From a virus: DNA of 26,759 nt. Position numbers and translations under genes: made by a program. Shown here piece by piece: positions 1 to 26,759 of this stretch (the stretch's first letter is position 1; every line of letters begins with the position of its first letter). The notes below the pieces were generated by a model that saw only the letters and a list, made by a program, of their open reading frames with translations, had not been told where the DNA came from and ran no database searches. The stretch is taken from positions 1-26,759 of IMG/VR virus record IMGVR_UViG_3300023174_002593; one strand, given 5' to 3'.

Positions 1-269
1 TCTTTGACTTCAACTTCTTCTCTTGCAAATCGCTCAATGTGGTCAGCTTTCCATTTTGCATATTCTGAAGATTTGGCGTGAGCAATCTTAGTATCTCTTG
101 TGACGAATCTAGGATTGACACCTCTTGAATTAAGATATCGTGCCAATAGTTCGGTTTCAGTTGCTTCAGTTACATTGTATTTGGTCGCCCATGGATTAGA
201 TGGATCTGTACCAAATGTAGCATTAGCTACAGGATTTTTCTTAATGATATCTTTCATTTTTTTTACCAT
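1..269 (-). CDS. Hypothetical protein, C-terminus cut by window edge
   Basis: An open frame runs from an ATG at 269 to the left edge without a stop, giving about 89 residues. It begins MVKKMKDIIKKNP and contains TFGTDPSNPWATKYN and SRGVNPRFVTRDTKIAHAKS. I chose the ATG at 269 because GAGAGCAAGAA precedes it; an in-frame ATG at 257 is possible but less well served. The start overlaps the stop of the upstream gene by 7 bases, so it is probably co-translated with it as the last visible gene of the late module. The visible part is charged, with no signal peptide or membrane segment, and it lacks the F-x-x-x-(L/I)-x-E N-terminus of three neighbouring proteins. I do not recognise a family. Confidence 0.6.
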   Translation of the reverse strand, partial: MVKKMKDIIKKNPVANATFGTDPSNPWATKYNVTEATETELLARYLNSRGVNPRFVTRDTKIAHAKSSEYAKWKADHIERFAREEVEVK

Positions 270-1864
270 TTCTTGCTCTCAGAAGTTCCGCCAGCTTTAC
301 CTAACATCATTTCTGATTTAATTTTAGTTTTGTCTTGTACTTTTTTAAAAGCTTGTTGAGCTAAATTTCTAGCACGGCTCATTGGTGAATGTTTTGCACC
401 AGATTTATCGGTTACTGTTGAATCCATCTTTTTCCATCCAGGTGTGCCAGCAATTGTTGCTTCTTTAAATGTGTTTGGCTTACCATATTTTGGATCTAAA
501 TTATCGGTTCTTTCAACACCATCAACATGTTTTGCCTTGATTGAATTTGACGATGGTGTTTCATCTGGTTCTTGTGAAGGAACTTTTTCTGGATTTCCGT
601 TTCCTTCTTTATCTAAAGGCTTAACTCTTGTTTTAAAAGATTTAAAACTATTTGATCTGCCACCAGGCATGCGGCCAGCCAATGTATCTGTTGTTACGGC
701 ATCATCAGAACCTTCATAAGCTTCTTTTTGTGCACCATAATAAGCACCAAGAGCCATCTTCTTACGTTCTGCTTTAGATTTACCAGCAAACTTAGGATTG
801 TCTGAATGAACAAAGTCGTGAATCCAATCACCAGCAGTTGCGCCCTTACCTAGAACTTCATTAATCATTTCATCAAGTTGTTCTTCAGACAATTCTTCAA
901 TTTCTTCTTTGGCTAATATTTTCTTACGAATGGCACCAGCAACACGATTGCCGGCTTCTTTTGAACCGTATTCTTTAGAAGCTTTAGCAGCAATCTTAGC
1001 AAACATTTTACCTGGTTTGCCTTCGTCACGTTCTTCGATTTGTTCAATTTCTTCATTTGCTGTCTTCCAACCACCACCCATGGCTTTGTATTTCTTTGAA
1101 GCCCAACCATTGGCATATGCAGAAGGATATACAGCAAATTTGGACTTAGCAGCAGCTTTAGCCTTAGCCCATTTCTCTGGACTTGTGGGCACATTTTTTT
1201 CATCCAGAGATTCAACTTCTTCGTTTCTTGCTTTGGCAAGATTCTTTGGGTCAGAAATAGAATCTTTTGAACCAGACTTTACTTCAGCTGGTGTCAATGG
1301 CGCATCACCACGAGCTTTGCGAATAAAAGCAGGAATGTCAGAACGCTTCATGCCTTCAATCAATTTCTTTGCAAAATACATATCTTCTTTGACTTTCTTT
1401 TTGCCACGGAGAATAGCAAAATCTTGAGCATCAACTTTATTGTTTTTGTTAGCATCAATTTTGTGCTGGTCACCTTTGAGTTCTTCAGCAACTTTCTTTT
1501 TATCACCTAAAGCTTTTTTCATAGGCTCTTTTTTATCACCATCTTTATCAAAATCTAAGTAATCTGGCTTGGCGGCTTCATCGTACTTGCCTTTTGTTTT
1601 CATGTAATCTTCTTTGTCCTTCTGCATCAATTCTTTTGTTTTAGGACCTTTAAGATCATCAACTGAAGATTTAGTTTGATCTTGTTTAGCTTTTGCAGAA
1701 TTACCATAACTACGGCCATAAACTTTCATGCCTGTAGAAGTAGGTTCTTTAATTGGAGCGCCAGCCTCGTTTAGTAATACATCGGTTTGTTCTACGGGTT
1801 GTTCACCTAGAACTTTATTTACTGCATCAATCATTGACTGGCTTATTTTATTTTTTGCGAACAT
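263..1864 (-). CDS. Large charged low-complexity phage protein with EF-hand-like loops
   Basis: A 533-residue protein, very rich in Lys, Glu, Ala and Asp, probably largely disordered. I chose the ATG at 1864 because GGAG lies 7 bases upstream; an extension to 1891 would overlap the previous gene and lacks a better ribosome site. Two acidic loops look like EF-hand or dockerin calcium loops: DFDKDGDKKEPM near residues 104-115 and DANKNNKVDAQD near 137-148. Other segments look modular: VYPSAYANGWASKKYK near 245-260, ASKEYGSKEAGNRVAGAIRK near 295-314, and DWIHDFVHSDNPKF near 346-359. From memory, similar modules recur in uncharacterised proteins of aquatic T4-like phages. Several (L/I)-x-E triplets, the first ending near residue 21, could be prohead-protease sites. 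Position in the late module suggests a virion or head-core protein, but function is unknown. Confidence 0.8.
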   Translation of the reverse strand: MFAKNKISQSMIDAVNKVLGEQPVEQTDVLLNEAGAPIKEPTSTGMKVYGRSYGNSAKAKQDQTKSSVDDLKGPKTKELMQKDKEDYMKTKGKYDEAAKPDYLDFDKDGDKKEPMKKALGDKKKVAEELKGDQHKIDANKNNKVDAQDFAILRGKKKVKEDMYFAKKLIEGMKRSDIPAFIRKARGDAPLTPAEVKSGSKDSISDPKNLAKARNEEVESLDEKNVPTSPEKWAKAKAAAKSKFAVYPSAYANGWASKKYKAMGGGWKTANEEIEQIEERDEGKPGKMFAKIAAKASKEYGSKEAGNRVAGAIRKKILAKEEIEELSEEQLDEMINEVLGKGATAGDWIHDFVHSDNPKFAGKSKAERKKMALGAYYGAQKEAYEGSDDAVTTDTLAGRMPGGRSNSFKSFKTRVKPLDKEGNGNPEKVPSQEPDETPSSNSIKAKHVDGVERTDNLDPKYGKPNTFKEATIAGTPGWKKMDSTVTDKSGAKHSPMSRARNLAQQAFKKVQDKTKIKSEMMLGKAGGTSESKKW

Positions 1865-1878
1865 TTTTTTCTCCGTTA

Positions 1879-2367
1879 TTAGCAGTTCCACTTGCGTAAT
1901 GCTTTGTTAATTCTTGAATCTGGATTATTGGCTGTTTTAGCTGATGTTAATCGTTTCTTCATTCCGCCCATACGAGCACAGAATGATTTACGGCGATTTG
2001 CTGCCTTTGAACCTGGTTTTAATTTTGATGGCTTTGTAGTAACTGCCATACTTAGTTTTGAACCTGGGTTTTCTCTACGATAAGAGGCAATACCTTTACG
2101 ATTCAAACCACCTTCTGGATCTTTACCAGCTTTTCTTTGCCAAGCAGCTGATTCCTCTATCTCTTTTTTAATCCAATCATCAGGAGTTTTACCGTGTTTG
2201 GATACAAAATCGTCATGTAAATCTTTACCAGTAATATTATTTTTCTTAGATATGTCCATCATCAATTTATTAATTGATTCATAATTGTGATTATCTAGTT
2301 TCTTTAAACTTTTTTCCAAATCCACAACATAGTTACTTTCTTCTAAGAATTGTTTAAATTTTAACAT
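1879..2367 (-). CDS. DUF6321-type basic protein with capsid-targeting-like N-terminus
   Basis: A 162-residue protein. The N-terminus MLKFKQFLEES fits the T4 capsid-targeting pattern, with an L-E-E prohead-protease-type site at residues 8-10. The second half carries AWQRKAGKDPEGGLNRKG, NPGSKLSMAV and a Cys-containing basic tail, SFCARMGGMKKRLTSAKTA followed by DSRINKALRKWNC. That tail matches my memory of DUF6321, a small conserved domain of unknown function in phages and bacteria. The strong positive charge of the C-terminal half suggests nucleic-acid binding. The start overlaps the preceding gene's stop by 14 bases, and the ribosome site is weak (AAAAAGAAAA), so translation may be coupled. 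Inference: an internal head protein that binds DNA. The family call is fairly secure; the role is not. Confidence 0.8.
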   Translation of the reverse strand: MLKFKQFLEESNYVVDLEKSLKKLDNHNYESINKLMMDISKKNNITGKDLHDDFVSKHGKTPDDWIKKEIEESAAWQRKAGKDPEGGLNRKGIASYRRENPGSKLSMAVTTKPSKLKPGSKAANRRKSFCARMGGMKKRLTSAKTANNPDSRINKALRKWNC

Positions 2368-4243
2368 TTCGTTTTCTTTTTAGAATGTCGTTGGCACGAA
2401 CTTTATTATCATTTGGTACAACTAAAGGTTCTTTATTTGTAGCACCGTTAAGAGTTCCACTAACACCCATATCAAAGGCGCCTGGATCATCAATTGCTTC
2501 TTTCTTAACTAGCTTTCTAAACTTTTTAAAATCTTTATTATCATATTCACTACTTAGAGGGTTTACTGACCCACCAGACGGCATTGCCGTAGTAGAAGGA
2601 TTGGCATTACTGTATTCTTGGTTCTCACTATATGTTTGATTGCCAAGTCCAGCACCACCAGTTAATCCTGAGCCGTTTGTGCGTGTGTTCCACTCGGAAC
2701 CAAGGCCACTAGGATTACCAACTCTACCCGCACTTAAAGATTTATCTCCAAACTTTAATCTTTTTACTTTTTCTTTGTCCTTTTGGAAGTTTGGCTCTTT
2801 GGCCGTTGGGAGGATTTCGACTTTGGGGCCGGCTTCTTCGTGGTAGGTCCTAAATGTGTACCCGGAGTTTCTGGCAACGTCACCGTCCCGGACGTCATCT
2901 GGTCTGTTGAGCTTTCTTTGGAGCTGCTGGCCGGGGGCGTTGTCGAGCAAGGGTCTACGGTTGGTTTTATTTTTAATAAATCTATTAATGCTTTGAACAT
3001 TTTTATTTTCCTTAAATAATAAATTAATATTTAACTTACTTCTTCGATTCAACCAATCTTCGGCTGTATCTCCTACACCAGAATCCAAAAATTGATTAGT
3101 GGACTCATATACCTCGTATATATCTTCTTCTTTAGTATCTAAATTTCCTGTATTATCAAAAGGCATAAAGTTACCAAAGGCTTCCATGAAATATTTAGTA
3201 TTTTCTTGCGATTTAATCCACTTGTCCTGTCTTACTGATTCGACCATCATTCTGGACAATAGTGAGTTTCTTTCTTTACTTGTTTCATCTGTCGTGTTAA
3301 CAAATATCATCATTGTATCATAGCCTATATCTTCAAGTTCTTCTTTGATATAAGCAATTCTATCTCTATCATCGGCTGGACCATTAATAATCAATGGACC
3401 ACGGTTACGAATGGCTTCTCTACGGGGATCATTGGTCTTTTCTGATAGTTTTTGTTTGTCGGCCAAATAATCTTGTGCTTGGACCAAATTCAATTCAACA
3501 GACCTTTGTTCAGCAATGGCTTCACGAATAATGACATCTTTGCCTGAACCTGGACCACCAGTTACGAAAATTGCTTTGAATAGACCACGAGCATACGATT
3601 CATGTAAACCCATACCTTTACGAGTATCATGCATTAACTCTTTTGCATGAGTATCTGAAACATGAGAAGGAACACCTTTTCTAAACTCGCCAAAGTTTTT
3701 ATTCTTTGCGTGTTCTCTCATTTTGGTGCCAGACATACCTTCAGTACCTTCTGCATCAGGATCACGTTGACCAGCAGAGTGAACAGTAATCTTTTTAAAA
3801 TGATAATGTCCGTGAGCGGATTTTACACCATTGTATTTGTGTAATAATTCATGCATGCCTTTTACACGGTCAGAACCAACAACAACATGAAGATGAGTTG
3901 CACCACTTTTATAGGCATCTACTGCATGATGTAATATTGTTGGTTTTTCTTTTGATGCGGCCACAAAATTTGTACCAGAAGATTTGGTTGCCTCTGATAT
4001 TGGACCAGCAACATAACGCTTCAAATGTTTAATCTTTTGCTCAGCGCTTAATGGATTCTTTTTACTATCTTGTGTATGGGAAACAATGATAGAATGTGTT
4101 GCATTGTTTTTCTTTGCAATCTCTTTGACTTTATCAATCACTTTTAGATGACCCGTGGTAGGAGGACTCATTCTACCAAAGGTGATAACATGGTGTTTTT
4201 CACCTTGTTGTTCTTCTTTGATTGTATCTAAAAATGATTTCAT
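2354..4243 (-). CDS. Bifunctional nucleotidylyltransferase / P-loop kinase, probably head-packaged
   Basis: A 629-residue fusion. Residues 18-190 look like a cytidylyltransferase/NMNAT-type domain: PPTTGH at 27-32 is the nucleotide-binding (H/T)xGH motif, VVGSDR lies at 121-126, and MSGTKMR at 170-176 matches the usual (S/T)xxR signature. Residues 221-390 form a P-loop kinase with Walker A GGPGSGKD at 229-236. The last 220 residues are Gly/Ser/Asn-rich and probably disordered. This domain order recalls NadR (NMN adenylyltransferase plus ribosylnicotinamide kinase), but substrate residues are not clear enough to claim it; a polynucleotide or Zeta-like kinase is an alternative. The N-terminus MKSFLDTIKEE fits a capsid-targeting sequence with an I-K-E cleavage site. 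It starts within an ATGA overlap with the ligase-like gene, which suggests the two work together. Codons for residues about 428-488 are strikingly GC-rich. Confidence 0.8.
   Translation of the reverse strand: MKSFLDTIKEEQQGEKHHVITFGRMSPPTTGHLKVIDKVKEIAKKNNATHSIIVSHTQDSKKNPLSAEQKIKHLKRYVAGPISEATKSSGTNFVAASKEKPTILHHAVDAYKSGATHLHVVVGSDRVKGMHELLHKYNGVKSAHGHYHFKKITVHSAGQRDPDAEGTEGMSGTKMREHAKNKNFGEFRKGVPSHVSDTHAKELMHDTRKGMGLHESYARGLFKAIFVTGGPGSGKDVIIREAIAEQRSVELNLVQAQDYLADKQKLSEKTNDPRREAIRNRGPLIINGPADDRDRIAYIKEELEDIGYDTMMIFVNTTDETSKERNSLLSRMMVESVRQDKWIKSQENTKYFMEAFGNFMPFDNTGNLDTKEEDIYEVYESTNQFLDSGVGDTAEDWLNRRSKLNINLLFKENKNVQSINRFIKNKTNRRPLLDNAPGQQLQRKLNRPDDVRDGDVARNSGYTFRTYHEEAGPKVEILPTAKEPNFQKDKEKVKRLKFGDKSLSAGRVGNPSGLGSEWNTRTNGSGLTGGAGLGNQTYSENQEYSNANPSTTAMPSGGSVNPLSSEYDNKDFKKFRKLVKKEAIDDPGAFDMGVSGTLNGATNKEPLVVPNDNKVRANDILKRKRNVKI
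2781..2960. other. GC-rich island inside the nucleotidylyltransferase/kinase gene
   Basis: By hand count this 180-base stretch has 102 G or C (about 57%), in a window that is mostly near one third. It encodes residues about 428-488 of the minus-strand protein, and the excess comes largely from G/C-ending codons (for example GAC, GCC, CTC, GTC, AAG). The boundaries are sharp on both sides. The reading frame passes straight through, so it is not a disrupting insertion. Confidence 0.75.
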
Positions 4244-5427
4244 TCTGGTTTTTTAAATTTATTTGTTCTTAGTAAATTTGCTTTAGCAAATTCAGCTCTA
4301 TTAACTAATTTAGTTGGTTCGCCACCGTAGTTAACAACAAAGCCTTCTGGTCCTGTTGGTTTATTATTGATATGATGTTCTAAACCACCTGTATTCTTTT
4401 CTAAATTTTTCACTAATACATTTTTTGCTTGTTGTAAATGGTGATGCATATTTAGGAGATTATTATAGTGGTCAGAATTATTTTCAATATGTTGAACATG
4501 AGATTTGGCTTCTGTTTCTTTTCTTGCTTGTGCCGCTGGTGTTTTTAATTTAGATGCGGCCTTAATAAATTTGTTTTTTATATGTTTCTGTAAACCTTTA
4601 GCTGTAGGTTTTTCACCAGTTCTGACAGTTTGATTAATGTATGTTTCTAAATGACCGCCAACACCACGATGAGGTTCGGTGATGTTATACATTTGTTTAC
4701 CTGATTCATCGTGAATCTTTTGTGCAGCTGCAATATGTTTTTTAAACTGTTCTTGGTCTTTTTCAGGATAATTTATTTTTGATGCATCGTGTTCAGCAGA
4801 CTTATGCCAAACATCTTCATGTTGTTTAAAATTGTGAACATCTGGACTAGAATCTGCTTTCATTGAAGCAATATCTTTGCCATGATATTGTTGGTGGACT
4901 ACCACACCAAATTTGGCTTTACGAATTTTATCACCTTCTGCACCTTTGGCAGAATACGTGATTGTATTGGGTGTAAATGATACTCCATGTTTAGTTTCTT
5001 TTTTATCTTCACCACTAAACATTACATCACCTTGATATACACCTTTTTTTGGTGCCACTTTAGGTAAATGTTCTAATGCGTGTTTTAATTTCTCAACCAA
5101 ACCTGGTGCATGGCCATGATTTTTCTCAATATCTTTATTTGTGTAGTTGATTTTTGGATTTTTATTGAAAGCTGATTTTGATGCCACAAAAAATTTACCA
5201 TTTTCTGGGTGATGACCAAAAACAATAGATGGAGAACCATCATATTTCATTGTTAATGCGGTGCTGTGTCCGCCAGATTTAATATGTTCGTGTGCTTGTT
5301 GTAATGCGCCAACAGCATGGTCAAATCCTTCAGGTCCATTTTGTAATGGCCTATCCTCAGCATGGGTTATATGCTTGAGTTTACCACCCTCATCTTCTTC
5401 TTTGAGAAACGTTAAAAACGAATACAT
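4240..5427 (-). CDS. ATP-dependent ligase-like nucleotidyltransferase (DUF6267-like), probably head-packaged
   Basis: A 395-residue protein. The order of motifs matches the DNA/RNA ligase and capping-enzyme superfamily: motif I KYDG at residues 61-64 (Lys61 as candidate AMP-accepting lysine), a motif III-like GVYQGDVMF near 129-137, KFGVVVH near 172-178 (IIIa-like), EGFVVNY near 361-367 (IV-like) and TKLVNR near 372-377 (V-like). Long His/Lys-rich helical stretches lie between them. From memory it resembles phage DUF6267 proteins, whose substrate is unknown. The ATG at 5427 is preceded by AAGGAA and lies about 45 bases below a T4-type late promoter; an upstream in-frame ATG at 5454 has no comparable site. 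The N-terminus MYSFLTFLKEE fits a capsid-targeting sequence with an L-K-E cleavage site. It overlaps the kinase gene by 4 bases. DNA versus RNA ligase activity cannot be decided. Confidence 0.75.
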   Translation of the reverse strand: MYSFLTFLKEEDEGGKLKHITHAEDRPLQNGPEGFDHAVGALQQAHEHIKSGGHSTALTMKYDGSPSIVFGHHPENGKFFVASKSAFNKNPKINYTNKDIEKNHGHAPGLVEKLKHALEHLPKVAPKKGVYQGDVMFSGEDKKETKHGVSFTPNTITYSAKGAEGDKIRKAKFGVVVHQQYHGKDIASMKADSSPDVHNFKQHEDVWHKSAEHDASKINYPEKDQEQFKKHIAAAQKIHDESGKQMYNITEPHRGVGGHLETYINQTVRTGEKPTAKGLQKHIKNKFIKAASKLKTPAAQARKETEAKSHVQHIENNSDHYNNLLNMHHHLQQAKNVLVKNLEKNTGGLEHHINNKPTGPEGFVVNYGGEPTKLVNRAEFAKANLLRTNKFKKPE

Positions 5428-5431
5428 TAAT

Positions 5432-5437
5432 TTCCTT
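5432..5437 (-). promoter_or_regulatory. Ribosome binding site that fixes the ligase-like start
   Basis: Read on the minus strand the sequence is AAGGAA-ATTA-ATG, with the ATG at 5427. This site favours 5427 over the longer in-frame start at 5454. Confidence 0.7.
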
Positions 5438-5445
5438 ACAGATTT

Positions 5446-5463
5446 GCAACACACTTTGGTTGC
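5446..5463 (-). other. Small hairpin in the late 5' leader
   Basis: GCAAC and GTTGC form a perfect 5-bp stem with an 8-base loop, between the late promoter and the ribosome binding site. It lacks a following U-run, so it is not a standard terminator. It may be chance or a leader structure. Confidence 0.25.
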
Positions 5464-5471
5464 CGGTCGCT

Positions 5472-5479
5472 TATTTATA
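5472..5479 (-). promoter_or_regulatory. T4-type late promoter TATAAATA
   Basis: The minus strand reads TATAAATA, the exact T4 late-promoter core recognised by the gp55 sigma factor with gp33 and the sliding clamp. It lies in the only intergenic gap over 100 bases and about 45 bases upstream of the ATG at 5427. It separates the sugar cassette from the ligase, kinase and DUF6321 genes, which are therefore probably expressed late. The exact core occurs only one other time in the window by eye, inside a coding region. Confidence 0.8.
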
Positions 5480-5484
5480 CAACA

Positions 5485-5504
5485 TTTGGAGTTTTAGAAC
5501 CAAA
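5485..5504 (-). other. Weak stem-loop after the sugar cassette
   Basis: TTTGG and CCAAA form a 5-bp stem with a 10-base loop, just downstream of the last sugar gene and upstream of the late promoter. No U-tract follows, so terminator function is doubtful. Confidence 0.2.
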
Positions 5505-5549
5505 CCTTAGAAAGATTGGGTTCGATACATAGTCATCAAATTGTTGGTT

Positions 5550-6371
5550 TTAAATCAGCGTATCCAACGTTTGGAATAGGTCATATTTTGGTGCATAACC
5601 CATTTCTTTGATTTTTGAGATATCTAAGACCATGTTTTTGGTTTGAACTGTTTTATGGAACTGAGGTATGTCCATGGTGCCAAATTTTGATGTGGAATTG
5701 ACCTTACTTTTCACATAATCTAAAGCTTGTTTAATGAATACCATTTCACCATTACCTATGTTATAGATTTCATTAGTATTTCCTTTTTCTATAACAAGAT
5801 TGATGGCTTGTACTACATCATCAACATGAATGTAATCTCGGTAAAAGATGCCACCCTCATATAAATCTATGTTTTGATTATTGACCACTTGATTAATCAT
5901 ATACTGTAAAGCGTTCTTTTTCTTAGATACTTTACCATCACTCTTACCTAAAACATTAGCCAATCTAAGAATTCGGTATTTTATATTGAATGTTTCACAA
6001 TATGAAATGAGTAGTTGTTCAGCGGTACGTTTGGTGATTGAGTAAAACCCTTTAGGATTACAGTATGATTCTTCTTTGGCTGGTAACTTCACATCTCCAT
6101 AAACAAACCAGGAACTAATGAAATTGAAAGTCACATTCTTGTCCTTACAGGACTCTAATGTGCGTACCAAAGTGATTAGGTTTGTTTCTATGTCAATATA
6201 AGGATTAGTATGGACATTGTAATTGTCCACAGTTGAAATGAAGTATACCACTTCACTATTATCCTTTACTTCATAGTCATACTTGGTATTGATTACCACA
6301 TTTTCTGTAAGTTCACGATAGCGGCTACCGACAAAGCCGCTACCGCCTAGAACATTAATTAAGCGTTCCAT
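5550..6371 (-). CDS. NAD(P)-dependent sugar epimerase/reductase, SDR family
   Basis: A 273-residue extended short-chain dehydrogenase. The N-terminal Rossmann motif GGSGFVG is at residues 9-15, the catalytic tyrosine and lysine are in YSITK near 130-134, and YRDYIHVDD near 181-189 is the conserved segment of sugar-nucleotide epimerases. It is shorter than typical 4,6-dehydratases (about 330-350), closer to 4-ketoreductases. It is the last gene of the carbohydrate cassette, and its start overlaps the 3-dehydrase stop by 13 bases with little Shine-Dalgarno sequence, so translation is probably coupled. In context it may reduce or epimerise the keto-sugar made by the dehydratase, 3-dehydrase and C-methyltransferase. 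The exact substrate cannot be assigned. Confidence 0.8.
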   Translation of the reverse strand: MERLINVLGGSGFVGSRYRELTENVVINTKYDYEVKDNSEVVYFISTVDNYNVHTNPYIDIETNLITLVRTLESCKDKNVTFNFISSWFVYGDVKLPAKEESYCNPKGFYSITKRTAEQLLISYCETFNIKYRILRLANVLGKSDGKVSKKKNALQYMINQVVNNQNIDLYEGGIFYRDYIHVDDVVQAINLVIEKGNTNEIYNIGNGEMVFIKQALDYVKSKVNSTSKFGTMDIPQFHKTVQTKNMVLDISKIKEMGYAPKYDLFQTLDTLI

Positions 6372-7639
6372 TTTTTACATACATCTTCAATATATGCCAG
6401 AACTTTTTCGTTATAAAGAGGTGAACAACCTAAGAAAAATACATTACTGAGAGCCAAATTTGAGTTGGGATAATCTTTATAATTATCTAAGTGTTTATAC
6501 CCAGGATGTAACAGAATATTACCACTAAAATAATTTCTTGTTTGAATTTTATTCGATTCAAAATGTTGTACCAAGAATTCTTTCACATCTTGTGATTCAC
6601 AGTAGATTGGTACACCAAACCAAGATGGGTCGGCTTTAGGTAAAGGATTGATAACACGAATTTCTTTGATGTTATCTTCTAAGAATTTCTGAATTGTTTT
6701 CTTATATTCACGGCGTTTCTCATCAATATATTCAAACTTCTTTAATTGTTCCAATCCAATTGCACCTTGCAAGTCTAGTGGTTTCAGATTGTACCCCATT
6801 GTCGTAAACAAATATTTGTGGTCAATTACACCATCATAATTATCTAACCAATTATCAAATCGTTTACCACAGGTGCCACATTCAAGCATATTGTTTGATC
6901 CGACACAATAGCAATCACGACCCCACCACGAAACACTTCTTACTAGATTGATAAGATTATCATCATTACAGCAAACCATGCCACCTTCACCAGTTGAAAT
7001 GTGATGAGCAGGATAGAATGATGTTGACCAGCAGTAATAATATTCTGTAATTAGTTTACCATTATAATTTGTTCCCAATGAATCACAGTTATCACCAATC
7101 AAAAGAATGCCGTGTTTGGTGCAAATGTCTTGTAGAATATCCATATCAGGAGGATTACCAAGAACAGGAGATACAAAAATTGCTTTAGTTTTTGGTGTAA
7201 TCTTTTCTACAAGCTTGACCAAATCAAAATTGAGAGTTTCTAATTCAATATCAATGAATATAGGCTTTAGATTATTTTGAACTAGTGGTGCAATCGTTGT
7301 TGGGAAACCTACTGGTGAAACGATTACTTCATCACCATCTTGCCAATTCATGTGTTTCTTCAATGCAGTAATCATTACTAGATTGGCAGATGAACCAGAA
7401 TTCACCATGTGTGCATGTTTAACACCAAAGCGTTTACTAAAATGGATTTGAAATTGTGCTACCTTTTCACCTGATGTAATCCATTTACCATTGACAAGTG
7501 TATCAATGGCCGCATACATTTCTTTTTCGTCCCATAACTGGCCAGAATATTGTACAAAATCGCCATGTTTATAATTGTCATAATTTTTGGCATAACTTGG
7601 ACGTTCTTTGGCCAAAGTTTCAATCATTTGATTAATCAT
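6359..7639 (-). CDS. rfbH: NDP-4-keto-6-deoxyhexose 3-dehydrase (RfbH/DdhC/E1-like), DegT family
   Basis: A 426-residue DegT/DnrJ/EryC1/StrS-fold enzyme. SGSSAN at 81-86 binds the PLP phosphate and Asp183 faces the ring nitrogen. Where aminotransferases have the Schiff-base lysine this protein has FYPAHHISTGEGG, with His at 212-213. That substitution marks the 3-dehydrases E1 and ColD, which remove the C3 hydroxyl rather than transaminate. Cys185, Cys243, Cys245 and Cys257 match the E1 iron-sulfur pattern (recalled as C-x57-C-x-C-x7-C), with four extra residues before the last Cys, which sits in TCGKRF. ColD lacks this cluster, so E1/RfbH is favoured. The Yersinia enzyme uses CDP-4-keto-6-deoxyglucose and needs an E3 reductase, which I do not see here. 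AAGG lies 7 bases before the start. Confidence 0.85.
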   Translation of the reverse strand: MINQMIETLAKERPSYAKNYDNYKHGDFVQYSGQLWDEKEMYAAIDTLVNGKWITSGEKVAQFQIHFSKRFGVKHAHMVNSGSSANLVMITALKKHMNWQDGDEVIVSPVGFPTTIAPLVQNNLKPIFIDIELETLNFDLVKLVEKITPKTKAIFVSPVLGNPPDMDILQDICTKHGILLIGDNCDSLGTNYNGKLITEYYYCWSTSFYPAHHISTGEGGMVCCNDDNLINLVRSVSWWGRDCYCVGSNNMLECGTCGKRFDNWLDNYDGVIDHKYLFTTMGYNLKPLDLQGAIGLEQLKKFEYIDEKRREYKKTIQKFLEDNIKEIRVINPLPKADPSWFGVPIYCESQDVKEFLVQHFESNKIQTRNYFSGNILLHPGYKHLDNYKDYPNSNLALSNVFFLGCSPLYNEKVLAYIEDVCKKWNA

Positions 7640-7640
7640 T

Positions 7641-8825
7641 TTACAACCTTTTCATATCTAAAAATACATCATTTAAATTATTTCTCTGTGCAGTAATTCT
7701 TTCTTTAATCTCTTTAAAGAAGTTCCAAGCCAAAGGTACAAACAATATTCTATCATGTTCCTCAAAGGATTTCAATACTTCTGATCCAACTATACCAATA
7801 GAAGAACCTGGTGTATAGAGGCCTTGTTTCATTGGATTGTCATCTATAATCATATCAAATGGCACTTTGGCAAAGTTTAGGAATGTATTGCCTTTGGCTG
7901 GCGCACCATAACCCACAATCTTGTAACCATTTGTTCGGTATTCTTCCACAACTTTTTTAAATTTTTCAACTAATTCAATACAATTTTTAGAATACCGTGT
8001 ATATGTTTCTTTGTCATACAAACCAGCATTGGTTTCAATCTCAACTAGATTCTTAATGTTTGCTGGTGCTGAAGTATCGGCACTAATAACAAAGATATAA
8101 CTTGTTCCATGAATTGGTGTTTTAACCACATCAATTAAATTTAAACCTGCTCTATTACACAAAAACATCATTGACTTGATATTGTAGAATGATATGTGTT
8201 CATGGTAAATAGTATCGAATTCATCATTCAATATCATATCTGCCTGTGAGGTTTGAATAAAGATTAGACCATCAATATTTAAATTCTTTTTACAGTTCTT
8301 TAAGAGTTCTAATGGATTTGGATTGTGTGCAAAAGCATTTTGAATTGTTATGATATCTACTGGCTGAGAATACTTATCATCAAAGTAACTACAAGTCACA
8401 TTATGATTCTTTGAAGATAATTCAAAGAGATTTTCTGCCGGATCAACTCCATAAGTTTCTAATCCACGTTTTTTAAATTTATCTAACTGTGAACCATCAT
8501 TGCATCCAATATCCAAAACTGATTGTGGGAATACATTGAATTGTTCACAAACAAAATCAGCATACCAATCCATATAATCAACATATGTCTTAGTTGTACC
8601 ACTTACATACAGATAGTTTTTGTAGATTAAATCAGGATTAACAACATGAGTTAGTTGAACATGATAACATTGTTCACACCGATTAATTTTTAATGGGTAT
8701 AATGCCTCTGGTTCATCTTTACTTTTTTTATAAGAGTTGGCCAAAGGCTGGTCATTTAAATCTAATACAGGTATTAAATCAACACTATCACAAGCCAAAC
8801 ATTTTTTAATTTCAGTTAAATCCAT
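7641..8825 (-). CDS. Sugar C-methyltransferase (TylC3/NovU-like three-domain family)
   Basis: A 394-residue SAM-dependent methyltransferase of the deoxysugar C-methyltransferase type. The N-terminal zinc-binding domain has Cys9/Cys12 and Cys50/Cys53 pairs. The central Rossmann domain has VLDIGCNDGSQL near 104-115 (SAM loop). The conserved YHEHISFYNIKS near 208-219 is typical of the family. The C-terminal domain has VGYGAPAKGNTFLNF near 305-319. Known relatives methylate C3 of NDP-4-keto-6-deoxysugars. Its place next to the 3-dehydrase suggests a branched, methylated deoxysugar. The start overlaps the previous gene's stop as TAATG, with GAGGG upstream. Product identity is inferred. Confidence 0.85.
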   Translation of the reverse strand: MDLTEIKKCLACDSVDLIPVLDLNDQPLANSYKKSKDEPEALYPLKINRCEQCYHVQLTHVVNPDLIYKNYLYVSGTTKTYVDYMDWYADFVCEQFNVFPQSVLDIGCNDGSQLDKFKKRGLETYGVDPAENLFELSSKNHNVTCSYFDDKYSQPVDIITIQNAFAHNPNPLELLKNCKKNLNIDGLIFIQTSQADMILNDEFDTIYHEHISFYNIKSMMFLCNRAGLNLIDVVKTPIHGTSYIFVISADTSAPANIKNLVEIETNAGLYDKETYTRYSKNCIELVEKFKKVVEEYRTNGYKIVGYGAPAKGNTFLNFAKVPFDMIIDDNPMKQGLYTPGSSIGIVGSEVLKSFEEHDRILFVPLAWNFFKEIKERITAQRNNLNDVFLDMKRL

Positions 8826-9553
8826 TATCTACCCTCATAAAAATTCTTATAATTATGAACCATATCATATTGTTTTTTCATTTCATTTAAATCCAAATTT
8901 GGATTTTCTGGCCAAATATTGTGCAATCTTGGATTGACATTATATTTAGCACCAGCAAGGAAGAAGTATACTTGTAGAAAGCAATCGTTCCATCCTAACT
9001 GTGGTTGATTCTGATGTAGTCTATCAAAATCTCTATCTAAGAATTCAACAAATCTATAGAAGTTTTGAATATAGGTACTTGTTTTCATAATCGTACCGGC
9101 ACCAGCACCATAACGAACTCTATCAGGTTTAACACCAGAAATAGTTTCACAAATATCTAACACTTCTTGTGTAAAATCATTACCATGAGTAACGTCATAT
9201 GAGGCAATATCCCAATTCTCATCAAACTGTATTTCGTTCAAACAAATTACATCATCTTCTGATATGATAAAATGTGTTGTTCCCATACAGATGGCAGCCA
9301 ACATCATTCGTTTCATAAAATTATATACTCTAAGTTTATCAAAACCCCAATGTGGTGAAGGATAACCCAAATCAAAGTCTGCATGTAGATAGTTCACATT
9401 ATACTTTTTGCATACATCATATTGAGAACCTCCAGCAGCATCACAGGCAACAAAGTATGGTGCATTTGGATGATATTTACGAAATGAAGCAATCGAGGCC
9501 TCTAACCCTGATTTGTTATCTTTATTCCAGTGATAAATGCCGAGTGAAGTCAT
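8825..9553 (-). CDS. Probable GT-A-type glycosyltransferase, hypothetical
   Basis: A 242-residue protein that I do not place in a named family. The N-terminal MTSLGIYHWNKDNKSGLEAS with an alternating beta/alpha pattern, ISEDDV near 97-102 (a possible metal-binding D-x-D equivalent), GAGAGTIMKTSTYI near 149-162, and GWNDCFLQVYFF near 185-196 are consistent with a GT-A fold. No signal peptide or membrane segment is seen. It lies within the sugar cassette between an acetyltransferase and a C-methyltransferase, with TAATG overlaps at both ends. AGGAGTG lies upstream of the start, one of the best ribosome sites in the cassette. Function is inferred mainly from context and the acidic motif. Confidence 0.6.
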   Translation of the reverse strand: MTSLGIYHWNKDNKSGLEASIASFRKYHPNAPYFVACDAAGGSQYDVCKKYNVNYLHADFDLGYPSPHWGFDKLRVYNFMKRMMLAAICMGTTHFIISEDDVICLNEIQFDENWDIASYDVTHGNDFTQEVLDICETISGVKPDRVRYGAGAGTIMKTSTYIQNFYRFVEFLDRDFDRLHQNQPQLGWNDCFLQVYFFLAGAKYNVNPRLHNIWPENPNLDLNEMKKQYDMVHNYKNFYEGR

Positions 9554-10131
9554 TAGTTTTCACTCCTAATAATTTGATTCATTTGATTAATAATATCCAT
9601 TGTAGGTTCTAATTGTAACAATGGTAAAATTTTATTAATAGTTGAATCAGGTAAATCCCACCATTTCATTTCTAAGAGAGCATCAATGATTTCTTTGTCG
9701 AAACGATATTTAATAAATTTTGCCGGATTGCCACCAACAATAGAATACGGTTCAACATCTTTGAATACATGAGAGTTTGTTGCAACTACAGCACCATGGC
9801 CAACAGTAACACCAGACATAACAGTAACAGATTCTCCAAACCAAACATCAGAACCAATATTGATATCTCCTTTTGTTTGAACCTTTGGTAAAATTGGAAA
9901 GTTATTGAATATTTGATTTTTCTCACCTAAATTACCAAAAGCATAATTTGTACAAGCTTTTGGATTATGTGCTACACCCTCAGATGGAAAAAATCTACAG
10001 CCAAGTCCTATTCCAGTGAAAGCGCCAATGTGTACAACAGGTGTTGTTGGATCAGCATAAGAATGAAATTGCCTTACAGTTGTTGTGTAAGTGTCCGTTC
10101 CATAGGTGTATTTGCCTACTGTTTTAATCAT
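9553..10131 (-). CDS. Hexapeptide-repeat acetyltransferase (CatB/XAT-like)
   Basis: A 192-residue left-handed beta-helix acyltransferase. The repeats run through GDINIGSDVWFGESVTVMSG and VTVGHGAVVATNSHV, and the C-terminal VGGNPAKFIKYRF segment is typical of the xenobiotic/CatB acetyltransferase group. The His in VAHNPKACTNYAF occupies the place of the catalytic histidine. I chose the ATG at 10131 because AAGGTGG lies about 6 bases upstream and it forms an ATGA overlap with the dehydratase stop; a GTG three codons upstream is less likely. In this cassette it more plausibly O- or N-acetylates a sugar than detoxifies chloramphenicol. Acetyl-CoA as donor is assumed from the family. Confidence 0.85.
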   Translation of the reverse strand: MIKTVGKYTYGTDTYTTTVRQFHSYADPTTPVVHIGAFTGIGLGCRFFPSEGVAHNPKACTNYAFGNLGEKNQIFNNFPILPKVQTKGDINIGSDVWFGESVTVMSGVTVGHGAVVATNSHVFKDVEPYSIVGGNPAKFIKYRFDKEIIDALLEMKWWDLPDSTINKILPLLQLEPTMDIINQMNQIIRSEN

Positions 10132-11165
10132 TTCAACCACCTTTTATTTTCTAGTGTCCATAATGTCATCTCTTTAATGCGTTCACTCAATTTAATCTTT
10201 GGTTCCCAACCTAACGATTTCAATAAACTTCCGTCAAGTGCATATCGTAAATCGTGGCCAGGCCTACTGCCGTGAAAATCAACCATTTCATAATTAAGTT
10301 TTTTGCCTTGTGCTTCAGCAATCATCTTGGCCAAAGTTAAGTTATCAATTTCTTCTGTGCCAACAAGGTTGAATTTAGGACAATGAGCCCAACCATAATC
10401 ACCAGTATGTTTATAATTCTTTGGTAGATTGTTGAGAATAAACATTAATCCTTCTGCCACATCTTTGGCATGAATATACATCCTTGTTCCCGCTTCTGTA
10501 CAATCAGCATTGGCATGAATATAAACTTTCTCGCCATCACGAGCACGCTGAATACACATTGGAATAAACTTCTCTGGATGTTGGCGCTCACCAAACACAT
10601 TCATTGTGTGTGTTACAACAATAGGCATTTTATAAGTGTTTTCATAGGCAACACAAAATTCTTCTGCGGCGGCCTTAGATGCTGAATATGGATTTGTGGA
10701 ATTATATCGGTCGTATTCTTTATATGAAACACCGGGAGGTGCCACACCAAAGATTTCATCTGTTGAGAAATATACAAATCGTTCTAAGTTGGGTAGATGC
10801 TTACGAGCATACTCAAGCATATTGACTGTACCAACAGTATTATCTTGTACAAATTCTAGGGGATATTCAATGCTTCGATCTACATGGCTGCCGGCAGCCA
10901 AGTGTAAAACAATATCGATAGGACCAATGTCCTTAACAATCATTTCGTTGAGTTCTGCTTTGAGGTCATGAAACACAATACGCATACGCTTACTGACTTC
11001 GGATAGATCATGGTCTCGTAACATATCATGTAAACGATTTAAGTTACCTGAAATATCCAAACGATCCAAACAAATAATGTTCCAATCAGTTTCATCCAAC
11101 ATCTTGTCAATAACATGATGAGCAATAAATCCAGCGCCACCAGTAATCAATACATTCTTACTCAT
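10128..11165 (-). CDS. NDP-glucose 4,6-dehydratase (RfbB/RfbG-like)
   Basis: A 345-residue extended SDR with full family length. The Rossmann motif is GGAGFIAHH at 9-17, where Ala replaces the usual third Gly-region residue (GGAGFIG). STDEIFG near 134-140 carries the Thr-Asp-Glu active-site triad, and Tyr160 and Lys164 form YSASK. Such enzymes convert NDP-glucose to NDP-4-keto-6-deoxyglucose, the entry step for most deoxysugars and the substrate needed by the downstream 3-dehydrase and C-methyltransferase. It resembles dTDP-glucose dehydratases by eye, but the 3-dehydrase would suggest a CDP sugar, so the nucleotide remains open. It starts in an ATGA overlap with the preceding gene, preceded by GGAG. 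Confidence 0.85.
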   Translation of the reverse strand: MSKNVLITGGAGFIAHHVIDKMLDETDWNIICLDRLDISGNLNRLHDMLRDHDLSEVSKRMRIVFHDLKAELNEMIVKDIGPIDIVLHLAAGSHVDRSIEYPLEFVQDNTVGTVNMLEYARKHLPNLERFVYFSTDEIFGVAPPGVSYKEYDRYNSTNPYSASKAAAEEFCVAYENTYKMPIVVTHTMNVFGERQHPEKFIPMCIQRARDGEKVYIHANADCTEAGTRMYIHAKDVAEGLMFILNNLPKNYKHTGDYGWAHCPKFNLVGTEEIDNLTLAKMIAEAQGKKLNYEMVDFHGSRPGHDLRYALDGSLLKSLGWEPKIKLSERIKEMTLWTLENKRWLK

Positions 11166-11842
11166 AATTTAACTCCATAATGTTCAGCAATACCATGCTT
11201 GCCATGAAAACCTAAACTTTTACCTAACCATACAGAACTATAATTGTGTTCTATACTAAATCGGTTTGCAATATAAAGAGGAGCAAATTTGATGTCATAT
11301 TCTTTTTCTAATTTCTCTCTATGTACTTTACAGATAATATTATCTTCAGGTATAAACTTTTCACCAGATTCGGTTATCACATAATAAAAAGAATCATTCA
11401 TATAATCTTGGTAATCATTTGTAGAATTTTTTACACCAATAGAAATGAATGCGTCATATAATTTACGAGAACGCAAACAGAAACCGCCATTACCTACAGT
11501 ACCATCTTGCCAACAAGCACCAATATAATCGTATTCTAAGAATTCATCCGTCCATGCCTCACGATTTACCGCAAAGCCATCTGGATGAATAATCAAATTG
11601 TGTTCTTCTATACAAACTTCAGGACACATCTTTAAAGTGATGTGGCTGTAATCTTCATTATAAACTTTAATAGGATCAACTTTAATCCAAGTGACAGGCA
11701 CATCTATCGTATCAGGAAAATCAATGTCAGAAAACCAATATACTCTTGTTATTTTATCACCAAGAGTTTCAATGGTTTTCTTTAATGCTGTAATTGTAGG
11801 TGTATAATGTAGTGTATCTATACAAGTAATACTTATTGCCAT
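11162..11842 (-). CDS. DUF5672-type probable glycosyltransferase
   Basis: A 226-residue protein. The stretch HPDGFAVNREAWTDEFLEY, then DYIGACW, then GNGGFCLRSRKL matches my memory of DUF5672, found in cell-surface polysaccharide loci and widely considered GT-A-like glycosyltransferases. HPDG near 88-91 replaces a classical D-x-D. A C-terminal FSIEHNY and GFHG are also typical of these enzymes. AAGGA lies about 7 bases before the ATG, and the start overlaps the GT9-like gene by 10 bases. It probably transfers a sugar in the cassette's glycan; acceptor and donor are unknown. Confidence 0.75.
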   Translation of the reverse strand: MAISITCIDTLHYTPTITALKKTIETLGDKITRVYWFSDIDFPDTIDVPVTWIKVDPIKVYNEDYSHITLKMCPEVCIEEHNLIIHPDGFAVNREAWTDEFLEYDYIGACWQDGTVGNGGFCLRSRKLYDAFISIGVKNSTNDYQDYMNDSFYYVITESGEKFIPEDNIICKVHREKLEKEYDIKFAPLYIANRFSIEHNYSSVWLGKSLGFHGKHGIAEHYGVKL

Positions 11843-12552
11843 GTCGATCCTTCACAATCTAACCAATAGGTTGACATTTTACCTTTGCCTTGTAAAAGAT
11901 AAAATGGTAAAGTATGAATCAACCCTCTACTGGAACCATAGTATAACAATTCTTTAGGTCCTTTGTCAAGCGCCCATGCAAAATGGCTCGAACCAGTATC
12001 ACCACCCACAAAGATTTCAGCTGTGGTAATGTGGTAATAATTCTGCACAAAGTTGGTAGAATACCGCCAGCCTTCAAACGGACATGATTCGGTAGGCTCG
12101 CCCCTTTTGCAAATTACCTTTTCATAATCTTTATATTCTTCGGTGCTAAATTTTTCAACCAAATATGGTAATAGATTTATTGGCCAGTTTCTCCACAAAT
12201 TATATGGTGCATCAAAGAGTGGAAAAATTGTAATTTTCTTTTCTGTTACTGCATCATTTGGTATCTTAACTAAATCACCGGAGATATCTCTAAAATCCCA
12301 AACATTAATTCTTCTCCAAGGCAAAGTTTCGATACCTTCTTCTCTAGAAAAATAGTTAGTCATCTTCAACATTATCTCATAGAATGTTTGACAATGTGTG
12401 TCAGAGCTAACATTACCTGGTTTTAAATGAAATTGAATTGTTGGATTGTTATTGATTTTTCTTAGATGTTCTACAACATTGGCAACGCCAATCATATCAC
12501 CATTACGTATGGTACCAAAAGTTCCTGGTTCAATATTAATAATTGTAGGCAT
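11833..12552 (-). CDS. GT9-like (heptosyltransferase-type) glycosyltransferase
   Basis: A 239-residue protein starting at the ATG at 12552, which has GGAAAT upstream; a longer open frame to 12717 has an unlikely Trp/Met-rich extension overlapping the previous gene. FVGGDTGSSHFAWAL near 181-195 is the hallmark of the ADP-heptose:LPS heptosyltransferase family GT9 (GxDTGxxH) that binds the nucleotide diphosphate. It is shorter than typical GT9 enzymes (about 320-350), and the N-terminal half is reduced. It overlaps the previous gene by 17 bases. In context it adds one residue to the phage-directed glycan. The family call is good; the donor is unknown. Confidence 0.75.
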   Translation of the reverse strand: MPTIINIEPGTFGTIRNGDMIGVANVVEHLRKINNNPTIQFHLKPGNVSSDTHCQTFYEIMLKMTNYFSREEGIETLPWRRINVWDFRDISGDLVKIPNDAVTEKKITIFPLFDAPYNLWRNWPINLLPYLVEKFSTEEYKDYEKVICKRGEPTESCPFEGWRYSTNFVQNYYHITTAEIFVGGDTGSSHFAWALDKGPKELLYYGSSRGLIHTLPFYLLQGKGKMSTYWLDCEGSTWQ

Positions 12553-13222
12553 GTAATTTATTTCCATCCATAGAAGCAAAATGATGAACTGAATTAGGAG
12601 GTAATTCCAACATTTCATCATATGTTGAATAACCATGAATTTGGTCCGCCAATCCTTTATCTCGAATTGAACCCAACCATGCTCTCTCCACAGCACTTTC
12701 ACATCTCCACACCTCATTCATAGAGAGTGTATCTTTAACAAATTGAATGTCTGCAAAGAAACACAATGTTCCAATGCCGTAATCATCTTGTAGTGTTACA
12801 ACTTTTTTATTCAATGCTTCAAACTTTTTAATTAATTTTGAATAATCTAAATCTGGATGTTGGTCGTAACAGAGTTTTAATACATTCTTAAAACCATATC
12901 TACTCAATACATTTAATCCATTTTGAATTGCTGACATTTCAGCAACGCCATGATTTGGTCTATTAGGTATTCCATCGATTTGCCAACGATTATCAGAATC
13001 GTAGATAAATGAATGGCACATATTTTGAGTTTCTTCATCCAATGTTGAATGTGCTGAAAGACAAATATAATAACCAGAATCTTTTAAATATTTTACCAAT
13101 GTTTTGGTCATCATTCGTTTACGCATTACTGCTTCATTGTCACCACAACTATGATATACAGGATCGTTGCCGCCAGTATAAGCAGTAATTAGAATTGCGG
13201 TATCTTTTGACACTAGATTCAT
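12536..13222 (-). CDS. Hypothetical protein, probably GT-A-like
   Basis: A 228-residue protein with no family I recognise. It begins MNLVSKDTAILITAYTGGND, followed by VKYLKDSGYYICLSAHS, which has the look of a GT2-like Rossmann start (strand, then a list of partners). KLCYDQHPDLDY near 116-127 could provide acidic metal ligands, and SAVERAWLGS near 178-187 resembles a GT-A catalytic region. No membrane segment. The start forms an ATGA overlap with the preceding gene's stop, with only a weak Shine-Dalgarno. Its position among glycosyltransferases supports, but does not prove, a sugar-transfer role. Confidence 0.6.
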   Translation of the reverse strand: MNLVSKDTAILITAYTGGNDPVYHSCGDNEAVMRKRMMTKTLVKYLKDSGYYICLSAHSTLDEETQNMCHSFIYDSDNRWQIDGIPNRPNHGVAEMSAIQNGLNVLSRYGFKNVLKLCYDQHPDLDYSKLIKKFEALNKKVVTLQDDYGIGTLCFFADIQFVKDTLSMNEVWRCESAVERAWLGSIRDKGLADQIHGYSTYDEMLELPPNSVHHFASMDGNKLHAYNY

Positions 13223-13968
13223 ATCATCAGACTTTCTAACTCTGAAGCGTGAACTAGTTTCGCTTTACGATTCAAATAAAAATGTTTTTCGAATACTTGT
13301 TGAATGTTCTTACCGTTGTCCCAAGATACATCATTATCACCAACTCTAAACTCTGGCTTCCAATCTTCTGCTTTCCACACACAGTATAAATCAATATCAC
13401 ACAAGTCGGCCAACATACCAATACCAGTAAAGTTTGTAATGAATGGCTTTGTTAGATTTTTAATGATATAAGCATTTTCTAACATTGGTCTATTAAAATC
13501 AATAAATTCACAATTCTTTAGATGTGATAATATATGAGTTTCTCTACGGCTATCAATATCACCTATTGCCCACCTATCACCAACATAGTAAGTATCTTTA
13601 ATTTTAATATCATACTCTGGAGTTTTTACTACAAAATCATCATCAACTTCAAACTCCATGCCATAGTTATCTTTCATAAAGTTTTCATAACGACACGTTT
13701 CAATTGGCCGATTTGAATCATTCTTATCTTCACGAATTGGCCAAGAACTCATATTAATGACATCACCATACAAGAATATATCATCTTCAAATACAACATC
13801 GGTAAATAAATCTTGATACATTAAGAATTCTTTAATGCCATTGAACTTACGCATTTCTTTTTTAATAATCAAATCATATTTTACATATGACTTACTGATG
13901 CCTGACATTACAGGCATACCATTTAAAAAATCACCAAGATTGGCAGTTCCACTAAGATAGATTTTCAT
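13219..13968 (-). CDS. Hypothetical GT-B-like protein of the sugar cassette
   Basis: A 250-residue protein. I chose the ATG at 13968 because AGGAAA lies 6 bases upstream; the longer open frame to 14022 only re-reads the end of the previous gene. The N-terminus MKIYLSGTANLGDFLNG resembles the glycine-rich first loop of GT9/GT-B glycosyltransferases, and ITNFTGIGMLADLCDIDLYC near 194-213 resembles their C-terminal segment, but the D-T-G-x-x-H motif is absent. It is followed immediately by another probable glycosyltransferase. It could be a diverged or inactive GT-B protein. Confidence 0.55.
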   Translation of the reverse strand: MKIYLSGTANLGDFLNGMPVMSGISKSYVKYDLIIKKEMRKFNGIKEFLMYQDLFTDVVFEDDIFLYGDVINMSSWPIREDKNDSNRPIETCRYENFMKDNYGMEFEVDDDFVVKTPEYDIKIKDTYYVGDRWAIGDIDSRRETHILSHLKNCEFIDFNRPMLENAYIIKNLTKPFITNFTGIGMLADLCDIDLYCVWKAEDWKPEFRVGDNDVSWDNGKNIQQVFEKHFYLNRKAKLVHASELESLMI

Positions 13969-14761
13969 TATATTTCCTAAAAGCAATAAACCAATCGTCT
14001 GCTGAGATTGAATGTAATTCAAATTTTTCGGGTTCTTTCAATGAGGACATTAATAACAATGTTTGGTCATCATCAATCAAATCTTTCGATATCAATTTTT
14101 TAAAACTTTCTTCAACTAATCGTTCAAGTTCAGGCCACATTTTTTGACTAGCAACAATACATGGTCCAGTAATATGCACATCATTGTTTGCTATAATATT
14201 AGTTATGCTTGTTTCTGGATTGAAATTTTTAATGTTGAAGAAATGAATTTTATCTTTATCAAATGGATATTGCCATAACTCAACACCATTTAAAGTAGAT
14301 GCTTCACGGCAGTAACCAAAGTCCAACCATGCCACCAAATCTGTATCAACAACACCGGCACCAATTGCATGATTGACGAAATGTGATTTTAACATATTAA
14401 CGAGAACATAGTCCGCCGACCAATATTCTGGATTTTTAATTTGACTTGGATTTATTTTGGCCAAGTAATCAGGATTATTTTGTACTTTACGAATTGAATC
14501 TCGTTGTTCAATAAATTGATCTTCAAAATCGACTGTTATGACAACTGTTTTATGTTCTTTATTTTTTCTTATAGACCAAACTTTTTCTGCCAAATCTTCA
14601 GATGTGTAAACAACAATAGTGTTATCAAGATTTGCCATATTGGCAAAACGATCAAAATAGGTATCTGTTGTTCTTTGTAAGTAGTGTGGTAGTCCTTTAT
14701 CTGGTGTCCAGTCACTCCGGCCAATATCAAAAAATGCTGTTACAATGCTAATTTCATTCAT
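13952..14761 (-). CDS. HtrL/YibB (WlaTC-like) family protein
   Basis: A 269-residue protein starting at the ATG at 14761 (AGAG upstream, 17 bases after the TylF-like stop). MNEISIVTAFFDIGRSDW, TDTYFDRFANMANLDNTIVV, and later VDTDLVAWLDFGYCR match my memory of the HtrL_YibB family, which includes Campylobacter WlaTC and lies in LPS or lipooligosaccharide loci. The family is generally regarded as glycosyltransferase-like; VVDTDLVAWLDFGY near 155-168 could be its metal site. It overlaps the next gene by 17 bases. Family call good; biochemical function not established. Confidence 0.75.
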   Translation of the reverse strand: MNEISIVTAFFDIGRSDWTPDKGLPHYLQRTTDTYFDRFANMANLDNTIVVYTSEDLAEKVWSIRKNKEHKTVVITVDFEDQFIEQRDSIRKVQNNPDYLAKINPSQIKNPEYWSADYVLVNMLKSHFVNHAIGAGVVDTDLVAWLDFGYCREASTLNGVELWQYPFDKDKIHFFNIKNFNPETSITNIIANNDVHITGPCIVASQKMWPELERLVEESFKKLISKDLIDDDQTLLLMSSLKEPEKFELHSISADDWFIAFRKYNENLS

Positions 14762-14778
14762 ATTAAACTCTATAGTAT

Positions 14779-15540
14779 TTAATTTAATTTTTTCCAAAAA
14801 ACATAATCTGGCCATGGCCTAAGAGGATCGTATTGTATTTCTTCTGTTATGTTATGTTCAGCTCGATAGTCGTTAATTGCATCTTTACAGGCTTGTAATC
14901 CCCAATCATCAATAATAATATAACCACCAACAGATAATTTAGGATACAAATTAACAAGACCATCCATTGTGGATTCATACATATCGCCATCTAATCTGAG
15001 AATGGATAATTTCTCAATGGGAGCTGTAGGTAGAGTTTCACTAAAAAAGCCTTTTAAGAACTTAACTTGTTCATTTAATAAATCAAATTTCTTAAAATTT
15101 TCTTTTACAGAATCTAAAGAAATAGCAAGATGGTCACTAAGTGTATAGTGCACATCACCAGCATCTTTAGGATATTTTTCAGCATTTGGTTTAGGAAGTC
15201 CTTCAAATGAATCAGCAACCCATACTGTTTTGTCTTTTATTGAATAGTGCTTGAGTATCGCATTCATGAAAATACAAGAACCTCCACGCCAAACACCAGT
15301 TTCAATAAAATCACCAGGAATTTTATTCTCAATAACATCTTCACACAGTTTGCGTAAATGATTCATTTTGTTTATGCCAATCATCGTAAATGCTGTTGCT
15401 GGATAATCGCCGCCACCAAAACGCCTTTCTTCGTCATAAATTCCTACTGTAGGATAAGATGTTGATACATCTTTCCAAGCTGCACCTGTTATTAAATCTG
15501 TTAAAGTATTGAAGTGTACATCTCTGTAATTAAATTCCAT
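14779..15540 (-). CDS. TylF/MycF-type O-methyltransferase
   Basis: A 253-residue class I SAM methyltransferase of the macrocin O-methyltransferase family. ETGVWRGGSCIFM near 80-92 is the SAM-binding segment, WVADSFEGLPKP near 107-118 is a TylF-family signature, and Asp184, Asp211 and Asp212 (in LRLDGDMYEST and IIIDDWG) form the metal site used for sugar O-methylation. A strong GAGGAAA lies upstream of the start. Relatives methylate sugar hydroxyls on antibiotics and on surface glycans of phage and bacteria. Here it probably methylates a residue of the cassette's glycan. Confidence 0.85.
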   Translation of the reverse strand: MEFNYRDVHFNTLTDLITGAAWKDVSTSYPTVGIYDEERRFGGGDYPATAFTMIGINKMNHLRKLCEDVIENKIPGDFIETGVWRGGSCIFMNAILKHYSIKDKTVWVADSFEGLPKPNAEKYPKDAGDVHYTLSDHLAISLDSVKENFKKFDLLNEQVKFLKGFFSETLPTAPIEKLSILRLDGDMYESTMDGLVNLYPKLSVGGYIIIDDWGLQACKDAINDYRAEHNITEEIQYDPLRPWPDYVFWKKLN

Positions 15541-15564
15541 TATTTCCTCGTTTCTTATAAATTA

Positions 15565-16404
15565 TTAAACTCTATAGGTAAAATATTCTGATGGATCTTC
15601 TTGGCCAAATTTCTTTTGAACAAACGCTTTCAATTCTGGTACTCGGTCATATTGGTGTACGATAGGGAAGATATGACCATTGACATCTTTTAGTAAACCA
15701 TTTTCCCATACAGGCTCAGCAAATAGTAGATTGGGTCTGAATCTGGCAATCTTTGATGGATCCATGATAGTACCTAATTCGGCCGCCCATTGAATTGTTT
15801 TTGTTGCAATATCTTTGAATGGTTGTGTATTGAGTAATACATTGAATACGGCTTGGTCGCAGATGGGAATAGGCCTATTGATTGCATTGGTGAAGATATG
15901 AAACACCATATCTTTTACATATTCAGATTGGCCACCGAATGTTCCAACATTAAAGATTTCATTATCTTTAAACTGTTCATAGACATATTGGCCATAAGCT
16001 TGAAATAGATTCTCATTACCCCAAGATTCATCTTTATATTTTAAACCTTCTGAAGCAACAATGAGTTTACGACTAACTAGAAATTTAAATGGGTCTGTTT
16101 GGAAGTAAACATCTTTGACATCTGTTGTAATAACATATTCATATTTTTGCCAATGCTTATGTAAATATTCATAGATTGATAAAAATCGTAATACATGAAT
16201 TGGTATACCTTCAACTTGCATCATAGGAACAACAGTTACATATTGTCCTTTTAACCATTCAATTGTTTCTTGTGTGGCATTACCTACAACTAAAACAACT
16301 TCATTGTTAATGCCAGCAACTTCTTTTGCTGAGATAACCCAAGGTTTAAGTTGGTCGATGCCGTAATTAGTAAAACCACCGATGATTAAGTTCTTTGACG
16401 CCAT
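15565..16404 (-). CDS. Probable GT-A glycosyltransferase with TDVKDVYFQ motif
   Basis: A 279-residue protein. TTDVKDVYFQTDPF near 93-106 is the acidic D-x-x-D region found in nucleotide-diphospho-sugar transferases of the type that carry T-D-x-x-D-x-x-F-Q. FNVGTFGGQSEYV near 151-163 and ICDQAVFNVLL near 181-191 are the downstream acceptor and catalytic regions typical of such enzymes. GGAG lies 7 bases before the start, and it overlaps the GT2 gene by 19 bases. It is a soluble protein. Exact family not named; a sugar-transfer role is likely. Confidence 0.7.
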   Translation of the reverse strand: MASKNLIIGGFTNYGIDQLKPWVISAKEVAGINNEVVLVVGNATQETIEWLKGQYVTVVPMMQVEGIPIHVLRFLSIYEYLHKHWQKYEYVITTDVKDVYFQTDPFKFLVSRKLIVASEGLKYKDESWGNENLFQAYGQYVYEQFKDNEIFNVGTFGGQSEYVKDMVFHIFTNAINRPIPICDQAVFNVLLNTQPFKDIATKTIQWAAELGTIMDPSKIARFRPNLLFAEPVWENGLLKDVNGHIFPIVHQYDRVPELKAFVQKKFGQEDPSEYFTYRV

Positions 16405-17099
16405 GGGAAAGCTCCATTATATTTTTTATTCATTACTTCATTACCATTAATAAAGAATTCTGCATTAACAGAACCTTTGCCACCATCTACTCGATAACAA
16501 GTAGTATATTCATTCGTACAATCCCATTTAGGAAAGTGTTGAGATATGGCTGATAAGAAAACTCTATCTTGACCCCAGCCACCGTGCCAAGCAGATGCTA
16601 ATTTAATTGCAATTTCTGTTTTAACACAATATGAATTCGTATCTATGTGATGAATGCCATGATATGTTTGCCATTTACCTAAGGATTCACAATCATCAAA
16701 GCAAACAAATTTGCCTTGTTTATTATATATTTGTCGTAGGGAATAACACCAATCAAGATTTCTTTTTTCAATTGTTTCAATACATTTGGCAACGTGGCTT
16801 TGATATAACCAATTATCTTGGTCAAGCCACATTACATAATCGGTGTCAATTAAATGTGTGAAGGCTGCATAAACTCGATGGCCATAGAATCCTTTGGCAC
16901 CGACATTGATTGGTAGATAACAAACACGAAAACGTTCATCATGTACATAATCATCAATAATATTTTTTGCTCTATCATAATTTTCTTCACCATCAACAAT
17001 GACATAACATTGTGTGGTGTAAGATTGATTCAATACAGATTTGATAGCATCACGAACCTCTGGAGAACCAGTAGTTGGTATAATCACCGTTGCACTCAT
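16386..17099 (-). CDS. Family 2 glycosyltransferase
   Basis: A 237-residue single-domain GT-A enzyme. SATVIIPTTGSPEVRDAIKS at 2-21 is the GT2 opening strand and helix, VDGEENYDR near 35-43 binds the nucleotide, NVGAKG is at 65-70, and MWLDQDNW at 90-97 contains the D-x-D metal site (Asp93, Asp95). WGQDRVFL near 175-182 resembles the catalytic E/D-D-x-x region. GAGG lies 8 bases before the start. It is the first gene of the sugar cassette in transcription order. It lacks a membrane anchor, so it may act on a nucleotide-linked, lipid-linked or protein acceptor at the cytoplasmic side. Confidence 0.85.
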   Translation of the reverse strand: MSATVIIPTTGSPEVRDAIKSVLNQSYTTQCYVIVDGEENYDRAKNIIDDYVHDERFRVCYLPINVGAKGFYGHRVYAAFTHLIDTDYVMWLDQDNWLYQSHVAKCIETIEKRNLDWCYSLRQIYNKQGKFVCFDDCESLGKWQTYHGIHHIDTNSYCVKTEIAIKLASAWHGGWGQDRVFLSAISQHFPKWDCTNEYTTCYRVDGGKGSVNAEFFINGNEVMNKKYNGAFPWRQRT

Positions 17100-17102
17100 A
17101 AT

Positions 17103-17381
17103 TTAACCTCTAGTCAATTTTAATATTTTCTCTATTTGTTTTTCTATTGCTGGTTTACGATTTGGCCAATATATGTATTCTTTATCTCCAGTCGAATGTA
17201 GTTTAGTGAGAAACGGAACAATCATTTTCTCCACTTCTTTCAAACGAACTTTATAATCCTCTGCGGTCTCTGCCGTTTTATTGATGACAGAATTGTATTC
17301 TTCTTCCGATACGGCAGAAAAACCAAAGTCATCTTCCATATCAAATTCTTGTGCAAGTTTATCGAAATCTATTAATGGCAT
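17103..17381 (-). CDS. Small conserved T4-like phage protein
   Basis: A 92-residue acidic-then-basic protein. The N-terminal FDMEDDFGFSAVSEEE is followed by a helix-rich C-terminus ending DKEYIYWPNRKPAIEKQIEK. From memory similar proteins, with DFGF and YI-WPxR motifs, occur in many aquatic T4-like phages; none has a known function to my knowledge. AAGGAT lies about 7 bases before the ATG, and the gene ends 3 bases before the GT2 start. The conservation of DFGF suggests a short protein-binding segment. Confidence 0.75.
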   Translation of the reverse strand: MPLIDFDKLAQEFDMEDDFGFSAVSEEEYNSVINKTAETAEDYKVRLKEVEKMIVPFLTKLHSTGDKEYIYWPNRKPAIEKQIEKILKLTRG

Positions 17382-17391
17382 AATTTATCCT

Positions 17392-19062
17392 TTATGGTGC
17401 AATAGCCAATGCGCCACCGGCACCTGGTTCTTTATTAACACTGGTTTTTTGTCTTAATTCCATCCATAATTTTGAAAAATCATTTTGCCATTTGTGATAT
17501 TCTTCATTCCAATTGGCCATTGCTAAATATTTAAATTTTAAACGGTTTGGCCCATATCTGGTTGGTACAGCATAAATTACATGTTGTTTCTTTAAAACAT
17601 TTTCGTAAAACATTAAATAAAAATTATATTTTGAAATTGAATCTTTTTTAGATCCTTGAGCCAAAACTCTTTCAGCAATATAAATTAAATTTGATATATT
17701 TAAATTAACATCTTTAACATTTTCTGTGCTTAGAATATTTTTAAAACTATATTCTAAAATATATAGATCATCATCTTTGAAAACTTTACTTAAAGGAAAT
17801 TGTTTACGAATAGACGTGCCTATTTCTGGACCAACCTTTAATATAGCTCGTTCAAATGCGTCTACAACATCATCCTCACTAAAGTTATAACGATTGTTTT
17901 TTATTGATATGTCTTTTCCTGTTTTAACTTTACCAAAAGTTTTTAAAGTTTTTTTCAATTGATTTTTTTGATTAATTTTTGTTTTACTATTTTTTAATAA
18001 CTCTGAAAGTGCATATATGGGAAATTGATTTCCTAAAGAATTTTTAGTAAATCCGAGAACAGCGGAATAAGCAATCACCTTTGGTCCAAATTGATTTTTT
18101 TTAAGTTGACCCATCGTCATCTCTTGTAAAGAGTTATACCATTCATCAACATTAGCTGGTATTGCTTTTTTTCCTCCAAACAAGTCTTGAAATTTTACTG
18201 TATTTGTTTCTCCTGTAGCTTCTCGGCCAATTTTTAATCCTGCTGGTAATTTCGACTTAACACTTATTTTTAAAGCATCTTCCTGATTTTCTGTTCCTTT
18301 ATAATCAATCAAAAAATCAATTAATGGAAAATTTATTCTTAATGGTAAATATATTTTTATTTTATTTTTATTTTTGGATACGATTTTTTTTAAATCTGGA
18401 GGCATGTCCAATAACGTATCCAAAATATATCTATCTTGTTTTTCTATTAATTTTGCAAGATTTATTGCACTTAATGCTTCAGCAAAAAAAGCCATAGATT
18501 TGGATTGTACAACTGGATAATCTATTTCTCTGGTACCCAACAAAGATTGTTCCACAATATCATAAAAAGTTTTTTTTGTTGTTTCTGGTATTTTTTCTTT
18601 ATTGTATGTTAGATTCTTAATGTAAGTAATAATTCTATTAGCCATTTCTTGAGCTGACAACCATTCGTTTACGATGGAGGGTTTTATTTTTGCTGGAGTT
18701 ACTTCGAATTCGAATTCTCCTGTTTTTGTTTTTGTTACAGGTTTGGATGGATCTTTATATACTAGGCTGTAATTAATTTCATCAATAGAAACAACAGAGG
18801 CTTTTAAATTTTTAGATTTGTCATCAGTTATTCTACCCGAAACACCTTTACCATAATTAACATTTTTGTTGCCTAAGATTTTTATTAAATCTTTTTCCAT
18901 TTCATTTTGATATTCGGATCTTTTATCCGATAATGGACAAGAGATAATTTGTGTATATTGAACATTACGTTTAGTTCTTTTTATAAGTTGTTTAAATTCA
19001 TATTGTTTATTTTCAAAAAATTGTTGTAAATCATCATAAGATTGTATTTTAGTTGTGGCCAT
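17392..19062 (-). CDS. Hypothetical protein with PD-(D/E)XK nuclease-like motifs, AT-rich
   Basis: A 556-residue Lys/Ile/Asn-rich protein that I do not recognise by name. FFAEALSAINLAKLI at 192-206, PLIDFLIDY at 246-254 and LKISVKSK at 264-271, followed by TNTVKFQDLF near 286-295, fit the restriction-endonuclease core: helix glutamate, strand aspartate, then x-V-K. The usual second acidic residue is Ser here, so activity is uncertain. The gene is distinctly more AT-rich than its neighbours: positions 18301-18420 have 24 G/C of 120 by hand count. The start ATG has no clear Shine-Dalgarno (TAAATATTTCTATTTAAA upstream). It sits at the junction of the replication block and the sugar cassette. Composition and position suggest a recently acquired accessory gene. 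It may be a nuclease or a nuclease-fold defence or counter-defence protein. Confidence 0.65.
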   Translation of the reverse strand: MATTKIQSYDDLQQFFENKQYEFKQLIKRTKRNVQYTQIISCPLSDKRSEYQNEMEKDLIKILGNKNVNYGKGVSGRITDDKSKNLKASVVSIDEINYSLVYKDPSKPVTKTKTGEFEFEVTPAKIKPSIVNEWLSAQEMANRIITYIKNLTYNKEKIPETTKKTFYDIVEQSLLGTREIDYPVVQSKSMAFFAEALSAINLAKLIEKQDRYILDTLLDMPPDLKKIVSKNKNKIKIYLPLRINFPLIDFLIDYKGTENQEDALKISVKSKLPAGLKIGREATGETNTVKFQDLFGGKKAIPANVDEWYNSLQEMTMGQLKKNQFGPKVIAYSAVLGFTKNSLGNQFPIYALSELLKNSKTKINQKNQLKKTLKTFGKVKTGKDISIKNNRYNFSEDDVVDAFERAILKVGPEIGTSIRKQFPLSKVFKDDDLYILEYSFKNILSTENVKDVNLNISNLIYIAERVLAQGSKKDSISKYNFYLMFYENVLKKQHVIYAVPTRYGPNRLKFKYLAMANWNEEYHKWQNDFSKLWMELRQKTSVNKEPGAGGALAIAP

Positions 19063-19077
19063 TTTAAATAGAAATAT

Positions 19078-20187
19078 TTACCTAATGATTTGAATGTCTT
19101 TACCTGAAGTCCAGATTTCTAATTCTGTTCTTAATCTACCCTCTGCTTTGAGGGTTTCATATCTATTTATAGCTTTGGTCCGCCACCATTCAATTACGTT
19201 ACTCAATTCATGTTTGTCATAATTTTCACCAGGTAAAAGTTTATCGGTCTTACAGTTCATGTAATCTACTGTATTTTTAAATCCATAATCAGAAATATAA
19301 TATCGTTTCTTTTCTGTCAACTTTTTGGCGTTCTCAATCGTTAAAGAGAATGCCTGTCCTTCAGGTGATCCTTTTAAAGCAGCTTTGGTGAGAGCAATAA
19401 TCTTGGTAAATGTCCTAAGTTTTCTACTAGTTGTTGAAGTATCACCACCCAACAAATCTCCAGTAATATTCTCCACATAGTTCTTCAAGTCATGGTATCT
19501 TTGACCGTGCATCATTGGCACGATATCGGATTCTGTTAAACCTTTGAATCGAATGTAAGGTTTCATGCCATCATATTGTGATACTGATTTGGTACTACCA
19601 TACAAACTGGTGGTTTCAAACAAACAAAGATTCATACCATATTTTTTATTACAGATTTCTCTTACAGTATGGCTGGTACAGATGGCAGAGAGAAGTTTAC
19701 CACCTAAGTAATTAAAACCAAAAGGTTGTGATGGTACAATTACGAATCCCATAATACAAGCATCATTAAAGCGCTTGGCAGTATTCTCATTTTGAATCCA
19801 AACTTGTCCTAGGTAGTCATTACGAGGTTTCATATAGATGACTGGTGAACCTAAACGAATGAATCCTAGAATCTTTCCTGAGTTCTTTTCTTTGACTGCC
19901 AATTGTACATTTTTGCCAACTGGTGCTTTATTAATATGTGAACTGGTAATGGCAAGTAATGGTTCCCAAACATCATTTGGTATTTCACATACTTCAATAC
20001 CCATATCTTTTGGATGCATAGAGAAATCAGAGAACAAATCATCTTCAATTGGAAATAAAGAAGATGGCATATCAGCCACATTTTTCAGTTTCTCATCACG
20101 CATGTATTCTTCGGTACTTCCAATTGTACTAAAGTAATCATCAAAAGCTTTGGCACAATACAATGCTTCATCTCTACTCAATATCAT
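19078..20187 (-). CDS. DUF4338-like protein (possible Druantia DruA-like fold)
   Basis: A 369-residue protein. Central LGFIRLGSPVIYMKPRNDYLG (107-127, shown in part), GFVIVPSQPFGFNYLGGKLL near 147-166, and KKYGMNLCLFETTSLYGSTK near 181-200 follow the pattern I recall for DUF4338, a GNAT-like domain also present in Druantia DruA: a strand with an LP- or VP-type turn, a lipophilic K-L-L helix, then Y-G-x-x-x-x-L-E-T. The C-terminal 130 residues are helical and basic. It begins in an ATGA overlap with gp41 without a clear Shine-Dalgarno, so it is probably translated with the helicase. Role in replication, DNA modification or host take-over is unknown. The family call is by memory only. Confidence 0.55.
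   Translation of the reverse strand: MILSRDEALYCAKAFDDYFSTIGSTEEYMRDEKLKNVADMPSSLFPIEDDLFSDFSMHPKDMGIEVCEIPNDVWEPLLAITSSHINKAPVGKNVQLAVKEKNSGKILGFIRLGSPVIYMKPRNDYLGQVWIQNENTAKRFNDACIMGFVIVPSQPFGFNYLGGKLLSAICTSHTVREICNKKYGMNLCLFETTSLYGSTKSVSQYDGMKPYIRFKGLTESDIVPMMHGQRYHDLKNYVENITGDLLGGDTSTTSRKLRTFTKIIALTKAALKGSPEGQAFSLTIENAKKLTEKKRYYISDYGFKNTVDYMNCKTDKLLPGENYDKHELSNVIEWWRTKAINRYETLKAEGRLRTELEIWTSGKDIQIIR
19164..19171 (-). promoter_or_regulatory. Second TATAAATA, inside coding sequence
   Basis: An exact late-promoter core about 100 bases upstream of the AT-rich hypothetical gene (start 19062). It lies in codons for Ala-Ile-Asn-Arg near the end of the DUF4338-like gene, so it may be coincidental. 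Confidence 0.25.
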
Positions 20188-21575
20188 ATTTTAAAGTTTT
20201 CAAATTTCTTTTTAGATTGTTGCTCACGGGTACCAAATGTATTCAAAGGTTTATCATGGCCAGCATCAGCAAGGCCATGTTGTGCAGCTTGTTCAACATC
20301 ATATAGTTTCATTTTTGCTCTATCAACACCAAGTGTAAAACGTTTATACAATGTAGGATCGTTATATCGATTCTTCAATTGTTTGACCATGATTTGACCA
20401 AGTTCTTCTAGTTCTTCAGAAGAAATCAAAGCAAACATCAAGTCTGCGGTGGCGGGAAGTCCGAACGACTCACTCGTATCTTCAAGTCCTGGATCACTCG
20501 ATGTAAATCCTGATCTTGTAGTCTGTGTCGCAGATACAATAGGAACATTATACTCAACAGCGAGACCTCGTAGTTCTTCTGCAATTGCTTTAACGTAGGT
20601 GTACGAATTAATATTTGCACCAGCTTTAATACGAGCAGAGCAACAGATATTAAGATAATCAACAAAGATAATATCAGGTACAAAAGAACGTTTAAGATTA
20701 AGTTCATTTAATAGTGTTCGAAAGTGAATAGTTGAAGCCGATGCCGTTGGGTATTCTTTAATGATTAGTTTGCCAGTTGTTTTCTCACGGACACGGGTAA
20801 CTTTTTTATCATATATGTCTTTAGGTAATTCCATCAAATCATCAATGGTTACATTCAATAGATTGGCATCAATTCTTTCTGCAATCTTTTCTTCACTCAT
20901 TTCCAAAGTGATGTAAAGAACATTTTTACCCTGAACCATACACGAAGCAGCCACATGACACATAAAAAGAGATTTACCAACACCAGTCCCCGCCAAAGCA
21001 ATATTAAGTGTTTTAGCTGGAAGACCACCTTTGGTGATTCTGTTGAAGTAGTCGAGGTCAAAGGGGATTCTTTCTTCTTTTCTGTGATAGAATTCATATC
21101 GAGCATCTGAGTCCTGTAAATAATCATGTCCTACGGAGTTGTCAAACGAAACGGCCAAGGCGTCCGATAATATCTTGGGAATCTGACCTTTGTCGTGATT
21201 TTTATCCTTACCATCGAGAATTGAAATAGACCCCAATACTGCATTGTAGATGGCTTTTTCTTGGCAGAACTTTTCTGTTTTGTCAACAAGCCATTGAACT
21301 TCGGTTTCTGCTGACTTATTTTTCTCAATCTCTGATAGATAATCTTCGCATCTCTGAACTTCATCAGCTGAAAGATTTCTCTTTTCTTTGATGGCAATAC
21401 TAAGTGCTTCAACCGTTGGCGTGTTATTGTAAGCCTCTGTGAATGATGTAATTTCATTGAATAATGCTTTTTCTACGTTATCACTAAAATATTCTAGTCT
21501 GATAAATGGTAATACTTTTCTTAAATATTCCTCGTTATAGATGAGGTTCTTCAGTATTGCTGTTTCCAGTTTCAT
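20184..21575 (-). CDS. 41: DnaB-like replicative helicase gp41
   Basis: A 463-residue homologue of T4 gp41 (475 in T4), the 5'-3' helicase of the phage replisome that works with primase gp61 and loader gp59. Walker A GTGVGKS is at 196-202, and LYITLEMSEEKIAERIDANL near 220-239 matches the T4 segment closely. Walker B IIFVDYLN is near 302-309, followed by AIAEELRGLAVEY, and SFGLPATADLMFALI near 370-384 is the conserved motif region. I chose the ATG at 21575, preceded by AGGAAG at 6 bases; the TTG one codon upstream is unlikely. It overlaps the small acidic gene by 41 bases and forms an ATGA overlap with the DUF4338-like gene. Confidence 0.95.
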   Translation of the reverse strand: MKLETAILKNLIYNEEYLRKVLPFIRLEYFSDNVEKALFNEITSFTEAYNNTPTVEALSIAIKEKRNLSADEVQRCEDYLSEIEKNKSAETEVQWLVDKTEKFCQEKAIYNAVLGSISILDGKDKNHDKGQIPKILSDALAVSFDNSVGHDYLQDSDARYEFYHRKEERIPFDLDYFNRITKGGLPAKTLNIALAGTGVGKSLFMCHVAASCMVQGKNVLYITLEMSEEKIAERIDANLLNVTIDDLMELPKDIYDKKVTRVREKTTGKLIIKEYPTASASTIHFRTLLNELNLKRSFVPDIIFVDYLNICCSARIKAGANINSYTYVKAIAEELRGLAVEYNVPIVSATQTTRSGFTSSDPGLEDTSESFGLPATADLMFALISSEELEELGQIMVKQLKNRYNDPTLYKRFTLGVDRAKMKLYDVEQAAQHGLADAGHDKPLNTFGTREQQSKKKFENFKI

Positions 21576-21855
21576 CAATTACTTCCTGTTCAATATTACT
21601 GCTCATTAATTCCACAAGTAAATCGCCAATGTAGTTCTTAAACTTGTCATCTTTTTCCAATTTTCTTGGCTTATCAACTGGTGATTCTAACACATCATAT
21701 GCAAAAAGTAAATAGACCAAATCATTCTTTTCCTCAAATTTAACTTTACCATATTTGAATATGGTATCTTTGTATGGTCCTTCTAAAAACTTGATATGCA
21801 CAGCCGAGCCATCATTTTTAGGGTAGATAAAACAATAGTCCAGTCCTTCAATCAT
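21535..21855 (-). CDS. Small acidic conserved phage protein
   Basis: A 106-residue protein. The first 70 residues form beta-like segments (YCFIYPKNDGSAVHIKF, LVYLLFAYDVLESP), and the C-terminus is acidic and Ser/Glu-rich. I do not recognise a named family. It starts after GAGGTGAAAG, overlaps the previous gene by 8 bases, and its 3' end overlaps gp41 by 41 bases. Its place between uvsX and 41 matches where T4-like phages keep small replication accessory genes (T4 has gene 40 there), but I see no similarity to gp40. Confidence 0.65.
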   Translation of the reverse strand: MIEGLDYCFIYPKNDGSAVHIKFLEGPYKDTIFKYGKVKFEEKNDLVYLLFAYDVLESPVDKPRKLEKDDKFKNYIGDLLVELMSSNIEQEVIDETGNSNTEEPHL

Positions 21856-22090
21856 CTTTCACCTCATCGAATCTTTTTTCTTGTACGGTCTTTTCTTTCC
21901 ATACTTTTCTAGGATTACCACACATTACACACTCAGGATTACCACAATCCATTGCACGATGTTTGGCAAATTTGTGTGGTTCATCTACCGGCATGCCATG
22001 TGATTTTGCAATCTTGGTTTGTTTCTTAATTTGATTTTGAGTTTTTTGAATACGCTTTGAATGTTTTAATTTAGCATCTTCATTACTCAT
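21848..22090 (-). CDS. Small basic Cys-motif protein
   Basis: An 80-residue Lys-rich protein. CGNPECVMCGNPRKVW contains three Cys in a C-x4-C-x2-C arrangement, preceded by KFAKHRAMD, so a zinc- or nucleic-acid-binding knuckle is plausible. From memory this CGNPxCVMCGNPR signature recurs in small proteins of aquatic phages. I prefer the ATG at 22090, with GGAAC upstream, over 22102. It overlaps uvsX by 8 bases and probably shares its expression. A fourth metal ligand would have to be His53 or a nearby residue, which is unproven. Confidence 0.75.
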   Translation of the reverse strand: MSNEDAKLKHSKRIQKTQNQIKKQTKIAKSHGMPVDEPHKFAKHRAMDCGNPECVMCGNPRKVWKEKTVQEKRFDEVKDD

Positions 22091-23165
22091 CTTCTGTTCC
22101 ATTCATAGTTACAACTTCGTCAAATAAATTATCGATACCGCCTTGCATAATTTCACCTGCGGCAATTTGATATTTGTCTGCCACATAATCTTGGAATTTT
22201 TTACTGGTGATAATAGGCATCCAGAAATCTTTGGTATCTGTTTCTTTTATTCTGTATTTCTTGGCCTCTATTTCACCGGTAGAAATATCAACTCTACTGT
22301 ACCACCCGTTAGTAGGCTTAACGACAAGGCCTGAATCAAGTGCCAAATCAAGTAGACCTGACCAGCGGCTAATACCACCATCAAAAGAAACAGTAACAGG
22401 AATTTTAGATTTTTCTTTAACATAGCGTGATTTCTCCACGTTAATTATGAAGTTGTAACCAACAACCTCTGTACCTTCCTTTTCTTGCTGGCGCCCAATA
22501 ATAAAAATGTTGTCAGCAGAATAGTAAGAACCGGTTCCACCCCCTACGATATCTTTAGGGAACATACCAATTTCTTTATACGTATGATTCACCACAATCA
22601 TTGGAACATCTTTCATTGTGAGATGCGGTGTTACCATACGAAATAAACTTTTAACTTGTTTGGCACGGGACATATCTGCAACTGATTTGCCTTCGAGAGC
22701 ATCTTCAACTTCTTTCTTTGAAGCGAGATTGCCAATTGAATCAATAACAATAATTAACCTATCACCTCTTTCGAGATTGGTTAACTGTTGCATGATATCA
22801 AACTTTAATTGTTCAATATCAGTAAGAGGTGTATGTAGAACTCGCTCGGTATCAATACCAAAGCTGTCAAAATAAGACTGAGGAGTGCCAAACTCAGAAT
22901 CATAGAATAATAACGCTGCATCTTCATATTTGTCCAAATAACTTTTTGCCATTAGTAAACTAAAGGCTGTTTTAAAATGTTTAGATGGGCCGGCCCACAT
23001 TGTAAGACCAGGTGTTAGGCCACCATCTAAACGACCAGAAAGTGCCACATTAATAATTGGCACAGAAGTTGGAATCATATCCTTTTGTGTAAAGAATTTT
23101 GATTTTGATAGAATAGCAGATTCTTTGATTGAACTATTCTTTTTAATTTTATCTAATATACTCAT
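22083..23165 (-). CDS. uvsX: UvsX RecA-like recombinase
   Basis: A 360-residue homologue of T4 UvsX (391), the strand-exchange ATPase of recombination-dependent replication, working with UvsY and gp32. Walker A GPSKHFKT is at 59-66. LFYDSEFG near 86-93 holds the catalytic Glu (Glu91), and IIVIDSIGNLASKKE near 138-152 includes Walker B, matching T4 almost residue for residue. NHTY and GGGTGSYYSAD are near 193-218. The C-terminus is acidic, as in T4, but shorter. Two adjacent ATGs exist; I take the second (23165) because AAGGTG fits its spacing and the MS start matches T4. The first would be 23168. It overlaps the membrane-protein stop by 1 base. Confidence 0.95.
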   Translation of the reverse strand: MSILDKIKKNSSIKESAILSKSKFFTQKDMIPTSVPIINVALSGRLDGGLTPGLTMWAGPSKHFKTAFSLLMAKSYLDKYEDAALLFYDSEFGTPQSYFDSFGIDTERVLHTPLTDIEQLKFDIMQQLTNLERGDRLIIVIDSIGNLASKKEVEDALEGKSVADMSRAKQVKSLFRMVTPHLTMKDVPMIVVNHTYKEIGMFPKDIVGGGTGSYYSADNIFIIGRQQEKEGTEVVGYNFIINVEKSRYVKEKSKIPVTVSFDGGISRWSGLLDLALDSGLVVKPTNGWYSRVDISTGEIEAKKYRIKETDTKDFWMPIITSKKFQDYVADKYQIAAGEIMQGGIDNLFDEVVTMNGTEDE

Positions 23166-24187
23166 CATTCACCTTTTTGTTTAAATGCTAACTCAGCCTC
23201 ATAATCATACTTAGGTTGTAATTCTTTAGATTTTCTGTTTGGAAAACCTCGTTTGCCTTTCGTTATTGGAGGGATTGATTCACCTGAAGCGTCATCAATT
23301 ATAATAGGTTCTTCTACAGGTTCTTTTTCTTCAATCTCAGTAATGTTTTCTTTTTCAATTTTAATAACATTATTAGCCAATTGTTCTTGTTCTGTAAATA
23401 CAGGAATATCTATTGCTGTATTTGCCTTTTCTTCTTTTTTCTTCCAGAATTTTTTGTGTAATTTAAAACTTTCTGTTTCAGGTGTCAAAGCAACGACAGT
23501 ATCATCTTTAACAACTGGTTTACCACTTCTCTGTTGCATTGACATATTTGCTGCTATCAATAATAACACAGCTAGCGGGTCAAATACAACCATGATTAAC
23601 ATGATTACCAAACGAACTGCCTTATCAATGGCATTGGTATCATCTGTACCATATATCATATCACCAATATATTTGATAGGACCAACTTCTGCCACAAGTT
23701 TATTTTCTTCTTTTAATAATGGTAATTTTCGTTTATTGATATCAGCCAATTCTTTTTGTGTTTGTTGAATTTGCCTATCTACGCTGGCAGATGCCGTTTC
23801 AGGATTACCAGCACGTTTCAGTAAATATTCTAATCGCTCATTGGCAATCTTTTCTTGTTGTTTGAGTGTTCTGATTTCAACAGAATTGGCACCGGCTTCT
23901 AGTGTGGAATCAATATGTGCTTTGGATAAGAAACCAAAAATACCCATACTTGTAATTACCATTAATATTACTACGGCAGATGTCAAGTATGATTTTAATA
24001 AAAGTGGGCAGGTTTTCCAATTACGATACAGCCATGATGCAGTAACTAATTTGCTCATTTCAAGAACCGAGCCCATGAAAACGATTGGCCAAAATGCGCC
24101 TGTAAAGATTGCAGCCAAACCAATAATGGAATAATAGGCTGCAATGCCTGATAATAGTAGTGCTGATAAAAATGTTAACATAATCAT
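23165..24187 (-). CDS. Four-helix membrane protein with coiled coil
   Basis: A 340-residue protein of unknown function. I chose the ATG at 24187 because GGAGGA lies 9 bases upstream and it forms an ATGA overlap with gp43; a longer frame to 24238 re-reads the end of gp43. Hydrophobic segments at about 1-21, 22-41, 67-88 and 190-214 are likely transmembrane. Residues about 98-165 are Gln/Glu/Lys-rich and predict a coiled coil, and the last 110 are charged and probably cytoplasmic. VFDPLAVLLLIAANMS near 201-216 recalls uncharacterised membrane proteins of aquatic T4-like phages. Its place between polymerase and recombinase suggests early or middle expression, so a lysis role is less likely than membrane anchoring of replication or exclusion of other phages. 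No family function is known to me. Confidence 0.75.
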   Translation of the reverse strand: MIMLTFLSALLLSGIAAYYSIIGLAAIFTGAFWPIVFMGSVLEMSKLVTASWLYRNWKTCPLLLKSYLTSAVVILMVITSMGIFGFLSKAHIDSTLEAGANSVEIRTLKQQEKIANERLEYLLKRAGNPETASASVDRQIQQTQKELADINKRKLPLLKEENKLVAEVGPIKYIGDMIYGTDDTNAIDKAVRLVIMLIMVVFDPLAVLLLIAANMSMQQRSGKPVVKDDTVVALTPETESFKLHKKFWKKKEEKANTAIDIPVFTEQEQLANNVIKIEKENITEIEEKEPVEEPIIIDDASGESIPPITKGKRGFPNRKSKELQPKYDYEAELAFKQKGE

Positions 24188-26724
24188 GAGAAAAAGTCCT
24201 CCAATGTGCTTACCTTTTCTGTCGACCAACCCATACAATCTAAAATAACTTTGATTGGTTCTAAGAAAGCTTTATCGAATTGCATGTCATAGTCGATATA
24301 GTCATGCAAACCTAATTCTTTTGGTAATCGTGAAGGATACGAAATGACTGTATCTTTAAAATGATTTGGCATTTTCAAGTATGTAAACTTGACCTTCTCG
24401 CCTTCTTGAATGAGTGGATATTTTTTGGTAAGATTATTCTGATTTAAAAAGTTATTATATAAAATTGCACCTTTTACATGAATTGGTGTTCCCAATTTAT
24501 ATAAAGTGGCTGCATCTGAATATTTATTCAAACCATTAAGACCACGAGGGAAAGATATTTCTTCTGGTGGTAGTTTACGAAAGTCATCTCTAAACTTGGC
24601 AATAAAATTATGTATGTCATTTTCTGTACCAGACATCATTATTTTAATGGCCTCTTTCATCTTCTCACGAATTGAAGATGGTGTTGAGGACTTAATCATT
24701 TCTAAACCCATCACTTTCATGTATGGTTCTTTATATGATACTCCTTCATTATTAAAAATGTTTAGAATATATCGTTTCTTGGCTGTCCATAATCCTTTGT
24801 TAGATAACGCCTCTCGTTTCATCTCCATTTTCTGCGAATAAGCATTAACGTAATCCGCAAGTTCTTGATAGGAAACATCAATAAACGGTTGAATTTTATC
24901 ATCACATACTTTATCCATGAATGTAATGATGTTGTTTGTATCAACGTTTCTATCACCGTAAACTTTATTAACCAATCCTCCAAGACGTAAATAAATCGAA
25001 TCAGTATCGCTCGCAATAACGTAGTCATCATTTTTAGTGTCCAACAATTTGTTCATGTATTGATTTAGTTTATTTTCAATCCAACGTATGCTTAATTGTC
25101 CAGCAGTAGTAACAGCAAGGGCCATACGTAAATCATAAAAACGAAAATATTGACTACCGAGAGCACCGTAAGCAGAATTAAGGGAAACTTTCTTCGCCAA
25201 TTGAATGTTGTTGTATTTGGCAATTCGTTTTTCGATTGCGTATTTTTTGGAATCATCCGTTTCATTTTCATACTCCTGTTTTGCTTGAAGCATCAGATTC
25301 TTAAATTTCTTTCTATCCGTATACATTTCTTCCATCATCTTTGGCAAGAAACCTTGAATGTCGGTACGAAAGAATTGTCCGTTAGGTGTTAGTGTTGCAT
25401 TTTTTAGTTTAGATGTATCAACTTCTTTCTTTAGAAGTTTATCAACAAAAACACCTTGTGAAATAATCTCACACATTTCTTCTGTATAGTTTTGTGGTTC
25501 AATTAGTGTTTCAGGTGAGATATTATACTGCATCATCAAATGTGGATACAGAGAGTTCAGGTCGAATGAAGCAACCCAATCGTGTGAACCAACTTGTGGA
25601 TCTTTAACATAGGCACCTTCAAATGCCGAATCTTTATCTTTAACTATTCTTGGTGGTACAATAATACCTTTCTCAAACAAATAAGAATATGTTAGGGAAT
25701 CCCACATACGAGTTTGTGCAAACACATCTTCAAAGTTTGATTTGGTATCATAGGCAAGAGTTACAGCCAACTCAACCAATTTCAACTTATCTTCAAGTTT
25801 AATAATGAGTTCAACGTCTTTAATGTTATACTCAATAAACTTCTGAAAATTTAAACGATATAGAGCATTAAGGTTATCATACTCATCATAATCTAACTTA
25901 CCTTCACCAAGTTCTACTTGTGCAATGTTATCCAAACGATATGATTCTTGTGACTTGCCGCCAGGTGCGTACCATTTGTATAGTTCGATATAATCAAGCG
26001 ACGATACGCCAACAAGTGTATAATCAATCAACTGCCGATTGTTTACATATGCTTTGCGTTCTGTGATATAATTCCATGGTGATAGTTTCTTGGTTTCTTC
26101 TTCACCTAGAATTTTACGAAAACGATTAACGAGATATGGTATATCAAAGAACTTGGTGTTCCAACCAGTTACGATATCTGGATACTTATCTTTCCAGAAT
26201 TCTAAAAACTTCTTACAGAGATTGTATTCATCTTTGCAACGAATATAGATTTCACCTTCTTGGACTTGATACTCGCCACAACCAAATACGATTGGTTGGC
26301 TGTTAGTGAATTTTAAACAGATTGCTGTGATTGGTTCGTTTGCTTGATATGGATCAGGAAATCCATTCTCTGAACCAACCTCAATATCGATTACAGCAAC
26401 AGATACTTTTTCGTAATCGTAGTCGACCATACCGGTATGTTGGTCAGCAATAAAGGCATATTCAAATCGAGTTTGGCCACAAATCTTAGGGGCCCCAGAC
26501 ACATCTTCAAATTGTTTGATGTAATCTCTTGCCGCTTTGACAGAGGCAAATTTTTTCTTATCAAGATAATCACCATCGAGTGAAGTGTAGTTTGTTATTT
26601 TTTTGGAAGGTATAAAAAGTGAAGGAGAATAATTTATTTTATCCTTCACTCTTTTACCATTTTGAATGCCTCGATATAATATGTTGTTACCAAAACATTG
26701 AACATTTGTATAGAAATTACTCAA
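24184..26724 (-). CDS. 43: DNA polymerase gp43 (family B)
   Basis: An 846-residue homologue of T4/RB69 gp43 (about 900). Exonuclease motifs: DIE at 113-115, NTKFFD at 189-194 and YNIKD at 299-303. Polymerase motifs: A, SFDLNSLYP at 386-394 (Asp388); B, KKVSLNSAYG at 511-520; C, DTDS at 573-576. KKRY at 649-652 is followed by the T4-like KVMGLEMIKSSTP. The C-terminal TLEDFFS resembles the sliding-clamp (gp45) binding tail of T4. The start codon appears to be TTG at 26724: SNFYTN aligns with T4 KEFYIS right after the start, and AGG lies 8 bases upstream. The frame stays open to the window edge (no stop, no ATG in 35 bases), so a start beyond the edge is not strictly excluded. Confidence 0.95.
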   Translation of the reverse strand: MSNFYTNVQCFGNNILYRGIQNGKRVKDKINYSPSLFIPSKKITNYTSLDGDYLDKKKFASVKAARDYIKQFEDVSGAPKICGQTRFEYAFIADQHTGMVDYDYEKVSVAVIDIEVGSENGFPDPYQANEPITAICLKFTNSQPIVFGCGEYQVQEGEIYIRCKDEYNLCKKFLEFWKDKYPDIVTGWNTKFFDIPYLVNRFRKILGEEETKKLSPWNYITERKAYVNNRQLIDYTLVGVSSLDYIELYKWYAPGGKSQESYRLDNIAQVELGEGKLDYDEYDNLNALYRLNFQKFIEYNIKDVELIIKLEDKLKLVELAVTLAYDTKSNFEDVFAQTRMWDSLTYSYLFEKGIIVPPRIVKDKDSAFEGAYVKDPQVGSHDWVASFDLNSLYPHLMMQYNISPETLIEPQNYTEEMCEIISQGVFVDKLLKKEVDTSKLKNATLTPNGQFFRTDIQGFLPKMMEEMYTDRKKFKNLMLQAKQEYENETDDSKKYAIEKRIAKYNNIQLAKKVSLNSAYGALGSQYFRFYDLRMALAVTTAGQLSIRWIENKLNQYMNKLLDTKNDDYVIASDTDSIYLRLGGLVNKVYGDRNVDTNNIITFMDKVCDDKIQPFIDVSYQELADYVNAYSQKMEMKREALSNKGLWTAKKRYILNIFNNEGVSYKEPYMKVMGLEMIKSSTPSSIREKMKEAIKIMMSGTENDIHNFIAKFRDDFRKLPPEEISFPRGLNGLNKYSDAATLYKLGTPIHVKGAILYNNFLNQNNLTKKYPLIQEGEKVKFTYLKMPNHFKDTVISYPSRLPKELGLHDYIDYDMQFDKAFLEPIKVILDCMGWSTEKVSTLEDFFS

Positions 26725-26759
26725 ATTTAACCTGTGATGATTTGTTGTTTTGCTACCAC
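26725..26759 (-). promoter_or_regulatory. Leader of gp43 with weak ribosome site
   Basis: The minus strand carries CACAGGTTAAAT immediately before the TTG. It resembles the leaders before 17099 (AGAGGTTAAATTATG) and 11165 (GGAGTTAAATTATG). This supports the TTG as the functional start. In T4, gene 43 translation is self-repressed by gp43 binding a hairpin at the start; no clear hairpin fits in these 35 bases. Confidence 0.35.

Follow-up and report, generated by a model that had tools for sequence, protein, structure and literature searches.

A T4-type capsid-targeting sequence probably marks three neighbouring proteins of a freshwater T4-like phage as cargo of the head

Three consecutive proteins encoded in this stretch of DNA begin MYSFLTFLKE/E, MKSFLDTIKE/E and MLKFKQFLEE/S (the slash marks the predicted cut). 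These N-termini are very probably T4-type capsid-targeting sequences (CTS) on cargo that is loaded into the prohead, cut after residue 10 and ejected. The tag with its conservation and modularity, the late promoter and the agreement with virion proteomes of relatives are observed; binding to the core, cleavage, ejection and the roles in the host are all inferred, and there is no mass spectrometry for this phage. The gap-free pattern M-x-x-F-x-x-x-(L/I)-x-E that a sequence-only reading had described on three late open reading frames is borne out: the frames and N-termini are as it gave them, and their scores exceed those of 99.9% of windows within proteins. Residues 4 and 7 are both phenylalanine in proteins 1 and 3, and phenylalanine and threonine in protein 2. 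The gp21-type site at residues 8 and 10 reads L8/E10, I8/E10 and L8/E10 in proteins 1, 2 and 3.

The window, the whole stretch analysed, is a 26.8 kb fragment from a freshwater T4-like virus of bacteria. The tagged genes all lie on the minus strand, at 4240-5427, 2354-4243 and 1879-2367, with neighbours overlapping by 4 and 14 nt, and their predicted targeting sequences occupy 5398-5427, 4214-4243 and 2338-2367, each with a cut predicted before residue 11. A perfect match to the T4-type late promoter, TATAAATA, stands at 5472-5479 on the same strand, 44 nt before the ATG of the first gene at 5427. All three genes had been placed directly behind this promoter; that is true of the first, while the other two merely follow in the same operon. 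The ATG at 5427 is well supported, with AAGGA upstream and homologues that start there, whereas a longer GTG start at 5454 has neither AAGGA-type nor homologue support. A fourth gene of the operon (263-1864, minus strand) has no CTS and provides an internal negative control. It falls below the level of our matrix and only 3/36 of its homologues are tagged, and we rejected the idea that it too carries a tag. It does contain 10 L/I-x-E sites, against 3.7 in shuffles (P 0.003). Genes for gp21, gp22 and gp23 are absent from the 26.8 kb window and were seen only in relatives.

As a strict pattern missed relaxed tags, we scored N-termini with a position matrix derived from 129 non-redundant examples, all from other viral contigs. 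The three proteins scored 17.1, 13.5 and 22.9, while 99.9% of 32,936 internal windows scored below 7.3. No other gene of the window reached the tag level in the matrix scan, in keeping with the earlier statement that none of its replication or sugar genes starts in this way. Searches of viral contigs for promoter and tag together returned at least 120 matches each for real, shifted and scrambled patterns, and the counts were unusable: the shifted and scrambled 'controls' had retrieved genuine tags, either lengthened by one residue or preceded by another promoter. We relied instead on an arrangement test, on loci collected blind to the motif and on virion proteomes. Of the 1512 ways in which these residues can be arranged, F4-F7-[LI]8-E10 was the commonest among 1228 genes from nine genomes or stretches, with 9 genes where the mean was 0.06. 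Trained without T4, the matrix put ipII and ipIII at the top of a 50 kb stretch of T4, with ipI in third place, and the T4 sequence MKTYQEFIAEA fitted it at positions that the search pattern had not fixed (P 6e-4).

A position directly behind TATAAATA was about five times as frequent for genes with a CTS (7/33 versus 59/1180, p 0.0014), an enrichment for which the sequence-only reading had proposed a test. This association with late promoters, and with good ribosome-binding sites, could mean that the N-terminus is only a general feature of late genes, such as a translation-start or codon bias. We find that explanation scarcely credible. Conservation is at the level of the amino acid, with codons free to vary (six leucine codons at residue 8, GAA and GAG at residue 10); the operon's fourth gene is untagged, and so are tail, baseplate and capsid genes.

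In relatives found blind to the motif, the tag was kept in 60/65, 57/64 and 27/34 homologues of the three genes. These are the counts to quote, as the conservation figures from our alignment (A2) include some loci fetched with the pattern. Across 55 homologues of the first protein, F4, F7 and E10 were conserved in 98%, 91% and 98% respectively; for the second, F4 was conserved in 100% and E10 in 97%. Residue 7 of the second protein is tyrosine, phenylalanine or leucine in most homologues and mostly leucine or isoleucine in close relatives, and with threonine there the tag of protein 2 may be weak. The linker behind the tag (residues 11-15) is variable and gapped in alignments. Apart from this threonine, the conserved columns are those to which mutagenesis in T4 assigned a function, residues 4 and 7 in targeting and 8 and 10 in processing (PMC9026906).

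The stretch could belong to the enzymes themselves, as part of their folds or as an N-terminal regulatory helix, its likeness between proteins being the result of shared descent, and within each family it is indeed inherited with the domain. It also stands ahead of about 90 sequence clusters with no detectable similarity among them, whose Pfam families range from SAM lyase to ADP-ribosyltransferase. In the model of the DUF6267 protein, the first of our three, residues 1-14 are disordered, with pLDDT below 50, and the folded domain begins at about residue 19. Homologues without the tag exist, in S-SM1 (GC71), S-CREM2 (gp87), XG4 and PA5oct. Together these observations leave shared fold or descent very improbable as an explanation. 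It counts against the capsid-targeting reading that in Pelagibacter phage HTVC008M the N-termini of these genes are degenerate.

Published virion proteomes, made without knowledge of the motif, provided an independent test. The five best-scoring of the 215 genes of S-CREM2 were all detected in virions, compared with 43/210 of the rest (48/215 overall, p 4.7e-4), and none of the five is a homologue of a T4 structural protein. One of the S-CREM2 proteins, gp12, is labelled 'Cas9', a label for which we found no Pfam support. The virion-detected T4-GC190 cytidylyltransferase of S-SM1 begins MKKFSAFLNEA and the NMNAT (cytidylyltransferase-type) of S-SCSM1, also detected, begins MKSFLQFLKEA. The proteome authors warned that CsCl-purified virions may have abundant proteins stuck to them, and detection could thus be carry-over of abundant late proteins, with the tag unrelated to packaging. 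We consider this very improbable, as detected and undetected proteins of S-CREM2 are told apart by the tag, and members of these families that lack it are missing: the untagged DUF6267 protein gp87 is missing from the S-CREM2 list, and the untagged PA5oct cytidyltransferase is not marked as detected by mass spectrometry though its neighbours are. The match is not complete, as S-SCSM1 gene 30 (106 aa) has a strong tag yet was undetected. In the same phages gp23 has LTE/A, FLSE/A, FLAE/A or LNE near the T4 cut position, and two relatives (G001 and G002) have both a gp21-type protease and an L/I-x-E site in gp23. We found no report of a cleaved N-terminus from the aquatic relatives in the accessible literature. 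The proteomes, the residues defined by mutagenesis, the 90 or so clusters, the gp23 sites and the late promoters all support the proposal that the CTS with its gp21 site marks packaged proteins.

That head-delivered nucleotidyltransferases would be a new class of cargo did not survive this comparison, because cytidylyltransferase- and NMNAT-like proteins have been known in cyanophage virions since 2010, with the tag unnoticed (PMC3037559, PMC9602691, PMC10665884). Those detected in S-SM1, S-CBWM1, S-SCSM1 and S-CREM2 are homologous nucleotidylyltransferases, and the tag is present in 3/3 sequences examined. They were published without a tag or a packaging mechanism, the authors leaving contamination open. 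Outside subscription papers, which our search did not cover, we found no paper linking capsid targeting with cyanophages except a T4 review with a single mention. That the tag explains these virion nucleotidyltransferases, and generalises them, seems not to have been reported previously.

The enzyme identities proposed for the first two cargos are supported. The first (395 aa, DUF6267) has the KxDG, EGxV and K motifs of a covalent nucleotidyltransferase (K61-x-D63-G64, E361-G-x-V, K373), and in 55 homologues K61, D63, E361, G362, V364 and K373 are invariant and G64 is conserved in at least 90%. Fold comparison gave a best Z of 9.0, to Naegleria RNA ligase, and all 50 matches listed were RNA, tRNA or DNA ligases, although Foldseek alone reached only E 0.02. 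It shares fold and motifs with this enzyme and with T4 RNA ligases 1 and 2, but differs in its roughly 12% identity, a large helical insert (222-342) and the tag. Motifs and fold support a divergent covalent nucleotidyltransferase of the RNA-ligase fold, with no activity known. The second (629 aa) combines a HIGH-type nucleotidylyltransferase (about residues 17-210), a P-loop kinase (about 220-390) and a disordered tail. It matches PF01467 (CTP_transf_like) at 29.2 bits (cut-off 21), and its fold matches include NaMN adenylyltransferase and PPAT; Pfam and fold support a nucleotidylyltransferase with a kinase, its substrate undetermined. Sequence searches of solved structures gave no clear relative for either protein. 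The third (162 aa) is a basic protein with DUF6321, at the start of which is a possible second protease site, I70-E-E72/S73 (2152-2160, minus strand). Among 24 distinct homologues with differing upstream parts, 15 have [LIVMF]xE directly before xAA or xAV.

Tagged proteins might enter the prohead only to function inside it, as part of the core, as scaffold or as DNA-binding head proteins, with no delivery of enzymes to the host. The basic nature of the DUF6321 protein fits such a role, T4 IPIII affects head assembly (PMC9026906), and one tagged protein in our census matches the phiKZ_IP internal head proteins. The invariant catalytic residues of the first cargo speak against a purely structural role, and the tagged enzymes of relatives, which include SAM lyase, kinases, Acb1, ADP-ribosyltransferase and restriction-enzyme-like proteins, make sense in a host. 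PADLOC returned only a single restriction-enzyme match. On balance we regard a role confined to the head as unlikely, and delivery to the host as the better reading.

With T4 IPI, IPII and IPIII (Mullaney and Black) these proteins share a 10-residue N-terminal tag with aromatic residues at 4 and, except for the threonine of protein 2, at 7, L/I8 and E10, and the placing of one tag ahead of many unrelated mature proteins. They differ in having mostly Phe4 rather than Tyr4, in belonging to phages that are Kyanoviridae-like rather than Straboviridae, and in their cargo: small basic proteins and Alt in T4, here large enzymes (RNA-ligase fold, nucleotidylyltransferase-kinase), with tens of families in relatives. 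Head ejection proteins of phiKZ and SPN3US also have N-terminal propeptides cut by a gp21-type protease after x-x-E before they are ejected (PMC5694885), although these propeptides are mostly longer than 100 residues and the cargo differs from the tagged set.

By analogy with T4, the operon would be read late in infection from the TATAAATA promoter (expression is unmeasured). Residues 1-10, above all Phe4 and Phe7, would bind the prohead core, so building the RNA-ligase-like enzyme, the nucleotidylyltransferase-kinase and the basic DUF6321 protein into the prohead. The prohead protease, gp21, is predicted to free the cargos by a cut at residue 10, after (L/I)-x-E, and they may then travel with the packaged DNA, be ejected into the next host and act ahead of all phage gene expression. 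In this reading the tag serves aquatic T4-like phages as a modular address, put in front of many unrelated enzymes.

T4-like phages rank with the most common viruses of seas and lakes. To our knowledge, it is almost unknown which proteins of theirs accompany the DNA into the host. Because relatives with the same tag on unrelated enzymes have them inside purified particles, the tag offers a readable guide to proteins that are probably injected. If its function is that of the T4 sequence, the injected set could be predicted from a short motif at the N-terminus, the puzzling enzymes of cyanophage virions would be explained, and many candidates would emerge for anti-defence proteins active ahead of gene expression, a claim directly testable with existing proteomics data. 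We lean, by a little, towards a broader picture in which one 10-residue address, common to T4 and to marine and freshwater T4-like phages, is carried by a large and hidden arsenal of first-minute effectors that are injected (anti-CBASS Acb1, ADP-ribosyltransferases, SAM lyases, kinases, RNA-ligase and nucleotidyltransferase enzymes) and can be recognised in genomes by the N-terminus, the operon described here being a kit, likewise injected, for the repair of nucleic acid or NAD.

The three window ORFs that the sequence-only reading took for a packaged and ejected set are present with the N-termini it described: MYSFLTFLKEE (first, 4240-5427(-)), MKSFLDTIKEE (second, 2354-4243(-)) and MLKFKQFLEES (third, 1879-2367(-)). 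They overlap one another, and a perfect TATAAATA, the T4-type late promoter motif, lies at 5479-5472(-), 44 nt upstream of the first ORF, which has an AAGGA ribosome-binding site. As the record is a 26,759-base virus fragment, it gives no view of the head genes. A second perfect TATAAATA (19164-19171(-)) precedes a 556-aa ORF (17392-19062) that matched no PHROG.

N-termini with the pattern M-x-x-F-x-x-F-[LIFM]-x-E behind TATAAATA were collected from IMG/VR contigs. Among the matches listed, 120 of 121 opened a real ORF of at least 60 aa or one running off the contig. The positions left free by the pattern were non-random (K/L/I at residue 2, S/T/N/K/R at 3, K/S/L at 5, Q/E/S at 6, T/S/K at 9, A/S/G at 11), giving the consensus MKSFKQFLTEA. 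The T4 sequence MKTYQEFIAEA is its equivalent in other letters, and T4 ipII and ipIII match the free positions (P 6e-4). A position matrix of 129 non-redundant sequences, excluding the window, T4 and cultured cyanophages, gave the window genes scores of 17.1, 13.5 and 22.9 (99.9% of the background scored below 7.3) and ranked ipII, ipIII and ipI first to third in 50 kb of T4. Of the 1512 possible arrangements of these residues, F4-F7-[LI]8-E10 was the commonest (1228 genes, nine sequences). The sequence-only reading recognised this capsid-targeting-like signal correctly.

Across 72 loci, fetched solely by similarity to the first window protein, the tag was kept in 60/65 DUF6267 proteins (the first protein's family), 57/64 cytidylyltransferases and 27/34 DUF6321 proteins (the third's), and in only 3/36 homologues of the fourth operon gene. 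In 55 DUF6267 proteins, with identity down to ~30%, F4, F7 and E10 were conserved in 98%, 91% and 98%, with residues 11-15 gapped or variable. Codons 8 and 10 vary synonymously, and the AlphaFold model has pLDDT <50 at residues 1-14 and ~90 for most of the remainder. All this is characteristic of a detachable peptide. The conserved columns coincide with those defined by T4 mutagenesis, where residues 4 and 7 govern targeting and 8 and 10 processing (PMC9026906); the weak point is Thr at residue 7 of window protein 2.

Virion proteomes are the strongest test because they were produced by others unaware of the motif. In S-CREM2 (PMC10665884 Table 3), 48 of 215 genes with readable N-termini are in the virion, as are all five with the top tag scores (Fisher p 4.7e-4), none a homologue of a T4 structural protein: gp154, a cytidylyltransferase (MKNFSSFLTEA); gp14, a kinase (VKRFDAFLTEE); gp136 (MQTFSMFFSED); gp6, a SAM lyase (MKDFDSFLEEF); and gp13 (MKDLHSFLTEQ). 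The virion protein gp12 (S-CREM2 locus L095:7704-10313), annotated as a Cas9 nuclease, has no Pfam match and carries a tag-like RFASFMAEA at residues 18-26. TATAAATA lies upstream of gp15, gp14, gp13 and gp12 (13361(-)), gp6 (5110(-)) and gp154 (124580(+)). The virion-detected S-SM1 citidylyltransferase T4-GC190 (PMC3037559) begins MKKFSAFLNEAERS, and the virion-detected S-SCSM1 NMNAT (PMC9602691) begins MKSFLQFLKEAAES, the top tag score within its stretch. The S-CRM01 kinase, reported in virions according to PMC10665884, begins MISFDQFLSEKK. The untagged DUF6267 protein S-CREM2 gp87 is absent from the virion list, and the untagged cytidyltransferase of PA5oct lacks the detection mark that its neighbours have; non-detection alone is weak evidence.

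The same phages retain L-x-E near the T4 cut position in gp23: LTE|A in S-CREM2, LTE in S-SM1, FLAE|A in S-SCSM1, FLSE|A in Melnitz, LGE in HTVC008M and LNE in two freshwater relatives. Melnitz gp23 and the gp15 tag (MQGFKTFLSEA) have FLSEA in common. Two relatives, G001 and G002, encode an S77 prohead protease. In G001 the portal and protease genes flank a 76-aa gene (L087, G001:C1:101936-102166) that begins MKLFSNFRQQLDEA and may encode a T4 gp67-like protein of the prohead core.

On the evidence of promoter, conservation and knowledge of T4, tagged genes would be expressed late and Phe4/Phe7 would dock to the prohead core. A gp21 homologue is then inferred to cut after E10. The cargo would be packaged with the DNA, its presence in heads resting on relatives, and its ejection at infection is likewise inferred. 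T4 ejects beta-galactosidase-sized proteins fused to IPIII (PMC9026906), so cargo size is no obstacle.

The first protein has covalent nucleotidyltransferase motifs invariant across 55 sequences. Foldseek alone was marginal (E 0.02); the best fold matches of its model were RNA ligases (Naegleria RNA ligase, Z 9.0; T4 RNA ligase 2, Z 7.8), and ligases filled 50/50 of the matches listed. In the second, a HIGH-type nucleotidylyltransferase comes first, then a P-loop kinase and a disordered tail; the third is basic. That these proteins mend cut RNA or NAD in the host is only a guess.

Several different parts intervene between tag and domain in DUF6321 proteins. Whatever the upstream part, (L/I/V)-x-E often directly precedes DUF6321 (15/24 distinct cases; window 2152-2160(-), likewise L036, L051, L063, L391 and other loci), a sequence pattern that looks as if the protease released the domain. 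The fourth gene (263-1864(-)) has 10 L/I-x-E sites where shuffled sequences would give 3.7 (P 0.003). The sites lie between short basic stretches, and one such stretch stands alone behind the tag in L063. The gene may encode a polyprotein that the prohead protease cleaves. Many otherwise differing cargo proteins, kinases and cytidylyltransferases among them, carry behind the tag a short domain like AKKLGLKGDGHGGWVDxxG (L369, L395, L408, L496; L219:48256-49419; L552:819-2048; L095:10579-12846), perhaps a further module for packaging or an adaptor.

The 284 tagged ORFs form 90 sequence clusters. Pfam families among 78 tagged representatives include cytidylyltransferase, SAM lyase, RimK, PolyA polymerase, ADP-ribosyltransferase, Acb1 (anti-CBASS), zeta-toxin-like kinase, HD, HAD phosphatase, DUF6267, DUF6321 and the phiKZ internal head protein; PADLOC added a type II restriction enzyme. 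The tagged homologues of Acb1, ADP-ribosyltransferase, RimK, PolyA polymerase, zeta-toxin-like kinase and the restriction enzyme suggest packaged anti-defence proteins.

The proposal that head-delivered nucleotidyltransferases form an entirely new class of cargo has to be narrowed, because such enzymes are already on record in cyanophage virions. We found no open-access paper joining capsid targeting to these phages, save one passing mention. The apparent novelty lies in the presence of the tag in these phages, its attachment to scores of unrelated enzymes and its ability to predict virion contents.
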